Of a stretch of DNA of 64,000 nt, positions 1 through 64,000 are shown in pieces (the first letter of the stretch is position 1; every line of letters begins with the position of its first letter). The position numbers were made by a program, and so were the translations under genes. Origin of the DNA: a virus. The stretch lies in the IMG/VR virus record IMGVR_UViG_3300047546_001263, positions 1 to 64,000 of that record. One strand, written 5' to 3'. The notes beneath the pieces were generated by a model, which worked only from the letters and a program-made list of their open reading frames with translations, made no database searches and was not told the origin of the DNA.

Positions 1-211
1 TCTTAGGAACTAATACAATATCTCCTACTTTAGCATTAACTCGAATATAATGTCCAAATTCAGATTGACGTCCTGGTCCTATAGCTATTACTTGACCCAT
101 TTCTGGACGTTCTTTACCCATATCTGGGATTACGATATTACCATACATTTGCTCATCTTCCTCGATAGGTTTAATAAGCACACGGTCATTTTGAGGTTCT
201 AATACTTTCAT
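1..211 (-). CDS. groES: GroES-like co-chaperonin, C-terminus cut by window edge
   Basis: The minus-strand frame opens with ATG at 209-211 and stays open to base 1. It starts MKVLEPQNDRVLIKPIEEDE and continues with the typical Cpn10 pattern of an acidic turn, a mobile-loop region (MYGNIVIPD), then GQVIAIGPG and VGDIVLVPK. GroES caps the GroEL folding chamber. T4-like phages often carry their own version (T4 gp31) to let the host chaperonin fold the capsid protein, and I infer that role here. About 70 residues are visible of the roughly 90-100 usual for the family. It lies just downstream of the Hsp20 gene and has its own promoter at 237-266. Confidence 0.9.
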   Translation of the reverse strand, partial: MKVLEPQNDRVLIKPIEEDEQMYGNIVIPDMGKERPEMGQVIAIGPGRQSEFGHYIRVNAKVGDIVLVPK

Positions 212-236
212 GATGTTTATAACTTGTTTATTAAAT

Positions 237-266
237 TTAATATACGAACTATTACTTTAAAATCAA
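237..266 (-). promoter_or_regulatory. Bacteroidetes-type promoter upstream of groES
   Basis: Read on the minus strand: TTG (264-266), a 19-nt spacer ending in TTCG, then TATATT (239-244) followed by AA. The -7 element ends 28 nt before the groES ATG. It belongs to a family of eleven such sites in the window with near-constant spacing. Confidence 0.7.
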
Positions 267-284
267 ACTCTAGGGCAGAGTTTT

Positions 285-692
285 TTACTTAATTTTTAAA
301 GTTTTTGGTTTAGCTTTTTCCGAAATAGGGATAGCAATTTCTAACAAACCATTTTCAAGCTTAGCTTCTGCTTTACTTAGATCATACTTTGCTGAGATTT
401 TATATCCTAAATCAAAAGAACGTCTTGCTAGACCTCTATGTATTGTTCCGGGATGTAACGTATCATCTTCTTCCGGTTTTTTATAACTAATTTTGAGAAT
501 ATCTTCTTCGATATTCACTTTTACATCTTCCTTTGTAAGACCGGTACATGCGACTTCGAAGTGAAGTTTGTCGTCGGTGTAGAAAATGTTTAAGGGGTGT
601 GGTTGTTTTGCCGTTGCGGCCGAGAGGAATCCACTTGTTGGGTGGAAAAAGTTGTGAAATAAGATGTCGAATTCATTGAAATTTGTACTCAT
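285..692 (-). CDS. Hsp20/alpha-crystallin small heat-shock protein
   Basis: 135 residues, the normal size for a small heat-shock protein. The alpha-crystallin domain spans about residues 30-125: FEVACTGLTKEDVKVNIEED, then LKISYKK, a RRSFDLG strand and the signature ENGLLEIAIP near the C-terminus, ending in the basic tail KPKTLKIK. These ATP-independent holdases bind unfolding proteins, and small Hsps are recurrent in T4-like marine phages. It sits directly upstream (in transcription) of GroES, forming a small phage chaperone set that may help virion protein folding during the burst. There is no signal peptide, so it is cytoplasmic. Confidence 0.9.
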   Translation of the reverse strand: MSTNFNEFDILFHNFFHPTSGFLSAATAKQPHPLNIFYTDDKLHFEVACTGLTKEDVKVNIEEDILKISYKKPEEDDTLHPGTIHRGLARRSFDLGYKISAKYDLSKAEAKLENGLLEIAIPISEKAKPKTLKIK

Positions 693-782
693 TTGATTTA
701 CAGTTTGTGAGGTCCTAAGATCCTCGGTTTAACATTTGGTTAATATAACTACTCGCCCTAGAGTCGATTTAATATAAATATC

Positions 783-1127
783 TTATGTCCAAAAAACCTG
801 CACACCTATAATAGCGCATGCAAGTAAAAGACATACGAATGTTTTTGTTGTAACCGGTTCATTAAATAGTGCATAACTCATTATATAAAAAACTATAATA
901 CCTATTCCAAACCCTATCAAACGGCTTGGCCATATCTCTCCATTAAAAGCAGCTACAAATTTTTCTACTGATTTAATGAACAGAATAGAAATAGGAATTG
1001 ATATTAATAAGACCCAAAATGGATATTTAGCATACCATCCCCACTTTATATTTCCTTGGAGCTGTAGGAACGTTATGATTTGAGCCAACGTTCCATACAA
1101 TGCTCCTTCTAGTAATAATTTATACAT
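783..1127 (-). CDS. Multi-pass membrane protein of unknown function
   Basis: About 114 residues from MYKLLLEGALYG. An in-frame ATG at 1145 would add six residues but overlap the polymerase stop by 11 bp, so I prefer the inner start; neither has a clear ribosome site. Three to four hydrophobic stretches are visible (around YGTLAQIITFLQ, FWVLLISIPISILFI, LIGFGIGIIVFYIMSYALF and CLLLACAIIGVQVF), so it should be an inner-membrane protein. The family is not recognised. It follows the DNA polymerase gene and precedes Hsp20, with a TATTTATA element just past its stop. Confidence 0.6.
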   Translation of the reverse strand: MYKLLLEGALYGTLAQIITFLQLQGNIKWGWYAKYPFWVLLISIPISILFIKSVEKFVAAFNGEIWPSRLIGFGIGIIVFYIMSYALFNEPVTTKTFVCLLLACAIIGVQVFWT

Positions 1128-1134
1128 AATAATT

Positions 1135-3450
1135 TTAGTGCCCATCTCTCCAGTTATCAGAAATCTCTGGTGGTGCTTTTAGGGTTACACCCGGAAGAAC
1201 TGTTGTAGTTTCCATGATGTTTCGTACTATAGGCGCAAACATCTCTGCGTCTTTTTCCGATACGTTTATAATTAACTGGTCATGTACTTGAGCTTGCACT
1301 CTAGCATCAATACCTAGCTCTTTTGCTTTACGGTTAATCTGAACTGCTGCTCGGTTTACTACCGCAGCTGCTAATGATTGTAGTTGAAAGTTGAGACAGT
1401 TATTAAGACCATTACGGTAATCTCTATAAAGAGCCATTACCTCGTCCTTACCGTACTGAGTTGCTAGTTCATTTCTAAACTTCCAATCCATGATCTTTTC
1501 TCCGTATCTATCATAAATTCGTTTTACCTTAGGTAAGTGACGAATACGTCCTACATAGTTAGTAATAAAACCATGCTCTTTAATTTGCTTACGAGAGTTT
1601 TCTCTCCAAGACTTTAATTCAGGGAAGCCATCTAAGTAACCTTGTACGAGCTTCTCTGCTTCTTTCTGAGGAATACCTAACGTCATACCTAAAGCATAAG
1701 CCTCCATACCGTAGGCAATTCCTAGTGAGTATGCTTTAGCCTGGTTACGTTTAACCGGATCTAGTTTTTTAAGATAGTTAGGAGCTTTCTTATCTGGAGA
1801 AACACCTTCTAGTTTCTCAGTCTGAATAGCTACAGTAGAGTAGAAATCCCATCCGTTATTAAAGATCTCTTGGAGTTTAATATCACCTGCTACAGAAGCA
1901 AAACAGTGAGGTTCTAGAGATTCGTAATCGGCATCGATTACTTTACGTCCTTTACCTGCAATCAAAAATGCACGAACGATGTTAGTATATTTTACGATGA
2001 TAGGAGCATCTTCTCCTTCTTCTTTAGGCTTAGGTAATTGTTGAGCATCAGAACCATATCGTCCAGATACAGTACCGTTCTGCTTAAAGTAGAAATAGTA
2101 ACGACCATCTTCTGAACCGTCAATAAAACGGTCAATATAGGTAGACTTGATCTTAAGTAACTTATTATAGATTCGTAGATTTTCTGCCCAAGTATATTCT
2201 TTAGATAAGTCCTCTAACATCTCCATATCAAATTGATCGGTTCCTTTAGTAGTTTTAGACTTAGCCTTGATGCCCATATACTTAAATACAATCTCACCTA
2301 AGTGCTTTTTAGATTGAATGTTAATGTACTCACCGTCATTAGCTTCTTTCCACATCGACATCGAAATACGAGCAACCTCTAATGGATCTAGTAATTTAAC
2401 ATCCCCGGTAAGTAAGAATTCTTTATAGATAGAATCTTCTAGTTCAGAAACAGTCTTATTAGTAATAGAGTATTTACCAGTCTTCTCAGATCGAGGTAAA
2501 GGTAGAGAATACCTTTTACATAGTTCTTGAGCCCAGTTACCTTTATTAGTAGGTGGATAGTTATTGAATGCAGTATCCATAACCCAGTTCTTACCGTCAT
2601 CAGTAGCTAAAAGACTCTTCATTACGATCTTCTTATTCTCAATAAGATCTGCCTGTATCTCAGTGTGTACCTGACGAAGTAAATCCATATCAAGATCAAC
2701 ACCATACTCTTCCATTGGAACAGTAACTTCACGGTAGATAGGCATTACCTCATCTTCAAAGAAAAACTTCTCTAGATTTTCATCTTTAAGTTTCTGGAGG
2801 TATAGGTTACATATACGTAAAGTTAAGTCGGTATCGGCAGCAGCATACTTAGATAAAATCTCCATATCAGCTTTATAGATTTCAAAGCTTTCTTTAGTGA
2901 TACTACCTCCGTTTTTCTTAATAGATTCTTTTAGTTCAATTTGCTCTTGGTTAGCAGCAGTCTCTACATCTAGCCCTAAAGCTTTTTGATTCATAATAGC
3001 AATAGACTTCAATCCAAAAGGATTACCGAAACCAAAAGCACCTTCCTCATAAACTGTATGTACAAGTAAACCTGTATCTACCCAAAGATCTTCTAATAGG
3101 TCAATTCCATAATAATTCTTTACAAATCGAGTATCGAAAGAGGCATTATGCATTACTAATTTCTTACCTTTTAACATAGGAAGAAGCTTCTTAGTAATAC
3201 TATGAGCTCCTTTACCCCCAATAGTACATTCCTCTAATTGCTGTAAAGTAGGATTCCATACCTGAGTTGGTAAGTAGAAACCTATACCTTCTTCTCCTGA
3301 TACTGACCATCCTACAATACTGCCTTTACGCATGTTAAGGGAGTCAGTCTCTGTATCGAATGCTAGCACTTCTGAAGCATTAATATGTTCGATTAGTAGG
3401 TTAACTAACTCTACAGAATCTACGGTGTAGTATTTTTTTTCTATATTCAT
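1135..3450 (-). CDS. Family A DNA polymerase with 3'-5' exonuclease
   Basis: 771 residues; the main replicative polymerase candidate. The N-terminal DEDD exonuclease is intact: AFDTETDSL (residues 30-38), HNASFDTRF and YAAADTDLTLRI. Polymerase motif A is DADYESLEPHCFA (about residue 504; Asp and Glu kept), motif B is RNQAKAYSLGIAYG (about 568; Arg, Lys and Tyr kept, with Leu at the Phe762 position of E. coli Pol I) and motif C is VHDQL (about 722; Gln replaces Glu). It is unusual for a T4-like phage to use a Pol I/T7-type enzyme instead of family B, but this occurs in some non-enterobacterial myoviruses. It overlaps the nuclease gene upstream by one base. A second, degenerate family A protein is at 48275-49597. 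Confidence 0.93.
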   Translation of the reverse strand: MNIEKKYYTVDSVELVNLLIEHINASEVLAFDTETDSLNMRKGSIVGWSVSGEEGIGFYLPTQVWNPTLQQLEECTIGGKGAHSITKKLLPMLKGKKLVMHNASFDTRFVKNYYGIDLLEDLWVDTGLLVHTVYEEGAFGFGNPFGLKSIAIMNQKALGLDVETAANQEQIELKESIKKNGGSITKESFEIYKADMEILSKYAAADTDLTLRICNLYLQKLKDENLEKFFFEDEVMPIYREVTVPMEEYGVDLDMDLLRQVHTEIQADLIENKKIVMKSLLATDDGKNWVMDTAFNNYPPTNKGNWAQELCKRYSLPLPRSEKTGKYSITNKTVSELEDSIYKEFLLTGDVKLLDPLEVARISMSMWKEANDGEYINIQSKKHLGEIVFKYMGIKAKSKTTKGTDQFDMEMLEDLSKEYTWAENLRIYNKLLKIKSTYIDRFIDGSEDGRYYFYFKQNGTVSGRYGSDAQQLPKPKEEGEDAPIIVKYTNIVRAFLIAGKGRKVIDADYESLEPHCFASVAGDIKLQEIFNNGWDFYSTVAIQTEKLEGVSPDKKAPNYLKKLDPVKRNQAKAYSLGIAYGMEAYALGMTLGIPQKEAEKLVQGYLDGFPELKSWRENSRKQIKEHGFITNYVGRIRHLPKVKRIYDRYGEKIMDWKFRNELATQYGKDEVMALYRDYRNGLNNCLNFQLQSLAAAVVNRAAVQINRKAKELGIDARVQAQVHDQLIINVSEKDAEMFAPIVRNIMETTTVLPGVTLKAPPEISDNWRDGH

Positions 3451-3914
3451 TATGCAAATTTTTCGATTAAAGGATTCTTATCTACAGGTAACCATACTCC
3501 AATGCTGCCATCTTTCAAATGAGAGGTCTTAATACTACGATCTTTTAATCGTTTATCAATGTAACCTCTCATCTCATTGACGCTATAAAAGTATATATTC
3601 TTAGTATATACACTATAGCAAAATATCCAGTCAGATTTAGTTGTATTAAACCAACCTAACTTACCGGTGCCTTTATAAAGCTCCATGAACGTAAGTCCTG
3701 ATTCACCGATATTAGCCTTTGCATCACCTCTATCCCAGGTGTTAGTCTTTCGATTAAAGAATTCGAAATCTAAACCTTTTTGTTGATAGCCTTTAAATGC
3801 AGAGTAATCGGTTAGGTCTTTTACTTCTGTAATCTGACTTAGAGCTTGAATAACTGCGTATTCCCCTACTCTACCCTTCTCTAACTTTAATTGAAAATCT
3901 TCTTTTGTAGCCAT
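3450..3914 (-). CDS. Putative PD-(D/E)XK-type endonuclease
   Basis: 154 residues from MATKEDFQLKLEKG. An in-frame ATG at 3968 is rejected because a terminator (3948-3979) and a promoter (3938-3968) fall in that segment, and the promoter -7 box ends 23 nt before the chosen ATG. The spacing of GRVGEYAVIQAL, KGLDFEF and RGDAKAN, followed by GESGLTFMEL, resembles the Glu, Asp and (D/E)-x-K core of restriction-endonuclease-fold nucleases. I infer a phage nuclease of the Holliday-junction/recombination type. It overlaps the polymerase start by one base, so the two are probably translated together. Family membership is not proven. Confidence 0.55.
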   Translation of the reverse strand: MATKEDFQLKLEKGRVGEYAVIQALSQITEVKDLTDYSAFKGYQQKGLDFEFFNRKTNTWDRGDAKANIGESGLTFMELYKGTGKLGWFNTTKSDWIFCYSVYTKNIYFYSVNEMRGYIDKRLKDRSIKTSHLKDGSIGVWLPVDKNPLIEKFA

Positions 3915-3937
3915 ATTATAACCTTTATTATTATACC

Positions 3938-3968
3938 TTAATGTACGAAAAAAAAGGGGAAGTTCCAA
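3938..3968 (-). promoter_or_regulatory. Bacteroidetes-type promoter for nuclease-polymerase operon
   Basis: Minus strand: TTG (3966-3968), a 20-nt spacer ending TTCG, then TACATT (3940-3945) and AA. The spacer contains the 3' arm and T-tract of the terminator at 3948-3979, so one transcription unit ends where the next begins. Confidence 0.75.
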
Positions 3969-3979
3969 CTGCTTCCCCT
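3948..3979 (-). terminator. Rho-independent terminator after the 87-aa gene
   Basis: On the minus strand AGGGGAAG (3972-3979) pairs perfectly with CTTCCCCT (3955-3962) across a 9-nt loop and is followed by a run of Ts. It lies directly past the stop of the gene at 3985-4248, ending the QueF-containing unit. Confidence 0.85.
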
Positions 3980-3984
3980 ATTAT

Positions 3985-4248
3985 TTAATACTCTCCGTAA
4001 AGATCAAATTTCTCTGGTTCCGGAGGGGTAACTGTGATTTCCTGCTCACGGATTGCGTAAAGCTTTCCGGCAAGTGGATCTAATCTATATGCTCCTTTAA
4101 ACTTAGTCTTACGTAGGTAGGTTGTCAATGTTGGAACCAACCCTTCTATAACAACTCCTAAATCTATGTTCAGCTCCCAGTTATCACCAGGAGGAACACG
4201 GGTAGCAATATGCTCTGTAAATTCTTGTTTAATTACTTCTGTTGCCAT
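3985..4248 (-). CDS. Conserved-looking small protein, unknown function
   Basis: 87 residues, soluble, with no signal peptide or recognised domain. It contains NWELNIDLGVVIEGLVPTLTTYLRKTKFKG and an acidic, Pro-rich C-terminus ending LYGEY. Its ATG shares one base with the QueF stop and it is the last gene before the terminator at 3948-3979, so it is co-transcribed with the 7-deazaguanine genes. Whether it takes part in base modification is unknown. Confidence 0.6.
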   Translation of the reverse strand: MATEVIKQEFTEHIATRVPPGDNWELNIDLGVVIEGLVPTLTTYLRKTKFKGAYRLDPLAGKLYAIREQEITVTPPEPEKFDLYGEY

Positions 4249-5159
4249 TATTGACGTAACGTTTTAGCGATAGTATATTCTGGATCTGTAAAGAAATCTG
4301 GGATTAAGCTTTGGTGTGTAGCTCGAATAGGATTAATATCTAAACCTCCTCTACGGGTATACAAACAAGCCACCATTAACTGTTCTGGATTGTAAGCATC
4401 AGTTAAATGCTTGAATACCATTTCACAAATCTCTTCATGAAAGTGAGAAACAGTTCTATGGGAAACAATATACTTTGCTAACGATTCAGCAGAAGGTATG
4501 TTATTACCTATAATACGAATATAAACATCACCCCAATCTGGTTGATTTGTTACTCTACAGTTTGAACGTAGTAAATTAGATTTAACTTTCATATCTACAA
4601 GCTGGTCTGATACTCCTGCAACGTCTAACTGAGAAGCATCTGATTTAAAAGAAGTAAAGTCTACTTTATCTAAGTCAGCAGCTTCAGCTAAATCGGTATA
4701 GCCTACAAAAGTTAACGGATTAGCTTCGTCACTAGATGAATAAAAACTAACAGTAGTCTCTGTACTTAGCAATTCATCTAAATCTCTCTTTACTCTAGCT
4801 TCAATACCTGCAATACAATCTGCTGCAGTATCTCCGATACGAGTCATATTGAAAGAGTTTAAATATAACTTAATAGATTTAGATTCTACGTGAAATTCCG
4901 AAGATGCAGGACATACAATCTTTAACATACCTGCTACAGGCTGTCCTTTAGTTGTAATAGCTGAAACTTCATATGCATTCCAAGTATCTACTCCTACAAA
5001 TTCCTTGCCTGTCAACTCATACGCTTCACGGTTTAAGTAACGAGGGATTTTAACTAGTAACTCTGGATCGTAAGTATCTTTATAACCTTCACCACCGACT
5101 TTACCTAAATGCTTACCAGCAATGGCTACTACTGCTTCTTGATTTTTTTCGTTTGACAT
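4248..5159 (-). CDS. queF: QueF, NADPH-dependent preQ0 reductase (bimodular type)
   Basis: 303 residues, close to the long bimodular QueF of E. coli. QueF reduces the nitrile 7-cyano-7-deazaguanine (preQ0) to 7-aminomethyl-7-deazaguanine (preQ1). The QueF signature ESKSIKLYLNSFN is at residues 92-104, the catalytic Cys is C201 in NCRVTNQPDW with the following Asp, and HFHEEICE and YTRRGGLDINPIR are typical. It is followed by a P-loop kinase, a formyltransferase and a DpdA-like transglycosylase upstream in the same strand. In this context its product should feed DNA modification and not only queuosine in tRNA. Its presence implies the modified base is at the preQ1 level or beyond. Confidence 0.95.
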   Translation of the reverse strand: MSNEKNQEAVVAIAGKHLGKVGGEGYKDTYDPELLVKIPRYLNREAYELTGKEFVGVDTWNAYEVSAITTKGQPVAGMLKIVCPASSEFHVESKSIKLYLNSFNMTRIGDTAADCIAGIEARVKRDLDELLSTETTVSFYSSSDEANPLTFVGYTDLAEAADLDKVDFTSFKSDASQLDVAGVSDQLVDMKVKSNLLRSNCRVTNQPDWGDVYIRIIGNNIPSAESLAKYIVSHRTVSHFHEEICEMVFKHLTDAYNPEQLMVACLYTRRGGLDINPIRATHQSLIPDFFTDPEYTIAKTLRQ

Positions 5160-5160
5160 A

Positions 5161-5679
5161 TTATTTTATAAAATTTAAAATTTGATCTACTCTTTGCATA
5201 GGTGAACCAGTTATAGTTAAGTAAGGTTGTCTAACTGTTTCTAATTCTGATTTAAAACGTTCATCTATCTTCTTTCTCCACTCTTCATTAACACTTCTCA
5301 CTCCATCATCTACTGATTCGAATTCAATAGGAAAATAAACATAATGTGTATATTCTCCTTTGATTCTATTCCAAGTATCTTGAATAAAGTCATGAGTACC
5401 TCTATCTATACCGTCCATGAAACAAGTATAAACTAAAACGTCCATATAACATCTATCTAAGACTAAGTTATAAGGTTTAAGTAAAGCTTCTAAGTGAAAA
5501 GAACTAATAGCTAACTGAGTAGCATCACTACCATACTCGTTGATAGGAAATCCATAACTTGCTACAGTTCGAGTAGATTCATTTATAAACTCATACTTAG
5601 GTAATTTATTCTTAAGAAGCTCATATACCGTAGTCTTACCTGTACTACTTGCTCCTACTAATGCTATTCTTTTTATCAT
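5161..5679 (-). CDS. P-loop kinase, NadR/AAA_28-like
   Basis: 172 residues with a Walker A motif GASSTGKTT at residues 9-17 and LDRCYMDVLVY, a pattern like the nucleoside-binding DR motif of nucleoside/nucleotide kinases. The arrangement resembles the ATPase domain of NadR (ribosylnicotinamide kinase) and AAA_28 proteins. The substrate cannot be read from sequence; a nucleoside or nucleotide is most likely. It sits one base from QueF and overlaps the formyltransferase stop by 4 bp, so it is tightly inside the 7-deazaguanine operon. A role in nucleotide supply or handling of the modified nucleoside is only a suggestion. Confidence 0.7.
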   Translation of the reverse strand: MIKRIALVGASSTGKTTVYELLKNKLPKYEFINESTRTVASYGFPINEYGSDATQLAISSFHLEALLKPYNLVLDRCYMDVLVYTCFMDGIDRGTHDFIQDTWNRIKGEYTHYVYFPIEFESVDDGVRSVNEEWRKKIDERFKSELETVRQPYLTITGSPMQRVDQILNFIK

Positions 5680-6242
5680 GACAAAACTACTTTTAAAAAC
5701 TTATACCACATATACAATGCCTTATCTCTTAATGTAAGATAAAAAGCTCGTTCATCCAACCCTTCTTGTAAAAATTCTTCATAATCTATAACTTCTCCTT
5801 CGTCAACTCCAGCAGTTACTTTATGTAAAACCGCTCCTGCTGTTACGTATTGCTTAAAAGATCTTTCTTGAGGATCTTTACCTTTTAATTCTGGATACTT
5901 TGTAATAAGCCCTGGGTGTCCGTTAAAGATTCTATATCTATCACAAATCTCAGGAGGCATTACTCTTAACCATCCGTGCAAGGTAACTACTAGTTTCTCA
6001 GGCGGAGCTAGATGATTAAATAGATACTCGTAATCCTGTAATGTAGGTTTATTCGGAGTTACATAGAAAAAAGGTAATTTTAGTATCCTCTCATCTACCT
6101 TACGTAAATGCTCTGGTCTTTCATTAGTCACAATTAAATTAGGCCATCTACCTAATTTCTCAGACAATGCTACTATCTCAGAACCTGTTTGAGAAAAGAA
6201 AGCTACCCACTGATTGCTAGTATTTGGTTGATCCGTTTGCAA
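5676..6242 (-). CDS. dpdN: PurN/Fmt-fold formyltransferase, candidate DpdN (dPreQ1 formyltransferase)
   Basis: 188 residues. The formyltransferase catalytic triad is visible: Asn107 and His109 in FNGHPG, then Asp147 in GAVLHKVTAGVDEGEVI, matching Asn106/His108/Asp144 of E. coli PurN. These enzymes move a formyl group from 10-formyl-tetrahydrofolate to an amine. No other purine synthesis gene is present. The gene lies between QueF and the transglycosylase, and preQ1 offers a free aminomethyl amine. Published work on phage 7-deazaguanines proposed a dPreQ1 formyltransferase named DpdN giving 7-(formylamino)methyl-7-deazaguanine, and this gene fits that prediction. Exact orthology is untested, so a GAR- or sugar-formyltransferase remains possible. 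Its 5' end overlaps dpdA by 26 bp. Confidence 0.75.
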   Translation of the reverse strand: MQTDQPNTSNQWVAFFSQTGSEIVALSEKLGRWPNLIVTNERPEHLRKVDERILKLPFFYVTPNKPTLQDYEYLFNHLAPPEKLVVTLHGWLRVMPPEICDRYRIFNGHPGLITKYPELKGKDPQERSFKQYVTAGAVLHKVTAGVDEGEVIDYEEFLQEGLDERAFYLTLRDKALYMWYKFLKVVLS

Positions 6243-7020
6243 ATTGTCTAAATCTTTGAATGTTAAATAATACCTTACTTACGTCTTCTACATTAGCATT
6301 AATCATCTCAAATAATTTTTGAGACTCTTTATCCCATAAACCTTCTTCTTTGTACTCAATGCCCTTAATACCATGAACTACCGGGTTAGACGTATCTAGT
6401 GAATAAATCCAGTCGTAATTTGCATGCTTATAGAATGCAAACTCTTGAGGTAATCCACATCCAAGTAAATGATGAGGTTTATCTACATTAATAACACCGT
6501 CTTTAAGTAGATCTCCAAGTAACTTCACACGTCCTAACATCCAGCTAACATACTTATTAGGATGTGGTACTGATTGTGTATAATACGAGTAGTCAAAAGA
6601 TATAGCTATCATATCTACGTTAGCTACCTTATCCATATGTTGATAACATTCAACTATCTGCTTATAGGTTCTTCCTTGAACTACCCCTATCTTTTTATTT
6701 TTAATTTCTGAATACTTACTATTCCACATATCCATAGAAGCCATAGTTTTAACACTATCTTCTAATACGTCTGGTACTATATACCAAGTAGGGTTTAGTT
6801 TCTTAATCCACCATGCAAATTCTTCTGAATCAAATGCATTTCCTAATTCAAAAATAGAATTATCTAGAATTACCTCTCTACCTTTCTCAATAGCATCATA
6901 AAATAAGTCATAGTACTCATAATCTTCTGCAAATAAATGCACTAAAGCATAATCGTAGTCTGTATACTGTTGAACAGTTTCAAAAATACTTTTTGGAGAT
7001 TCGTGAGCTATCTTAATCAT
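6217..7020 (-). CDS. dpdA: DpdA-like 7-deazaguanine DNA transglycosylase (TGT fold)
   Basis: 267 residues with TGT-like landmarks: ILDNSIFELG (Asp53, in the place of DSGGF), a PDVLED segment, GVVQG (residues 112-116, like GIVQGG), a HHLLGCGLPQEF strand (LGCG 186-189) and SLDTSNPV with Asp209 in the nucleophile position. The zinc cluster of tRNA transglycosylases is missing, as expected for compact phage DpdA proteins. DpdA replaces guanine in DNA with a 7-deazaguanine base after replication. The adjoining QueF and formyltransferase point to preQ1 or formyl-preQ1 as the inserted or final base. Its subfamily (DpdA1-4) needs a tree. It overlaps the neighbours on both sides. Confidence 0.82.
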   Translation of the reverse strand: MIKIAHESPKSIFETVQQYTDYDYALVHLFAEDYEYYDLFYDAIEKGREVILDNSIFELGNAFDSEEFAWWIKKLNPTWYIVPDVLEDSVKTMASMDMWNSKYSEIKNKKIGVVQGRTYKQIVECYQHMDKVANVDMIAISFDYSYYTQSVPHPNKYVSWMLGRVKLLGDLLKDGVINVDKPHHLLGCGLPQEFAFYKHANYDWIYSLDTSNPVVHGIKGIEYKEEGLWDKESQKLFEMINANVEDVSKVLFNIQRFRQFANGSTKY

Positions 7021-7207
7021 TTGTTATATCGTTTAGAGTTTTTTGAACATCTTGCAATTGCTCTGCTAACTTGTCAAGTAAATCATCTGCTTGCTTTGTT
7101 AGGTCAACATTATTTAACAGAGAAATAACTGCCGATAAAGGCACCATTTCAGTCTGGTATGCTTGTACGTAGACAGCATGCTTTTTTACATCTTCTATTA
7201 ACGACAT
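7013..7207 (-). CDS. Small helical protein, unknown function
   Basis: 64 residues, soluble, strongly heptad-like in the C-terminal half (LLNNVDLTKQADDLLDKLAEQ and LQDVQKTLNDI), suggesting a short coiled coil. It overlaps DpdA by 8 bp and shares one base with the MazG-like gene upstream, so it is co-translated with the modification genes. No family is recognised; a small adaptor or oligomerisation role is possible. Confidence 0.55.
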   Translation of the reverse strand: MSLIEDVKKHAVYVQAYQTEMVPLSAVISLLNNVDLTKQADDLLDKLAEQLQDVQKTLNDITND

Positions 7208-7677
7208 TAGAAAAACTTTTTTAGATCTGGTTTAAAATAATTTACCGACTTCATTACCTTTCTATCTCTAGTTCGGTATACAATATAGAAGTCTCCTACC
7301 TTCTCGTAATGACAAGGCTCTCCTTGCTGCTCAGAACGTACATTAACAGTCTCAATAGCCTCTTCTTCTGATTTACAAGCTTTAGACATATTAGATGCTT
7401 GAACTTCCGCATAAGCGTCATTGAACTTATCTTTAAGTCCGTGTAACATTACACCATTACCTAACGATACGTAAGTAATATCACATAAAGCATCTAATAC
7501 TTCTACAATATCACCTTTCTCACATGCTTCTTTATACTCTTCTAGTTCTTCTAGAATAAAGTTATATACAAATTCCCACTCTTTACGTTCAGGTATAACT
7601 GGGGTATAGTTATTTGGTTTACCGAAGGTAGCGTTAAATAGCTCTACTTCGTTCACAAAAGGTACGTTATTTTTCAT
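7207..7677 (-). CDS. MazG/HisE-like NTP pyrophosphohydrolase
   Basis: 156 residues. The all-alpha NTP-PPase metal motif is visible: ILEELEEYKEA (Glu43, Glu44, Glu47) followed by EVLDALCDITYVSLG (Glu59, Asp62, Asp66), then a third helix FNDAYAEVQASNMSK typical of the PRA-PH/MazG superfamily. These enzymes hydrolyse (d)NTPs to (d)NMP and pyrophosphate. In phages they are often next to nucleotide metabolism genes and may clean the pool or lower (p)ppGpp signalling. It has its own promoter (7682-7712), whose -7 element ends only 6 nt before the ATG, so the leader must be very short. Confidence 0.8.
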   Translation of the reverse strand: MKNNVPFVNEVELFNATFGKPNNYTPVIPERKEWEFVYNFILEELEEYKEACEKGDIVEVLDALCDITYVSLGNGVMLHGLKDKFNDAYAEVQASNMSKACKSEEEAIETVNVRSEQQGEPCHYEKVGDFYIVYRTRDRKVMKSVNYFKPDLKKFF

Positions 7678-7681
7678 ATAC

Positions 7682-7712
7682 TTAATTTACGAAATTAATC
7701 AATAGGAAGCAA
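7682..7712 (-). promoter_or_regulatory. Bacteroidetes-type promoter upstream of MazG-like gene
   Basis: Minus strand: TTG (7710-7712), a 20-nt spacer ending TTCG, TAAATT (7684-7689) and AAG. It is close to the ATG at 7677, implying a nearly leaderless mRNA. Confidence 0.75.
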
Positions 7713-7716
7713 CTTA

Positions 7717-8427
7717 TTAGTTGCGACATTTTCCTGCTAATTCTATATTCTTATAGAACTCAGCTCTACAAGAATCTTCTTTTAAGAATGCTCCTGAAAG
7801 TTTAGCTGTCTGCATTGATGCTCCATTATGTTTAGTACCTCGGCAAGATACACAATTATGTGTTGCATCTACCATTACAGCTACTCCTTCGTTACCTTCG
7901 CAGATCTTATCAATAGCATGATGAATAGCTACTGTTAATTGCTCTTGGATAGCTCCTCGACGACCGAAGTATTCTACAATACGGTTTAGTTTAGATAATC
8001 CAATAACCTTACCGTCTTTTCCTGGGATGTAAGCAACACTAACTCGACCTTGAATAGTCTGGTGATGGTGAGAACACATAGAGGTTAGTGGTATATTACT
8101 CTCCTGTACTAACCCGTCATAACCGTCTGATGGAAATGCTGTAATTTCTGGTGGTGCTGAGAATCGACCTGCCCATAAGTCGTTTACATATGCTTTTGCT
8201 ACTCGACGTGGAGTGTCGGATGAGTTTGGATCATTTCTCCAATCACACCCCAAAGCATCTAAGAACTTACCGAATGCTTCTGCAGCGTTTGAGATAATTT
8301 CATATTTCTCAGAGTCGGTAAGATGAACATCTACCATTTTACTAATTTTTTGCTTCTCAGCTAACTGTGTGGATAAACCATTTGCGTAACCTGCTTCGGT
8401 TACCTCTAACGAATACTTCTTCTTCAT
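7717..8427 (-). CDS. folE: GTP cyclohydrolase I (FolE)
   Basis: 236 residues. FolE converts GTP to 7,8-dihydroneopterin triphosphate, the first step of 7-deazaguanine synthesis (and of folate). Zinc and catalytic residues are present: Cys118 and His121 in CSHHHQTI, then HNCVSCRG with Cys192 and Cys195; VIGLSKLNRIVEYFGRR and QEQLT are family signatures. The N-terminal 40 residues are extra and variable. It is preceded by its own promoter (8472-8502) and by a 26-nt leader block shared with the gene at 11502. Together with QueD, QueE and QueC it completes the route to preQ0. Confidence 0.96.
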   Translation of the reverse strand: MKKKYSLEVTEAGYANGLSTQLAEKQKISKMVDVHLTDSEKYEIISNAAEAFGKFLDALGCDWRNDPNSSDTPRRVAKAYVNDLWAGRFSAPPEITAFPSDGYDGLVQESNIPLTSMCSHHHQTIQGRVSVAYIPGKDGKVIGLSKLNRIVEYFGRRGAIQEQLTVAIHHAIDKICEGNEGVAVMVDATHNCVSCRGTKHNGASMQTAKLSGAFLKEDSCRAEFYKNIELAGKCRN

Positions 8428-8438
8428 TTTATATGTTT

Positions 8439-8464
8439 GTTTTTAAAGTGGTGCTACGACACTA
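8439..8464 (-). repeat. Leader repeat copy 1 (folE 5' UTR)
   Basis: A 26-base block in the folE leader is identical to 11763-11788 in the leader of another early-type gene. The RNA reads TAGTGTCGTAGCACCACT then TTAAAAAC, with a weak AGTG/CACT hairpin. In both places it lies between a TTG-N20-TAnnTT promoter and the ATG, so a shared regulatory or translation role is likely. Confidence 0.7.
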
Positions 8465-8471
8465 CTATAAC

Positions 8472-8502
8472 TTAATTTACGAAAACTTAATTTAAGATCC
8501 AA
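8472..8502 (-). promoter_or_regulatory. Bacteroidetes-type promoter for folE
   Basis: Minus strand: TTG (8500-8502), a 20-nt spacer ending TTCG, TAAATT (8474-8479) and AAG. It drives folE, with a leader of about 40 nt that carries the shared 26-nt block. Confidence 0.75.
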
Positions 8503-8503
8503 A

Positions 8504-8926
8504 TTATTTCAAGTAATCTTGAATAGAATCACTATCTTTATTTTCCCAAGGAAATACTAACCACCTAGCATCATCGATTAGTTCGCAATACTTATCCGGA
8601 ACGTACTTACTATTATGTCTAAATGCTAATGCTAAGGTTAAAAATTCATAAGCATCAATTTCTGCAAAAGTAATTCCTGTATCACAAATATCGTCTACAA
8701 CTAGGGTTTTATGTCTTAACCTAGTAGGTAGTAATTTAGCTTCTGCTAAACTTATAAACTTTATTTTATATCTATGAGAAATTAAAACTGCAGGGATTAA
8801 ACCTCCTCTTGGTAAACCGGTAACATACATTACGGGTTCTTGACAATCTAACCACATTCCAATTTTATCAATTTGACTCTCTACCCACTCCCAGGTAAGG
8901 TCTCTCGTGATTATAATTTCTCTCAT
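8504..8926 (-). CDS. Phosphoribosyltransferase (purine-type)
   Basis: 140 residues. The PRPP-binding signature is VVDDICDTG at residues 76-84, with TGLPRGGLIPAVLIS upstream forming the pyrophosphate loop, as in hypoxanthine/guanine/xanthine phosphoribosyltransferases. It would join a free base to PRPP. DpdA releases free guanine from DNA when it swaps bases, so a guanine salvage role is an attractive inference from the neighbourhood, but the base specificity cannot be read from sequence. It shares one base with the gene upstream (8926-9351). Confidence 0.8.
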   Translation of the reverse strand: MREIIITRDLTWEWVESQIDKIGMWLDCQEPVMYVTGLPRGGLIPAVLISHRYKIKFISLAEAKLLPTRLRHKTLVVDDICDTGITFAEIDAYEFLTLALAFRHNSKYVPDKYCELIDDARWLVFPWENKDSDSIQDYLK

Positions 8927-9351
8927 TAATCCTTTATATCATTCTTACCGTTTGTATAATGCCATAAACTTCCAGAAGGATAACCATATGTAGTCGTGGT
9001 TGTCATACCGCTTAAACCTAAAGGACTGTTTATTGTAGTAATAGATCCTACACCTGGTGTAGTTGTTATAACTCCGGTTCCTCCACCTGTACCATTTGGT
9101 AAAAAAGGGTTATTAATACCGGGTACATCTCCTACATAGTAAGGATTAATTTTATGAGGCTCTTGCCATCTTGGGTACGGTTCATGTACTCTAAATGTAT
9201 TAGGATCTGAAAGTATACCTCCTAATGGGAATGAATCATCTACCTCTTTTAACTTATCTTTTAATGCATCCCATTGTTTTGGAGTTGGTGCGTACTCATG
9301 GCAAGCTTCTACAAAACCTTGCATCCATGTAACAAATTCTTTTGATGTCAT
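8926..9351 (-). CDS. Hypothetical protein with Gly/Thr-rich C-terminal half
   Basis: 141 residues. The N-terminal part has a short helical segment (FVTWMQGFVEACHEYAPTPK and WDALKDKLKEVDD), followed by a proline-rich stretch and a low-complexity Gly/Thr/Pro region (GTGGGTGVITTTPG). No signal peptide or known domain is visible. It is packed between the phosphoribosyltransferase and the secreted nuclease with 1- and 5-nt spacing. Function unknown. Confidence 0.6.
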   Translation of the reverse strand: MTSKEFVTWMQGFVEACHEYAPTPKQWDALKDKLKEVDDSFPLGGILSDPNTFRVHEPYPRWQEPHKINPYYVGDVPGINNPFLPNGTGGGTGVITTTPGVGSITTINSPLGLSGMTTTTTYGYPSGSLWHYTNGKNDIKD

Positions 9352-9356
9352 AACTT

Positions 9357-9956
9357 TTAATTACAATTTATTTTATATTCTTGCCATTTTTTAGTAGGCG
9401 GTTGATTCGGAAAATAGTAACATTCGGTTTTACCGCTCTTAGTAAACTTAATCACTTTATAAAATGCATCAGGTACTGTAGCATTTGTAGGTAGTTTAAT
9501 AGACTTATCGCTAAAAATAGCTTTGACTGTTACTTCTAGTACTTCTGTATCTGCCCATACTCTCTCTTGTGCTTCTAATAGTCGCCACTCACCCCTATTT
9601 AATCTTTCGTTCTGTAAAGCAGAATTTAAGTAAGTAAAAGTCTGTTTTAAGTTCTCTTTGGAGTCGGTAAAATGTGCAGCTGGAGCCATATGTCCTTTAT
9701 CGTATATGTTTGCTGCGTAGTCATTATTATCAGATGTATGATAGTCTTTCTCTGTGTAAAAATCTAACCCTTTTCTATCTGCTACTTTTGTTATAGGTCT
9801 TGCAGTGTATTTAACCCAGAGAGGCTGTTCCTTAGTCTCTGAATACATTACTTCAAATATCGGAGTTTTAACTAATACTGAATCTCGTAATTGCCCGTAA
9901 GCAGTTGTTAATGTTAGTAAAAATGCTAAAAGAAGCAAATTCGATTTTCTTCCCAT
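9357..9956 (-). CDS. Exported DNA/RNA non-specific endonuclease (NUC1/EndoG family)
   Basis: 199 residues with an N-terminal signal peptide (MGRKSNLLLLAFLLTLTTAYGQ). The active-site motif of the beta-beta-alpha-metal nucleases is DKGHMAPA (Asp86 to His89, corresponding to the DRGH motif), followed by a YLNSALQNERLNRGEW region that supplies the metal-binding Asn, and a typical C-terminal WQEY. It should be secreted to the periplasm or outside. A phage-encoded exported nuclease could destroy incoming competitor DNA or scavenge external DNA; this is inference. Its 5' end overlaps the next gene by 31 bp. Confidence 0.88.
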   Translation of the reverse strand: MGRKSNLLLLAFLLTLTTAYGQLRDSVLVKTPIFEVMYSETKEQPLWVKYTARPITKVADRKGLDFYTEKDYHTSDNNDYAANIYDKGHMAPAAHFTDSKENLKQTFTYLNSALQNERLNRGEWRLLEAQERVWADTEVLEVTVKAIFSDKSIKLPTNATVPDAFYKVIKFTKSGKTECYYFPNQPPTKKWQEYKINCN

Positions 9957-10216
9957 CTGTAATTGTTTAACTGTTTATAATCGGTTTCTGATAAAATTGT
10001 AACATTTTGAGTATCTACAGGATGTTCGTCTATGTAGTTAATTAACTCTAGGAAAGTTACAGGACCAAATTCTATTTCGTCGTAATCTTCTGTTATTAAG
10101 TGAAGGTTACCGTTCTGTACTTTGTAATCCCATACAATCAAACCATCTACTAGTATTTCAACATCTCCCATGTTGTCTATACCTACTTCGTATCTTAATA
10201 TATCTTCTAAATTCAT
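9926..10216 (-). CDS. Hypothetical protein, acidic
   Basis: 96 residues from MNLEDILRYEVG. A longer frame begins at 10297 but would run 62 bp into queE, whereas the ATG at 10214-10216 clears queE and has a TATTTATA element (10223-10230) just upstream, so the inner start is chosen. The sequence is acidic with beta-like strands (VEILVDGLIVWDYKVQNGNLHLI). No domain is recognised. It overlaps the nuclease start. Confidence 0.6.
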   Translation of the reverse strand: MNLEDILRYEVGIDNMGDVEILVDGLIVWDYKVQNGNLHLITEDYDEIEFGPVTFLELINYIDEHPVDTQNVTILSETDYKQLNNYRWEENRICFF

Positions 10217-10235
10217 AGTAAATATAAATAGAGGT

Positions 10236-11018
10236 TTACACAGCTCTTTTAGTGTCGAAAGCAATAATATGCTCTCTACCTGTAAATCGGTATGCATTTT
10301 GAGTACACCATTCTATAACTAAAGGATAAACTCTAATTAACTCTTGACGATTATCTCCTGGAGGCATTATAATTACCTTATTTTTAGGTATCTCTAACTC
10401 ATCCAACCAAGCTCTTGTCTCTAACCATTCTTCAGGTCTCTCTACTGGATTAGCTACGATTTTAACGTGGTAATCTTTATGGTATGCCAATGTCTCTTTA
10501 ATTGCTTCTTTATTGAGACGATGCCTGTTGTGCGTGTCAATAAGCTTCTGGTCTGTAACTGCACCTTGAGGAGTAAGTACGCCCAATACAGGCACACTAT
10601 TGGTAAACTTAGGACTAAGACTAATAAGGTCAATAGGATAGTCGGTAGCGAGGAAATGGCTTCCTTCAGTTTCGATGGTAATAATGATACCTCTTTCATG
10701 AGCAAAATGTGTTAATTCGTTAACTAAAGCTGGATGCATTGTTGGTGAACCCCCTGTTAACATCATCTCCTTCACTTCTGGGTTCTCATCGTATATCTTA
10801 ACGATATCGTTGAAATTATAAATACCTTTTTCTGGATGTATACTGGTATACCAAGAGTCGCACCATCCGCCTTCTCCAAAGTAACAACGGTGAGTACAAC
10901 CTGTAGTTCTAATTGCTACAGTTGGATAGCCAGCTCTTGAACCTTCTGATTGTACGCAAGTGTACAATTCTACGATAGGTAACTTTTTACTATAATCTGT
11001 AATTCTTCCTAAACTCAT
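10236..11018 (-). CDS. queE: QueE, 7-carboxy-7-deazaguanine synthase (radical SAM)
   Basis: 260 residues. QueE rearranges 6-carboxy-tetrahydropterin to 7-carboxy-7-deazaguanine using SAM and a 4Fe-4S cluster. LYTCVQSEGSRAGYPTVAIRTTGC matches the family, with the SAM-binding MMLTGGSP and ETEGS downstream. The cluster-binding cysteines read C41-x3-C45-x7-C53 in place of the canonical CX3CX2C, meaning an insertion of FGEGG-like residues between the second and third ligand; CX14CX2C variants of QueE are known, so an altered motif is tolerated. It follows QueD by 11 nt. Confidence 0.93.
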   Translation of the reverse strand: MSLGRITDYSKKLPIVELYTCVQSEGSRAGYPTVAIRTTGCTHRCYFGEGGWCDSWYTSIHPEKGIYNFNDIVKIYDENPEVKEMMLTGGSPTMHPALVNELTHFAHERGIIITIETEGSHFLATDYPIDLISLSPKFTNSVPVLGVLTPQGAVTDQKLIDTHNRHRLNKEAIKETLAYHKDYHVKIVANPVERPEEWLETRAWLDELEIPKNKVIIMPPGDNRQELIRVYPLVIEWCTQNAYRFTGREHIIAFDTKRAV

Positions 11019-11029
11019 TATTTTTTATT

Positions 11030-11491
11030 TTATGCTTGATAAGATGCAGAATTTCTTTCGTGTTCGTAAACTTCTACTTTTACAGCTTTTACTCGTCCTT
11101 CGGTTTCTGCTTCTAAGAACTCATTAATTTCGTTATACAGATACTCTGCAAATCTTTCACAACCGGTTGCAGGTAAAATACGTAACTGAATAATACCGTC
11201 TTCATCCATCTGTTTAAAGTTCTCTAAATATGGATCATCCTCTGCTACTATTGTAGTATGGTCTAATAAGTAGTTAAAGAAGTCTTTAGGTGAACTACCG
11301 TACATAGTAGTCTTTGCTCTCTTCATTCCTCCAAAGTCCCATACCCAGTTACGTTCGTCTAGTTCTCCTTCGAACCATACTCTAAAAGATACTGCGTATC
11401 CGTGAAGAAACTTACAGTGAGTTCCTTCTGCTTTCCATTGACGAAAACAGGTAGAGTATCCGTCAAATAATTTTGTTGATTGAAATTTCAT
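11030..11491 (-). CDS. queD: QueD, 6-carboxy-tetrahydropterin synthase (PTPS family)
   Basis: 153 residues, T-fold. It makes 6-carboxy-5,6,7,8-tetrahydropterin from the FolE product. Landmarks are GTHCKFLHGY (residues 23-32), WDFGGMK, DHTTIVAEDDPYLE, GCERFAEYLYNEI and EVYEHERNSASY. The usual zinc motif HGH reads HGY here, and the first ligand region reads YSTCFRQW, so the metal site deviates from E. coli QueD; related phage enzymes seem to share this. It sits 11 nt before QueE, forming the queD-queE pair. Confidence 0.92.
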   Translation of the reverse strand: MKFQSTKLFDGYSTCFRQWKAEGTHCKFLHGYAVSFRVWFEGELDERNWVWDFGGMKRAKTTMYGSSPKDFFNYLLDHTTIVAEDDPYLENFKQMDEDGIIQLRILPATGCERFAEYLYNEINEFLEAETEGRVKAVKVEVYEHERNSASYQA

Positions 11492-11501
11492 ATTGTGTAA
11501 T

Positions 11502-11756
11502 TTAAACTAATTCTTCGTAAATTCCAACTAGTTCGGAAATAATTAACAATACAGCTGCAGTCTCTATTGAAAAGAATAGAGCTATATAACCTGCAATCCT
11601 GATACCGGATTTAAGGAAACTTACTAGTTGGTGTTTTTTTGGATCGGGAAGTTTTTGACCTTTTATTACTAAATCGTCATAAAAAGTTACTGCAGGTTTT
11701 ACTTTTTTACCTTTCAGATTTCGAGATGCGTGTACTACATCATGCGGGTTTGTCAT
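11502..11756 (-). CDS. Small membrane protein, unknown function
   Basis: 84 residues: a basic N-terminal half (NLKGKKVKPAVTF) then two hydrophobic segments (IRIAGYIALFFSIETAAVLLIISELVGIY), so probably anchored in the inner membrane with the N-terminus cytoplasmic. It is the first gene of the unit that carries queD and queE, has its own promoter (11799-11829) and shares the leader repeat with folE. This suggests early, coordinated expression with 7-deazaguanine synthesis, but no function is recognised. Confidence 0.6.
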   Translation of the reverse strand: MTNPHDVVHASRNLKGKKVKPAVTFYDDLVIKGQKLPDPKKHQLVSFLKSGIRIAGYIALFFSIETAAVLLIISELVGIYEELV

Positions 11757-11762
11757 GGGTGT

Positions 11763-11788
11763 GTTTTTAAAGTGGTGCTACGACACTA
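11763..11788 (-). repeat. Leader repeat copy 2
   Basis: Identical over 26 bases to 8439-8464 and in the same place, between a promoter and an ATG. Flanking leader sequence is different, so the conservation is confined to this block. Confidence 0.7.
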
Positions 11789-11798
11789 TTGTCTAAAA

Positions 11799-11829
11799 CT
11801 AATGTACGAATAATTATCTTACGAAACAA
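11799..11829 (-). promoter_or_regulatory. Bacteroidetes-type promoter for the 84-aa gene/queD/queE unit
   Basis: Minus strand: TTG (11827-11829), a 20-nt spacer ending TTCG, TACATT (11801-11806). The -7 box ends about 44 nt before the ATG at 11756. Confidence 0.75.
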
Positions 11830-11835
11830 CTTTTA

Positions 11836-11952
11836 CTAAAAATTCTTATAAATAAAAGGGTCTCTTTTTTTTAATTCTTCTATTTTCTTCTTAAACTCTC
11901 TTTTCCTTTTCCAGTTTTTGAAAAGATTCTTTATAGTATCTAAAAATTTCAT
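11836..11952 (-). CDS. 38-residue basic protein coupled to carbamoyltransferase
   Basis: An ATG at 11950-11952 overlaps the carbamoyltransferase stop as ATGA, the classic coupling arrangement. The frame encodes MKFLDTIKNLFKNWKRKREF and ends KRDPFIYKNF. It is amphipathic and highly basic, with a short N-terminal helix that could lie on a membrane. Small basic proteins with a similar KKRDPFIY ending occur next to carbamoyltransferases in marine phages as far as I recall. Function unknown; it is short, but the coupling and codon content support it. Confidence 0.6.
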   Translation of the reverse strand: MKFLDTIKNLFKNWKRKREFKKKIEELKKRDPFIYKNF

Positions 11953-13628
11953 TTGTGTTTCATTTTAATAATGAGGTAGTTATCTATTACAAGAAAATCC
12001 ATCTTACTATCCAAAAATCTCTCTACTGCTTGCTTTGGTGTTATAGTAATTGTCTGATCCTTAAAATTAAAAGATGTATTTAAACATATAGGATAACCTG
12101 ATATACGTTTCAATGCTAAAAGCAATTGATAATACCTTGGGTTTTGTTCTTTAGTAACTGTTTGAACTCTTGCTGTATTATCAATATGGGTAATAGAAGG
12201 TAGTCTATGGTTCTTCTTAACTTCTACAACTTGATTCATATAAGGTACCGGTTCTTTTATATCGAAAAACATTTTAGCGTCTTCTTCTATACATGAAGGA
12301 GCGAAAGGTCTAAAGCTTTCCCTCTTTTTAATGACTTTGTTGATTTTATCTTTTATACCTGGATGAAGAGGTGAAGCAAGTATAGATCTATTACCTAAAG
12401 CTCTTGCTCCAAATTCCATATTACCTTGGAACCATCCTACTATATTCCCGCTATGAATTATAGATGCTACCTTATTCAGAAGTCTCTCTTCTGTAGGATA
12501 TCTAAAGTAGTATATCTTGTTACCAAAGTACTCTAATTGAGTACGTATACTTACTTCATTAAAAGAAGGACCTGTGTAAGGAACGCTATTATCCTTTCTA
12601 GGACCTTTATAAGATGCTAAGCATGCACCAATAGCAGAACCTGCATCTGAAGGTGCAAATGGTATATGTATAGATGTATAATGTTTATATGCTTTTGTGT
12701 TAGCTAATCCATTATACGCACATCCACCTCCTAAACAGAGATTATCAGAATTAACTAATTCTTTAGCTTTCTCTAGAATTCTATTAAACTGCTTTTCGTA
12801 AATAAACTGTACAGCGGCGGCTAAATCATAATCATCTTGTGTAATTTCATCTTCCGGAAGGCGAGGACCTCTACCTAATACATTACATAGATCAGAAGTA
12901 AACATTATCTTATCTGAATACTCCCAAGTAAAGTATTCTGGGTAAAATGAAAAAATTGATTCTTTTTCGAATTTAAAAAGCTTATGAAGGAATGGAACAT
13001 ACTTATTAGAATCTCCATATCCAGCCATACCCATAACTTTATATTCACCTTCGTTAGGTTTAAAGCCGAGGAATGCGGTAAAGGTAGAGTAGAATAATCC
13101 TAAAGATTCTGGGAAGTTAATAGCAAATACTTTTTCTATAGAATTGTCTTTTGCTTTTGAAATTGTAACTGTTTCAAACTCTCCAACTCCGTCTATAGTT
13201 ACAATTGCCGCTTCTTTGTAAGGGCTAGTAAAATAGGAAAATGCTGCGTGAGATAAATGGTGTTCAACATACCTAATAGGGCCTTGGTATAGGAAATGTT
13301 TTGCTAATAAAAAGTTAGGATTGTGAAGTTCTTTTCTCTCTTTAAGAAATTTTAATCTTTTAAAGAATGTACGAAAAGGATATTTGTTGAAAGATTTAAG
13401 TACTCTTGCTCTCTTTAATTCTGGAATCTCATACCAGCAAACTTCGTCAATATCGTTTATTGTAAGTTTACTTGCTCTTAAAACCCATTTGATCGCATCT
13501 ATTGGAAAACTATCGTCATGTTTGATACCTGATAGCTTTTCTTGTTCTATGGCATAAAGAACCTTACCGTCTTTAACGATGCATGCTGCAGAGTCGTGGT
13601 AAAATGCTGAAATGCCTAGTTGTATCAT
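11949..13628 (-). CDS. O-carbamoyltransferase, NodU/TobZ family (full length)
   Basis: 559 residues, the full family size. NodU/TobZ enzymes activate carbamoyl phosphate with ATP to carbamoyl-adenylate and carbamoylate a sugar hydroxyl. The Kae1/YrdC-like architecture is clear: LGISAFYHDSAACIV at the N-terminus, the metal-binding HHLSHA at residues 123-128, TIDGVGE, GLGGGCAYNGLAN-like region (CLGGGCAYNG), then the C-terminal FGARALGNRSILASP and SFRPFAPS. It is a third carbamoyltransferase besides the pair at 32636-36657 but is more canonical than they are. A TATTTATA element lies 6-13 nt upstream of the ATG. The acceptor is unknown: a glycan is likely, but a modified DNA base cannot be excluded. 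Confidence 0.92.
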   Translation of the reverse strand: MIQLGISAFYHDSAACIVKDGKVLYAIEQEKLSGIKHDDSFPIDAIKWVLRASKLTINDIDEVCWYEIPELKRARVLKSFNKYPFRTFFKRLKFLKERKELHNPNFLLAKHFLYQGPIRYVEHHLSHAAFSYFTSPYKEAAIVTIDGVGEFETVTISKAKDNSIEKVFAINFPESLGLFYSTFTAFLGFKPNEGEYKVMGMAGYGDSNKYVPFLHKLFKFEKESIFSFYPEYFTWEYSDKIMFTSDLCNVLGRGPRLPEDEITQDDYDLAAAVQFIYEKQFNRILEKAKELVNSDNLCLGGGCAYNGLANTKAYKHYTSIHIPFAPSDAGSAIGACLASYKGPRKDNSVPYTGPSFNEVSIRTQLEYFGNKIYYFRYPTEERLLNKVASIIHSGNIVGWFQGNMEFGARALGNRSILASPLHPGIKDKINKVIKKRESFRPFAPSCIEEDAKMFFDIKEPVPYMNQVVEVKKNHRLPSITHIDNTARVQTVTKEQNPRYYQLLLALKRISGYPICLNTSFNFKDQTITITPKQAVERFLDSKMDFLVIDNYLIIKMKHK

Positions 13629-13665
13629 ACTCTTATAAATAGAACTTAATTATTTTTACTAGACG

Positions 13666-13739
13666 TGGACCAACCTGGGCTCGAACCAGGGACCTACTGA
13701 TTATGAGTCAGGTGCTCTAACCAACTGAGCTATAAGTCC
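13666..13739 (-). tRNA. tRNA-Met(CAT), elongator type
   Basis: A full cloverleaf reads from 13739 down: acceptor GGACTTA/TTGGTCC (one T-T mismatch), D arm GCTC-AGTTGGTTA-GAGC, anticodon loop CTCATAA, T arm CCTGG-TTCGAGC-CCAGG, discriminator A. No CCA is encoded. It lacks the initiator C1-A72 mismatch, so it is elongator Met (tRNA-Ile with modified C34 is possible). Confidence 0.9.
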
Positions 13740-13744
13740 AAGTG

Positions 13745-13913
13745 CTGTAGGGGAAGGAGTCGAACCTTCACGCGGCGATTCAATAAATGACATTTTTGCT
13801 AGCTAGCGTGTGGTCAACCCATTATCATTTATCTATCTCTTATCCGCACCCTCGAGACGGGAGGGCATGTCTGCCACGACCGGGGACACCCCAATCCATT
13901 CCACCACCCTACA
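13745..13913 (-). ncRNA. 169-nt tRNA-like RNA with expanded D loop and variable arm
   Basis: The ends form a perfect tRNA acceptor (TGTAGGG/CCCTACA) next to a perfect T arm (GAAGG-TTCGACT-CCTTC). The 5' part (TGGTGGAATGG and GCAGACAT) aligns with tRNA-Leu. A ~22-nt insertion in the D loop contains a GGGG-TGT-CCCC hairpin. The anticodon stem CCCTC/GAGGG encloses CCGTCTC, which lacks the universal U33 and would give GUC. The variable arm (GCGG/CCGC) holds ~70 nt, itself able to pair (ATAAATGA with TCATTTAT). It could be a degenerate tRNA-Leu, a tRNA mimic or a new tRNA-like regulatory RNA. It lies between tRNA-Leu and tRNA-Met. Confidence 0.55.
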
Positions 13914-13928
13914 ATAAAAAAAGAAACG

Positions 13929-14014
13929 TACCTCGAGCCAGAGTCGAACTGGCACGGGCGTTTCTGCCCACAAGATTTTAAGTCTTGCATGTCTACCTAT
14001 TCCATCATCGAGGC
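13929..14014 (-). tRNA. tRNA-Leu(TAA)
   Basis: 86 nt, class II. Acceptor GCCTCGA/TCGAGGT, anticodon stem CAAGA/TCTTG with loop CTTAAAA (anticodon TAA), long variable arm GGGC-AGAAAC-GCCC, T arm GCCAG-TTCGACT-CTGGC, discriminator A. It directly follows the large structured RNA region in the direction of transcription. Confidence 0.93.
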
Positions 14015-14029
14015 AGGTACGTTTATTTA

Positions 14030-14908
14030 AGTAAGCCTGAGACTACAGCTCTAACGCTAGATCTTTTGAGGTATTATCTTAATTCCCCTCTTGTCCAGAG
14101 ACTTTTGATCTCTATTCTAGCAATGCTGGTTATTTAGGTGAACCACTCCTTGAGCTACTTATTATTTGGACTACTCTCTCCCTACTCGTCTCTATTCAAA
14201 TCTGCCGACCTGATTAACCCTTGCGAGGCTATAGAACTTTCTAGAGAATCACTCTTGACTTGCGATCTTAAGTGGCACTGAACAGCTCAGTACTATGTAA
14301 GCATCTTTCGTCCGTAGCTGGCAAGCGCTTTTGCTTTTATGATTATGTATTTTTGAAAATGCAATAATTCAAAAGTTAGCGACTTGTGGATTGTAAAGGT
14401 AGCGGCCTGCCCTAAGCTCTCTTAACTTTTGATCAAGAGAATACTTAACTACCTTTTGAAGTGTCCCCACCTCCATACTTTAAGATATCTTCATAACTAA
14501 CATCTTGGTAGATGCTTGCTAAGGTAGATAACAGCACCACCTGTACACCTACTTGCCTTTCAGCTTTAAGATACCTCTTATATTGAGCAACGCAATAATA
14601 TACTTGGATAAGTATACTTCTTGCAAATACCCTACAGGTTAATCTTATTACTCTTCCGAGCTCAACTAAACGACCCACATCGCCTAGTCACTAAACCACT
14701 TTCCCTAAAGTGTTACCCTCAGTACTTAAGGTTTAATGATACCCTGCTTGCATACTTAAGCTCTTGCGAGCCGCAAACTACTTCAGTCAAAGTAGCTCAC
14801 TTTACACCAGTTTCCTGGTTTATTTACCGACTATATGCCGCCGAATGTTATTTATGATTTAGCCGAAGCTTCATCAATGGATAACAATGTTTTCAAAGAA
14901 CGTTTTAT
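14030..14908 (-). ncRNA. Large (~880 nt) structured non-coding RNA, GOLLD/ROOL-like in context
   Basis: The region has a promoter (14914-14944), no convincing ORF on either strand, and dense local pairing when read on the minus strand: GNRA hairpins ACCAG-GAAA-CTGGT (14806-14819) and GCTC-GCAA-GAGC (14760-14771), CACTTT-AGGG-AAAGTG (14697-14712), a 7-bp stem at 14599-14616 inside GCAA/TTGC (14592-14624), AAAGGTAG pairing with CTACCTTT (14395-14402 with 14449-14456) enclosing TCTCTT/AAGAGA, and AGAGA-TCAAAAG-TCTCT (14097-14113). It runs straight into tRNA-Leu. Large phage RNAs GOLLD and ROOL have this size and lie near tRNAs. Membership or novelty needs a covariance-model search. Confidence 0.7.
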
Positions 14909-14913
14909 TTAAT

Positions 14914-14944
14914 TTAATATACGAACGTTAGTTCTAAATTGCAA
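14914..14944 (-). promoter_or_regulatory. Bacteroidetes-type promoter for the large RNA/tRNA unit
   Basis: Minus strand: TTG (14942-14944), a 20-nt spacer ending TTCG, TATATT (14916-14921) and AAA. Transcription should start near 14908, at the head of the structured, ORF-free region. Confidence 0.78.
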
Positions 14945-14954
14945 CTTTTTTTTA

Positions 14955-15152
14955 TTAAAATTTTCCCGGCCTAAAATACGGGGTATAAACTTTACCTCTT
15001 ATTCGTCTTTGCTGGTAAAAAGGACGTGTTCTGTAGAAATAAGCTCTAACTTTTTTCTTGTGCCAATGGTTTTTTTCATGTTGTGATATTCTCATTGGCA
15101 TACAGCTGGCTAAAAGTAAAACAATACCTGCTAGTAAAAGTAATTTTTTCAT
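14955..15152 (-). CDS. Small lipoprotein, unknown function
   Basis: 65 residues starting MKKLLLLAGIVLLLASCMPM, a clear lipoprotein signal with the lipobox LASC. The mature part is short, very basic and aromatic (HWHKKKVRAYFYRTRPFYQQ), so after lipidation it would be a small surface- or periplasm-facing tail. It starts 2 nt after the epimerase stop. Phage lipoproteins can act as outer spanins or exclude superinfection; nothing here decides between them. Confidence 0.65.
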   Translation of the reverse strand: MKKLLLLAGIVLLLASCMPMRISQHEKNHWHKKKVRAYFYRTRPFYQQRRIRGKVYTPYFRPGKF

Positions 15153-15154
15153 AA

Positions 15155-16000
15155 TTACAACTGTTTAATATATTCTGGTAATCTGTCTTCTGGTTGCCAT
15201 CCAAGTCTTTCTATAGCGTCTTTATTTTCTCTCAAAGTCTCTCTGTAGTTACCTTTTTGTTCTCTCATGTAGACTTTGACGCAGTTAAATTTTTCTATAA
15301 ACATATCAGCAACTTGATTTATAGAATAATTTTTACCTGTTCCTAATTCCCAAGCATCTTCGTGTTTTTCATCACTCTCTGCAACTTTGATTAATCCATC
15401 TACAATATCTCTTATATGAGTAAAATCTCGTCTCTGTTCTCCATCGCCTACTATAGTGATAGGGTAGTTTTTAGCAACTTGGCCTCTCCATCTACCTATA
15501 ACTGCTGCCCAATCTCCTTCTAAAATTTCATTAGGTCCGTATACATTATAGAATCTTACAATTTCAGCATCTAAATTAAACACCTGCTTATACATCTTTA
15601 CAATTTCTTCCCCCATGTGTTTAGAACATGCATATGGAGACTGTAAAGGGTTATGCCATCTAGAAGAAGATCCTGCATATATAACTTTAGCTTCTATTTG
15701 ATGAGCAAACTTACATACATCCAAAGTTCCTTGAGTATTCACTCTAAAGGTTTCTTGTGGGTTAGCAAAGGAAGGCTGTATTCTACTTAGAGCAGCTAAG
15801 TGGTAGATAAGATCAAAATCTTTATCCATTAAGTCTATTCGCTCTATATCTCCATACCAGTAGTGGCAACCTGGGATTTCGTATTCTTTGAATCCTACAG
15901 AAAGATCATCTAATGAAGTAACAGAATGTCCTTCTATTACTAACCTTTTTATAAGGTTACTTCCTACGAACCCATTACCACCTGTAACTAGTATTTTCAT
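15155..16000 (-). CDS. NAD-dependent nucleotide-sugar epimerase/dehydratase (extended SDR)
   Basis: 281 residues. The Rossmann motif is VTGGNGFVGSNL near the N-terminus, with LDDLSVGF, YHLAALSRI, the catalytic Ser region GSSSRWHN and YACSK (Tyr-x3-Lys), then RFYNVYGP and RRDFTHIRD. These features match extended short-chain dehydrogenases acting on UDP- or GDP-sugars, such as UDP-glucose 4-epimerase and its relatives. The exact substrate is not readable. It lies between the RNA genes and a lipoprotein gene. It may supply a sugar donor to the glycosyltransferases at 34191-39412; this is inference. Confidence 0.88.
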   Translation of the reverse strand: MKILVTGGNGFVGSNLIKRLVIEGHSVTSLDDLSVGFKEYEIPGCHYWYGDIERIDLMDKDFDLIYHLAALSRIQPSFANPQETFRVNTQGTLDVCKFAHQIEAKVIYAGSSSRWHNPLQSPYACSKHMGEEIVKMYKQVFNLDAEIVRFYNVYGPNEILEGDWAAVIGRWRGQVAKNYPITIVGDGEQRRDFTHIRDIVDGLIKVAESDEKHEDAWELGTGKNYSINQVADMFIEKFNCVKVYMREQKGNYRETLRENKDAIERLGWQPEDRLPEYIKQL

Positions 16001-16015
16001 ATAAACCTTATCTAG

Positions 16016-16088
16016 TTGCGAGAGAGGGAATCGAACCCCCGACCTCCAGGTTATGAGCCTGGCGAGCTACCGCTGCTACTATCTCGCG
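16016..16088 (-). tRNA. tRNA-fMet(CAT), initiator
   Basis: 73 nt; acceptor CGCGAGA/TCTCGCA leaves the diagnostic C1-A72 mismatch of bacterial initiator tRNA. The D arm (GTAGCAGCGGTAGCTC) matches initiators, the anticodon stem is CCAGG/CCTGG with loop CTCATAA, and the T arm is GGGGG-TTCGATT-CCCTC. A phage-borne initiator tRNA is less common than elongators. Confidence 0.92.
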
Positions 16089-16096
16089 ATATAATG

Positions 16097-16169
16097 TACT
16101 CCGTAGGGGTTTCGAACCCCTAATCTCCTCCGTGAAAGGGAGGCGACTTAACCGTTTGTCCAACGGAGC
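16097..16169 (-). tRNA. tRNA-Glu(TTC)
   Basis: 73 nt; acceptor GCTCCGT/ACGGAGT, anticodon stem CCTCC/GGAGG with loop CTTTCAC (anticodon TTC), T arm AGGGG-TTCGAAA-CCCCT, discriminator A. It lies 7 nt after the tmRNA 3' end. Confidence 0.93.
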
Positions 16170-16176
16170 GGAATTG

Positions 16177-16559
16177 TGGAGATGGAGGGAGTCGAACCCT
16201 CGTCCAAATACGGATTTAATAAACCTCATTCACAAGCTTAGTTAATTTTTCTAAATTAACAAAATATAAAGTTTGATATATGTGGGAACCAAACTTTCAA
16301 ACAACCTGGTCTCGAAATTATTTAATAGAGCTCCGACCTGTTACTCCAACTCTCACTTCTTTTTAAATTCCCATGAGTGATACGGGAAAGATTAGGCAGC
16401 TACTGCGTAATCAGCACCTACGAAAGCCATAGCGTCTTCGAAAGTGAAAGAAGATAATTCTTCTGCGTTTATTGTTTGATAGGTGTTTAAGGATTTCCAT
16501 CTAATCCTGCTTGCATCAATTGTACCAACTCATCGTACCTGTCAAAACCGGGCATCCCC
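16177..16559 (-). ncRNA. ssrA: tmRNA (ssrA)
   Basis: The 5' end GGGGATGCCCGGTTTTGACAGG-type start (from 16559) pairs with the 3' end CATCTCC (16178-16184). This forms the tRNA-like acceptor and includes the G3-U70 pair that alanyl-tRNA synthetase recognises. The T arm is GAGGG-TTCGACT-CCCTC. The tag frame (16466-16392) encodes 24 residues, beginning AEELSSFTFEDAM and ending GADYAVAA, then TAA. tmRNA rescues stalled ribosomes and tags the product for proteolysis. The tag ends AVAA, not the common ALAA, and is longer than most. It is flanked by tRNA-Thr and tRNA-Glu in one likely precursor. Confidence 0.93.
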
Positions 16560-16564
16560 AATTG

Positions 16565-16636
16565 AGCTTCCTCGAGGAATCGAACCCCGTTATCCTGAGT
16601 ACAAATCAGGCGCATCACCATTTATGCTTAGGAAGC
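16565..16636 (-). tRNA. tRNA-Thr(TGT)
   Basis: 72 nt; perfect acceptor GCTTCCT/AGGAAGC, anticodon stem CCTGA/TCAGG with loop TTTGTAC (anticodon TGT), T arm CGGGG-TTCGATT-CCTCG, discriminator T. It lies 5 nt upstream of the tmRNA. Confidence 0.92.
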
Positions 16637-16639
16637 AAT

Positions 16640-16784
16640 TTAGGAAAGGAGAAGATGGTTGCGTGGACATCTCCTTTTATGATTGGCATTACTTAGGTGT
16701 ATTTCTCCCAACTCCGATGATATCCGCCAAAATACACTCTCGAGCCATTGATATCATCATTCCCCAATCAACCTAAAAGGTTTT
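16640..16784 (-). ncRNA. Structured spacer RNA with interleaved (pseudoknot) stems
   Basis: Between the lipoprotein stop and tRNA-Thr, two perfect stems interleave: 16697-16704 (GTGTATTT) with 16730-16737, and 16716-16724 (GATGATATC) with 16750-16758. The order A-B-A'-B' is that of a pseudoknot. Outside it, AAAGGAGA pairs with TCTCCTTT (around 16645-16678) and AACCT-TTT-AGGTT lies at the stop of the lipoprotein gene. It may be a processing signal, a stabilising 3' structure for the upstream mRNA, or a small RNA. Confidence 0.5.
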
Positions 16785-16973
16785 TTACTTTACTTCAGTT
16801 TCAGCTTTTGGAGCTTCTTCAGCAGGAATTTCTGCTACTGTAGAATCTGTTGCCGTTACTGCAGCTGTATCTACTGCTACTGCTGTTGAGTCTGTTGCTA
16901 CTGCTTCTGATTTACCGTTACCGCATGATGCTAATGTAACTACTAAAGCTGTTGCTAAGATTACTTTTTTCAT
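16785..16973 (-). CDS. Small Ala/Thr-rich lipoprotein
   Basis: 62 residues starting MKKVILATALVVTLASCGNG with lipobox LASC. The mature region is low-complexity and acidic (AVATDSTAVAVDTAAV, then EIPAEEAPKAE), as in many Bacteroidetes small lipoproteins. A TATTTATA element at 17007-17014 lies 34 nt upstream of the ATG. It should be anchored in a membrane with an extended disordered tail. Function unknown. Confidence 0.65.
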   Translation of the reverse strand: MKKVILATALVVTLASCGNGKSEAVATDSTAVAVDTAAVTATDSTVAEIPAEEAPKAETEVK

Positions 16974-17016
16974 AATTGTTTTTGTTTTTGTTTAAATTTA
17001 CTGATATATAAATAGT

Positions 17017-17856
17017 TTACTTGATATGTTCTGCTAAAACTTTTTCTACATGGGATTTAGCTACTTCCCATTCAACTGGTCCTGTCTCGTCTTCGTATTG
17101 AACAGGATCTTTACGGCCCAACTTAATAAAAGCTTCAATACGCTCCACAGAGCTAGCAGACTTATAGTCGCTATTACCAGAAGGGTAAGGCTTATATGAA
17201 GTGTTAGTTCTCTTGTACACCTCATCAAAGTCCAAACCGAGTGTTTCACATGCTTTAAGTCCATCTTCTAGAATACCAAATTTATCTGTATCTAAATAGG
17301 GAGTATAAAACTTAACACGTTCTGCATCCCAGTTACCAATTCTAAATGCTTCCATATCTGCATCTCTAAACTCTTGACGACAGTCAGGGTAGATTGCATG
17401 ATCTCCAGCATGGATACCTAGAGAAATAAAGGTATCTTCTTTTGTTTCGTTTGCTACTGATAAAGCTACTGCTTGTACTAGTGAGCTAAAGATCTTATTA
17501 CGATTAGGCACAACAGTATCTTTCATGTTGTCTTGTTCGTAATGACCTTCCGGCACATCTTTACCTCCTTCAACTAATGCTGAATTTAGTAGTTCTTTTA
17601 AACCGTCCAACTTAATAATCTGATGTGTTGGTGGTAAGAAAGAGTAATTTTTATCGTTATCAAACGGTGGATGCATAGCATTCCATTGCTCATTAATATA
17701 CTCTACTAATGATGTTGCACGTTCTAACTCTACTCTATGTTTCTGACCGTAATCAAAAGATAAAGTAGTAACTCTGTAGCCATTTGCTAACAAATGTAGT
17801 AACAAGGTAGAGGAGTCCATCCCTCCAGATAAGGACAATACAGCATTCTTCGCCAT
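17017..17856 (-). CDS. queC: QueC, 7-cyano-7-deazaguanine (preQ0) synthase, zinc ligands replaced
   Basis: 279 residues. QueC uses ATP and ammonia to turn 7-carboxy-7-deazaguanine into preQ0. The PP-loop is LSLSGGMDSSTLL (SGGMDSS at residues 10-16), with LSFDYGQKHRVEL, VVPNRNKIF and IHAGDHAIYPDCR following. The C-terminal zinc cluster of standard QueC (Cys-x8ish-Cys-x2-Cys-x2-Cys) is absent: the equivalent positions read Ser220 (TSY), Asp230, Ser233 and Ser236. The only cysteines are in the core. The fold otherwise looks complete, so a zinc-independent variant is likely. It is separated from queD/queE by the RNA island. Confidence 0.92.
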   Translation of the reverse strand: MAKNAVLSLSGGMDSSTLLLHLLANGYRVTTLSFDYGQKHRVELERATSLVEYINEQWNAMHPPFDNDKNYSFLPPTHQIIKLDGLKELLNSALVEGGKDVPEGHYEQDNMKDTVVPNRNKIFSSLVQAVALSVANETKEDTFISLGIHAGDHAIYPDCRQEFRDADMEAFRIGNWDAERVKFYTPYLDTDKFGILEDGLKACETLGLDFDEVYKRTNTSYKPYPSGNSDYKSASSVERIEAFIKLGRKDPVQYEDETGPVEWEVAKSHVEKVLAEHIK

Positions 17857-17908
17857 AATACGTAAAATTTAAAATATGCCAGGTATTAATAGGATATAGG
17901 CAAATCCT

Positions 17909-18223
17909 TTATTCGAAGGAGACAATATGCTCCATTCTGGTAGTAATTGCATCCCACTTCTGCATATATTCTTTTACAGATGTGTATCTTGTCTTCTCAC
18001 CAGAATTTAATAACTCTTTAGCTACTGTACGTAAAGCACCGTTAAATGTAGAAGGATAGCTTACAGTTCTAATATAAGCAGTATTCTTCTCACCTTTAAT
18101 TACTCTTTCAAAGACAGTAAAGCCACCTGCTCCTGATTTCGCTTTCGAAATAAAGAAAGGTTCCATTGCTGGGTCTTCAATAATAATGTCCTCTTTTGGG
18201 ATCGTGTTTGGATTTCTTAACAT
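17909..18223 (-). CDS. Hypothetical protein, unknown function
   Basis: 104 residues, no signal peptide or membrane segment. It begins MLRNPNTIPKEDIIIEDPAM and contains a GGFTVFERVIKG strand pair and a C-terminal helix KEYMQKWDAITTRMEH. No known domain is evident. It lies between thioredoxin and queC with short spacers and is probably co-transcribed with them from the promoter at 18530-18560. Confidence 0.6.
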   Translation of the reverse strand: MLRNPNTIPKEDIIIEDPAMEPFFISKAKSGAGGFTVFERVIKGEKNTAYIRTVSYPSTFNGALRTVAKELLNSGEKTRYTSVKEYMQKWDAITTRMEHIVSFE

Positions 18224-18239
18224 AACTGATTACTTTTAT

Positions 18240-18503
18240 TTAATTAAAGATAAGAACTTTTAGCTCATTTTCCGACAGTCCACCTACTTTTTTTGCAATA
18301 ATTTTTCCCTCTTTAACAACAACTGTTGTCGGTAGGGACATAATCTTATATTCTGCAGCTTTTCCGGAAACATCCTTATCTACATCTACTTCTAGAAACT
18401 CTACTCCGGTTTCTACATTCTCTGTTACAACTTTGTTCCAGATAGGAGCGTATGCTCTACATGGACCACACCATGTTGCGTGGAATCTAATTACTTCTGT
18501 CAT
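18240..18503 (-). CDS. Thioredoxin
   Basis: 87 residues, short but complete thioredoxin fold: active site WCGPC at residues 11-15, FLEVDVDKD, and the cis-Pro loop SLPTTVVVKEG, ending with GGLSENELKVLI. There is no signal peptide, so it is a cytoplasmic disulfide reductase. The most likely client is the phage class I ribonucleotide reductase (40684-43399), whose NrdA keeps a C-terminal CVAC redox pair. It has its own promoter at 18530-18560. Confidence 0.92.
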   Translation of the reverse strand: MTEVIRFHATWCGPCRAYAPIWNKVVTENVETGVEFLEVDVDKDVSGKAAEYKIMSLPTTVVVKEGKIIAKKVGGLSENELKVLIFN

Positions 18504-18529
18504 ATATGTTATAATGTACGATTTATATC

Positions 18530-18560
18530 TTAAGATACGAATAAATACTCAGAAAAGCAA
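18530..18560 (-). promoter_or_regulatory. Bacteroidetes-type promoter for thioredoxin/queC unit
   Basis: Minus strand: TTG (18558-18560), a 20-nt spacer ending TTCG, TATCTT (18532-18537) and AAG, placed 28 nt before the thioredoxin ATG and immediately after the stop of the gene at 18563. Confidence 0.75.
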
Positions 18561-18562
18561 CT

Positions 18563-19897
18563 TTATAATGCAAATCTACTACCTATCGTAAAGTTATAGG
18601 AAGGATTTTGATTGAATCCGGTATCTCCAATAACTAATGCACCAAAGTTTACTTTAAACCTTCTGGAGAGGTTAAAATCAAAGTTACTTCCTAAAATGTA
18701 GTTATAAGTTTCTACTCCTATTACTGTTTTTGAATCAACCATATAAAGGGATCCTAAATTCGACCAGGCAAACATAGGGGAGATAGTAACTCTCTTAGTT
18801 ACAAACGGTTTAGTAACAAATGCTGTAGCAATTTGTGCAATGCTAGTATTATCTTTTACAAAAGTACCTGCAAAAGTTAATGCATAACCACCTACTATTC
18901 CTTTTGGCCCCATTAAAATTAAACTATTCGTTACGTTAGGGCTAAAAACTCCGAACATACTTGCTGCTGATACACTACTTGAGAGTATCATTACCGGTTT
19001 GTAATCTTGATCTAAGAATATCTTAGAGTAGTTAAGAGATAAGTTAAATTGCTGAAGATTATCCCATAACATAAAAGTAGCTCCGTAAGATTCTAAGCCA
19101 GTTAGACTACTTTTTGACACTCCCATTGTCATCATATTAGTAAATTTACCATCTGGTGTTAATCCAGAAGCTATATTTGCACTAACAATAGGAGGATTTA
19201 TTGGTCTCTTTTTTTCTTCTTTCTTTTCTTCTTTTTTCTCCTCTTTCTTTTCTTCTTTTGATTCTTCCTTCTTTTCTTCTTTTTTCTCTTCTGATTTTGA
19301 CTCTTCTTTTTTCTCTTCGCTCTTAGATTCAGTTTTCTTTTCTTCAGTTTTACTTTCTGTCTTAGATTCAGTTTTAGTTTCAGTTTTAGTCTCTGATGAA
19401 GAACTGCTGCTACTACCAGATGATGAACTACTAGATGAAGAAGATCCTCCACTTGCTGGTGGGGGTGTAGAAGACCCGCTACTTGATGCTGGAGGTGTTA
19501 CTGGTGGAGGTGGTGGGGGTACAGTAGCAGCGGCTGTAGCAGCAGCATTTGATGCAGAAGCGGCTGCTTGAGAAGCAGTACTAGCTGCTTGCGTTACTGT
19601 ATTCTGTATAACTTGTGTTACTACAGTACTGGTTGGGCAAGGTCTATTCTGTACCTCTAGTATTGTTTTGTTTATCCAAGATTGTGCAACCCCTTGTTGT
19701 ACTTCTTGTGCTGTAAAAGTCCTTACTTGATCATAAAAAGCTACAATAGCACTACCACTAACATAAGTAGTAGTCACTGTTTTAACCTGACCTGAACATT
19801 TATCTATATACGTTTGTACTACAACTTGACCATTAGCGGTTTTGGTTGCTAGTAAAACTATAACTAATATCGTAAACTTGGTTATCCATTTTCTCAT
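18563..19897 (-). CDS. Exported protein with Ser and Lys/Glu low-complexity linkers and barrel-like C-terminus
   Basis: 444 residues: a signal peptide (MRKWITKFTILVIVLLATKTANGQ), a ~80-residue N-terminal part with two Cys, an Ala-rich helix, poly-Pro, a poly-Ser block, then ~70 residues of alternating Lys/Glu/Ser, and finally a ~200-residue C-terminal region of alternating amphipathic strands ending NFTIGSRFAL. That pattern resembles an outer-membrane beta-barrel. It could be placed in the host envelope to change receptors or aid lysis. A 7-bp hairpin (CATAACC-TCAC-GGTTATG) sits in the leader near 19908-19925. No family is recognised. Confidence 0.65.
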   Translation of the reverse strand: MRKWITKFTILVIVLLATKTANGQVVVQTYIDKCSGQVKTVTTTYVSGSAIVAFYDQVRTFTAQEVQQGVAQSWINKTILEVQNRPCPTSTVVTQVIQNTVTQAASTASQAAASASNAAATAAATVPPPPPPVTPPASSSGSSTPPPASGGSSSSSSSSSGSSSSSSSETKTETKTESKTESKTEEKKTESKSEEKKEESKSEEKKEEKKEESKEEKKEEKKEEKKEEKKRPINPPIVSANIASGLTPDGKFTNMMTMGVSKSSLTGLESYGATFMLWDNLQQFNLSLNYSKIFLDQDYKPVMILSSSVSAASMFGVFSPNVTNSLILMGPKGIVGGYALTFAGTFVKDNTSIAQIATAFVTKPFVTKRVTISPMFAWSNLGSLYMVDSKTVIGVETYNYILGSNFDFNLSRRFKVNFGALVIGDTGFNQNPSYNFTIGSRFAL

Positions 19898-20032
19898 TAT
19901 GTCATACTACCATAACCGTGAGGTTATGTTGCTGTTATCTGTTAATAAATTAATAACACATAAACCTAGCTTTTTACTAGTACAACATTTTAAATTTTTA
20001 CAACTTAGCTATATTAAACGTAAACTTCTTAA

Positions 20033-20755
20033 TTAATTTTTAAAAATTCCTTTTTTTACCATTCTATCTAGAATTCTAGCACAAGCTATATCTAGAGCTT
20101 TCTTAGTTGCTATTGAAATAGTAGATTGGTTAAATTTAACTTCATCTACTGTTGCATCTGAAAGTAAAGTCAATTCTCTTGTAGTTTTTGCTTCTCCTAA
20201 ACCTGATGCACTAAATACTACTCCAGTTTCAGCATTTGTAAAGCGAACTTGTAAACCTAAACGAGTAACTACCATGTTTTTTACTCCATCCTTTAAGTTA
20301 ATAGTTTCATCTTCTGAAATTGAGTAATCATACACCTCTATTGTAACAAAATACTCAGCTAAATTGATTTTACCTCTACCGTCAAGTTTATTTTCAGATA
20401 TTCCTGCTTGAGAAGCCTGAAATTGTTTAACCATACGGTTTTTAATCTCAGTTTTATCTTCTGTAAACTTAAATCGATTAAGGTTCTCAAGATACTCCAT
20501 TGTAATGTTTGCTACACCTAATCCTACGCGTTTCTCTTTAAGTTCTGGGTACATTTCATATACTTCATCACTAATACCAGCTTTTAGTATCTGGATAGGG
20601 ATTTGAGGCCCTTCGTAGTCTAAGAACTTACTAATATCAATTGCGGTTTCGAATGATGCTTTGTATTGCTCAGTTTGAGTTTTACCTACTGTTTGAGCAA
20701 TGACACCTACACTGCTTAATAAAAAGCAGCTTAATAATAGACTTAATCTTTTCAT
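20033..20755 (-). CDS. CsgG-like curli-secretion-type protein
   Basis: 240 residues with a cleavable signal (MKRLSLLLSCFLLSSVGVIAQ). Features matching CsgG-type proteins are a KRVGLGVANITMEYLEN strand, RGKINLAEYFVTIEVYDYS, then RLGLQVRFTNAETGVVFSASGLGEA and a C-terminal helix with ARILDRMV. CsgG forms an outer-membrane pore for curli subunits, but here the lipobox Cys is not evident at the cleavage site, so it may be periplasmic. CsgG-like genes recur in marine phages with unknown role; envelope disruption is one idea. It is followed by small membrane proteins. Confidence 0.68.
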   Translation of the reverse strand: MKRLSLLLSCFLLSSVGVIAQTVGKTQTEQYKASFETAIDISKFLDYEGPQIPIQILKAGISDEVYEMYPELKEKRVGLGVANITMEYLENLNRFKFTEDKTEIKNRMVKQFQASQAGISENKLDGRGKINLAEYFVTIEVYDYSISEDETINLKDGVKNMVVTRLGLQVRFTNAETGVVFSASGLGEAKTTRELTLLSDATVDEVKFNQSTISIATKKALDIACARILDRMVKKGIFKN

Positions 20756-20763
20756 ACATTGTT

Positions 20764-20991
20764 TTATTTTTCTGGTCCTTCATATCCCCAGTTTCTAGGA
20801 TCATGGGTGTACCTTCCATCAATTCTAACTGTAAGTTCGTCTGTTACAACAGATAGCTTTTCTTCTTGACCAAGAGCCATTCCGGCAACAAAGTAAAGTT
20901 GAAAACTAAGTGCGAAACACACCCAACATAACACTAGACCTACTGATGCGTAGGCTACTAAATTTCCGATTTTGGATAACATCTTTTTCAT
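20764..20991 (-). CDS. Single-span membrane protein
   Basis: 75 residues: a short cytoplasmic N-terminus, one long hydrophobic segment (LVAYASVGLVLCWVCFALSFQLYFVAGMAL), then a polar tail with TDELTVRIDGRYTHDPRNWG. It resembles a small inner-membrane protein with an external C-terminus. Together with the next two genes it forms a block of membrane proteins in which holin or spanin functions would be expected, but no family match is visible. Confidence 0.55.
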   Translation of the reverse strand: MKKMLSKIGNLVAYASVGLVLCWVCFALSFQLYFVAGMALGQEEKLSVVTDELTVRIDGRYTHDPRNWGYEGPEK

Positions 20992-21011
20992 ATACGTTTT
21001 TTTTTAATTGT

Positions 21012-21347
21012 TTACTCTTCTGTTGATGCTGCTGCTCCTCCTGTGTTAGATAAAGAAACTCCGTCTTCTTCGTCCATTTTTTGAACTAACATCTTATCTT
21101 TATCTGTATCAGAGAACCAGTAGTCTATAATTTTACCATACGACCCAATGAAAGCTCCTAATAAAAGTAAAAGAAGTTCTTTCCATTCCTGTCCAACAAC
21201 TGTTTCCATGTGTATTGATAATACAATACCAAATGTTGTGAACATAAAAGTAACTAAGACGATTAAAGTCATTAACCATCTTCTTTTCATCATTAAGTTT
21301 AGCAGGTCTTTGAATCCGCTTGGTTGATTTTCCATATTATTTACCAT
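21012..21347 (-). CDS. Two-span membrane protein, holin candidate
   Basis: About 111 residues. After a basic N-terminus (LMMKRRW) come two transmembrane segments (LMTLIVLVTFMFTTFGIVLSI and ELLLLLLGAFIGSYGKIIDYW), then a charged, Ser/Ala-rich tail (DTDKDKMLVQKMDEED). Size and topology fit class II holins, and the YGKIIDYWFSD segment after the second span is like that of several phage holin families. ATGs at 21335 or 21347 are both possible. Its 5' end overlaps the next gene by 7 bp. The holin call is inference from topology only. Confidence 0.5.
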   Translation of the reverse strand: MVNNMENQPSGFKDLLNLMMKRRWLMTLIVLVTFMFTTFGIVLSIHMETVVGQEWKELLLLLLGAFIGSYGKIIDYWFSDTDKDKMLVQKMDEEDGVSLSNTGGAAASTEE

Positions 21348-21670
21348 TTAGGGGCTTCTTCTTTAAATTCATCTCCTTCCTTTTTCTTAGGTTTAGGTTC
21401 TGCTTTAGCAGCTGGATTAGCAGCTGGTTTTTCAATTACTCTTTCTTTGATGATAGTATTAGTACCACCTGCAGCTTGTTGCTGTTGGTTAGAGTTTGTA
21501 ATGTTAATTACTGGAGCTGCTTGTTGTACTGGAGCTGGTTCATCACCACCTGTTAATTGGGTTACTCCCCAAGTACCAACACCCATAATAGCGGTAGTTG
21601 CTACACCGATAATGGTCTTTTTTAATCCAGACCAAGTACCGTCATTGTTTTGTTCTAATTCTTCTGACAT
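21341..21670 (-). CDS. Single-span protein with Pro/Lys-rich tail
   Basis: 109 residues: soluble N-terminus (MSEELEQNNDGTWSGLKK), one hydrophobic segment (TIIGVATTAIMGVGTWGVTQL), then an extended Gln-, Pro-, Ala- and Lys-rich tail (NSNQQQQAAGG, KPAANPAAKAEPKPKKKEGD). The long extended tail after one span is reminiscent of envelope-spanning proteins (spanins, TonB-like), which is speculative. It overlaps the neighbouring membrane gene. Confidence 0.55.
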   Translation of the reverse strand: MSEELEQNNDGTWSGLKKTIIGVATTAIMGVGTWGVTQLTGGDEPAPVQQAAPVINITNSNQQQQAAGGTNTIIKERVIEKPAANPAAKAEPKPKKKEGDEFKEEAPKW

Positions 21671-21682
21671 TTTTATTAATTT

Positions 21683-22048
21683 TTAAAGTTTGTTAAAATC
21701 TGTTATTCCTAATTGATTATTATTTGAATCAAATAGTCCAATTCTGTAAGCTGATGAAGGTAATGCTGAAGTGTATACTTTAAGTATATTATCACCTGCT
21801 TTTACCATCATAGTTTCTTTAGATACTACCTTATTGGATATATCAAAGATTTTTATTGTTACTAATTGTGAAACCTCCATCTTAACATTCATCGCAACTT
21901 CTGTTGTTACGAATGCAGATTCTAATTTGATACCAACTGCATCTTTAATTTGCAATTGTTCCTTAACTTGTTGTTCAGGTAATATATCATCTTTGTAACA
22001 ACCTGTTAAACTAAGCATTACTAATGCTACTAAAGTTAATTTTCTCAT
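21683..22048 (-). CDS. Lipoprotein with sorting-domain-like beta fold
   Basis: 121 residues with lipoprotein signal MRKLTLVALVMLSLTGCYKD (lipobox LTGC). The mature part (VTIKIFDISNKVVSKETMMV, GDNILKVYTSALPSSAYRIG) resembles the small beta-sandwich seen in type IX secretion C-terminal sorting domains, where a v.i.D..G..V / G.n.i.v....L..G.Y pattern is common. The resemblance is weak. It is paired with another lipoprotein of similar plan one base away. Confidence 0.55.
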   Translation of the reverse strand: MRKLTLVALVMLSLTGCYKDDILPEQQVKEQLQIKDAVGIKLESAFVTTEVAMNVKMEVSQLVTIKIFDISNKVVSKETMMVKAGDNILKVYTSALPSSAYRIGLFDSNNNQLGITDFNKL

Positions 22049-22049
22049 C

Positions 22050-22391
22050 TTATTTAATTATTATTGTTGTTTTACTTATCTCTTTTTTAGTAACATCTTC
22101 TAGTAACAAATATAAATACGTAGACTGTATTGAGTTCGTGTAAATCTTCTTAACATTTTCCCCAAGCTGTCCTATAAACTTCTCTCTACTTACTACTTGC
22201 CCGCTTTCTTTATCAATTAATGTTAATGTATATGTTCCAGCAGATGGTAAATCAAAGTAAATTGACTGTCCGTTTACCACTCTACTTTCACCAACACTAA
22301 ATATCTTTTCAACAGGTGGAGTTGGAGTTGGTAATTCCGGTTTAGTACACCCTACTAATAAAATTAACGATATGTAAAGTATGTATTTCAT
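22050..22391 (-). CDS. Lipoprotein, paralogue-like to its neighbour
   Basis: 113 residues; signal MKYILYISLILLVGCTKPEL with lipobox LVGC. The mature part has a Pro-rich start then GTYTLTLIDKESGQVVSREK and GENVKKIYTNSIQSTYLYLL, the same strand order as in the lipoprotein at 21683-22048, suggesting an old duplication. It shares one base with the start of the lectin-domain protein (22391). Likely surface- or periplasm-anchored; function unknown. Confidence 0.55.
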   Translation of the reverse strand: MKYILYISLILLVGCTKPELPTPTPPVEKIFSVGESRVVNGQSIYFDLPSAGTYTLTLIDKESGQVVSREKFIGQLGENVKKIYTNSIQSTYLYLLLEDVTKKEISKTTIIIK

Positions 22392-24688
22392 TAGTTTAAC
22401 TTAATTTTTAACTGCTTACCGTCTTTATTTACTGCATCAGTATTTGAAACTGAGGTTAATCCTAATATCCCGTTTAATCCAATTAATGGTAAAAATGTAA
22501 TTTTATATTCAGTCGTCTTATCTAATACAGTAGATCCATCTGTTATTAATGATCCTAATGTTATATAAGAACCTCTATCAGTACCAAAGTTTGTTGGATT
22601 CCCTTTTGTATTGAATTCTACTTTTTCAAATTTCAAAGCAGTATTATCATAGTTTATATTGAACTGCGTTCCAACTAACTCTTGCTGCACTGGGTCTACT
22701 GATAGTGTTACAACTAACTTACCGCCTATGTTTTCACTTATTAGGTACGCGTTGATTTGATTAGAAACGGTATTTACTGTTGAGCTCATACTTCTTACTG
22801 AATTGCTCGCTACAGTACTTACGCTTTGCTGTGCTGAATGTGATAAGTTTACATCACCTAACCAGGTTACGCTTATGTTATAAGTGTTATTGAGGTTTCC
22901 TAACGTAAAGGGTATTAAATTACGGGTAGAGTTAAATTGAGTTCTCCAATTTGATACTGTTATTGCATCATATTCTGACTTATTGTACAACTTCATTAGA
23001 TAAGTTAGTGCAGTAGATTGAGATAACGGCTGTACGCCTGTAAGATGTTGTAATAACTTATAGGTATCTGCTTCATTAAATACCCCGTTTCCGTCAACAT
23101 CTGCGTTTAAGTATTGAATACCGTTTGTTAAACCTAATCCACTTTGATTACCAAATATACCACCGTCTGCTAATTCCTTAAATGCCAAATATACATCCGA
23201 TACACCAACTATATTACTATATAATGTGTTTAGTTCCGTTTGATTAGAATGAGTTAATTCCATTCCATGTGGCTTGTATGCTAATATAGGTGAGAATGTA
23301 AATTCAGCCTGTAATCCATAAAATCCATTTCCTGCTCTTATGTTTGATGCAAAAGATGAACCACTAAAATTAAATTGAGTTGCAGTATAAACATACACCT
23401 CTGTCCAACCATTTGGGTCATATGAATTAAATGTTACAGGACCATTCCATAAATCAAATAATTGTAAACTACTAATTTTGGTTGGGTCTGTTAAAATACC
23501 ATTTACTTCTCTACTATCGATTCCAATTCTATATCTTTGATTGGCTACATCATATTGATAAACCACACACCACTCAACTTGTCCAGATGTAGTTATTGCT
23601 CTAACTCCATTTCCTACTCTGGCTGTATCTAGTAAACTAGTCAAATCTACCTTACCTAATCCACTTAATTGCCTAGCAGTTCCATTTACTACATTCCAAG
23701 TGTTATTAGTGTATGTATATCCTTTTGCTGTAAATTTAGTTTCATCTACATTACCACCGAAATCTATATTGAATGCTGCTCTCAATACTTCTCCGTTTGA
23801 ATGGGTTACACTATTAGTATAGAATTCAGTAAATGTTGCATCATCAGGATTAGTCCAAGTTCCAAATTCAATTACATATGCACAACTAAAATTATTAGGT
23901 AAATCATTCCATTGAGAACCCCCACCCCATTTAGTTACAGCATAATCTTCGTTACCACTATTGTTTGGTTCACCGCCTGCCCAGTTGTTATACTGCCCTT
24001 GTATGTTTCCAGCAGTTTGTCCATTTGCTGTTTTAATAAGAGTTCCTGCTTCAGGACCAGCATCAATTCTCCATTGACCTTCTACCACTTCATCGGTAAG
24101 AGCAAACCATATATTGGCTTGTGGAACATTATTAAAAATAAATTGGTCTTCTGATGATGATGTTATTGTTACCAAATATCCTTGTTGACCTTTAAATGTT
24201 TGTTGAGAAGATAATGTTCTTGCGTTTGTATAAGTTGCTCCGGCTGATATTGGTCTATAAAAGTGTCCATTAACACCATTATAAAAATAACCAACAGGGT
24301 TTACGGTTGCGGCAACTGATAATTGAACGTTACCAACTACTGAACCTGTATTTACTTTTAGATTTGCTAATGCTATATTGATATTAGCCATTGTACCTGT
24401 TACCACTAATCTGGTTTTATTACCAGGTAGAGTAAATCCACTTGCCGGTGTTAATCCATCTAATCTGTCTAAATAGAATGTAGTACCGGTTGATGGATTA
24501 ATTAAACTGATTGAAGCAAGTAGTGTTGAAGTTGAATTAAATCCACTCAATACAAATCCACTTGCATCCTGTCCATTTGTAGATGGAGTAAAGGATTTAG
24601 AGTCTGGAGCAGATACACTCTGTCCAAACCCCAAAAATGGTGTTAATGATAACAGTAATATAACTAATAAGTTTTTCATACTATTCAA
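22391..24688 (-). CDS. Exported protein with C-type lectin, dockerin-like and cohesin-like modules
   Basis: About 765 residues; signal peptide MKNLLVILLLSLTPFLGFGQ (the ATG at 24679 avoids overlap with the neighbour). Around residues 130-275 a C-type lectin-like domain is visible: YTNARTLSSQQTFKG, WFALTDEVVEGQWRI, NWAGGEPNNSGNEDYAV and QWNDLPNNFSCAYVIEFG. Near residue 540, DVDGNGVFNEADTYKLLQHL is a dockerin-like calcium repeat. The C-terminal ~110 residues (FNINYDNTALKFEKVEF, GSLITDG, YKITFLPL) resemble a cohesin-type fold. Such exported multidomain adhesins suggest binding of glycans or of partner proteins such as the next one. It could be a host-surface protein or a virion decoration. Confidence 0.68.
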   Translation of the reverse strand: MNSMKNLLVILLLSLTPFLGFGQSVSAPDSKSFTPSTNGQDASGFVLSGFNSTSTLLASISLINPSTGTTFYLDRLDGLTPASGFTLPGNKTRLVVTGTMANINIALANLKVNTGSVVGNVQLSVAATVNPVGYFYNGVNGHFYRPISAGATYTNARTLSSQQTFKGQQGYLVTITSSSEDQFIFNNVPQANIWFALTDEVVEGQWRIDAGPEAGTLIKTANGQTAGNIQGQYNNWAGGEPNNSGNEDYAVTKWGGGSQWNDLPNNFSCAYVIEFGTWTNPDDATFTEFYTNSVTHSNGEVLRAAFNIDFGGNVDETKFTAKGYTYTNNTWNVVNGTARQLSGLGKVDLTSLLDTARVGNGVRAITTSGQVEWCVVYQYDVANQRYRIGIDSREVNGILTDPTKISSLQLFDLWNGPVTFNSYDPNGWTEVYVYTATQFNFSGSSFASNIRAGNGFYGLQAEFTFSPILAYKPHGMELTHSNQTELNTLYSNIVGVSDVYLAFKELADGGIFGNQSGLGLTNGIQYLNADVDGNGVFNEADTYKLLQHLTGVQPLSQSTALTYLMKLYNKSEYDAITVSNWRTQFNSTRNLIPFTLGNLNNTYNISVTWLGDVNLSHSAQQSVSTVASNSVRSMSSTVNTVSNQINAYLISENIGGKLVVTLSVDPVQQELVGTQFNINYDNTALKFEKVEFNTKGNPTNFGTDRGSYITLGSLITDGSTVLDKTTEYKITFLPLIGLNGILGLTSVSNTDAVNKDGKQLKIKLN

Positions 24689-26342
24689 TTACTAAGTCTA
24701 TTTTGTTTCCTTTAGCATCTACTGCGTCAGATAATACAAAGTAGAATAATCCTGCAGTATTACTTAACTGTACTTTAGGAGTAAATACTAACTTATATGG
24801 AGTGCCTGTCTTAATTCTAGATGTTTTAACTTGGTCAATAGAACCAAATGTTAATCTACCGTTTTTGTCTGTTGAAAAGTTTGTGATAGTAGAACCTGCA
24901 TCAAATATGATATTATCTAAAGTTAATTTAGATTCATCATAATTCATAATAACTTCTAATCCTGCTAATTCCTCTTTTGTTAAAGTAGTTGTTAATACAA
25001 CTTTTCCATTCTCTAATGTAGATGTTACGCTTAATTTTGCAGTTTCAGCTGCTTTATTTTGATAAGCCATTACTATATTAGAAGATGTAGACATACTCTT
25101 AACAACTAATGCGTCTGTTTTATTTGCTGCATTTGTGTATATACCGCTACTTATTCTACTTGCTATTACTGCCGGATCTGATGAATGTGACCAGTTCAAA
25201 TCTCCACCCCATGCAAATACTGCATGAACTTCTTTTGTAGGTGAATCTATTAATACTTTATTTTTAACAACACCATCTAACCAACTTTGATTAAGTAGAC
25301 CACTATACCATCTAACTGAAGTTGACGTACTTGAAGGAATCATAGCTGGTGTATCTACATTAACACCCATTACGTGTGCAAATAAGTAGTATGAATCATT
25401 TTCGCTGAATTCAGTTTTATTTTTTGTGATAAGACCAACCTTCTTTTCTAAGTTCGGATAAGTAAAGAAGTTAGCAGTTCCGTTGATATCAGTCTGTGAG
25501 TGTCCTAAAAATGCTTTATAAGCATCAGATACAGTTACTATGTTATTCATCCAGCTCTTTTGAAATGCTGGACCTACAAACACACCTACTGAATCACCTA
25601 CTTTAACTTGTGTAGTAAATAAAGCCTCACCACTAGCATCTAATGGTAATTGAGCAATAGGAGGTAATGACCAATTTATGTCTCCGCTACCGTCAGTTTT
25701 TAATCTCATCAATTGAACACTATGATCAGTAATCGTATATCCTTGTGGGAATAATACTTTTACTTTAAATTGAGAGGTATTACCTGTTATACCGGTTAGG
25801 GATATATTTGTATTACTTCTAGTTACAGGGGAAATGTACGTCCCATCAGTATTAATAGAGTATGCTAAGTCTAGCTTATGAATATCGTTATATGTGTTCT
25901 GATCTTTTAATACAAACTTTTGAGTTGCTATATCTCCATCTATAGATGCATCGGTTCTTTGAATAGTCAACTGTCCAACGTTCCAGTCATTATTTACTGT
26001 ATATGCCCAAGGAGTAGCTTGGTACTGTTGATATAAGCTAGTAACAGCAACATTTGATGCTGGAGTAAACGAGTAGTTATTCCATCCTGTATAAAATGTT
26101 TGAACAGAAGTTCCTTGTGAGAATACTGTACTATTTGGCACCATAGCCAAAGCTTTGTTATTAAACGAGTATCTCAACCAGAAATAACGAGGTGCTGTAG
26201 TACCTTTTGTCACAGTATATTTTACTGTTAAGGTATCCCCTACTTTCAGATTAGTTGTTGGACTAATAGTTTGGTTAACTGAAAGTTGTGCAAATGAGTT
26301 TAATGATGTAAATAAAGCTAGAATTACTAAAAGGTTCTTCAT
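24681..26342 (-). CDS. Exported protein with cohesin-like C-terminus
   Basis: 553 residues, signal MKNLLVILALFTSLNSFAQ, nearly the same leader as its neighbour. The C-terminal ~115 residues (VTSTLENGKVVLTTTLTKEE, LEVIMNYDESKLTLDNIIFD, LTFGSIDQ, YKLVFTPKVQ) match the C-terminal module of the 22391-24688 protein, so the two are paralogous there. An internal segment near residue 280 (DAYKAFLGHSQTDINGTANF) may be a degenerate dockerin helix. No catalytic motif is seen. The pair could form a cohesin/dockerin-like complex in the envelope; this is a hypothesis. Confidence 0.6.
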   Translation of the reverse strand: MKNLLVILALFTSLNSFAQLSVNQTISPTTNLKVGDTLTVKYTVTKGTTAPRYFWLRYSFNNKALAMVPNSTVFSQGTSVQTFYTGWNNYSFTPASNVAVTSLYQQYQATPWAYTVNNDWNVGQLTIQRTDASIDGDIATQKFVLKDQNTYNDIHKLDLAYSINTDGTYISPVTRSNTNISLTGITGNTSQFKVKVLFPQGYTITDHSVQLMRLKTDGSGDINWSLPPIAQLPLDASGEALFTTQVKVGDSVGVFVGPAFQKSWMNNIVTVSDAYKAFLGHSQTDINGTANFFTYPNLEKKVGLITKNKTEFSENDSYYLFAHVMGVNVDTPAMIPSSTSTSVRWYSGLLNQSWLDGVVKNKVLIDSPTKEVHAVFAWGGDLNWSHSSDPAVIASRISSGIYTNAANKTDALVVKSMSTSSNIVMAYQNKAAETAKLSVTSTLENGKVVLTTTLTKEELAGLEVIMNYDESKLTLDNIIFDAGSTITNFSTDKNGRLTFGSIDQVKTSRIKTGTPYKLVFTPKVQLSNTAGLFYFVLSDAVDAKGNKIDLVIE

Positions 26343-26812
26343 TATAAAAGTTGGTTTATTATTCCTTCACAAGTTTTTTTCAAAGCAGCTGAGATGTCTG
26401 AATCAGATATCTTACCTCCTTTGTCGAGAATAACAACAGACGTAACTAATGTCTTAGCCTGTTCTTTTATAATAACGCTTTTCTTTTTCTTACCGTTTTC
26501 GTATAACGTACCCTTTGCAATGATTTCAGTGATATCAGAAGTTTTTCCGTATACTGCAATCTGTGTAGTCACTTTTTTAACATCAAAATATAACAACTCA
26601 ACTTGTAGAGTTATAGTTGCATTTGGTGCTAAATCAAAACCTTTATCTTGAATAACTTCTTCTAGAATATTTTTTACCCCAAAAGAAAGGTCTCTGCTTC
26701 CGGCATGAGGACCCATTAAAATTTTATTTTCTACGTCTCCTACTTTAACTGCATTTTGAGCATATAAAGCACTATTGAAGATCAATAGAAAACTTATTAA
26801 CAAAAATTTCAT
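26342..26812 (-). CDS. Exported protein, possibly CsgG-related
   Basis: 156 residues; signal MKFLLISFLLIFNSALYAQ. The mature part has VKNILEEVIQDKGFDLAPNA, LQVELLYFDVKK and a C-terminal helix AALKKTCEGIINQLL. This order (helix, strands, C-terminal helix) is similar to the CsgG-like gene at 20033 but the match is weak. The promoter region upstream (26813-26910) holds a TATTTATA element at 26869-26876. Periplasmic location is likely; function unknown. Confidence 0.5.
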   Translation of the reverse strand: MKFLLISFLLIFNSALYAQNAVKVGDVENKILMGPHAGSRDLSFGVKNILEEVIQDKGFDLAPNATITLQVELLYFDVKKVTTQIAVYGKTSDITEIIAKGTLYENGKKKKSVIIKEQAKTLVTSVVILDKGGKISDSDISAALKKTCEGIINQLL

Positions 26813-26910
26813 AAGTATATGTTATGTTAGCTGTTAGCACAACGATTCTTACGAAACTTTTAGTCTAGTATAAATATCGAGGATTTGTGTTTACCGGGGT
26901 GTTTTTTTGA

Positions 26911-27666
26911 TTAAGAAACACAAGTAAATCCGTAGTTTATTGAATAAGTACAGCCACCGAATGTATTAACATACCCGCCAACAACACATACATTTTGAGA
27001 TTGGTAAGCTCCTAAGTAATAACTTTGATAAGATCCACCGCAAGCTGTATATGCAACAAAGCCTCCACAGGTTCCTCCGTTTACTTGCATATAATAGCAA
27101 ACTTGAGTAGTTGGTGCTCCGTATCCTGAAGGAGGAGCGACTGGTGAAGGTGTTGGGCTTGGAGTAACTGGACTAGGTGTTACCGGAGCTGCTGTTGGTG
27201 CTGCTGTTGGTGACGGAGTTACAGGTGCTGCTGTCGGAGCTGCAGTAGGACTAGGGGTTACCGGTGCGGCTGTTGGACTAGCTGTTGGACTAGCTGTAGG
27301 ACTAGGAGTAGGAGATTCAGACGGTGGAGCTGTTGGACTAGGAGTCGGTGATGGTGTTACTGGAGCGGCAGTTGGGGCAGGTGTTGGAGCTGGTGTTACT
27401 GGAGCGGCAGTTGGAGCGGCTGTTGGAGCAGGTGTAGGTACTATAGAATACACAAATAAATCTTCTGTACTACATTTACCTGTACTTTTAACATATAACA
27501 CATGGTACAGAGTATCTACATCTATATAATACCCGTCTACTAATTGCTGTCTTGTTACTCCAGTTGCAATTCTATTAGGGGCTGATATAGCTGTATGATA
27601 TACATCAAAAGGTCCTACTGTAGATCCTGCTGTTGTAATCTGTATTTTTAATGTTCTATTTGCCAT
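26911..27666 (-). CDS. Pro/Thr/Ala-repeat fibre-like protein with Cys-rich C-terminus
   Basis: 251 residues without signal peptide. An N-terminal ~80-residue domain ([20 protein letters not shown]) is followed by ~100 residues of [11 protein letters not shown]-type repeats and a C-terminal Cys/Gly/Tyr-rich domain ([20 protein letters not shown]). The N-terminal domain is related to that of the next gene. The repeats are rich in AP, SP, TP and VP dipeptides, which resemble the preferred hydroxylation contexts of plant hydroxyproline-rich glycoproteins. I interpret it as a fibre or adhesin and a candidate substrate of the prolyl-hydroxylase/glycosyltransferase genes at 34191-40666. Confidence 0.7.
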
Positions 27667-27673
27667 TTAATTA

Positions 27674-28447
27674 CTATTGAATAGCTTCTACTTGACCTGA
27701 TCCTGGGGCTGGAGTTTCGCCTCCATAGCCTATAGTTGGTGCGAATCCACCACCACCACCTCCTCCACCTCCGGTAGGTGCTGGTGCGGTTGGTTCAGGT
27801 GTAACTGGACTAGGTGTTACAGGGCTAGGAGTAACTGGTGCTGGGTAAGTTGGACTAGGAGCTGGTGCTACTGGATTACTTACCGGGCTTGATACTGGTG
27901 ATGCATATACAGGAGCAGGGTTAGGTGCTGTAGTAGGTGCTGCTGTTGGTTCCGGAGTTACTGGTGCTGGAGTAACTGGAGCAGGAGTAACTGGAGCAGG
28001 AGTAGTTGGTTCCGGAGTTACTGGACTAGGTGTTACCGGAGCTGCTGTTGGTTCCGGAGTTACTGGTGCAGGAGTAACTGGTGCTGGAGTTACAGGAGCT
28101 GGAGTTACAGGAGCTGGAGTAACTGGTGCTGCTGTAGGGCTAGCAGTCGGGCTAGGAGTCGGAGCTGCTGTTGGACTAGGAGTAGGAGCTGCTGTAGGTG
28201 CAGCTGTAGGTGCACCTGTTGGTACAGTTAAATTAGCTACTCCTGTATTCCCACATACACCATTACTAACTACATAGAAGTCGTTTGTACCATCTGGTAC
28301 AGTTATATTAAATGGAGTAGTCATCTGGGTTCTTGTAAGTCCAGAGATTACTAGGTTAGACGGATTATTTGGATCAGTATGATAGAGTGAAAACGGACCT
28401 GCGTCTGTTCCTATCGATGTTCCTGTTATAGTTACTGTTATTGGCAT
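27674..28447 (-). CDS. Pro/Thr/Ala-repeat fibre-like protein
   Basis: 257 residues. The N-terminal domain (VTITGTSIGTDAGPFSLYHT, with a GVCGNTG Cys) is homologous to that of the 26911-27666 protein, showing duplication. It is followed by a long [15 protein letters not shown]-type repeat tract and a Gly-rich C-terminus (TGGGGGGGGGFAPTIGYGG). A TATTTAT-like element lies in the spacer upstream (around 28473-28481). It is probably part of the same fibre complex and a candidate for proline hydroxylation. Confidence 0.7.
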   Translation of the reverse strand: MPITVTITGTSIGTDAGPFSLYHTDPNNPSNLVISGLTRTQMTTPFNITVPDGTNDFYVVSNGVCGNTGVANLTVPTGAPTAAPTAAPTPSPTAAPTPSPTASPTAAPVTPAPVTPAPVTPAPVTPAPVTPEPTAAPVTPSPVTPEPTTPAPVTPAPVTPAPVTPEPTAAPTTAPNPAPVYASPVSSPVSNPVAPAPSPTYPAPVTPSPVTPSPVTPEPTAPAPTGGGGGGGGGFAPTIGYGGETPAPGSGQVEAIQ

Positions 28448-28490
28448 CTTTCTTTATTTAATATAACGATTTCTAATAAATAGTCAAACT

Positions 28491-28706
28491 TTAAATTGCT
28501 GAAAGTATCTCAGCTTTTTTAGCTATGTATTCTTCCTCTGTTGCAGTTATAAAAGGTCCTTGTGCTAATACATTATCGTATAATGTAGAATTACCTCCAT
28601 CATGTCTGATTAACATCTGACCTTCTTTGACTAAACATACTGTCAAGCTTTTTGTTTCGTCGTCTAATTTTATTACTCTATCTGAGTCTTTTAAGTATTG
28701 TATCAT
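28491..28706 (-). CDS. Small hypothetical protein between fibre genes
   Basis: 71 residues, soluble, with KVIKLDDETKSLT-like strands (RVIKLDDETKSLTVCLVKEG) and a C-terminal helix TEEEYIAKKAEILSAI. Its position between two repeat-protein genes suggests a structural or assembly role, such as a fibre chaperone, but no family is recognised. Confidence 0.55.
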   Translation of the reverse strand: MIQYLKDSDRVIKLDDETKSLTVCLVKEGQMLIRHDGGNSTLYDNVLAQGPFITATEEEYIAKKAEILSAI

Positions 28707-28721
28707 ATCTTTAGTTTAATT

Positions 28722-31622
28722 TTATGCAAATTCTTCAGGTCCGCCACCACAAGATACACAAGAGTAATCACATGGTCCTACTTGAGCTTGACATCCATAT
28801 CCACAATCACAGTTATAATATCCTCCTGTTGGTGGTGGTATGTAAATTGGGGCTGCTTGTGGTGCTGGGGTATTTCCACAGAAGAACATACAATCTGCAA
28901 AAGAAGTAAATTCTCCTGCTCCTGGGTTAGAATAACAGTTTCCATTTCCATCACATGACCAGTCGTAAGTTACTACTGGAGCTGCTGTAGGTGAAGCTGT
29001 CGGACTAGCTGTTGGACTAGCTGTAGGAGCTGGATATGGAGCTGGTGTTACAGGAGCGGCTGTAGGGCTAGCTGTCGGACTAGGAGTCGGAGCGGCTGTA
29101 GGGCTAGCAGTTGGCGCTGGTGTAACTGGTGCTGCTGTAGGAGCTGCTGTAGGAGCTGGTGTTACAGGAGCGGCAGTAGGTGCAGCTGTTGGTGCCGGAG
29201 TCACAGGAGCGGCAGTAGGTGCAGCTGTTGGTGCCGGAGTCACAGGAGCTGCTGTAGGTGCACTGGTTGGGCTAGCTGTAACTGGAGCTGGATATACCGG
29301 ACTAGGTGTAGTTGGAGCTGCTGTAGGAGCTGCCGTTGGACTAGCTGTAGGTGAAGGAGTTACAGGAGCTGGAGTAACTGGTGCTGGAGTAACTGGTGCT
29401 GGAGTTACAGGAGCGGCTGTTGGAGCTGCTGTTGGTTCAGCAGTCGGACTAGGTGTAACTGGTGCTGCTGTAGGTTCTGAAGTCACAATTGGACTAGGTG
29501 TTACAGGAGATCCTCCACCTCCTTCAAATCCGGCTGGTGCAGGGTTAAATCCTCCGCATGAACCTAAACATTCATTATAGGTATAGCTACCAACTCCTGG
29601 TCCCATATAAACACAGCTACCGTTTATACAGTCATAATCAAATGATGAAAATGGTGCTGAAATCGGAGCTGAAACTGGTGCTGCTGTTGGTTCAGCAGTC
29701 GGACTAGGAGTTGGACTAGGTGTTACCGGTGAAGGATATACTGGGCTAGGTGTTACCGGTGATGGAGTAACTGGTGCTGCTGTAGGTGCTGCTGTAGGAG
29801 AAGCTGTCGGACTAGGAGTCGATACCGGAGCTGGATATCCAGGGGCAGGTGTTACTGGTGCTGGTGTTACTGGACTAGGAGTCGGTGCGGCTGTTGGTGA
29901 AGCTGTAATTGCAACACAATATTGACTACATTCTTGTAATGTACTATAAGATCCTGCTCCTGGTCCCATATAAGTACATTGACCATCTACGCAATCCCAA
30001 TCAAAAGAAGAGGCTGTAGGACTTGGTACAACTGTTGGTTCAGGTGTTACAGGAGCTGCTGTCGGACTAGGAGTCGGACTAGGTGTTACTGGTGAAGCAT
30101 ATGAAGGACTAGATACCGGAGCCGATACTGGGCTAGGGGTTACTGGTGCTGGTGTTGTAGGAGCAGGTGTTACGTCAGTAGGGGCTGGAGTTGTAGGAGA
30201 TGGTGTTACTGGTGAAGCATATGAAGGACTAGATACCGGAGCCGATACCGGACTAGGGGTAGTAGGAGCTGGTGTAACTCCAGTAGGTGCTGGAGTTGTA
30301 GGAGATGATACCGGTGATACATAAGTAGGACTAGGTGTTACTGGTGATGGAGTAACTGGTGATGGAGTAACTGGTGATGGAGTAACTGGTGCTGGTGTTG
30401 GACTAACTATTAAACATCCACCATCAGTAGTACAAGTACCACCTTGTTCAAATATGTAAGCTCCACCTGTTACTTCTACACCTCCTTGAATAAAGACTGG
30501 GATATTATATGGAGAAGTTAAGCTTACGCAAATTCCAGCAGTATACGTACCGTCTCCATTATCCATAGTATCTAAACTATTGATTAACCGATCTGTTACT
30601 ATATCATCATAAGATGTTCTATATCTTACATATAAGTCATTCGGTACAGTACTGTATGTTATTGTATAGCAATTACCTGTAGGTAATACCGGAGCCGGTG
30701 TTGGACTAGGAGTCGGTGCAGCTGTCGGTGCTGCTGTAGGAGCTGGTGTTACTGGTGCAGCGGTAGGTTCAGCAGTTGGTGACGGAGTCACAGGAGCTGG
30801 TGTTACCGGAGCTGGTGTTACTGGAGCATTAGTTGGAGCAGCAGTAGGTTCTGCAGTCGGACTAGGAGTTACCGGTGCGGCAGTAGGTTCAGCAGTTGGT
30901 GACGGAGTCACAGGAGCTGCTGTTGGAGCATTAGTCGGTGCTGGTGTTGGACTAGGAGTAGGAGCTGTAGTAGGACTAGGAGTTGGTGCAGCAGTAGGAG
31001 CGCTAGTTGGTGCTGCTGTCGGGGCAGGGGTATTTAATAAAGCAATAAACTTAATATCACATTCTGCTCCTGTTATATCTAAGGTACAATCTCTTTCAAA
31101 TACAGCATATAAAGTATTAATACTACTACTATAAGGTACGTTAATTAAATGGTTGGTTGAATAAGTAGGAAAGTTAATATCAAATGCAGCAGCTCCTTGA
31201 GGGCGTGCTGAGTTCCATTTTCTACCTGTTACCCATTTCTTAAGTACAAAGCCTGCTGATCCGGTAGCTAAATAACTAGCAGACGGGTAAGGTTCATAAA
31301 TAAAAACTTTATTAGATCCAGAAATACCACCTTCGTATTGTTGTGCATATGAAGAAGTAAGTGCTGGACCTACTAATCTAACTGCTCCTGTTGGAAACAT
31401 TACTGCAGATCCGTCTGTGTCTGAACCTGTTACAAATGCATTGAAGTAGAAGCCCCATTTACCGCGAAAATAATCCATATCATCTTCGACTGTATAAAAG
31501 CCTTGTCTAGCTGGCCAGACATGTGAATGCAGACCCTGTAAATCATTTTCAACAAGAAAATCATTTAAGTGATCGTCAACATTTATTCCACTACCGGTAT
31601 TGGGGAACTGATAACTTGGCAT
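28722..31622 (-). CDS. Large Pro/Thr/Ala-repeat tail fibre with Cys modules
   Basis: 966 residues. The first ~200 residues are a globular head ([33 protein letters not shown]) typical of an attachment domain. The rest alternates long tracts of [18 protein letters not shown]-like repeats with small Cys domains: three of the type W/Y-x-C-x-(D/N)G-x-C-Y-x-GPG-x-x-Y...C...C near residues 560, 700 and 915, a ~95-residue one near 330-430, and a Cys-rich end ([18 protein letters not shown]). The repeat tracts are extended, rich in AP/SP/TP, and free of charged residues, like plant arabinogalactan proteins or mucins. TATTTATA at 31648-31655 precedes the ATG. Confidence 0.75.
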
Positions 31623-31659
31623 CTACCTATACTAATTAATTATATTTTATAAATAGCAA

Positions 31660-32631
31660 TTAAGACTCTATTTTACTTGCTATCCATTTATAAGTTTCAG
31701 TTAAACCTATATGTAGAGGTTGAGATGGTGCCCAACCTAACTTCTCTTTAATCAAAGTGTTGTCTGATGTTCTACCTCTCACTCCTTGTGGGCCTGGTAT
31801 ATTCTTAATTTCAATATTCTTATTTGCTAGACTAGCTACTAACTTAGCTAACCCGTTCATTGAGATAATCTCTTCTGATCCTATATTAATAGGTTCTTTA
31901 TAGTCCGAATTCATCAATCGTCGAACGCCTTCTACAGCTTCATCTATATAGAGGAACGAACGGGTTTGTAAACCATCACCCCACACTTCGATTTCGCCAT
32001 TTGTAGGGGTTTTAGCAACCTTGCGACATATTGCTGCTGGTGCTTTCTCTTTTCCTCCGTCAAATGTACCTTCTGGTCCAAATATATTATGGAAACGAGC
32101 GATTCGTATATCTATACCGTAGTTTCGGTTATAAGTTGCGTATAAACGTTCTGAAAATAGCTTTTCCCATCCATACTCTGAATCAGGTTGTGCTGGGTAA
32201 ACTGAATCTTCTTTGCAGTTTGGATTTTCAGGGTCTAACTGGTTATGCTCGTTATAAACACAAGCAGATGATGCATAGAATATCTTTTTAACGTTTTTCT
32301 TTTGTGCTTCGTTTAAAACGTTCAGATTTATTAACATAGAGTTGTGAACTACATCTGCATCATGATCTCCGGTGTTGATATAACCTGCTCCTCCCATATC
32401 TGCTGCTAATTGGTAAACCTCATCAAAAGGTTCTTGGAAAGGTGCGTACATTATAACTGATGTCTTCAAAGGATCTCGCAAATCAGCAATAACAAAGTCA
32501 TCTGCTGTTGAATCTGAGAAGTCTGGGTATTTAATATCTACTCCTCTCACCCAGTATCCTTCTGATTTTAATCTTGTAACTAAATGTGAACCGATAAAAC
32601 CACCGGCACCTAATACTAATGCTGTTTTCAT
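31660..32631 (-). CDS. GDP-mannose 3,5-epimerase-like (GDP-L-galactose forming)
   Basis: 323 residues, extended SDR. Landmarks match plant GDP-mannose 3,5-epimerase: GAGGFIGSHL (NAD binding), QLAADMGGAGYI, the catalytic SSACVYNE, YGWEK, ARFHNIFGPEGTFDGGKEKA followed by PAAICRK, GDGLQTRSFLYIDE, and PGPQGVRGRTSDN. The enzyme epimerises GDP-D-mannose at C3 and C5 to GDP-L-galactose (or GDP-L-gulose). L-galactose is L-fucose with a 6-OH, so the product could serve the fucosyltransferase-like domain at 36659-39412. It is encoded directly between the carbamoyltransferase and the large fibre gene. Confidence 0.85.
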   Translation of the reverse strand: MKTALVLGAGGFIGSHLVTRLKSEGYWVRGVDIKYPDFSDSTADDFVIADLRDPLKTSVIMYAPFQEPFDEVYQLAADMGGAGYINTGDHDADVVHNSMLINLNVLNEAQKKNVKKIFYASSACVYNEHNQLDPENPNCKEDSVYPAQPDSEYGWEKLFSERLYATYNRNYGIDIRIARFHNIFGPEGTFDGGKEKAPAAICRKVAKTPTNGEIEVWGDGLQTRSFLYIDEAVEGVRRLMNSDYKEPINIGSEEIISMNGLAKLVASLANKNIEIKNIPGPQGVRGRTSDNTLIKEKLGWAPSQPLHIGLTETYKWIASKIES

Positions 32632-32635
32632 TTTA

Positions 32636-34198
32636 TTATTTTTTAATATAGTAATCTTCTAATACTAATCCATCCATTTGTGTGTTATTCAACATCCAAA
32701 CTGCGTCTTTGTAGCTGTTTAGTATTGGCTTACCTCCTATATTAAAGGAAGTATTTAATAACACACCTACACCTGTTCTTTCATGTATTAAAGTTAATAA
32801 GTTGTAAAGGAATGGATTCTGTTCTTTAGTAACTGTCTGTACTCTAGCTGTTCCATCTACGTGAGTAACAGCTTTCAAGACATCTCTATACTCTTCTCTA
32901 ACTTTAGGACAAAAAGACATCCATCTAGACTCCTGATCGAATTCAAAATACTTGTTTACATCTTCTAGTCTAACCACTGGTGCGAAAGGTCTGTAGTATT
33001 CTCTATTTTTTACCTTAGCATTCAAAGTATCTTTCATACCCGGTAAGCAAGGATTGCATAAAATACTTCTGTTACCTAACGCTCGTGGTCCTACTTCTGA
33101 TCTACCTCTAACTACTCCTATTATTCTACCTTTTATAATCTCGTCTGCTAAAGCTTCAGTAACTTTTTCTGCTTTATAGCTTTGTACGTAGTCTTGAAGT
33201 TGAAACTTATCCCAAGCTTCCGGACCTGCGTATGTTGCATCAAAGGCTTCTTTAGGTTTAAGAAAATCTAACATAAACCCTAATGAAAGCCCACAGTCAC
33301 TTGGGTTTGGTGGTATAAAAGTCTTTGTTATGTTGTTTAATTTTGTATTATTAAGAATATTTAAACCACATCCTCCAGCGATTGCTAAATTATTATTAGC
33401 TTTTGCTATATCATCTTTACTTACTTCGAAAAAAATATCTTCAAATACTTTTTGAGAAGTAGCTGCTATATCTAACTCTAGTTGACCAGTAAGTTCATCT
33501 GGGAATCCTAAAGCTTCTTTCATTTTATTGTAATTAAACTCTCTTAATTCCCTAGTACCGTGGTGTCCTGTGTAAAACTCTCTCATAACAGGAATAAATT
33601 CTTCTCGAATATTTCCATATCCACATAATCCCATTAACTTACCTGCATAAACTAGGTAAGCTTTAACCCAATCTTCACGTTTAATAGAAGAACAATAATG
33701 TCCTATTTCAGCATACTTTTCTCCGATATTATAATCGTAATTCATCCAAGAAAATTTAACTCCTTCTTCTCTAGTAGCTGTATAAAAATTAAAACATCCA
33801 TCGTTTCCTCCGCCGTCGTATGTAATTATTACAGCTTCTTGTAGGTCTGATTGGTAAAAAGCTCCTGAAGCATGACCAAACTGGTGAAATACTTCTACTA
33901 ATTTCTTAGCATTAAAAAAAGATAAAAACTTACTTTCACTTCCTAAGTAGTTTATATAGGTACGGGTATCTTCTTGATTGCAAATTAAATGTTCGTATTC
34001 TTCTGCTCCGTACTTATCTTTAAAATACTTTAGAATATCTTTTATTACATTAAAAGGTTCGTGAGCAGGTAAATACCAAATTAAACCTCCGTTTTTGATA
34101 TTAGTGTAACGTTCTACTTCTAATACTTCTAGTATCTTCCCATCTTTAGCTAAAGTGAGAGAAGCGTTATGTCCTGAATATAGTGCTAAATTATACAT
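32636..34198 (-). CDS. O-carbamoyltransferase, NodU/TobZ family (divergent, copy 2)
   Basis: 520 residues. Family landmarks are YSGHNASLTLAKDG, the metal site H105-x3-H109 in HQFGHASGAFY, TYDGGGNDG, LVYAGKLMGLCGYG, AIAGGCGLNILNNT and the C-terminal EVGPRALGNRSILCNP and YYRPFAPVV. It carbamoylates a hydroxyl, most likely on a sugar. It is ~55-60% similar by eye to the 35110-36657 protein and clearly a duplicate, with the two flanking a glycosyltransferase gene (8-bp overlap). The canonical HHxxHA is HQFGHA here, so the metal ligation may differ slightly. Confidence 0.9.
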   Translation of the reverse strand: MYNLALYSGHNASLTLAKDGKILEVLEVERYTNIKNGGLIWYLPAHEPFNVIKDILKYFKDKYGAEEYEHLICNQEDTRTYINYLGSESKFLSFFNAKKLVEVFHQFGHASGAFYQSDLQEAVIITYDGGGNDGCFNFYTATREEGVKFSWMNYDYNIGEKYAEIGHYCSSIKREDWVKAYLVYAGKLMGLCGYGNIREEFIPVMREFYTGHHGTRELREFNYNKMKEALGFPDELTGQLELDIAATSQKVFEDIFFEVSKDDIAKANNNLAIAGGCGLNILNNTKLNNITKTFIPPNPSDCGLSLGFMLDFLKPKEAFDATYAGPEAWDKFQLQDYVQSYKAEKVTEALADEIIKGRIIGVVRGRSEVGPRALGNRSILCNPCLPGMKDTLNAKVKNREYYRPFAPVVRLEDVNKYFEFDQESRWMSFCPKVREEYRDVLKAVTHVDGTARVQTVTKEQNPFLYNLLTLIHERTGVGVLLNTSFNIGGKPILNSYKDAVWMLNNTQMDGLVLEDYYIKK

Positions 34199-35117
34199 TA
34201 ACTAGTTTTTTATTTATAAAATCAATACCTGCATAATCTGCGTATTGTTGTAATGTTCTCTGTGTTCCTAATCCGTACTTACCTAAATCTCCTCCTTCTA
34301 TTAACATCCTAAGCCTTTCTATTGCAGCTCTATGTCTTGTATGTGCCTCTATGCTAGGTGCTGTATTGTAGTGTTTTTTAGGTACTGCATTATGTGTTCT
34401 ATGCCATGCAACTATTTGCGAAGGTGTATATAAGTCATAACCGTGAGTATAAGACCTGATAGCTAAAGCAAACTCTTCCCCTGTATAATAGTGTTCTGGG
34501 TCTTGCTCAACCTTAACTACCCATTCACCGTCTGTAAATATAAAACCTCCGTATAATAATATAATACTTTTTGGCTGAAATCCAATGTTTATTTCATTTT
34601 CGTATCCCCCATAGTTAGGCCAGTATTCTGCTGTTAAGCTTGCAATCTTAGGAATGTTCATTCTATCTAAATTATTAAAATGTCGATATGAATGATCTAC
34701 TCCAGTTTCATCATCTCTATGATAAGGTGGTGGTAAGAAAGATAGTAATGGTTTAATTCCTGTAGAAGCTAAAGCTTCGTAATCTTTTATAAGAATCTCA
34801 TCCCAATCTTGTATAAACCGAGTATGTGAATCTACCTGTAAACTATATTTCTCTCCATTATAGTTAGACTGTGCAATCTGTCTCGCCCAACATCCACCTT
34901 TTGATTCTTCATAAGGAAATTTTATAACTTTTAAATTATAAAAATCTACAAGATCGTCTATACAACTCTTTCCTGTTTTAACTTTATCGTCGTACTGAAG
35001 GCATACTGAGAAGTGCAAGTTTTCAGGGTACTTAGCAGTCCTTATACAGTCTAAGATTGTGAAACGTATTTCATAATCTAAGTAACTAGCAATAGCTATA
35101 AAAATTGTATTATCCAT
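34191..35117 (-). CDS. GT60-like hydroxyproline GlcNAc-transferase family glycosyltransferase
   Basis: 308 residues. The sequence follows the GlcNAc (Skp1-type) glycosyltransferase family: IFIAIASYLDYEIRFTILDC at the N-terminus, HFSVCLQYDDK, GGCWARQIAQ, then EKYSLQVDSHTRFIQDWDEI (residues 89-108), the metal-binding D-x-H site, and GGYENEINIGFQP and EFALAIRSYTHGYDLYTP later. In Dictyostelium, Gnt1 of this family adds GlcNAc to hydroxyproline of Skp1 after a prolyl-4-hydroxylase acts. Here a prolyl-4-hydroxylase-like gene is 4 kb upstream and the Pro-rich fibres are downstream. Donor and acceptor remain inferred. Confidence 0.78.
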   Translation of the reverse strand: MDNTIFIAIASYLDYEIRFTILDCIRTAKYPENLHFSVCLQYDDKVKTGKSCIDDLVDFYNLKVIKFPYEESKGGCWARQIAQSNYNGEKYSLQVDSHTRFIQDWDEILIKDYEALASTGIKPLLSFLPPPYHRDDETGVDHSYRHFNNLDRMNIPKIASLTAEYWPNYGGYENEINIGFQPKSIILLYGGFIFTDGEWVVKVEQDPEHYYTGEEFALAIRSYTHGYDLYTPSQIVAWHRTHNAVPKKHYNTAPSIEAHTRHRAAIERLRMLIEGGDLGKYGLGTQRTLQQYADYAGIDFINKKLVNV

Positions 35118-36657
35118 TCTTCTTAATATAATAGTCTTCTAATAAAAGAGCATCCATTTGTTTATTATCCAAAACCCAAAGTGCATCTTCATACGTATTC
35201 AGAATTGGTTTTCCTGCTATATTAAAAGATGTATTTAAAATTACTCCTATACCTTTTTGGTTATGCATTTCAGTCAACAAGTCGTATAGAAATTCATTTT
35301 GTTTTCTTGTAACCGTCTGTACTCTAGCAGTTCCGTCAACATGAGTAATAGCTTTTAAAATATCTTTATATTCGTCTTTAACTTCAGGACAAAAAGACAT
35401 CCATCTTGATTCTTTATCCCAGTTAAAGTACTTATTTACATCTTCTAATCTAACTACTGGTGCGAAAGGTCTGTAGTATTCCCGTCCTTTCACTTTAGCA
35501 TTTAGAGTATCTTTCATCTCTCCAATAGTTGGATCACATATGATACTTCTATTTCCTAAAGCTCTTGGACCGTGCTCTGATCTACCTCTAACTACACCAA
35601 CTATTTCTCCTTTTATTAATTTCTGAACTAGTTCTGCTATTTCAATCTTAGTACCTTTTCTCTCATAAAGTAATTTAGGAAGTAACTTTCTATCCCAAAC
35701 TTCCGGACCTAGATAAGTTGTGTCTACCGGTACGTGTGGTCTCATTTTACTACAAACTAACCCTACTGCTAATCCTGTATCGTTTGGATTAGGAGTCACA
35801 AAAGTCTCTCTCTTCAGAGCTAGTTTAGTGTTTAGTAGTATATTTAACCCACATCCTCCGGTAATAATAAGCGGTAAGTCGTTATGGAGTTCTAAGATAT
35901 TTCTTGTTTCTTCTTCAAATAACTGCTCAAAGACATACTGATTAGTTGCAGCTAAGTTCTTTGCATAGTTACCTTCATATCGTATCTGTTCCGATTCTAT
36001 GTTGAATATCTTCATAAAGCGAGTTAATGCTTCACTTATATTATCTGTTGTATTAGAAGCATAGAATTCTCGAAAAGGTTGTACTAAAGAATCATCTACT
36101 TTTCCAAAACCAGCTAATCCCATTAATTTTCCAGCATATACTAGATTACCTGTATAAATCCATTCTTGTTTTATATCTGAGATGAAGTGAGCAGGCATCA
36201 TATAAGAAACAGCGTAGTCTTTTTTACCTACGTATATCTTCTCTATAGGAGTTTCACTTCTTTTATCCCCTAAGTAAATGTTAAAGAAACCTTCGTCACT
36301 TCCTCCATCAAAAGAAATAATTAAAGCTTTTTCAAAGTTTGATTGGTATAGTCCGGAATATGCATGAGCTTCGTGATGAGGTAACCACTGGTAATTACCG
36401 GCTGGGAATATCTTCCACATCTCTTTATCTACCGAGTTGTATACTACATTATCGTATTTTTCTACTCCGTATTTTGTCTTAAAATAGTCTTTAATTTCTG
36501 TAAGTAGTTCAACTATATTCTCATGATGCCCCCAATAAAAAAAAGCAGCATTTTTTACATTTATTAATCGCTCTAACTCTACTACTTCTAAAACTTCTCC
36601 TTTGTAGGAAATAGCTAAGCTAGCATTATGCGACCCAAAAAAACCTAAATTAAACAT
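35110..36657 (-). CDS. O-carbamoyltransferase, NodU/TobZ family (divergent, copy 1)
   Basis: 515 residues. FFGSHNASLAISYKG, metal site HHEAHA (H94, H95, H98), SFDGGSDEGF, LVYAGKLMGLAGFG, ITGGCGLNILLNT and the C-terminal HGPRALGNRSIICDP and YYRPFAPVV define the family. The long identical run with copy 2 in the C-terminal domain (ESRWMSFCP, THVDGTARVQTVT, VILNTSFNI) shows a duplication. It overlaps the GT60-like gene by 8 bp and follows the tri-domain glycosyltransferase with one base between. A sugar added by these enzymes is the probable acceptor. Confidence 0.9.
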   Translation of the reverse strand: MFNLGFFGSHNASLAISYKGEVLEVVELERLINVKNAAFFYWGHHENIVELLTEIKDYFKTKYGVEKYDNVVYNSVDKEMWKIFPAGNYQWLPHHEAHAYSGLYQSNFEKALIISFDGGSDEGFFNIYLGDKRSETPIEKIYVGKKDYAVSYMMPAHFISDIKQEWIYTGNLVYAGKLMGLAGFGKVDDSLVQPFREFYASNTTDNISEALTRFMKIFNIESEQIRYEGNYAKNLAATNQYVFEQLFEEETRNILELHNDLPLIITGGCGLNILLNTKLALKRETFVTPNPNDTGLAVGLVCSKMRPHVPVDTTYLGPEVWDRKLLPKLLYERKGTKIEIAELVQKLIKGEIVGVVRGRSEHGPRALGNRSIICDPTIGEMKDTLNAKVKGREYYRPFAPVVRLEDVNKYFNWDKESRWMSFCPEVKDEYKDILKAITHVDGTARVQTVTRKQNEFLYDLLTEMHNQKGIGVILNTSFNIAGKPILNTYEDALWVLDNKQMDALLLEDYYIKKNG

Positions 36658-36658
36658 A

Positions 36659-39412
36659 TTACCTTTTTAACTTTATATTAAAATAACTTTCTAAATCTTC
36701 TACCGTTCTAACATGTGTTTGTTTCAACAGAAAATCATTTACTAATTCTCGTGCATAGTCTTCTACATAATACTTACCGTTGTGTTCTCTATAAGGTTTA
36801 TCAGTTGCTGCTACCTTAAAGTTGTAATTATGCCATACTGTAGCTAAAGATGTTACTTTTAAATTCCACCCTTTTAAATAACTTAAAAAAGTTTGAAAGT
36901 CTTCTTCTCCATTAAACCTAATGTTATCAGGTAATCTTACTTCTTCTATCCACTGTCTTCTAGTAAATAAAAATCCTGCCGCTGCCCATCGAGTATCAAC
37001 TACTTCGTAGTCATTTAAGGTAGGTAGGTTTTCAGCTATACATCTATTATCATCCGGACTTGTTTCTAGTAAAAATTTCCTAATACGTAAAGGTGTGTTA
37101 TTAGGTTTATTTAAGTACTGCTTTTCGTAATCTGGAACGTCGAAATGATTAGGGTATGTTGTTAGTATTACTTTGTCTTGCTCAATACTGTTATACTGGT
37201 TTATTAGTATTGCATCCCAGGCTTGTCTAAATCTACTATGTGAATCTACTTGAAGAAAGTAATCTTCGTTTCTCACAAGCTCATTCTTTATTCTATTTCT
37301 TGCATATACAACCCCTTTAGCTTGCTCTTTAGGTGTAAAAATAATTCTTAAATTTGGAAAGTTATACTCTTTCAATTTAGTATAAGCTTCTTCTGTGTCT
37401 TGTATATTTACTCCTACAAAAACTCTACTAGGGTCAATAGCTTCTTCATATAAACTTTTTAAAGTATCTATAAGTTGAGAATCGCAGTAACTTGCTATTG
37501 ATACGAATATGTTACCATTTCCAAAACTCCAACTATCGTTATACTCTCTAAACCAGTTACCTTTAAAATGACACTCTGCAATAAATGGTATTTGATGTCC
37601 TAGGTTAAATTTTTCAGTATTAATATAGTAATTTTTATCCTCAATGTCAGACATATATCCTCTCATTCTATAAATGTAAGAAGACAGTGTTGAATGACTA
37701 TTACCTATAAACTTAATACTACGAGTACATATAAACTGCTCAATAATAGGAATCCAGTTATTATCAAATTCATTATAGATACTAACTTGATTCTTTAAAT
37801 CTTCATAGAAAGAAACTCGATAAAGACCCATAAGAGGTCTAAAAAATTCTTTATCTCTATGGTCTGTTGCAATGTAAAGCTTACTTCCCTGAGGGATTAT
37901 ATCTTTTATATTCTCTAAAATTTGCTCACAGCTAATAAATAATTCTTTATATTGAAAGTCATTTCTACGAATATGAATAGAGTAGTAATCTCTATCTCCT
38001 AACTTATTAATAAATTGCCAAGCTAAATCAAAAATATCTGTACGATATCTTACATGTTTAGCGATAAGTTTTTTGATCTCTACATCTAAACTTGTAAACA
38101 AGGTCTGATGAGTAACACCTAGAAGATTAGATTCAAGGAAAATAAATTCTTCATCTGTAAAGTATTCTTCACTTCTTAATACTGGGCGGTGTTTATGAAA
38201 CTTAACAGGCGGGTTAATTTTTTCAAAATTCATAACGTGTAAAACTGCATCATAATCTAATACTTTACAAATACTTTTTACACTGTCGTAATTATGTTCT
38301 AATCCTTTTTCTTCACAGAACTTACTAAACGGTATGGAAATTACTCCTAAATCTGAAGTATCAAAAAAAGATTCCATACTAGAGTTCCCTTCTAGTAAGT
38401 ACATTTTATATTCTGGTGTTAAAACAAGCTTTCGATTAGTTAAGTATGCTATACATACTGCTAACTCTAACGACATTCTTATATTGTTGAAACCACCAGG
38501 CCAAGGTCTAAATAAAATATAACCTTTACTACCATCATAGAATTTAAAGATGCTAGAAAAATCCCACTTATTGTAGTATATATAATCTGTTCTATACTGA
38601 TCTACACTCGTAACCATCTTATTACTTGCTTCGCTTATTATATTTGATAAATCGTATTTTTGTGTTTGATCAAAGGTATGATCTTGCTTAAAGAACAGCT
38701 TGTTTCCTTGCTTATCTGAAATTACATTAGGGTAATGTAGTATACTTCCTATTGTAGACCTACCGGTATCGTTCCATGCAGTACAGGTTCCAATATCCTC
38801 AACTAAATCAACTTTTATATTAGAATCTTTAATTGCATAATCTAATCCCCACATTTCTGCTTCCCATCTTCCTTCTTTCTTTCTGATCTGCTCACAATAC
38901 TCTGTATATTTTTTGTAAAATTTCTTTAGAGTATTAAACTTTAAAGCAAATGGGTACATTATCCCTTGTGCATTATGGATATCTTTTTCTCGATCTTCCC
39001 ATCCGTTTAGTGGAACAAAGTGAATGAACTTTTGACCGATGATATGATTGTCTTCTAATTCAAAATCAACTGCTTTTATAAACAGCATATCTGGGTCCAG
39101 GAATAATAACTTATCATTATCTTGGAAGTAGTTATTTTCGCATAACCATTCTACAGATTTATATTTATTAGGGATACCACCCCACCAGTCATCGTTAGCT
39201 GTTTGCCAATTATGAGCATAGTCTGGTTGATCTATTACTATAGCGTCAGATAAAAAACTAAAATCTGGGTTTTCATGTCTGTGTCCGTAATCTCCGGAGA
39301 GTAGAACGACTAATTTACCTTTTTGATTTACCTTCTTTAAGGACCAGTGTAATAGTTTTAACTGCCATGCTTGATACTCACATCTACTAGTTCCGACAAC
39401 AATATAGTCCAT
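36659..39412 (-). CDS. Tri-domain glycosyltransferase (HPAT-like, O-fucosyltransferase-like, GT60-like)
   Basis: 917 residues, three modules. Residues 1-290 (CEYQAWQLKLLHWSLKKVNQ, VVLLSGD, PNKYKSVEWL, KLLFLDPDMLF) resemble hydroxyproline/serine glycosyltransferases of the HPAT/SGT type, with DPD at 106-108. Residues 295-600 look like a GDP-fucose O-fucosyltransferase: GYILFRPWPGGFNNIRMSLE, the HIRRNDF motif (480-486) and FIGNSHSTLSSYIYR. Residues 635-917 are a second GT60-type GlcNAc-transferase domain (NIFVSIASYCDSQLID and LQVDSHSRFRQAW at 720-732). All three folds are linked to protein O-glycosylation in eukaryotes. The gene abuts the prolyl-hydroxylase-like gene. Fold calls are by eye; the GT60 module is the firmest. 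Confidence 0.72.
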   Translation of the reverse strand: MDYIVVGTSRCEYQAWQLKLLHWSLKKVNQKGKLVVLLSGDYGHRHENPDFSFLSDAIVIDQPDYAHNWQTANDDWWGGIPNKYKSVEWLCENNYFQDNDKLLFLDPDMLFIKAVDFELEDNHIIGQKFIHFVPLNGWEDREKDIHNAQGIMYPFALKFNTLKKFYKKYTEYCEQIRKKEGRWEAEMWGLDYAIKDSNIKVDLVEDIGTCTAWNDTGRSTIGSILHYPNVISDKQGNKLFFKQDHTFDQTQKYDLSNIISEASNKMVTSVDQYRTDYIYYNKWDFSSIFKFYDGSKGYILFRPWPGGFNNIRMSLELAVCIAYLTNRKLVLTPEYKMYLLEGNSSMESFFDTSDLGVISIPFSKFCEEKGLEHNYDSVKSICKVLDYDAVLHVMNFEKINPPVKFHKHRPVLRSEEYFTDEEFIFLESNLLGVTHQTLFTSLDVEIKKLIAKHVRYRTDIFDLAWQFINKLGDRDYYSIHIRRNDFQYKELFISCEQILENIKDIIPQGSKLYIATDHRDKEFFRPLMGLYRVSFYEDLKNQVSIYNEFDNNWIPIIEQFICTRSIKFIGNSHSTLSSYIYRMRGYMSDIEDKNYYINTEKFNLGHQIPFIAECHFKGNWFREYNDSWSFGNGNIFVSIASYCDSQLIDTLKSLYEEAIDPSRVFVGVNIQDTEEAYTKLKEYNFPNLRIIFTPKEQAKGVVYARNRIKNELVRNEDYFLQVDSHSRFRQAWDAILINQYNSIEQDKVILTTYPNHFDVPDYEKQYLNKPNNTPLRIRKFLLETSPDDNRCIAENLPTLNDYEVVDTRWAAAGFLFTRRQWIEEVRLPDNIRFNGEEDFQTFLSYLKGWNLKVTSLATVWHNYNFKVAATDKPYREHNGKYYVEDYARELVNDFLLKQTHVRTVEDLESYFNIKLKR

Positions 39413-40666
39413 TTATTGAGGTACAAATTTATAATCTGCTAATGTATAATGTAAAAAGAAATTTCTAAAGAATTCTCCTTCAAAAGGTTCAATACGTCCA
39501 TGTTTGTTAGTAGCAGATTCATATAGAATCATTTCCCCTGGTTCTGCATAAACTTTATGCCATCTACCTAAATGGTCTTGAATATCTAATGGCCAATCTC
39601 TATCTACCTGCTTATCTATTATTACTATAGATGATATGTGGTGAGTTACTAAAGTATCTGTATGTGGTTCTAGTATAGCCCCTCTTTTATAAGATCTGAT
39701 ACCGTAAATCCATTTCGGTACTAAACGTTCTTTATTACCTATAAACTCTTCGTGGATAGGTTGTAACTCTTCTGCAATAATCTCTCTAATACGGGTAAAA
39801 GCATCCATACTAAAGATTTCTACCGGTGCATTACCTTGATTATCGTGTATAAAATCAGTAATACCGTTCCAATGTTCTGCTCGTACTGTAGGTTTCAGTA
39901 AGTTGTATGCTTCTGTAATCAACTGGAAGGTCTTTTCAGGTACTTTTACAACTTTAAATCCTAGTTCAGAAAGCTTTGGTAAATCTTCTTTCTTTGAAAA
40001 TACTTTTTGTACTGGTTGCTGTGGTTGTGTCATTTCTTGATATTCTTTTGCAAGTCTAGCATCTTCAGCACTATTGAATACATTTTCTCTAAACCATTTT
40101 GTAATAATTACTTTTCTACCTTTTCTTACAGGTAAACCTGCATGTAAAGCGGCTGAGTTTTCAGTTCCTGTACCGTTAGAGTTTTTCCAAACTACTGCAG
40201 TACCTTTTACTGGTGTAAATGTCTTTTGTAAGGTAGGAAAATCTGTTTCACCTCCTTCTTCAACATCATTAAGGTATATCATAAACGTCCATGTTCTTTG
40301 GCCGCTAGACAAACAATGGTTATGGTATGCTTCTTTTCCAAAAGCATCTTGGTGGTGTCTAAATTCTTGACCTACCTCATATATTTGACCTTGTGTTGGT
40401 TCTGAATAAGGAGCTTCTATTCCTAATTCTGTATACATTTTTTGATTAACACTACTGATAATCGGATCTGTATCATGTAAAACTGCTGTAGAACTAGTAC
40501 GGCCTTCGTCGTATTTTACAGATTGGGCTCCACTACCTGCTACGCTTGATCGAACACTTCCGTGTTCTGTTAGTCTTACAATATGATCACATTCTTCGTT
40601 TGTTAAGAACTGAGGGATTGTGAATATTTCCAATCCATGGCTGTTTTCTATATATACTCTTTCCAT
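39413..40666 (-). CDS. Tandem 2OG-Fe(II) dioxygenase, prolyl-4-hydroxylase-like
   Basis: 417 residues with two double-stranded beta-helix domains. Domain 1 (1-200) matches prolyl 4-hydroxylase: IPQFLTNEECDHIVRLTE, EFRHHQDAFG (H105-x-D107), TFMIYLNDVEEGGETDFP, ALHAGLPVRKGRKVIITKWF with distal H175 and the 2-oxoglutarate Lys185. Domain 2 (~230-417) has EPHTDT (H335-x-D337), SSIVIID, PGEMILYES and KHGRIEPF (H389, R391), so it may also be active. Such enzymes use Fe(II), 2-oxoglutarate and O2 to hydroxylate peptidyl proline. It heads the glycan-modification operon that ends in Pro-rich fibre genes, so fibre prolines are the proposed substrate. Confidence 0.88.
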   Translation of the reverse strand: MERVYIENSHGLEIFTIPQFLTNEECDHIVRLTEHGSVRSSVAGSGAQSVKYDEGRTSSTAVLHDTDPIISSVNQKMYTELGIEAPYSEPTQGQIYEVGQEFRHHQDAFGKEAYHNHCLSSGQRTWTFMIYLNDVEEGGETDFPTLQKTFTPVKGTAVVWKNSNGTGTENSAALHAGLPVRKGRKVIITKWFRENVFNSAEDARLAKEYQEMTQPQQPVQKVFSKKEDLPKLSELGFKVVKVPEKTFQLITEAYNLLKPTVRAEHWNGITDFIHDNQGNAPVEIFSMDAFTRIREIIAEELQPIHEEFIGNKERLVPKWIYGIRSYKRGAILEPHTDTLVTHHISSIVIIDKQVDRDWPLDIQDHLGRWHKVYAEPGEMILYESATNKHGRIEPFEGEFFRNFFLHYTLADYKFVPQ

Positions 40667-40683
40667 ATAAGGGTGTTTTATTA

Positions 40684-42399
40684 TTAACCATCACAAGCTA
40701 CACAATCTTCTGCAGTTCTACTACCAATGTCTCCGTTAATTACAGAATCTGTTCTTAGATAATATAAGGTTTTTATACCTAACTTCCAAGCCGTCTGGTG
40801 AACTAAGTTGATAAATCTTGGACTATCAGTTGGATCAAATGCTAAGTTTAAAGACTGAGTCTGATCGATATACTGCTGGCGGATTGCAGCTTGTTCTACC
40901 AACTGTAGCTGGTTAATTTCAGCAAATGTTAAGAAGATTGGTTTATCCTCTGCAGGCATAACATCTTCTGGTAAATTTGCAATAGAACCTCTATCTTTCA
41001 TAATCTGGTCCCATACTTCTTCTGTATTATGACCTCTTTCTAATAAATAGTTTTCTAGTTCAGGATTTTTACGAATAAAAGTTCCCTTTCCTGAATTAAA
41101 TGTGTAGATATTCGCCGGTAATGGTTCAATACCTGCTGATACACCTCCTGATATAGTTGAATTTGAAACTGTTGGTGCAATTGCAAGCAAGTGAGTGTTT
41201 CTCATACCTGTACCTTTACACCATACTGGTTCTCCATATTCATCAGCTAACTTTCTAGAAGCAGCTTCTGCTTGTGACTTAATTTGAGAGAATATCTGAT
41301 GTGTAAAGCTATTTGCTGCAATACTAATAAAAGGTATCTTCTTTTGTTGTAATAATGTATGCCATCCTAGAACTCCTAACCCAATAGCTCTACCTTTCTT
41401 AGCTGAACGATGTGCTCTGATTAAAGACTCTTTTCCGTTGGTCTTTACTAAAAACTCTTCCATTACTCCATCTAAGAAGTAGATTGCAGTTTCAATTAAA
41501 TCAGTAGATTTCCATTCATCCCATTTAGCTAAGTTAACCGAACTTAAGCAGCAAATAAAACTGTGCTCTTCGTCAGTATGTAAAGTAATCTCTGAACATA
41601 TATTAGTCATTGTTACTTCTAAATTATTCTTAATATATGCCGGAGGGTTAGCATTGTTTACATTATCTTTAAACATAATATAAGGTTCCCCTGTCTCAAC
41701 TCTAGCCTTTAGTATTTCTACCCAGACTTCCATTGCCTCAGGGTCTCTACGCTCGATCTTTTGCATAAAGTTATCATCCACTACAACGCATTGATGTAGG
41801 TTAAGACACTGTCTATTCGGATCTCCTTTAGGTCGTCTAATCTGTAAAAATTCCTTAATATCTGGATGGTTAATGTCTAGATTTACGGAAGCCGCTCCTC
41901 TTCGAACTGCTCCTTGATTTGTTGCAATAATAGTAGAATCGTAAATCTTAGCCCAAGGAATAACTCCTTCTGACTGTCCTAGATCTCCGTTACCAATTTT
42001 GGAACCTCTTCCTCTAATTTTAGAAAGACCAATACCTACACCACCTCCTAACGAAGTCAATCTCATCAATTCAGCATTTGTTAATCCAATACCTCTAATA
42101 GAGTCTGGAGTATCAATACCAAAGCAGGAAATAGGTAGTCCTTTGTCTGTACCCGTGTTAGATAAAACTGGAGAAGCTAAATTCAACCAACCTTTCCACA
42201 TATACTTAAAAAACTTGGCTGCTAAATCAGGTCGATCTAATCTTGCTGCAACTGTATCTGATACTCTCTTATATGCTTTTCGAGGAGTCTCTCCTGGAAG
42301 GAGATATCCTTTAGATATTGTTGATAAAGAAATTTCGTTCATCCATTCAGGATAATCTTTTCCTGCTTCCCATGCGGAAGTATCTACTTGTAGTGCCAT
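40684..42399 (-). CDS. nrdA: Ribonucleotide reductase large subunit, class I
   Basis: 571 residues. Active-site features: PISCFGIDT, GGGVGIGLSKIRG, the N-x-C-x-E radical site NICSEI, FICCLSSVNLAKWDEW, the PTVSNSTISGG loop, and the C-terminal redox pair CVACDG. It makes dNDPs from NDPs. It is about 180 residues shorter than E. coli NrdA because the N-terminal ATP-cone is missing, so overall allosteric shut-off by dATP should be absent, which suits a phage. It follows nrdB by 22 nt. The thioredoxin at 18240 could be the reductant. Confidence 0.95.
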   Translation of the reverse strand: MALQVDTSAWEAGKDYPEWMNEISLSTISKGYLLPGETPRKAYKRVSDTVAARLDRPDLAAKFFKYMWKGWLNLASPVLSNTGTDKGLPISCFGIDTPDSIRGIGLTNAELMRLTSLGGGVGIGLSKIRGRGSKIGNGDLGQSEGVIPWAKIYDSTIIATNQGAVRRGAASVNLDINHPDIKEFLQIRRPKGDPNRQCLNLHQCVVVDDNFMQKIERRDPEAMEVWVEILKARVETGEPYIMFKDNVNNANPPAYIKNNLEVTMTNICSEITLHTDEEHSFICCLSSVNLAKWDEWKSTDLIETAIYFLDGVMEEFLVKTNGKESLIRAHRSAKKGRAIGLGVLGWHTLLQQKKIPFISIAANSFTHQIFSQIKSQAEAASRKLADEYGEPVWCKGTGMRNTHLLAIAPTVSNSTISGGVSAGIEPLPANIYTFNSGKGTFIRKNPELENYLLERGHNTEEVWDQIMKDRGSIANLPEDVMPAEDKPIFLTFAEINQLQLVEQAAIRQQYIDQTQSLNLAFDPTDSPRFINLVHQTAWKLGIKTLYYLRTDSVINGDIGSRTAEDCVACDG

Positions 42400-42421
42400 T
42401 ATGTAATTTAATTAAATGTTT

Positions 42422-43399
42422 TTAAAATGCTTTTGACCAATCCATATGACCCTTAGAGTAGTTTGTTACTCTACTTGCAAAAAAGTCAGTATGCTGTTTG
42501 CCTGCAATTACTGCATCAAACCACTTCATTGTCTTTAATGCTCCTGCATCAATCTGGTCAGAAGGGATCAAAGGTTTTAAGCCTAGATCTCCCATTTTAG
42601 TATTAACCCTATGTTTAATAAAGTTTTTAAGATCATCTTTAGATAAATTCTCTAGATCTCCTAATTCAAAAACTTTATCGATAAAATCGAACTCTAATTT
42701 TAAAGCTAAGTGAGCTGCTGTTTCGATTTCACCTTGTAACTTTTCTGTATTAATCTCTGGGTACTCTGAAAGTAGCTGACGGAATAACCAACAACCTGCT
42801 TCTGAGTGTAGAGATTCATCTCGTACGGACCATTCAACAATCTGTCCAATACCTTTCAATTTATTTCTCATCTTAAACGATAATAATACCGCGAAAGAAG
42901 AAAATAAATTAACTCCTTCAGTAAATGCTGAGAAGATAGCTAAAGATTTAGCTCGTTCATGCCAATCTGGAGTACCGTCATGACTATCTCTAACATTCAT
43001 TAGAGATTCAATCTTTGCTTTAGTAGCTTCGTCTTCTAAGAATTCTGCAAAGTTATCTAAACCTAACTGCTCGTTAAGTAGAGAATAAGCTTCTGCATGT
43101 ATAGTTTCAAAAGATCCAAAAGTAACACCCATCATAATAATCTCAGGCTTTCTAAACCAGCTAGTTACTAGTCCTGTCCAGTAATCGTTAACTACCGTCT
43201 CAGTCTGAGCAAAGCCTTTTAATATACCGCCGACTACATTCTTCTCGTGATCTTTTAGATTAGATTTCCAATCTGTAACATCTTGTGCCATTGGTACTTC
43301 TGTGTGTAGCCAATGAGCTTGTTGTTGCTTTAACCAATAATCATACGCCTTTGGGTATTCAAATGGTTTATAAACAACTCTTTCATCTCTTAGTCCCAT
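42422..43399 (-). CDS. nrdB: Ribonucleotide reductase small subunit, class I
   Basis: 325 residues, ferritin-like. Metal ligands are visible as QTETVVNDYW, FETIHAEAYSL (E-x2-H with the radical Tyr four residues after His), FTEGVNLF and WSVRDESLHSEAG. It generates the tyrosyl radical for NrdA. It begins immediately after the terminator at 43420-43466 in transcription order, so it heads a nucleotide unit with nrdA. Confidence 0.95.
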   Translation of the reverse strand: MGLRDERVVYKPFEYPKAYDYWLKQQQAHWLHTEVPMAQDVTDWKSNLKDHEKNVVGGILKGFAQTETVVNDYWTGLVTSWFRKPEIIMMGVTFGSFETIHAEAYSLLNEQLGLDNFAEFLEDEATKAKIESLMNVRDSHDGTPDWHERAKSLAIFSAFTEGVNLFSSFAVLLSFKMRNKLKGIGQIVEWSVRDESLHSEAGCWLFRQLLSEYPEINTEKLQGEIETAAHLALKLEFDFIDKVFELGDLENLSKDDLKNFIKHRVNTKMGDLGLKPLIPSDQIDAGALKTMKWFDAVIAGKQHTDFFASRVTNYSKGHMDWSKAF

Positions 43400-43419
43400 A
43401 GTATATTTTTAGTGTGTTA

Positions 43420-43466
43420 AATAATAAAATCCCCGGTTGAGTTTAGCAGAAAATGCTTCCGGGGAT
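43420..43466 (-). terminator. Rho-independent terminator after replicative helicase
   Basis: Minus strand: ATCCCCGG (43459-43466) pairs with CCGGGGAT (43429-43436) across a 22-nt loop that itself can form AGCA-TTTTC-TGCT, followed by a TTTATTATTT tract. It separates the replication genes from nrdB/nrdA. Confidence 0.7.
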
Positions 43467-43500
43467 GTAGAAATAAATAGCATCTTCCTCTAAGTTGGTC

Positions 43501-44835
43501 TTAATTTTCTTCAAAAAATTTCTTAGCAATCTCAAAATGTGTACCTTGAGAACTGCTACCTCCTTCATCTAGAATAGCTTTACTCTCTATCTCGATATGA
43601 CCATTATTTGTATCCATTTTAACATTATAAGTCATACCGTCTTGTCCGTATCTATTCTTCATAACGTGAAGTCGACCTGTACCTAATACCTTGTCTTCTT
43701 TCTGTCTAGATAAAGATAAGCATATATCGGCCACCATCATCTTATCATAAGAACCTGCTGCTTTATCACCTTCAATTACATTATCTTTAGCACCCATTCG
43801 GTTTACCTGAGATGGTGTAAGTATAGGTATTTTTAATTCTTTAGCTAAGCTCTTTGTAGCAATGAATACATCATCAATTTCATCCTTACGTTCAGAGAAT
43901 TTACCTCGTGACGGTGCTTTAAGATAGTCGACATAGTCGATGACAATCATGTCAGGTTTATGTCCCATATCAATACACTTCTGAACGTGACTCTTAATGT
44001 TATTTACTGTCGCTGCTTTAGGAGCATATTCTTTTACGATAAGCTTACCTTTCAAATTATTTATTTGAGCTTCTACGTCCTTTCTATGCTTATTTACTTC
44101 GTCGATAGAATAGCCTGTAAAGTAGCAGTCAAATCGTTTACCTACGTAATCTTCTCCTAACTCTAAGGTATAATAGTTTACCTTGAAGCCTAACTTTACA
44201 GCATGTGCTGCTGCTGCCACCATCGTCCAAGATTTACCGCCACCTGGGTTACCGAATACGATAATCAAATCACCAGGGCCCCATCCTCCTTGAATTGTTT
44301 CATTCATAGCAGGCCATGGTGTAGGTATAGTAGGTCTATAGTCTGTTCTATATCTAGACTCTACATCTTTATCATACTCATGTCCGATATTTTTATCCAT
44401 AGCAGCTTTCATAGCTTTTTCGATAAGGTTTCTGATACCTTCGAAATCGCTTTGCTTTAACAAGTCTGCTGAGGATAGAATAGCAGCTTTCATTTCTTGA
44501 TTCTTACAGAAGGTAGTAAACTCCTCTTCTACGTAAGCTAAATCATCTTGAGAAGCTGCATAAGAATTTCTTAACTCTTCTTTTAATGCAACCTGTAATA
44601 CTTCGTTATCTACTTTTTGTAACTCTACTTTTAATACATCCATAGTAACGGTAGTATGGTACTTATCGAAGTACTTTATAATCTGCCCTACAATCCATTT
44701 ATGTGTATCAGCATCAAAATACTCCTCTCTCAAAACATCTCTTACCGTAAGTAAGAAACCTTTATCTGTTAGTAAGGCGCCGATAACTTTAATTTGAAAA
44801 GCTTTACCGTACTGTGTTAACTTCTGCAATGTCAT
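43501..44835 (-). CDS. DnaB/gp41-type replicative helicase
   Basis: 444 residues. An N-terminal helical domain (~1-160) precedes a RecA-fold ATPase: linker IPTPWPAMNETIQGGWGPGD, Walker A GNPGGGKSW (195-203), YYTLELGEDYVGKRF, Walker B MIVIDYVDYLK, and LKIPILTPSQVNR, all typical of the SF4 family. It should unwind DNA 5' to 3' at the fork ahead of the phage polymerase. No separate primase gene lies in the window. It is 5 nt after the FEN-like nuclease. Confidence 0.92.
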   Translation of the reverse strand: MTLQKLTQYGKAFQIKVIGALLTDKGFLLTVRDVLREEYFDADTHKWIVGQIIKYFDKYHTTVTMDVLKVELQKVDNEVLQVALKEELRNSYAASQDDLAYVEEEFTTFCKNQEMKAAILSSADLLKQSDFEGIRNLIEKAMKAAMDKNIGHEYDKDVESRYRTDYRPTIPTPWPAMNETIQGGWGPGDLIIVFGNPGGGKSWTMVAAAAHAVKLGFKVNYYTLELGEDYVGKRFDCYFTGYSIDEVNKHRKDVEAQINNLKGKLIVKEYAPKAATVNNIKSHVQKCIDMGHKPDMIVIDYVDYLKAPSRGKFSERKDEIDDVFIATKSLAKELKIPILTPSQVNRMGAKDNVIEGDKAAGSYDKMMVADICLSLSRQKEDKVLGTGRLHVMKNRYGQDGMTYNVKMDTNNGHIEIESKAILDEGGSSSQGTHFEIAKKFFEEN

Positions 44836-44840
44836 ATAAC

Positions 44841-45863
44841 TTATTGTTTAAAAACCGTTAATGTTCTAAAATTCTCTAACCAGCCTTCCGTGTTCTTAGT
44901 TATACCTTCTATCTTATCTATGTCTAGTAGGTGTAAAAAAGCTCCTGTTTGTAGAGGTGGAATAGGCTCTTTTAGTACACTTAATATATGAAGAATTTCT
45001 TTATCATCCAACTGGCCTTCATGTAAATTCATCAGTTGGTAGTTAGTTTTTACCCGATCCCAATTGTGTATAATTTTAGCAAAAATAGATTTACCGTCTA
45101 AGTTCTGCTCACATACTGAATAGATATCTTGTAGTTCGTAGTTAGGATTAGTAAGTAATCCTGGGAACTCTTTTGTTAGTGTTTTTAACCCCAATCCTTT
45201 TACTCCAGAAAGATTATCTGAATTATCTCCTAGTAAGGCCTTCACTATGTTATAGTTTTGTGGAAGTACTTCTAATTCTTGTACGATATTTTCCTTTGTG
45301 TATAAAGTTTTCTTAATAGGAGAGTATACTGAGATACATCCATCAATCAACTGTAAGAAGTCTTTATCTGAAGATACAATTGTAACCTGTTTCCCAGATG
45401 CTGAAGCACCTAAAGCTAAGTCTGCAATAATATCATCTGCCTCTAACTTCTCCATTGTTAGACTCTGTACTGGTAAGCATTCAAGATAGTCTTTTAATCT
45501 ATCTAATTGAGCAGAAAGTGATTCATACTCTTCTTGCTTATTCTCATACATACCCCAATTAGTAATCCTTGTATGTTGTCTTTGTGCTTTATAGTTTGGA
45601 TCTATATTCTTTCTATTAGTAGAAGAACCTTTACCATCAAACACGCAAACTACTCTTGTAGGGTCTACTGTACGTACTAAAAATCCTAGAGATCTAAGGA
45701 AGCCTACAAGACCACCGATATGGTGGCCTTGAGGATTCATTGCTCTGAGTGTTGAGAAGCTACGAATAAATGTATTCATAGAATCTATGATCAAGATATG
45801 ATCGTTTAACTCTCTAGGCGGGGACTCTTTAAGGTTGTTTATAATTTTGCTATAGTCTGTCAT
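44841..45863 (-). CDS. T4 RNase H/FEN-like 5'-3' exonuclease
   Basis: 340 residues. FEN/PIN-type acidic residues are in ILIIDSMNTFIRSF, VVCVFDGKGSSTNRK, LEADDIIADLAL and VTIVSSDKDFLQLI, with the helix-hairpin-helix-like GDNSDNLSGVKGLGLKTL. It removes RNA primers and flaps during lagging-strand synthesis, as T4 rnh does. It shares one base with the UvsX-like gene stop. Confidence 0.93.
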   Translation of the reverse strand: MTDYSKIINNLKESPPRELNDHILIIDSMNTFIRSFSTLRAMNPQGHHIGGLVGFLRSLGFLVRTVDPTRVVCVFDGKGSSTNRKNIDPNYKAQRQHTRITNWGMYENKQEEYESLSAQLDRLKDYLECLPVQSLTMEKLEADDIIADLALGASASGKQVTIVSSDKDFLQLIDGCISVYSPIKKTLYTKENIVQELEVLPQNYNIVKALLGDNSDNLSGVKGLGLKTLTKEFPGLLTNPNYELQDIYSVCEQNLDGKSIFAKIIHNWDRVKTNYQLMNLHEGQLDDKEILHILSVLKEPIPPLQTGAFLHLLDIDKIEGITKNTEGWLENFRTLTVFKQ

Positions 45864-46936
45864 TAATCGTCTAATAGGTTTGGTAGGATTTCATCTTCTT
45901 CCATGTCACCTTCTTCGACTAGACTAAAATCAATAGATCCTAAAAGTTTCAACCAGTGATCCTTATGAGAATCTTTATATTTATCGATTGCTTTCTTATC
46001 GTCTGCAATAAAACCATGAGGGGTCATTACAATTCGTCCTCTTGTCTGTACACCTTCAATATGATTCTTTTCGATTTGTATATTTGTTCTTTTAGCAAAT
46101 TCAACCTGTAAGCCACTTTTAATAGCTTTAATCTTAGAAGTTCCTGGGTTAGTGATGTTACCGAATGTAATTACTAATGTTGCATCATACCACATCGACA
46201 TACCGCCTTTATTTTGTAATTTTGGCTGTGACATCGGTGAGTCTGGTTTCTGTGTCCATACTTTATTAATAGCTACTAGAGTATTAGTGTATGGAGATCC
46301 TTCTTTTCGAGATAATAGAATCTTCTGATTGAGGTTATTACCAAACTGAGTAGACATTGCACCTGCGTTCCATTCGTTATTATTCTTATTAGATCTAACA
46401 GATAGATCACACGGTACAGATCCTACTGAATCCCAGAAGAAACATAAATCATGAGGTAGGTTTCCTTTAGCTTGTTCGTCTAAAAGGTCTGCTATGTACG
46501 ATGCTACATCTTCAATAGTATTTAACGTACCTCTATCAGCGTAAAGGAAAAAACCTTCGTAGTCTGTAATCTCACCAGTTGCTTGATCTACAACTTCTTC
46601 AAACTGTAGACCCATTTCTTTAGCGTGACTCCAAGACCATTTCATCTCAGTGATGATTAATACCGGGAGTATTCCCATCTTTTGAGCGGATACTGCTGCT
46701 TCAAGTAATGCAGTAGTCTTGCCGGTGTCGCTATGCCCACGGAGCAGGGTAATATGCCCCGTAGGTATGCCCGGTATAGACGTAATGTCTTGAAAAGCTT
46801 TTGATAGAGGAATCCATCCTTGCTCTTTGAACTTTACCGAAGCATTAGCGAAACCTTTTTTCTTCTTAAAATTTCCTAAGTTAAATCCACCCTTTACTAT
46901 AGCAGATGCTTTTTCTGCTGTTGCGCTTTTTGCCAT
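45863..46936 (-). CDS. uvsX: UvsX/RecA-like recombinase
   Basis: 357 residues. The RecA core has IPGIPTGHITLLRGHSDTGK with Walker A GHSDTGKTT at 67-75, LIITEMKWSWSHAKEMG and FFWDSVGSVPCD (Walker B), and a C-terminal acidic tail. It should catalyse strand exchange and recombination-dependent replication together with the gp32-like SSB encoded just upstream (6-nt gap). Confidence 0.9.
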   Translation of the reverse strand: MAKSATAEKASAIVKGGFNLGNFKKKKGFANASVKFKEQGWIPLSKAFQDITSIPGIPTGHITLLRGHSDTGKTTALLEAAVSAQKMGILPVLIITEMKWSWSHAKEMGLQFEEVVDQATGEITDYEGFFLYADRGTLNTIEDVASYIADLLDEQAKGNLPHDLCFFWDSVGSVPCDLSVRSNKNNNEWNAGAMSTQFGNNLNQKILLSRKEGSPYTNTLVAINKVWTQKPDSPMSQPKLQNKGGMSMWYDATLVITFGNITNPGTSKIKAIKSGLQVEFAKRTNIQIEKNHIEGVQTRGRIVMTPHGFIADDKKAIDKYKDSHKDHWLKLLGSIDFSLVEEGDMEEDEILPNLLDD

Positions 46937-46941
46937 TTATT

Positions 46942-47742
46942 TTATTCGTTAAAAAGGTCATCAAATTTACTTACCGTGTCTTTCAAACCAGGAGCTGCAG
47001 TTTCTAAAGTAAAGTCAGTTGAATGACTACCTAAAGTCTGAGTCAGGTTGTCTGCTGGAGGAGCTGCTGGAGTTTCCTCATCTGCTGAACCAGGAGTTAA
47101 GTAATTTTGTAATTGCTTTTTAATGAACTCATAATCGTATTGAGTATGAATCTCAACAGGGTGTGGTTGGTTCTTTAACCATAAGTCAACTTGTGCTGCA
47201 TTATCTGATAATGGAGTTTGCTTAGGTCGAATACGAACCGATGTGGTTGGGTATGGGTTACCAGCAGCAACTTCTACTACTAAGTCCCATCCATTCATTA
47301 CGTCTGTGTAATCTCCTACCTCTTCGTCTTGAGCTAATGCTAATAACGCTTTGTAGATCGTCACACCAAATCCCCATAAACGAACACCTTTCTCTTCTTC
47401 ACCTTTTACGATTACTGGAGCGAAAATACGTGTCTTGGGGTTAAGTTTACCGGCTAATGTCCAGTTATCCTTATCTGAAGTCTTCTTTAATTCCTTAATG
47501 AATTCTTCAATAGGATCTTGTTTTCCGAAGTTAGATAAAGCGGCCATAGGGTATTTACCAATTCCATAGTGAAACTTTACTTCCTTAAATGGAAGATTAG
47601 GATCATACATAGAAGGTACAATACGAATAGTGCTTTTTCCAATTTCAGGTTTCCAGAAGGTAGCTGAATAGTCTACTTTCTCTCTTTCTTGTCCGCCGTT
47701 ATTCAACGCAGACAGCTTTGCTTTGATTGCATCTAGATTCAT
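46942..47742 (-). CDS. gp32-like single-stranded DNA-binding protein
   Basis: 266 residues. Basic N-terminal part, a central core (FWKPEIGKSTIRIVPSMYDP, FKEVKFHYGIGKYPMAA, KTRIFAPVIVKGEE) typical of T4 gp32-like SSBs, and an acidic C-terminal tail (VSKFDDLFNE) for partner binding. The T4 zinc motif is not seen. The tail before the end is Pro/Ala-rich. Promoter at 47771-47801. It coats ssDNA for replication and UvsX loading. Confidence 0.85.
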   Translation of the reverse strand: MNLDAIKAKLSALNNGGQEREKVDYSATFWKPEIGKSTIRIVPSMYDPNLPFKEVKFHYGIGKYPMAALSNFGKQDPIEEFIKELKKTSDKDNWTLAGKLNPKTRIFAPVIVKGEEEKGVRLWGFGVTIYKALLALAQDEEVGDYTDVMNGWDLVVEVAAGNPYPTTSVRIRPKQTPLSDNAAQVDLWLKNQPHPVEIHTQYDYEFIKKQLQNYLTPGSADEETPAAPPADNLTQTLGSHSTDFTLETAAPGLKDTVSKFDDLFNE

Positions 47743-47770
47743 AATATAACTTTAATTGTTTATAACTTAT

Positions 47771-47801
47771 TAAATATACGAAATTACTCTCAATTCTCCA
47801 A
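47771..47801 (-). promoter_or_regulatory. Bacteroidetes-type promoter for SSB/uvsX unit
   Basis: Minus strand: TTG (47799-47801), a 20-nt spacer ending TTCG, TATATT (47773-47778), 31 nt before the SSB ATG. The -33 element lies inside the end of the preceding gene. Confidence 0.75.
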
Positions 47802-48248
47802 CTCTACGATCTTAAATAATTTAGTATTTACTCTTTTTAATTCCGGACCTTTCGTTAATAGAATACAATTCTTGTAATCAGTCCAGTTAATCTTAAAAGA
47901 AGTATCTAACACTCCGTTATTAAGTTCTTTGATTAGGGTATTAAGTGCGTTAATCGTATAAAGGGTATTTGCTTCTTTCTTGCGATGTACTAGAATAGTA
48001 TTATCGATGAAGTTAGAAACGTTGCCAAAATCTACATTATAAGTACAGATGTATTCATCTTGGCTTTTTGAATATAAAACAAATATCTTATTGTAGATTA
48101 TTCTATATTTTTGTACTATATTTTCTATTGTTGCATCCAATTCCTCTCCTGTGGAGAAAGTGCAGAACAGTTTATTACTCATATCCTCAGTTAAATATAT
48201 TTGATCGATATCGTAATCGAATCGACTTTGAGACATAACATTTTCCAT
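47790..48248 (-). CDS. Hypothetical protein in replication module
   Basis: 152 residues, soluble, no recognised domain. Begins MENVMSQSRFDYDIDQIYLT (an inner Met at residue 5 is an alternative start) and contains LFCTFSTGEELDATIENI and TINALNTLIKELNNGVLD. It lies between the mini-polymerase and the SSB, with a TATTTATA element at 48257-48264, 9 nt before the ATG. A replication or transcription accessory role would fit the location but is not shown. Confidence 0.6.
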   Translation of the reverse strand: MENVMSQSRFDYDIDQIYLTEDMSNKLFCTFSTGEELDATIENIVQKYRIIYNKIFVLYSKSQDEYICTYNVDFGNVSNFIDNTILVHRKKEANTLYTINALNTLIKELNNGVLDTSFKINWTDYKNCILLTKGPELKRVNTKLFKIVELEN

Positions 48249-48274
48249 TGTGTAATTATAAATATTAAAAGGTT

Positions 48275-49597
48275 TTACAAAACCAGGTTTTCTGATGTTT
48301 TTATTTTAACTGGGTATTTCTTATTTTCGCTTAGTATCAATGCTAATTCGTTAAGTATATGCTCTCCATCTTCTTTAGCATAGTCAAAAAGTATTGCATC
48401 GTAAGTATATAAAGCTATTTTAGTCTTTTTATCTCTAAGATACTTTAACACTTCTTTTAATATAAGGACATTTCTTGCAGTTTCCAACGATTGCATAATA
48501 TAATTCATAAGTTTCTGCGGATGCATATCTTTTAGATTCTGATTAAACGGCTTATTGCTGATAGGAGTACGTGCTTCTCCTTTAGAAAACTCACTCCATA
48601 AGTAGTTAATATAATTTTGAATCTTGATAAAAATCTCTAAATTTTTATATCCTTCTGGTATTCTACCGTAGATAGCCTGGAAGTTTATCTGTTTAGCTTC
48701 CTGGTATTCTTCTTGAGTAATATCTTCTTTACCAAAGTAGTACTTTCCTAAGGCTTTGTGAGCTGATTCTCCTTCTATCTTAAAGTCAATCTGCTCTGAT
48801 AATAATCGTAGATGGTACCCGTCAAAATCAAATTCAACAAAGCAATCATATTGAGGAATAATAGCTTTTCTATACTCTTCTTCTTTAGGTATAGCTGCAA
48901 AGTTTACACTATTAAATGCGTTAGTAGGTCTTGAAGTACTATTATATAGGTTGTAGTATGTATAAGCTATATTATCCTGTATATTAAACCGTGGTGTATT
49001 TGGTTTAAATAAGTCTATAAACGGTTGATATATAACTCTTAATCCATGCTGTTCTAGTAAGTAAAATACCTTAACAGCAACATCGTTATAGAACTTAAAA
49101 GTCTCTTCTTTAGGTTCTTCAATATACTTCTCTATTACATCAAATACTTTTTCACTCTGTTCATGTAGTTTAGATAAAGGTATTATCTGATTTACATTAT
49201 CAAAGTCTTTAAACTTATTATAGAACCAATTTATTGTTGATAATTTACTAGGTAGTTCAAGCTTTTCGTAATACCAGAAAGCTCTCCAAAGGTTAATATC
49301 AATTGCGTCTATAAGCGGAAAATGATACAGTAGGTTCTTTTTATCTAAAACATAGACTTTCCTGTAAGTCTTAAGTATCTCAAATACTTCTGCTTTTTCT
49401 ACGTTTAATCCTTCATCATGGTTTATAGGGATAATGTACCCTCCGGTATCATCCAAGGGCCTAATGTAGACTGCTACAGTTGTAGTAAGTTTGGGATGGA
49501 AGTTATCGTTAGATGAAATTACATCTACATAAACATCGGTATCCGGATAGCTTCGCAGTCTATCTAGCTGCTGCTTATTTTCTACTATATAAAACAT
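48275..49597 (-). CDS. Divergent mini family A DNA polymerase-like protein
   Basis: 440 residues. Pol I-like order of motifs remains: FNSVNFAAIP then FDFDGYHLRLLSEQ (motif A, about residue 256), EAKQINFQAIYG (motif B, about 299) and LYTYDAILFD (motif C, about 400). The catalytic Asp of motifs A and C, the motif B Lys and Tyr remain, but the Glu of motif A is His, the motif B Arg is gone and the His-Asp-Glu of motif C reads Tyr-Asp-Ala. The N-terminal exonuclease-like region lacks its DEDD set. It could be inactive, structural, or a specialised polymerase. It has its own promoter (49615-49644). Confidence 0.75.
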   Translation of the reverse strand: MFYIVENKQQLDRLRSYPDTDVYVDVISSNDNFHPKLTTTVAVYIRPLDDTGGYIIPINHDEGLNVEKAEVFEILKTYRKVYVLDKKNLLYHFPLIDAIDINLWRAFWYYEKLELPSKLSTINWFYNKFKDFDNVNQIIPLSKLHEQSEKVFDVIEKYIEEPKEETFKFYNDVAVKVFYLLEQHGLRVIYQPFIDLFKPNTPRFNIQDNIAYTYYNLYNSTSRPTNAFNSVNFAAIPKEEEYRKAIIPQYDCFVEFDFDGYHLRLLSEQIDFKIEGESAHKALGKYYFGKEDITQEEYQEAKQINFQAIYGRIPEGYKNLEIFIKIQNYINYLWSEFSKGEARTPISNKPFNQNLKDMHPQKLMNYIMQSLETARNVLILKEVLKYLRDKKTKIALYTYDAILFDYAKEDGEHILNELALILSENKKYPVKIKTSENLVL

Positions 49598-49614
49598 TTA
49601 TTATAACCTTTTAC

Positions 49615-49644
49615 TTAAGATACGAACTATTTTGTTAAGATCAA
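49615..49644 (-). promoter_or_regulatory. Bacteroidetes-type promoter for mini-polymerase gene
   Basis: Minus strand: TTG (49642-49644), a 19-nt spacer ending TTCG, TATCTT (49617-49622) and AAG, 20 nt before the ATG at 49597. Confidence 0.73.
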
Positions 49645-49646
49645 AC

Positions 49647-50801
49647 TTAACATTGTTTTATATCATAAAGTTTTCCGTCTCTATCAATCTTTGCAGTATA
49701 GTCTCCATATCCTTCTACGCGAATAGTGTAGTAGAGGTTGTAAGATTCTGGTGACTGTATCTTTGGGTTGATATTAGGTATCCTTCTAACCGGGTAGTAT
49801 ACGTTCCCGCTAACGGCATTTTTAGTTCTGTAGTACTTAACATCTTTCTTAGGATTACCTTCATCATCTAATAAAGGTCCTTCTTGATTGTATATCTTCA
49901 TACTTACTGGAACGAAAGAACCACATGATCTTTCGGCACTAGGATTTCCTACTTGAGCCTGATACCATGTTAATGATTTAGCGTATGCTGATGTTGAATC
50001 GGCACTTTGTGCTCCTTCGTTTGCAGCTGCTTCTCCAGCATTGGCTTCTGATTGAGGAAGCTCAGGAAGCGGAGGTAATTCTTCTTGCTCTATTACTTTT
50101 TTATTAGATGCGTTGACTACAGTAAGTCCTCTAGTCTCTAAGGTAGTAACTTCGTTCTTTTCTTTCTTTAATTGCTTGAATTTAGAAGCTTCTTCAACTA
50201 CAAATTGTTTTAGGTCTGATAAAAAGTCTGTCATACCGGGTATAACTTCTTCAGCTTGTAATACAACGTCTCTATTCCTTGCTATTGCTCCAGGATATAT
50301 GTACCCATTTACTGTTTCATCTTCGGAGGGTCCTAGGAGGTTCCACTCTAACTTAGTTCTTCTATAGTAGCCCTTATCCGCTATACTCCTATATGTTTCT
50401 GATGTTATTTCTTTTATTTCTCCGTTTCTAACATCTTGTAAAAAATACCTTCTAAAAGTTCCTTGTATATAATCTTCTTCAGTTGGTTTTGGGTAGTAGA
50501 AAGCTTCTGTTGATTTATTCTTTATACCCGGAGGGACCATGTTGTATGCAGGGTTAGATCCTACATTTTCTAGGAGTAATGTAGCTTTCGCAAAGTTACC
50601 TTTTAGTAGATCTTCTAAAGCTACCTTATATTTACTTCCCCAAGAAGTTGCTACCCCTACTAAGTCATCAACTGGTTTATTTAGTATATCAGTATACTTA
50701 GCATAATCATTAGATGCTTCTCCTGTAGCTTGTCCAAGTGCTTCAATAACATATTGAGAACCGGGTACGTAGCTTAATATATCGCTTTTAATATCTGCCA
50801 T
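49647..50801 (-). CDS. Hypothetical baseplate-associated protein
   Basis: 384 residues, no signal peptide. N-terminal half is helical with a Pro-linked middle (EQEELPPLPELPQSEANAGE) and the C-terminal third is beta-rich (YNLYYTIRVEGYGDYTAKID). No domain is recognised. It abuts the large baseplate protein (50804) and is the last gene of the tail unit in the direction of transcription, so a structural role at the tail tip is likely. Confidence 0.6.
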   Translation of the reverse strand: MADIKSDILSYVPGSQYVIEALGQATGEASNDYAKYTDILNKPVDDLVGVATSWGSKYKVALEDLLKGNFAKATLLLENVGSNPAYNMVPPGIKNKSTEAFYYPKPTEEDYIQGTFRRYFLQDVRNGEIKEITSETYRSIADKGYYRRTKLEWNLLGPSEDETVNGYIYPGAIARNRDVVLQAEEVIPGMTDFLSDLKQFVVEEASKFKQLKKEKNEVTTLETRGLTVVNASNKKVIEQEELPPLPELPQSEANAGEAAANEGAQSADSTSAYAKSLTWYQAQVGNPSAERSCGSFVPVSMKIYNQEGPLLDDEGNPKKDVKYYRTKNAVSGNVYYPVRRIPNINPKIQSPESYNLYYTIRVEGYGDYTAKIDRDGKLYDIKQC

Positions 50802-50803
50802 CT

Positions 50804-53749
50804 CTACAATACTATTTCTTTGTTGTTAAGTAATACGTAAGAAAATTTATTCGATTTAGTAGCTTTTTGACTCTTATTCGACAATTCCATTAGTCTGTTA
50901 TGTTGCTTTTCATTTGCAAATACTTGACAACCTGCTGACCAGTTATCTACAGTTTTATTAGCTGCTGTAGATGCTCCTGAGTTGTGTAGTTGCATACCGC
51001 CACCGTCTTGGAATAAACCTGCTAGATTTGCACCTAAGCTTCCTTGTGGGGTAACTGCTAAAGTTAACCAGTTATCGCTATAGTTTTTATCTCTATGAGC
51101 AGATTGGGAAGACACTGATCGTAAAGCAAGGTGCGGCTTAGCACTTCCACCATGGTGCATACCAGGAGTATACTGATTAATATATTGCTTTTCTTTCATT
51201 ATACCTACTCCATTTGCATTTTTTGATTGAGCAGCAAATTTACTATTAGTAGATAAAGAGAAACTTGCCCCCGGTACTGTAGTAGCAGGATAACTTTCAG
51301 CAAACTTTTGACCGTTTTCTATCCATGCAACTATTACTATATCGGTAAATCTATTAGTAAGTGGATGCTTAACTCCACCTGCTCCATCACTAACTTGTCC
51401 GGACGTATTTCTTACTCCTACTATGTTTAACTGCAATTCTCCGCTAAACCATTGATATTTCTTTCTTTCAACAGCTGCTTTTACTTTATCATAAGAAACG
51501 TTTGTTCCTAATGCTGTTTGAGTCTGTAACTTATCTGTAGCATTTGGATCTGCTGCTGCTGCATCTGCAGGTACAGGTTTTGTTTGTGGTTGAGTTGTAC
51601 CACCTGAGGCTGATGCTTTATTTAAGACAGAGGTATCCACCCCTGTAATTTTTTTCAAATTATACATTAATGCTCCAACTTCGGTTTTCCAACCTCCATC
51701 ACCTATACTATGGTCAACCCTTGTAATAATAAACCCTATATTTCCTCCAGAATATGCCTTAGGAAGCACTTTCATGGAATTAGCAGAAAGTTTAAATACT
51801 TCTCCTATTCTGAATCCTCCAATTCCATGTAATGTAAAGGATAATTCTACCGGGATTGTACCAGGTGCTGGCATACCTTCTTGGCTGCATATAGCTGGAA
51901 CCATTGCTGCCTGGTATTTCTGATGACCTGATTGAATACCTTTAAATAAATCCGGATCATATTGCTGGTCTGTAAACCATCCGGTTCCGTTAAATTTTTC
52001 AAATGCTTCTTTGCATCTATCGTTCCATTCTGCTTTTTCGTCTGCTTCTTTTGCAGTTACATCTTCCGTAGGTGAGGCTTGTGTTGCGCCTTCATTTTTT
52101 CGTGGAAAAATTCTATCAGAATGTCCTCTATTCCACTGCAACATTTCAGCTACGTTTTGTTTAGTTCCAGTACCGCTAGCTTGAGCTGCTATAGAAACCT
52201 GGCTTGCTAATTTATTAGTAATTTTAGATTCAGTCTTAATATCATAAGCAAATGAACCTAAACCTATTAAATCTATCTCTTTTACAGAATCTAAAGCTTC
52301 TCCTTTAATTTTACATTTTCTATCTACTATAGCCCATTCATCTTTATCTTCATCATAGTTTACATCAAATTCATTAACTCCTCCTAATGCTTCATTGAGT
52401 CCTCCTAGTATTGCCTTTACTACATCTAAGACACCTGGTTCATTTTCTTTTGCCTGGTCATCATCGTATATTGCATCTAGTTTTTCATAGAGGTATAAGT
52501 TAGAGACACAGATATTTAAGACGTCATCTGATGGTGTAAGAGCGGCAGTTATTCCTGGGTGTAGTGCTATACCGGCTGGTTTAGATTCCCATTGACTATT
52601 CTTAGGATTAAGATTAGGAGTAACACATACAAAAGGGTTTATACTATGGTGCTGTGCGTGTGTGAAAAATCCGTTATACTCTTCTTTACTTGTCTTGAAT
52701 TTTACAGCTCTTTGATCATTACCCACCCACATCATTGATGTATTTAAAACAGCTAAAACCGTTCTCAACGAAATATAAATAAAAGTAGTCTTATCATCAA
52801 AAAAGCTTGTAGGTGATTTAATATCAAACCCAGGTGCTGCTGCTGCGTAACATTCTTCAGGTTTTAATAAAGCTGCTAATCCAGGTGCTTTACCTGTTTT
52901 AAGTGCAGATATAACTCCTTCCCCATTCATTTCTCCTGATTTCTGGGATAGTTCTATTCGTTTACAGAAAAAGTGTAGCAAACTTTTTCTTTCAGATTTA
53001 TCATTAAAACCAGCTGCCAAATTTCCAGCATTCTTCTCTACCATAGCTGGGTCAAAAGATGACTTAATAGATTCTATCACCTCACCTTTTGATATCAACA
53101 TTAGGTTTATATCATATGTACCGTCGGCATTAAAAGTCCAATTGAAGTTTTTACATATTGCTACTATAGCATCATAATTATAGTTCGTACTAACTCTAGC
53201 AGATCTAATAGACTCCATAATAGAGTCATACTTAGCACCAGCTAAAAATTTGTTAGCAGCTTCTCTATGTTGCATAGTTTTTTGATTACCTGAATCGTCT
53301 ATGTACATAGAATGTCCCCATTCTAACAAGAAGCTAAAACCTGGGCGACAATAAAGATCGTAGATAATATCAAGGTCGCCTACATTATAAGCTTTAACTG
53401 TAATCTCTACATCTCTTAAAGCACCAAAAGTTCCTTTTGTTTTGACTTTAGCATCTATAATACCTGGACGTGGAGTAAAAAGTCTTTCATCATCCCCGGC
53501 TGCGGTTAATTTGTAACCTACCGGGTCGCCTGTTTTAATATCGTTTTGAAAAGCTAATCCTCCTTCTAACTTAAAATCACTTGTACTATAAGTAGGGTGA
53601 ACTACGCTTGAATATAAATTTAAAAAAGGGTTGTTACCGTGTAAAGCAGAAAGTCCATCCTTATAACTGTCGCCTCTAAGGAACTTAGATCTTGCGTTTA
53701 ACTGGGTTGATACGCCAGGTTGTAAACTACCTCCTAAAAACTTTGCCAT
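50804..53749 (-). CDS. Baseplate hub-type protein with C-terminal YkuD-like domain
   Basis: 981 residues. The N-terminal half (GDLDIIYDLYCRPGFSFLLE, TYDINLMLISKGEVIESIKS) has features of baseplate hub proteins. The C-terminus contains MQLHNSG (His922) and NWSAGCQVF (Ser938, Cys941), spacing H-x15-S-x2-C, which is the catalytic pattern of YkuD-like L,D-transpeptidase/peptidoglycan-cutting domains. This would give a tail-tip enzyme acting on the cell wall at entry, in the role of T4 gp5 lysozyme. It begins one base from the LysM-like gene. Exact hub homology is inferred from location. Confidence 0.7.
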   Translation of the reverse strand: MAKFLGGSLQPGVSTQLNARSKFLRGDSYKDGLSALHGNNPFLNLYSSVVHPTYSTSDFKLEGGLAFQNDIKTGDPVGYKLTAAGDDERLFTPRPGIIDAKVKTKGTFGALRDVEITVKAYNVGDLDIIYDLYCRPGFSFLLEWGHSMYIDDSGNQKTMQHREAANKFLAGAKYDSIMESIRSARVSTNYNYDAIVAICKNFNWTFNADGTYDINLMLISKGEVIESIKSSFDPAMVEKNAGNLAAGFNDKSERKSLLHFFCKRIELSQKSGEMNGEGVISALKTGKAPGLAALLKPEECYAAAAPGFDIKSPTSFFDDKTTFIYISLRTVLAVLNTSMMWVGNDQRAVKFKTSKEEYNGFFTHAQHHSINPFVCVTPNLNPKNSQWESKPAGIALHPGITAALTPSDDVLNICVSNLYLYEKLDAIYDDDQAKENEPGVLDVVKAILGGLNEALGGVNEFDVNYDEDKDEWAIVDRKCKIKGEALDSVKEIDLIGLGSFAYDIKTESKITNKLASQVSIAAQASGTGTKQNVAEMLQWNRGHSDRIFPRKNEGATQASPTEDVTAKEADEKAEWNDRCKEAFEKFNGTGWFTDQQYDPDLFKGIQSGHQKYQAAMVPAICSQEGMPAPGTIPVELSFTLHGIGGFRIGEVFKLSANSMKVLPKAYSGGNIGFIITRVDHSIGDGGWKTEVGALMYNLKKITGVDTSVLNKASASGGTTQPQTKPVPADAAAADPNATDKLQTQTALGTNVSYDKVKAAVERKKYQWFSGELQLNIVGVRNTSGQVSDGAGGVKHPLTNRFTDIVIVAWIENGQKFAESYPATTVPGASFSLSTNSKFAAQSKNANGVGIMKEKQYINQYTPGMHHGGSAKPHLALRSVSSQSAHRDKNYSDNWLTLAVTPQGSLGANLAGLFQDGGGMQLHNSGASTAANKTVDNWSAGCQVFANEKQHNRLMELSNKSQKATKSNKFSYVLLNNKEIVL

Positions 53750-54051
53750 TATCGTTCTCTATTTACCTTTTCAAAAGACAGTAATACAGCATTTTTATCA
53801 TGAGGTATTCTTAACTGTACTCCTGGTGTTGGTATTAAATTAAATCTACTATGTGTATTAGCACTTGCAATAATCCACCATAATGAAGCATCTTTATAAT
53901 ACTGTAAGGCAAGAGTATCGTAGCGATCTCCTCCTGTTGTTATAACATAAAAATCATCCTCATGTTCTGGTATATCTGGGTAGATAGGATTGCGTTTATA
54001 TCGCATTCCTTCTGCTGTTTTATATTCCTTAATATGAGTATATCTATCCAT
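53749..54051 (-). CDS. LysM-like tail protein (gp53/gpX-type baseplate)
   Basis: 100 residues. FYVITTGGDRYDTLALQYYKDASLWWIIASANTHSR then VQLRIPHD is the pattern of phage tail LysM-like proteins such as T4 gp53 or P2 gpX, which sit at the baseplate-tail junction. The promoter at 54056-54086 is immediately upstream. Confidence 0.82.
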   Translation of the reverse strand: MDRYTHIKEYKTAEGMRYKRNPIYPDIPEHEDDFYVITTGGDRYDTLALQYYKDASLWWIIASANTHSRFNLIPTPGVQLRIPHDKNAVLLSFEKVNRER

Positions 54052-54055
54052 TATC

Positions 54056-54086
54056 TTAATTTACGAAATTTATCGCTTAAATCCAA
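54056..54086 (-). promoter_or_regulatory. Bacteroidetes-type promoter inside tail module
   Basis: Minus strand: TTG (54084-54086), a 20-nt spacer ending TTCG, TAAATT (54058-54063) and AAG. The -7 box is 6 nt from the ATG at 54051 and the -33 lies in the end of the 592-residue gene. Confidence 0.7.
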
Positions 54087-55848
54087 AATATTCCTTACCT
54101 GTTTGTGCTACTTTAGGAGTAAATGTATGAATTACTGTCATATCAAGAGCTACAGATAACATATGTGGTACTTCTTCGAATCCTTTTAGTTCAAAATCTA
54201 TTTCCCAAGGTGTGCTAACATCCCAGGTTAACCCGACACTATTTAAAAGTACCGGTTGGTTATAAAAATACGTACCAATGTCTAGTATAACATAAGTACC
54301 TCTCATGAAAATATTACCTGAACCGTAAGTTGGTGCTGTAGCAGAAGCTAATTTGTTTAGTCTCTCATAATACATCATCAACTCTTTTTGATTCTTACCA
54401 GCCATTTTAAAACCTAAAGAAGCTTTTCTCTCAAATCCTCCGTAGTTGTAGAACTGTTCACCACGGCCTACATATCTTTGTCCGTTCCATGTAGCATTAA
54501 AGTTATCACTTAAGCTATCTAAGTAAGCCCAAAAATGTAATGTTTCTTTTGCTTCTGGGGTTACTATGGTAAAAGTAAAAGGAATCATTTCATCGTTCCT
54601 TTGTACATCAGTACCGTTAGGTTCTTCTAACTTACTACCTTTACCTTGAACTGCTATACTCTTTGTTGTATAATCACCAGCTCCTCCTGATCCTTTTTGT
54701 CTAGAATCTCTCTTAGGTGATTCACCTCCTACGTAAGACTTACCTCCTCCAAATCCTAATTCAGAAGGTTTTTTACCCGGTGCTGTATCTCCTTGTAAAG
54801 GTTCTCCTCCAGGTTGTAGGTAGGGCTGTAGTTTATTTTCTTTTACAGTAGCACCTACTTTAGGTGTCTTAGTACTTGTGACTGCTCCTGTACCTGTTCC
54901 TCCATCTGCCTCTTGTGGATTTAGTTTATTTGTAGATTTCTGGAAAGGGTCTTTATTATCTCTATTTCTAGCAGCTGTGACATCATACCCTTCTTCTTTA
55001 TCTACTTTTAAATCTGCTAAAGGTGATTGGAATTTATCTACTACTTCAGTAGGATCATCATCAATTCTAACAGGTACATTTGCATCTATACTAGTACCTT
55101 CTGTTCCTTTAATTAATACCCTACCATCCTGTCTCAGATAGGTATCATCAATGTTTGTTTTTAATTCTTGATCAACTCTATCTAAACCTTCATTAGCGGT
55201 TCTGTAACCATCTAAACCAGTATTATCAGGTATTACTTTTCCATTCTCTTTTGCAAGTACTTTTCCTTCTTGTTTGATATAAGATTGTGCTATATCAATA
55301 GGACGGGCATCTTTAAACTCAATCTCATCTGTAAATTGAGTATCTATCATAGGTCTATAACCCTCTTCACCTCTGTGATCGAGAATTACATTCTTACCGT
55401 TTAAGACAGATTTAGCTCCATTTACTCCTCCGGTGCCTGCGGTAGTTTTTAAGAACCTATCTAACCAGGTACTTCTTTGACCACCTTGCTTTAAATACTC
55501 GTTTCCTCCAAAGCCAATAACAAAGTGAGTACCTGTTCCATTTACAGGTACTTGCGCTAAAGTACTTCCGATGACTTTTGCAGTATTGCCGAGGCTGTTT
55601 AGTAATTTTCTCCCAAAGCCTTTCTTTTCATTAAAAGCAAAGTTTAACTCTGCTTGATGTAAAGTCCACTTTAATCCAGGAGTGTCAACAAGTAGTTTAC
55701 TTATTCTTCTAAGATCATCTACTCGTGCAGTTACTTCGTTACCTAAGACATTATACCGAGGAGGATTATTTATATCTTTTTCAATATAAGGTCCTGCATC
55801 GCCGTACTTTAAACTCTTAAGATTTGTCTGAAGAGGTAGTAAAGGCAT
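54070..55848 (-). CDS. Tail/baseplate structural protein
   Basis: 592 residues. The middle ~250 residues are hydrophilic and repetitive (YIKQEGKVLAKENGKVI and TYLRQDGRVLIKG-type repeats, Gly/Lys-rich linkers). The C-terminal ~190 residues are compact and beta-rich (MIPFTFTIVTPEAKETLHFW, YVGRGEQFYNYGGFERKASL, GTYVILDIGTYFYNQPVLLN), similar in style to tail-tube-like baseplate proteins. It lies between the tape measure and the LysM-like gene. Not assigned to a family. Confidence 0.6.
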   Translation of the reverse strand: MPLLPLQTNLKSLKYGDAGPYIEKDINNPPRYNVLGNEVTARVDDLRRISKLLVDTPGLKWTLHQAELNFAFNEKKGFGRKLLNSLGNTAKVIGSTLAQVPVNGTGTHFVIGFGGNEYLKQGGQRSTWLDRFLKTTAGTGGVNGAKSVLNGKNVILDHRGEEGYRPMIDTQFTDEIEFKDARPIDIAQSYIKQEGKVLAKENGKVIPDNTGLDGYRTANEGLDRVDQELKTNIDDTYLRQDGRVLIKGTEGTSIDANVPVRIDDDPTEVVDKFQSPLADLKVDKEEGYDVTAARNRDNKDPFQKSTNKLNPQEADGGTGTGAVTSTKTPKVGATVKENKLQPYLQPGGEPLQGDTAPGKKPSELGFGGGKSYVGGESPKRDSRQKGSGGAGDYTTKSIAVQGKGSKLEEPNGTDVQRNDEMIPFTFTIVTPEAKETLHFWAYLDSLSDNFNATWNGQRYVGRGEQFYNYGGFERKASLGFKMAGKNQKELMMYYERLNKLASATAPTYGSGNIFMRGTYVILDIGTYFYNQPVLLNSVGLTWDVSTPWEIDFELKGFEEVPHMLSVALDMTVIHTFTPKVAQTGKEYFGFKR

Positions 55849-55850
55849 AC

Positions 55851-56057
55851 TTAAACTGGAGGATTATCTAAATACTTAGCAGGTGTAGCACCGTTTAAGT
55901 CTAGACCTGAAGTTGCTTTTGTAAACTCCGGTATGTTGTTAATAGAAGAAGTCTTGTGTTGAGTAGATTTTCCAGTTGCACCTACCGGTACTTTTGGAGT
56001 CTTACCCTTCAATCCTAATCTAGAATTTGGAGTTTGATTGTCTAAAATTCCTTTCAT
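55851..56057 (-). CDS. Small tail-module protein, unknown
   Basis: 68 residues, basic, Pro/Thr/Lys-rich and probably disordered (MKGILDNQTPNSRLGLKGKT). TATTTATA at 56081-56088 is 24 nt upstream of its ATG. It is 2 nt from the 592-residue gene. Possibly a linker or assembly factor. Confidence 0.5.
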   Translation of the reverse strand: MKGILDNQTPNSRLGLKGKTPKVPVGATGKSTQHKTSSINNIPEFTKATSGLDLNGATPAKYLDNPPV

Positions 56058-56096
56058 TGTTTTTAATTTATTAGTTCGTTTATAAATAGTTTGTTA

Positions 56097-59000
56097 TTAC
56101 GTATTGGTAGCAGCTACAGCTAATGTACCGCCTACCTTTCTACCGTCCATATTGATATTCTTACCTTGTTTAACTGCAACAATTAATTCGTCGATTTTTG
56201 CAATAAGTTTCTCATTACTTTCTGATTTTCCTGATTCTTCTCCACCACCGGCGATACCTGAAATCATATCTCCTATTGCACCTGCAGCGGCTATTGCTGG
56301 AGCAGCGAAAGCTGTAGTCATTATCAGACCTTGCATTTCATCTAATTTCTCAGTATCCATTGTTGCTAAAGCAGCTCCAATTCCACCTAAAGCGGCAGCT
56401 ATTGCTGTTAAAGAACCAGCTACTGATTGTAATGGACCGGCCATTGCTGCTAAATTCTGAAGATCTTCCATTATTCCACCACCTGTAAACAATGATGTAA
56501 GTCCTGATACTAAACTTCCGCCTGCTAAAGCTGCGGCAAAGACTGCTAATCCTCCTGCAGCTGCTATTAATCCAACACCCGCCATCATTAAACCAGGCCC
56601 CATTTCAGCTAACATTGAAAGCTTATCAACTACTCCTTGTATATCTGCTCCGGCCATAATACCAAATGCTGTTGCTGCTGGTATCAAAGCTAAACCTAAT
56701 ACTGTTAATGCAGCAGCGCCTGCCATTATAAATGGAGCTACGAATCCTAATCCTGCAGTAGCTAATGCTAATAAAGGTAGTGCAATTGAGAATGCCATAA
56801 TTGAAGCTGTATCTACCCCCTGTAATAAACTAAAGGCGAATGCTGCTGGTATCATCGCCATAGCTAATATACCTATTGCGGCGGCTCCTGCTAATACCAT
56901 TGGACCTGTCATTCCAATAAGTGCTGCTGCTCCTCCTAATACTACTAAACTAGCTACCATGGCTGTTATTGCCATTGGATCAACAGAACCTAGTAAACTA
57001 AATGCATAGGCTGCCGGAATCATAGCTAGTGCTAATACTCCTATTGCAGCTGCGCCTGCTAATACCATTGGACCTGTCATACCCATTATCGCGGCGGCTG
57101 CTCCTAATGCTATTAAACTTCCTGTCATAGCTATAACTGCCATTGGGTCTACGCTTCCTAAAAGGCTAAATGCATAAGCTGCTGGTATTAAAGCTAATGC
57201 TAAGATACCTAGAGCTAATGCTCCCATAATTATCTGTCCTCCTAAGTTACCCATAAGAGCTGCAGCGATACCTAAAGCTATTAAGCTTCCAGATAAAGCA
57301 ACTACTGACATTGGATCAACTCCTGCCATAAGACTAAATGCATAAGCTGCTGGGATCAAGGCAACGCCTGCTATACCCATTGCTATAGCTCCTTTGATTG
57401 CGTCATTTCCTAACTTACCTACTAATGCTAACGAAGCTCCAAAAATTCCTATAGAACCGGCAAATGCTAACATAGTGACTGGATCAACATCTTGTACCAT
57501 TTTAAGTGCTAATGCAAATGAACCGCCTAGTGCTAGACCGGCAATACCTAATGCTAATGCACCTTTTACCACATCGCCAAACTGTTTACCAATTGAAGCT
57601 AAACCGTCGCCAAGTCCTTTTAAAAATCCACCTGGTCCGTCACCTTTTGCATCTTTTGTTTTATCTGCTAAATCACCTGTTTGGTCTGCGGCTTTTTCTG
57701 TTAACTTATCTTTTGCTTTACTAGCTACATCAGCAGCCTTATCTTTACCTTTACCTAATAACTTATCTTTTAATCCACCTGCCATCTTACCTATGCCGCC
57801 AAAATTCTTTTTTAGGTTTTCAAAGAATCCTCCAGCAACTGATGGATTAAATGCGTCTTTGAGAGATTTTGCAATCAGTAAAATACCTCCTCCAACAGCA
57901 AGTTTAGTTACTATTGATAATATTTCTCCAAAAGTACCTCCAATTCCTTTCAATGCATCAGCCCATTTCATTAAGTAACCTATAGGGGTTGCAATCATTC
58001 TGATTATAGTACCTAATACCTCTGCTATCGGTACTAGTATTTCCAACATAGGGGCAATAGCTTGTGAAAGTTTATCTAGAGATTTTTGAAGATTCTCTTG
58101 AATATCCATTCGTTTTGACTCTTCTAAAGTCACCCCTCTAATCTTTGCTTTTTCTTCATCTGACATTCCGTTAAGTATTCCTTTCTGGATAGCCATTTCA
58201 GCTAGCTGGTCTCTAGACATTCCTAAAGATTTAGCATATGCTTCTTGTTGAATTCGATTCATCTTACCGAATTCCGTTACATCTTGAGCATTTTTAAATA
58301 ACTCATTAGCAACTCCTTCTATATCATTAGACAAAGCTAACTCTCTAGCTTTGTTTAAATTTAATTCTTTACCTGTTAATAATTCTGCTTCCATCTCAGC
58401 AGCGATAGAATCTTCGAAATTTAGCAAACCGTCCATTATACCTTCCATATCCTTCAACTCCATACCAATCTTACGAGCAGCAGCTGCGGCTTTTGCTAAA
58501 CCTCCTGGATATTGTGAGAACTGAGCTTGTACTGCTTTACTTGCCTTACCCATATCTCGGATTACTTGAGTACTAGATACTGCAGAATCTGTTGTATTGT
58601 TAAATTCATCTGTTGCAGCTTGTACTTGGCTTTCTAAACCTTCCATAGACATACCTGCAAGTTTAGCATTAACTGCTAACATACCAGCGTTTTCCGCAGA
58701 AAGTCCTAATTCGTTTTTAAGTCCGGCTGCTGCTGCTACAAGATCTGGTCCTAACGCTACTACAGCATTAGTTCCTATCTGAGTAGATAGTTCACCAGCT
58801 GTTTGTAAAAAATCCACTGATGTAGCAAGTTCTGAGTTTGCACCAGCTAGAGCGTCAGCATTCATACCTGTTTGCTGTTGGAACTTAGTTCCGGCTTTGT
58901 TCAACTCAAAGAAACTACTTACTATTTTTCCTAGTACTACAGCAGGATCTGTTAATCCTTTTGCAAGTGTACCTATAAGGGGACCTAATCCCTTCATAGC

Positions 59001-59834
59001 TACTTCCATTTTAGAAACTTCCTTACCTGAACGAGCTGCCTCATCGGCAAACTCTTCCATAGCTTTTTCAGCTTTACTAAGACCATCGGATACTGATGTG
59101 CTATCGAAACCTAATTTTGACATCAATCCACCAGCACTTTTTACAAGATCCCCTGTGATACCCATTTTTTCATTGATATCTTTTTGAATCTCTCCTTCTT
59201 TTGTAGTTATGTCAACATTTTTTTGAGCCTGTTGAACTAACTGTGTTGCTAGTGATAAACGTTGAGTATCTGCATCAGCTAGTTTTAAATGTGTATCTAA
59301 ACTAGATTCTACAGATGCTAATTGATCTTCTCTCTTAGCTATATCCTCTTTTAACTTCTTTGCTGCTTCCTCATCAGCTGTTGCAAGCTTATCATACAGA
59401 TCATCGATTTCTGAAATGATTTCTTGACGTTTGAGCTGAGCTTTTGCTATTTTATCAGCTGCTTGTATTTGTACAGCATTTAACCCTTTGGCATTTATTA
59501 ACTGTTCTCTTCTAGCGCTTTCTAAAATTTTCTCGTTTTTGAGAATTTCTTTAGATATTTCTTTATTACGACCTAACTCTACTGCGTTTTTTTGAGCTTG
59601 TGTAGTGATATCTCTTGATAATCCTAATAATGCCTTATCGTAGTCGTTTCTCTGTCTAGAAAGTCCTAGCATATCACGAAGCTCCTGACCTAGATTTCTA
59701 GTCTGTTCTGTTGTTTCAGCAGCTATTTTTCTACCTAATTCAAGAAATTTATTCTCTTCAGCTGAAAGACGATTAGTCTCAGCTTTAGCTTTATTAAGAT
59801 CTTGTTGGTTCTTTATGTCGTCTTTATTAGCCAT
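56097..59834 (-). CDS. Tail tape measure protein
   Basis: 1245 residues, the longest gene. The first ~210 residues are coiled-coil (QLKRQEIISEIDDLYDKLAT region), followed by a hydrophobic central and C-terminal part. Residues ~790-1040 contain tandem 56-residue hydrophobic repeats, each around AYAFSLLGSVDPMAVIAM with a following LIALGAAAA and GMTGPMVLAGAAA. Tape measure proteins set tail length and help DNA entry; the hydrophobic repeats may insert in the host membrane. The position after the chaperone-type genes and before baseplate genes matches. Confidence 0.9.
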   Translation of the reverse strand: MANKDDIKNQQDLNKAKAETNRLSAEENKFLELGRKIAAETTEQTRNLGQELRDMLGLSRQRNDYDKALLGLSRDITTQAQKNAVELGRNKEISKEILKNEKILESARREQLINAKGLNAVQIQAADKIAKAQLKRQEIISEIDDLYDKLATADEEAAKKLKEDIAKREDQLASVESSLDTHLKLADADTQRLSLATQLVQQAQKNVDITTKEGEIQKDINEKMGITGDLVKSAGGLMSKLGFDSTSVSDGLSKAEKAMEEFADEAARSGKEVSKMEVAMKGLGPLIGTLAKGLTDPAVVLGKIVSSFFELNKAGTKFQQQTGMNADALAGANSELATSVDFLQTAGELSTQIGTNAVVALGPDLVAAAAGLKNELGLSAENAGMLAVNAKLAGMSMEGLESQVQAATDEFNNTTDSAVSSTQVIRDMGKASKAVQAQFSQYPGGLAKAAAAARKIGMELKDMEGIMDGLLNFEDSIAAEMEAELLTGKELNLNKARELALSNDIEGVANELFKNAQDVTEFGKMNRIQQEAYAKSLGMSRDQLAEMAIQKGILNGMSDEEKAKIRGVTLEESKRMDIQENLQKSLDKLSQAIAPMLEILVPIAEVLGTIIRMIATPIGYLMKWADALKGIGGTFGEILSIVTKLAVGGGILLIAKSLKDAFNPSVAGGFFENLKKNFGGIGKMAGGLKDKLLGKGKDKAADVASKAKDKLTEKAADQTGDLADKTKDAKGDGPGGFLKGLGDGLASIGKQFGDVVKGALALGIAGLALGGSFALALKMVQDVDPVTMLAFAGSIGIFGASLALVGKLGNDAIKGAIAMGIAGVALIPAAYAFSLMAGVDPMSVVALSGSLIALGIAAALMGNLGGQIIMGALALGILALALIPAAYAFSLLGSVDPMAVIAMTGSLIALGAAAAIMGMTGPMVLAGAAAIGVLALAMIPAAYAFSLLGSVDPMAITAMVASLVVLGGAAALIGMTGPMVLAGAAAIGILAMAMIPAAFAFSLLQGVDTASIMAFSIALPLLALATAGLGFVAPFIMAGAAALTVLGLALIPAATAFGIMAGADIQGVVDKLSMLAEMGPGLMMAGVGLIAAAGGLAVFAAALAGGSLVSGLTSLFTGGGIMEDLQNLAAMAGPLQSVAGSLTAIAAALGGIGAALATMDTEKLDEMQGLIMTTAFAAPAIAAAGAIGDMISGIAGGGEESGKSESNEKLIAKIDELIVAVKQGKNINMDGRKVGGTLAVAATNT

Positions 59835-59875
59835 TAATAGAGTTACTTATATTATATAAATAGGTAAAGCTCGCT

Positions 59876-60181
59876 TTATGGGCGAGCCTTAGTACTATAA
59901 GATGGTTTTCTTACTGCAGGTCCTTTTGGAGCTGATTTGCTAGGTGCTTTACTCTTAGCTTTATTCATAGCTTCCTGTTCCTTTTCGTAATATTCATTCA
60001 TTTTTTGATAAGTGAAATTACGTAACCATATAGGCATTGCATAAACAGTATCATGATCATACCCTCCCTTTCCGTGGAAAACTATTTCATGAATCTGATT
60101 GAAGATGCTTGCTCTATACGTTGGCGTCAGGCCAAAGAAAGTTAACCCCGATTGGAATGTCAACCCCTCCTTCTGGTCCAT
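59876..60181 (-). CDS. Small basic protein overlapping baseplate chaperone gene
   Basis: 101 residues with a short folded part (GLTPTYRASIFNQIHEIVFH) and a basic, Ser/Ala/Pro-rich tail (AKSKAPSKSAPKGPAVRKPS). Its ATG (60181) lies 68 nt inside the end of the upstream gene, in the +1 frame. The arrangement before a tape measure gene resembles tail-assembly chaperone pairs. It may be translated by coupling or as a frameshift extension. Confidence 0.6.
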   Translation of the reverse strand: MDQKEGLTFQSGLTFFGLTPTYRASIFNQIHEIVFHGKGGYDHDTVYAMPIWLRNFTYQKMNEYYEKEQEAMNKAKSKAPSKSAPKGPAVRKPSYSTKARP

Positions 60182-60854
60182 TTTCAGGATAGAATCTCAA
60201 ATCTACATCTGGTTGAAATTCTGCAACATATTTTCTGAATGCACGTGTATCTCTCGCTAGGAAATGGTTGTCTACGAAATCTCTAATACTCTTAGAATCG
60301 TTAGCTCCATTTACAGAAGTAATCATGTGTTTTAACCTAGTTGATAATTCTGGAGAAGAGTCTTTATGTATCTTCTTAAGTCCTTTTACTTCTTGTTGAA
60401 TTTTTTGTTCATCACCATGAGTAAGTAACTTAAAAGTAATTGTGTTGCCAGTAGAAGGTAATTCGAAAGAAAATTCATTCTTTCTATCTTGGAATAAACT
60501 TTCATCAAAAACTTTATTCTCAATTAAAGATAAATCTACAGTCTCAACCTGTCCTTGATAATTGAATTCATAATCTTTACCGTACCCTAGTACTCTTGCT
60601 GCAATTAAGATAGCATTCTTGTCACCTACTAAAAGATCATCATAGTTAAACTTGGTTACAATCAAAGACTGTAATAGCTTATCAATTACTACTCCTCTTT
60701 CAATAAAGCCTTGGTTAGTTAAGATGTCCTCTTCTTTAGCTGTCATGTACTTCATTTCTACTGTACCTGATGCTAGTGGATGGTCTATCGGGTAAAGTAA
60801 CCCTTTAGAAGGTAGGTCTACAATTTCTGTAGGGAATTTTTGTGCTTGTTCCAT
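60114..60854 (-). CDS. T4-type baseplate hub/assembly protein (gp26-like, PF12322-type)
   Basis: 246 residues. LPSKGLLYPIDHPLASG, VEMKYMTAKEEDILTNQGFI, VIDKLLQSLIV and LLVGDKNAILIAARVLGYGK are characteristic of the T4 baseplate protein family found in T4-like and marine phages. It functions in assembly of the baseplate hub or as a chaperone for it. It follows the terminator at 60911-60951 and has a promoter and a TATTTATA element upstream. Confidence 0.8.
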   Translation of the reverse strand: MEQAQKFPTEIVDLPSKGLLYPIDHPLASGTVEMKYMTAKEEDILTNQGFIERGVVIDKLLQSLIVTKFNYDDLLVGDKNAILIAARVLGYGKDYEFNYQGQVETVDLSLIENKVFDESLFQDRKNEFSFELPSTGNTITFKLLTHGDEQKIQQEVKGLKKIHKDSSPELSTRLKHMITSVNGANDSKSIRDFVDNHFLARDTRAFRKYVAEFQPDVDLRFYPENGPEGGVDIPIGVNFLWPDANV

Positions 60855-60886
60855 AAATTTTATTTTGAATAACGTTATTTCATATA

Positions 60887-60915
60887 AATATACGAAAAAT
60901 AACTTTTGATAACAA
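60887..60915 (-). promoter_or_regulatory. Bacteroidetes-type promoter for baseplate/tape-measure unit
   Basis: Minus strand: TTG (60913-60915), a 20-nt spacer ending TTCG, TATATT (60887-60892), 32 nt before the ATG at 60854. It lies directly after the tail-tube terminator and overlaps a TATTTATA element (60883-60890). Confidence 0.73.
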
Positions 60916-60951
60916 CAAAAAACCCGGAAATATTTCTCCGGGTTCTTTTTT
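60911..60951 (-). terminator. Rho-independent terminator after tail tube
   Basis: Minus strand: AACCCGG (60938-60944) pairs perfectly with CCGGGTT (60921-60927) around a 10-nt loop, followed by TTTTTTGTTGTT. The plus strand also has a T-run (TTTTTTT) after the stem, so it may work in both directions. Confidence 0.88.
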
Positions 60952-60968
60952 TATATATTTCAGGCAGA

Positions 60969-61454
60969 TTAGTAGTTAAGTACGCAGTAGTCCATCGCTA
61001 CAGTAATTGTTAATTCAACACCATCGCTAGTTGACCAGTCCAAAGAACCTTGGGCCATGTTTACGATAAATGCTCCTTTAACAATCCACTCTGATACGAT
61101 ATCACCTACTGGACCTAAAAGATTCAAAGTCAAATCTTTTTTATAGAAATCTGAATAACCAGCTCTACCGGTTACTGATTCGTATGATTGACGAGCCCAG
61201 TCCATTACTGCTTGAGCGCCTGATGGGTTAATTGGATCGTACAATGTCATATCCATGTTTTCCCAGTTTCTTTTCCCACGAATCTTTCTATAAGAGTTGA
61301 TGTGATCTAATTTGATCTCCTCATCTGTGAAAGATGGTGCAGTTACCGCCTTAACCATGAATGATGGTATAGCGTCACTGTATAGGATAAATCTATTCTG
61401 TACCTTCGGTTCGAAGGCTCTGAACATAATTTCGTTAGAATCTAATACTGCCAT
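60969..61454 (-). CDS. Tail tube protein (gp19-like)
   Basis: 161 residues. QNRFILYSDAIPSFMVKAVT, the conserved LDHINSYRKIRGKRNWENMD and DPINPSGAQAVMDWA with a C-terminal strand ELTITVAMDYC are typical of T4 gp19-type tail tube proteins. It polymerises inside the sheath. TATTTATA at 61471-61478 is 17 nt before the ATG. It follows the sheath gene as in T4. Confidence 0.92.
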   Translation of the reverse strand: MAVLDSNEIMFRAFEPKVQNRFILYSDAIPSFMVKAVTAPSFTDEEIKLDHINSYRKIRGKRNWENMDMTLYDPINPSGAQAVMDWARQSYESVTGRAGYSDFYKKDLTLNLLGPVGDIVSEWIVKGAFIVNMAQGSLDWSTSDGVELTITVAMDYCVLNY

Positions 61455-61491
61455 TTTATTATCTGTTTTATATAAATATCAATTATTTTAA

Positions 61492-63237
61492 TTATGCTAC
61501 AAATGTTGCACCTGTTGGTTCAATTGTGAAGTCAAGTACTACGAATTCTGCAGTCTTAGCTGGTTGGATAAAGATCTGACCAACAATCTGATTTCTGTCT
61601 ACGATATCAGCTGTGTTGTTAGAGTCATCCATTACAACTCTGTAAGCATATAAACCTTGACGTTGAACTACTGATTCTAAGTAAGGGTTAACGATTGCTA
61701 AGAATTTGTTTCTTGTAGCTATTGTGTTTTGTTCGAATACTAAGTTATTTGCCTGACCACCGATGAAGCGTTTCAATTCGATTAATAAACGGCGAACGTT
61801 TACTCTATCTAAAGCTGAAGCTTTCTTCTGTAAAGTCTTCTGACCGTATACTGCAATACCTTGTCCAGGGAATGTAGCAATTGGGTTAACATTAGAGCGA
61901 TATAATAAATCACGTTGCTCACGGCTAACTTTACGTTCTGCTTGGATTACGTTAGGAATACCTCCCTTAACTAAACCTGCTGGAGCAAACCATGGAGCTG
62001 CTGCACTATCAGTGAAGGCATACACACCTGGGATAACTGTTGAAGCAGGAACCCATTCGTTCTTACCTGTAGCAGATTGTGTTTGTAACCAAGGCCAGTA
62101 AGCTGCTGCATAAGAAGAGTTTACTGTACCAGCTGCTGCTGTTACGTTTGATACTGTAGCACCGTATTGTTCTAAATCAATTACTGCAATTGCATCTCCT
62201 CTACCCTCTACTAATGAGATGATAGAATCTAATTGTGTCTTATGAGTACCGAAGTCATAGATAAGACCTGGAGCAGTAACGATATTAAATTGATACTCGT
62301 CTTTATTATTTAAGATTGAGATAGCGTCTGCATAGTTGCTAGCTACTAAACCTTGTGTATCTGTATTACTAATGTTCTTGAAGAACTTAGCTACTTTTCC
62401 TGTTGGGAATGCTGTTCCGGTTGCATTGTAGAATGAACCTGATTGAGCTACTGGTAAATAGTTGTTGTAGCTATTGTTTACTGTAACGCCGTCGTTAGCT
62501 AAGTAGTTAAGTGTAGGATGATTTACTGCTTTAACTCTAATATAGTTAGATTTATTAGCATACTCTCCTGTTACTGATACGAATACTTCTGAACCCTCTA
62601 CTGTTTTAGAAACAGCTTGGTTACCGATTACTCTTTCAATGTAGTTTTCTGAGTTTGGATCTAAAGATAAATCGTTGAAAGTTTCTAAGATAATCTTATT
62701 CTTTCTACTATCATCACCTCTACGTACTAACAATGAGAATGTACCAGAACTACTATTAACGTTTGTAATTTCAAATCTGATATTATCAGCTTTACCTAAA
62801 GCGATTGAACCATCTGCATTATGAGCTGCTGTTGTATGAGCAGATCCTGTAGCGTTATTGTAGATATCACCTTTACCTATTGTTTCTAATTTGAAAGGAT
62901 TAGTGATAGATCCACCTACTGTAATTAAAGTTGTGTTCTCTGCTGCTGTATAAGAGCCAGATACTACTCTAGTAACTAATGCTGTGTTTCCTCCTTGTTC
63001 AAAGTAACTCTTTACTGCGATTGATGTTAAATACTCATAGCTATTAGAACCAGAAGTAATTGTGGTTCCAAATAATCTTTGGTACTGTCCGTAAGAAGTT
63101 ACTACTGTAGGTTGCTCTACCGGGCCTTTTACTGTTGGACCAATAAACGCTGCACCTACTGCAGCCGCTTGTGGTTGGATAAACGAAATATCATTTTCTC
63201 TCGTTAATACACCTGGTGAAATTAATGTTTCTGCCAT
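61492..63237 (-). CDS. Contractile tail sheath protein (gp18-like)
   Basis: 581 residues. The start ISPGVLTRENDISFIQPQ, GAAFIGPTVKGPVEQPT, YLTSIAVKSYFEQGGNTALV, and the C-terminal NVRRLLIELKRFIGGQANNL, NPYLESVVQRQGLYAYRVVM and IVGQIFIQPAKTAEFVVLDF are hallmarks of myovirus sheath proteins. It proves a contractile tail. TATTTATA lies at 63323-63330 in its ~85-nt leader. Confidence 0.96.
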   Translation of the reverse strand: MAETLISPGVLTRENDISFIQPQAAAVGAAFIGPTVKGPVEQPTVVTSYGQYQRLFGTTITSGSNSYEYLTSIAVKSYFEQGGNTALVTRVVSGSYTAAENTTLITVGGSITNPFKLETIGKGDIYNNATGSAHTTAAHNADGSIALGKADNIRFEITNVNSSSGTFSLLVRRGDDSRKNKIILETFNDLSLDPNSENYIERVIGNQAVSKTVEGSEVFVSVTGEYANKSNYIRVKAVNHPTLNYLANDGVTVNNSYNNYLPVAQSGSFYNATGTAFPTGKVAKFFKNISNTDTQGLVASNYADAISILNNKDEYQFNIVTAPGLIYDFGTHKTQLDSIISLVEGRGDAIAVIDLEQYGATVSNVTAAAGTVNSSYAAAYWPWLQTQSATGKNEWVPASTVIPGVYAFTDSAAAPWFAPAGLVKGGIPNVIQAERKVSREQRDLLYRSNVNPIATFPGQGIAVYGQKTLQKKASALDRVNVRRLLIELKRFIGGQANNLVFEQNTIATRNKFLAIVNPYLESVVQRQGLYAYRVVMDDSNNTADIVDRNQIVGQIFIQPAKTAEFVVLDFTIEPTGATFVA

Positions 63238-63365
63238 GTCTCTATTATTTGTTAGTTGGGTTCTAAAATAAATATCTTAATAAATTCGAAACCCTTTTCA
63301 AAAGATTTAATTTAACTACGTATATAAATAGGTGTATTCGGCTGAAACACTCTACTCATTATTTT

Positions 63366-63623
63366 TTAAGCTTCTGTTATATCTCCTGTTTCTAAATTAA
63401 GGTGGACTTTCTGAAATCCGTATTTAATTTGTAAATCTGAAGCTATATTTTTTTCTGCTTCCTTCAAAGAATTATAAAAATTTTCAGCTGCTTGTCTGCG
63501 AGTATTCAATTCAAATTCTGCTAACGAAATAGCTGCTAATTCTTCGTTTAATTTAATCTTTTGAGTCTGTATCATTTTGATACTATCAATCTCTTCTTGT
63601 TGTAACTTTTGATCTGTTGACAT
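63366..63623 (-). CDS. Small coiled-coil protein
   Basis: 85 residues, rich in Gln, Glu, Leu and Lys with heptads (QKLQQEEIDSIKMIQTQKIK, LNEELAAISLAEFELNTRRQ), then a short C-terminal FQKVHLNLETGDIT. A similar size and make-up occurs in small T4-like structural or assembly proteins, but no specific match is seen. It lies 11 nt from the gene at the window edge and precedes the sheath. Confidence 0.55.
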   Translation of the reverse strand: MSTDQKLQQEEIDSIKMIQTQKIKLNEELAAISLAEFELNTRRQAAENFYNSLKEAEKNIASDLQIKYGFQKVHLNLETGDITEA

Positions 63624-63634
63624 TTTTATAACTT

Positions 63635-64000
63635 TTAGTTTTTACAATTTGGTAATTTGAGAGTTAGGTCTTGTATTATTCCTAGCTTTCTTTCTTTTAT
63701 ATAATTAGTCCAAAGGATGCTCCCTTCGTACTTTTGTGTATACTTTTTTTCAAGATAAGAATTAAGTGCATATATATCATCAAAAAAATCAGTATAACTT
63801 CTTTTAAATAACTTCTCAATTCCTTCTGGGTAAGTAGTAAACATTCTCTCGTCTAATGTCTTATATAGATATCTTCCGTATATAAAGTCTTCTTTCTTTC
63901 TTCCATTTAATAAAGGGTGTGCATGAATAGCTGCTTCTTGAAAATACTGCTCTACATTCTTATCGTATTCTATACGTCTTGTTTCTAAGTCTGGTTTAAA
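63635..64000 (-). CDS. Hypothetical protein, N-terminus beyond window
   Basis: The frame is open from base 64000 to a stop at 63635, so at least 121 residues are visible. An internal Met at 63844 is unlikely to be the start because the upstream codons read as good protein (TRRIEYDKNVEQYFQEAAIH, LNGRKKEDFIYGRYLYKTLD). The C-terminal end is LGIIQDLTLKLPNCKN. No family is recognised; the position before the sheath gene suggests a structural or packaging protein. Confidence 0.6.
   Translation of the reverse strand, partial: FKPDLETRRIEYDKNVEQYFQEAAIHAHPLLNGRKKEDFIYGRYLYKTLDERMFTTYPEGIEKLFKRSYTDFFDDIYALNSYLEKKYTQKYEGSILWTNYIKERKLGIIQDLTLKLPNCKN

Follow-up and report, generated by a model that had tools for sequence, protein, structure and literature searches.

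A 169-nt tRNA-like RNA, encoded on the minus strand of a 101-kb uncultivated phage contig and read from 13913 to 13745, is, on sequence comparison, a member of a conserved and previously unannotated family of non-coding RNAs of Bacteroidota and their phages. Positions refer to the window, the whole stretch of 64,000 nt that was analysed. The RNAs of this family are almost certainly real, structured and non-decoding. The window copy is flanked by tRNA-Leu(UAA) and tRNA-Met and lies downstream of a GOLLD RNA (Table 1).

The RNA had been proposed at this position in an earlier note, with perfect acceptor and T arms and a tRNA-Leu-like 5′ part. The acceptor and T stems are indeed fully paired (7/7 and 5/5), and the D arm retains a tRNA-Leu-like ancestry. 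The D-loop hairpin, put at about 22 nt, is present but measures 19 nt with 8 bp, and it is not essential. The variable arm, put at about 70 nt, is expanded to ~78 nt; it is made up of a GCGG/CCGC basal stem, an internal loop, a 9-bp stem, the apical hairpin and a palindrome. Of these two insertions, the variable-arm domain is kept in the relatives, whereas the D-loop hairpin is optional across the family. C33, regarded as anomalous, is present in the CCGUCUC loop but is not the essence of it, as position 33 varies freely among the members. Neither ARAGORN nor Rfam (RF00005 included) gave a call at the window copy. Although its folding energy is unremarkable (z = -1.26) and uninformative taken alone, conservation, in the form of 72 IMG/VR matches and the covariation described below, places the window copy far beyond chance.

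Table 1. Anatomy of the tRNA-like RNA and its immediate neighbours in the window.
Feature	Position	Strand	Remark
Whole tRNA-like RNA, acceptor 5′ end to discriminator G73	13745..13913	-	CM R1 match of 150.1 bits to 13744-13914
G73; conserved C74	13745; 13744	-	
Acceptor stem 5′ strand UGUAGGG	13907..13913	-	U1 and G2 almost invariant in the family
Acceptor stem 3′ strand CCCUACA, followed by G73 and C74	13746..13752	-	
Optional 8-bp hairpin (19 nt) inserted in the D loop	13878..13896	-	Absent or different in many relatives
Anticodon arm, 5-bp stem and 7-nt loop CCGUCUC	13849..13865	-	
GUC at anticodon positions 34-36	13856..13858	-	
Expanded variable arm, ~78 nt	13770..13847	-	Covarying pairs
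Conserved apical hairpin UGGG-UUGA-CC(A)CA with bulged A	13809..13821	-	
Perfect 10-nt palindrome GCUAGCUAGC	13798..13807	-	Predicted kissing/dimer site
T arm GAAGG-UUCGACU-CCUUC	13753..13769	-	
Ordinary tRNA-Leu(UAA)	13928..14014	-	Neighbour
Ordinary tRNA-Met	13665..13739	-	Neighbour
GOLLD RNA	14034..14456	-	Rfam RF02032, 271.5 bits; directly upstream of tRNA-Leu and the tRNA-like RNA

Relatives of the window copy were found in more than 100 uncultivated phage contigs, from which 127 distinct phage sequences were gathered. A 26-base pattern for the anticodon arm matches 72 IMG/VR stretches; two patterns that leave this arm out match 56 and 18 viral stretches, including members with other stem sequences. 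The family is not phage-specific. A pattern scan of bacterial genomes gave at least 119 stretches that carry it, and among the matches listed every bacterial carrier with a named group belongs to the Bacteroidota sensu lato (Cytophagales, Saprospirales, Chitinophagales, a few Flavobacteriales and one Ignavibacteriales), the remaining stretches being labelled just Bacteroidetes or bacterium. By covariance search, 42 of 392 Bacteroidota genomes are carriers, and 40 non-carrier genomes searched again with laxer filters still gave no copy. Complete copies score 80-163 bits against at most 61 for ordinary tRNAs. Tandem copies are frequent, with 2-5 per locus; many chromosomal loci have two or three, and Flammeovirga pacifica has five with an exact period of 197 nt (L321, 3687-4631). 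In 65 of the 127 phage stretches a tRNA gene lies within 200 nt of the tRNA-like RNA. GOLLD was considered as an obligate partner and is probably not one, being present in only 2 of 13 other phage stretches.

Searches of existing resources did not return the family. No member was found among named phages by BLAST with the window copy and seven relatives, and an exact T-arm pattern search had no matches. In Rfam 15 no family exceeded its gathering score for the window copy, for 18 chromosomal stretches or for further phage copies. ARAGORN called none of the 127 phage copies, and no description of such an RNA was found in the open-access literature.

Several other features of the window and of related phages were recorded. 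A phage-encoded tmRNA with the tag AEELSSFTFEDAMAFVGADYAVAA is located inside the tRNA cluster (16176-16559, minus strand). An apparent 7-deazaguanine/queuosine pathway is encoded at 7717-8427, 10236-11018, 11030-11491 and 17017-17856 (minus strand); QueE and QueD were assigned by similar annotated phage genes, and the FolE-like and QueC-like genes by eye only. Proteins with very long Thr/Pro/Ala repeats, probably structural or adhesin-like, are encoded at 26911-31622 (minus strand). In the tRNA arrays of three other phages (G013, G015 and G030; L264, L265 and L266), several further tRNA-like matches of 105-160 nt and 30-50 bits represent additional long-insert tRNAs; such inserts may be a wider tendency of these phages.

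The structure of the family was examined in two alignments. In the phage alignment (56 sequences) 93% of the cells pair and 22 of 37 pairs have changed on both sides; in the chromosomal alignment (128 distinct copies) the latter figure is 28 of 37, the alignments from model searches being fitted to the model. None of 500 shuffles reached the observed level of covariation, and every slid control was lower too, which indicates that the structure is under selection. Covariation extends over the acceptor, D, anticodon, basal variable, long variable and T stems, and D-stem position 10-25 is found as G-C, A-U and U-A. The family forms a cloverleaf with a 7-bp acceptor, a 5-bp T stem, a UUC T loop and G18G19, as tRNAs do, and the signature U8, A14, A15-U48, G18G19, UUCGA, read from the alignment, is retained. 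Thus, judged by the alignments, the body is a class-II tRNA shape with covarying stems and a long structured variable arm, of which the internal loop (AAA / CUAA) and the apical hairpin are also conserved. The common core consists of the structured variable-arm domain, the GUC-Y-C loop, G73 and the pairs U1-A72 and G2-C71. Chromosomal forms can be as short as ~110 nt, and the T stem carries a bulge in one clade. In one phage clade (L217, L219, L223, L237 and others) a 7-nt loop, CUC(A/U)GUU, is conserved at the tip of the D-loop hairpin, which resembles a second anticodon arm. Intramolecular GUC/GAC pairing between the anticodon loop and the apical hairpin was considered and dropped, as L183 (no GAC) and L190 (no domain) still keep the loop.

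On the bacterial chromosomes the RNA often appears to be a gene of its own, with its own promoter and terminator. A Bacteroidota-type promoter box, TAnnTTTG, is present within 80 nt upstream of 76 of the 131 chromosomal copies (6 in shuffles), with 32-37 nt the commonest distance from its end to the RNA; 50 of the 131 have an intrinsic terminator downstream (7 in shuffles). Among the matches listed, a divergent Lrp/AsnC regulator stands beside the RNA in 52 of 119 loci, across genera, with SufB next after it in 32; other chromosomal loci have an RluD-like pseudouridine synthase as neighbour. The repetition of a neighbourhood across genera makes the inheritance of the chromosomal copies look vertical, and the phages probably borrowed the gene from the chromosomes. 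A decoy and a stalled-processing bait had been among the suggestions of the earlier note; the vertically kept chromosomal copies argue against a role that is purely anti-host. In the Cyclobacteriaceae a conserved element, AGGTTATTTTGGGTTTATTGTTAATTGACTAAAGC(T)ATG, lies downstream of the copies (L272, L274, L275, L280, L285, L294, L308).

The anticodon loop was compared with that of ordinary tRNAs. The phage loop has the consensus N32-N33-G-U-C-Y-C, with GUC in 127/127 and C38 in 125/127 copies, some sequence sets having been fetched with loop-containing patterns. U33 is found in 75/127 phage copies (59%) and a purine at position 37 in 2/127 (2%); the ordinary tRNAs encoded by these stretches have U33 in 770/776 and the purine in 772/776. 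Among 59 distinct chromosomal copies, which were found by CM and are not directly pattern-dependent, although the model was built from pattern-fetched sequences, U35, C36 and C38 are present in all 59, G34 in 56 and U33 in 47. G73, C74, U1-A72 and G2-C71 are nearly invariant, U1-A72 occurring in 125/127 phage and 59/59 CM-found chromosomal copies. This first pair is tRNA-Asn/Gln-like, and GatCAB relies on it to recognise the Asp-tRNA-Asn and Glu-tRNA-Gln that it amidates.

The strong determinants of aspartate identity are G73, G34, U35, C36 and C38, with the second acceptor pair G2-C71 a minor one (PMC9976931). The strong set is present in the family, save for the three chromosomal exceptions at position 34. 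As far as the alignments tell, the positions read by aspartyl-tRNA synthetase (AspRS) are kept and those needed by the ribosome are not. Since neither U33 nor purine 37 is kept, the RNA would have no part in decoding, which agrees with the non-decoding roles offered in the earlier note. It does not seem to be there for want of tRNA-Asp, as 28 of 51 tRNA-rich stretches encode one.

Other identities were set aside. SerRS or LeuRS identity is wrong at 72, 11-24 and 73 when compared with the identity table (PMC9976931). Queuosine modification was discounted, as tRNA-guanine transglycosylase would suit the loop only with U33 and position 33 is often C, A or G. A missing AsnRS is not the reason for the RNA, asnS being present in 42/42 carrier genomes. 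GatB is encoded in all 42 carriers examined but also in 33/40 non-carriers; thus AsnRS and GatB in the carriers single out no pathway.

Phage members carry a further element. In 41 of 44 distinct phage segments the apical hairpin is followed by a perfect palindrome of 6 nt or more, a count that leaves out loci fetched by a palindrome-like pattern, against 21% of shuffles. Many of the 16 self-complementary forms of its inner four bases are used, so that self-complementarity survives sequence change. Self-complementarity of the loop is unexplained for a hairpin on its own but is accounted for by pairing of two molecules; the palindrome thus suggests RNA dimers. When the variable arm of the window copy was cofolded, a dimer of -35.5 kcal/mol was predicted against 2 x -9.4 for the monomers. 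The phage form probably dimerises; the compact chromosomal forms are mostly without the palindrome. Alternatively, the palindrome may be a protein site at the DNA level.

AspRS is the simplest partner that accounts for the kept positions, and we put it forward tentatively. The transcript would be trimmed like a tRNA and fold as an L. Host AspRS would recognise it through G34-U35-C36-C38 and G73, and perhaps aspartylate it, with no decoding part for the RNA on the ribosome; phage forms would pair with each other via the palindrome. The most likely role would be a regulatory one, as a competing or sensing substrate for AspRS: a resident regulator on the chromosome and, in the phage, a borrowed copy tuning the charging machinery of the host. 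This scheme as a whole, a tRNA mimic docking on or charged by AspRS, is a possible reading short of a likely one. Several points speak against it: the class-II body, with its huge variable arm, is only a putative AspRS substrate, U1-A72 is GlnRS-like and unlike the G1-C72 of tRNA-Asp, G10 is not conserved, and C34 or U34 in 3/59 chromosomal copies makes G34 less than absolute. The bulged T stem of some members and the palindrome mostly missing from the compact chromosomal forms also count against it.

A stand-alone regulatory or scaffold RNA, tRNA-shaped for processing and stability only and serving another protein or RNA, is rather unlikely. The conserved NUC-Y-C loop would then be the site of that other partner or a structural need. 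U35, C36 and C38 are strictly kept while position 34 has exceptions, and the variable-arm internal loop and apical hairpin are conserved too, all of which would suit such an RNA; the coincidence with the full strong Asp set, the distant G73 included, is left unexplained (PMC9976931). Counter-defence by the phage, with the RNA as decoy for a host toxin or nuclease directed at the anticodon loops of tRNAs, we consider improbable. The location beside tRNA genes in tRNA-rich phages would fit, and a loop that stays constant while the rest of the body drifts is what one would expect of bait, but the chromosomal copies stand without phage context in repeated neighbourhoods and the candidate nuclease is hypothetical. 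A genuine aspartate-decoding tRNA with added domains, to which the GUC anticodon, G73 and the intact D/T-loop signature would point, is equally improbable in view of the unkept U33 and R37, the three members with C34 or U34, the clade with the bulged T stem and the ordinary tRNA-Asp often encoded by the same phage. A decaying tRNA-Leu with random insertions, a product of chance or artefact, is practically untenable despite the Leu-like D arm and the adjoining intact tRNA-Leu, as the compensatory changes throughout and hundreds of homologues refute it, in line with the earlier argument against simple decay. The refuting case named in the earlier note, a relative with a normal tRNA-Leu in random decay at this site, does not hold: L003, a nearly identical contig, and L002, which has diverged to 77% identity, carry both tRNA-Leu and the tRNA-like RNA, with its structure intact.

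The RNA was compared with known systems. It shares with bacterial tRNA-Asp GUC at 34-36, C38, G73, G2-C71, the 7-bp acceptor and the 5-bp T stem, and differs in U1-A72 in place of G1-C72, which is important for AspRS, in pyrimidine 37 and the unkept U33, and in its class-II body with a variable domain of 40-100 nt and optional D-loop hairpin. With class-II tRNA-Leu it has in common the D arm GUGGAA..GGCAGACA, a 3-bp D stem and a long variable arm; it has G73 in place of A73, no Leu anticodon and a much larger variable arm, and the CM scores are tens of bits apart. Allo-tRNAs and tRNA-Sec are likewise odd cloverleaves with a long variable arm, but their acceptor/T stems are 8/4, 9/3 or 8/5 against 7/5 here, and here the extra length sits in the D loop and variable arm.

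Synthetase-binding tRNA mimics are already known from mRNA leaders and plant-virus tRNA-like structures. The mRNA mimics that bind AspRS or ThrRS and the viral structures share with the present RNA an anticodon-loop mimic that possibly engages a synthetase for regulation (PMC9976931); the present RNA differs in having a gene to itself and a complete cloverleaf, in occurring in bacteria and DNA phages, and in being located neither in an mRNA nor at the 3′ end of a viral genome. Phage RNAs encoded close to tRNA islands also include GOLLD and ROOL, whose self-association depends in part on kissing loops (PMC12286853); they are unrelated to the present RNA in sequence and structure, several times longer and without a tRNA body. 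GOLLD, ROOL and OLE self-associate; for the tRNA-like RNA, self-pairing is a prediction from sequence. Neither Rfam 15 nor the open-access literature searched contained a stand-alone tRNA mimic that is common to DNA phages and the chromosomes of bacteria and whose phage form has a predicted dimer module.

The combination of AspRS determinants with a U1-A72 acceptor, together with GatB in the carriers, raises a bolder reading, in which a homodimerising, aspartylatable tRNA mimic would define a new regulatory RNA class of bacteria and phages; loaded with Asp or Asn, it might serve in sensing or in some task away from the ribosome. We hold this to be a long shot. About one in ten of the Bacteroidota genomes sampled, and many large Bacteroidota phages, carry the family, which has escaped tRNA finders and Rfam. 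If AspRS is engaged, bacteria would possess a natural RNA that targets a synthetase as a stand-alone molecule, common to chromosomes and phages, and the old question of the role of odd phage tRNA-like RNAs would become directly testable in cultivable hosts.
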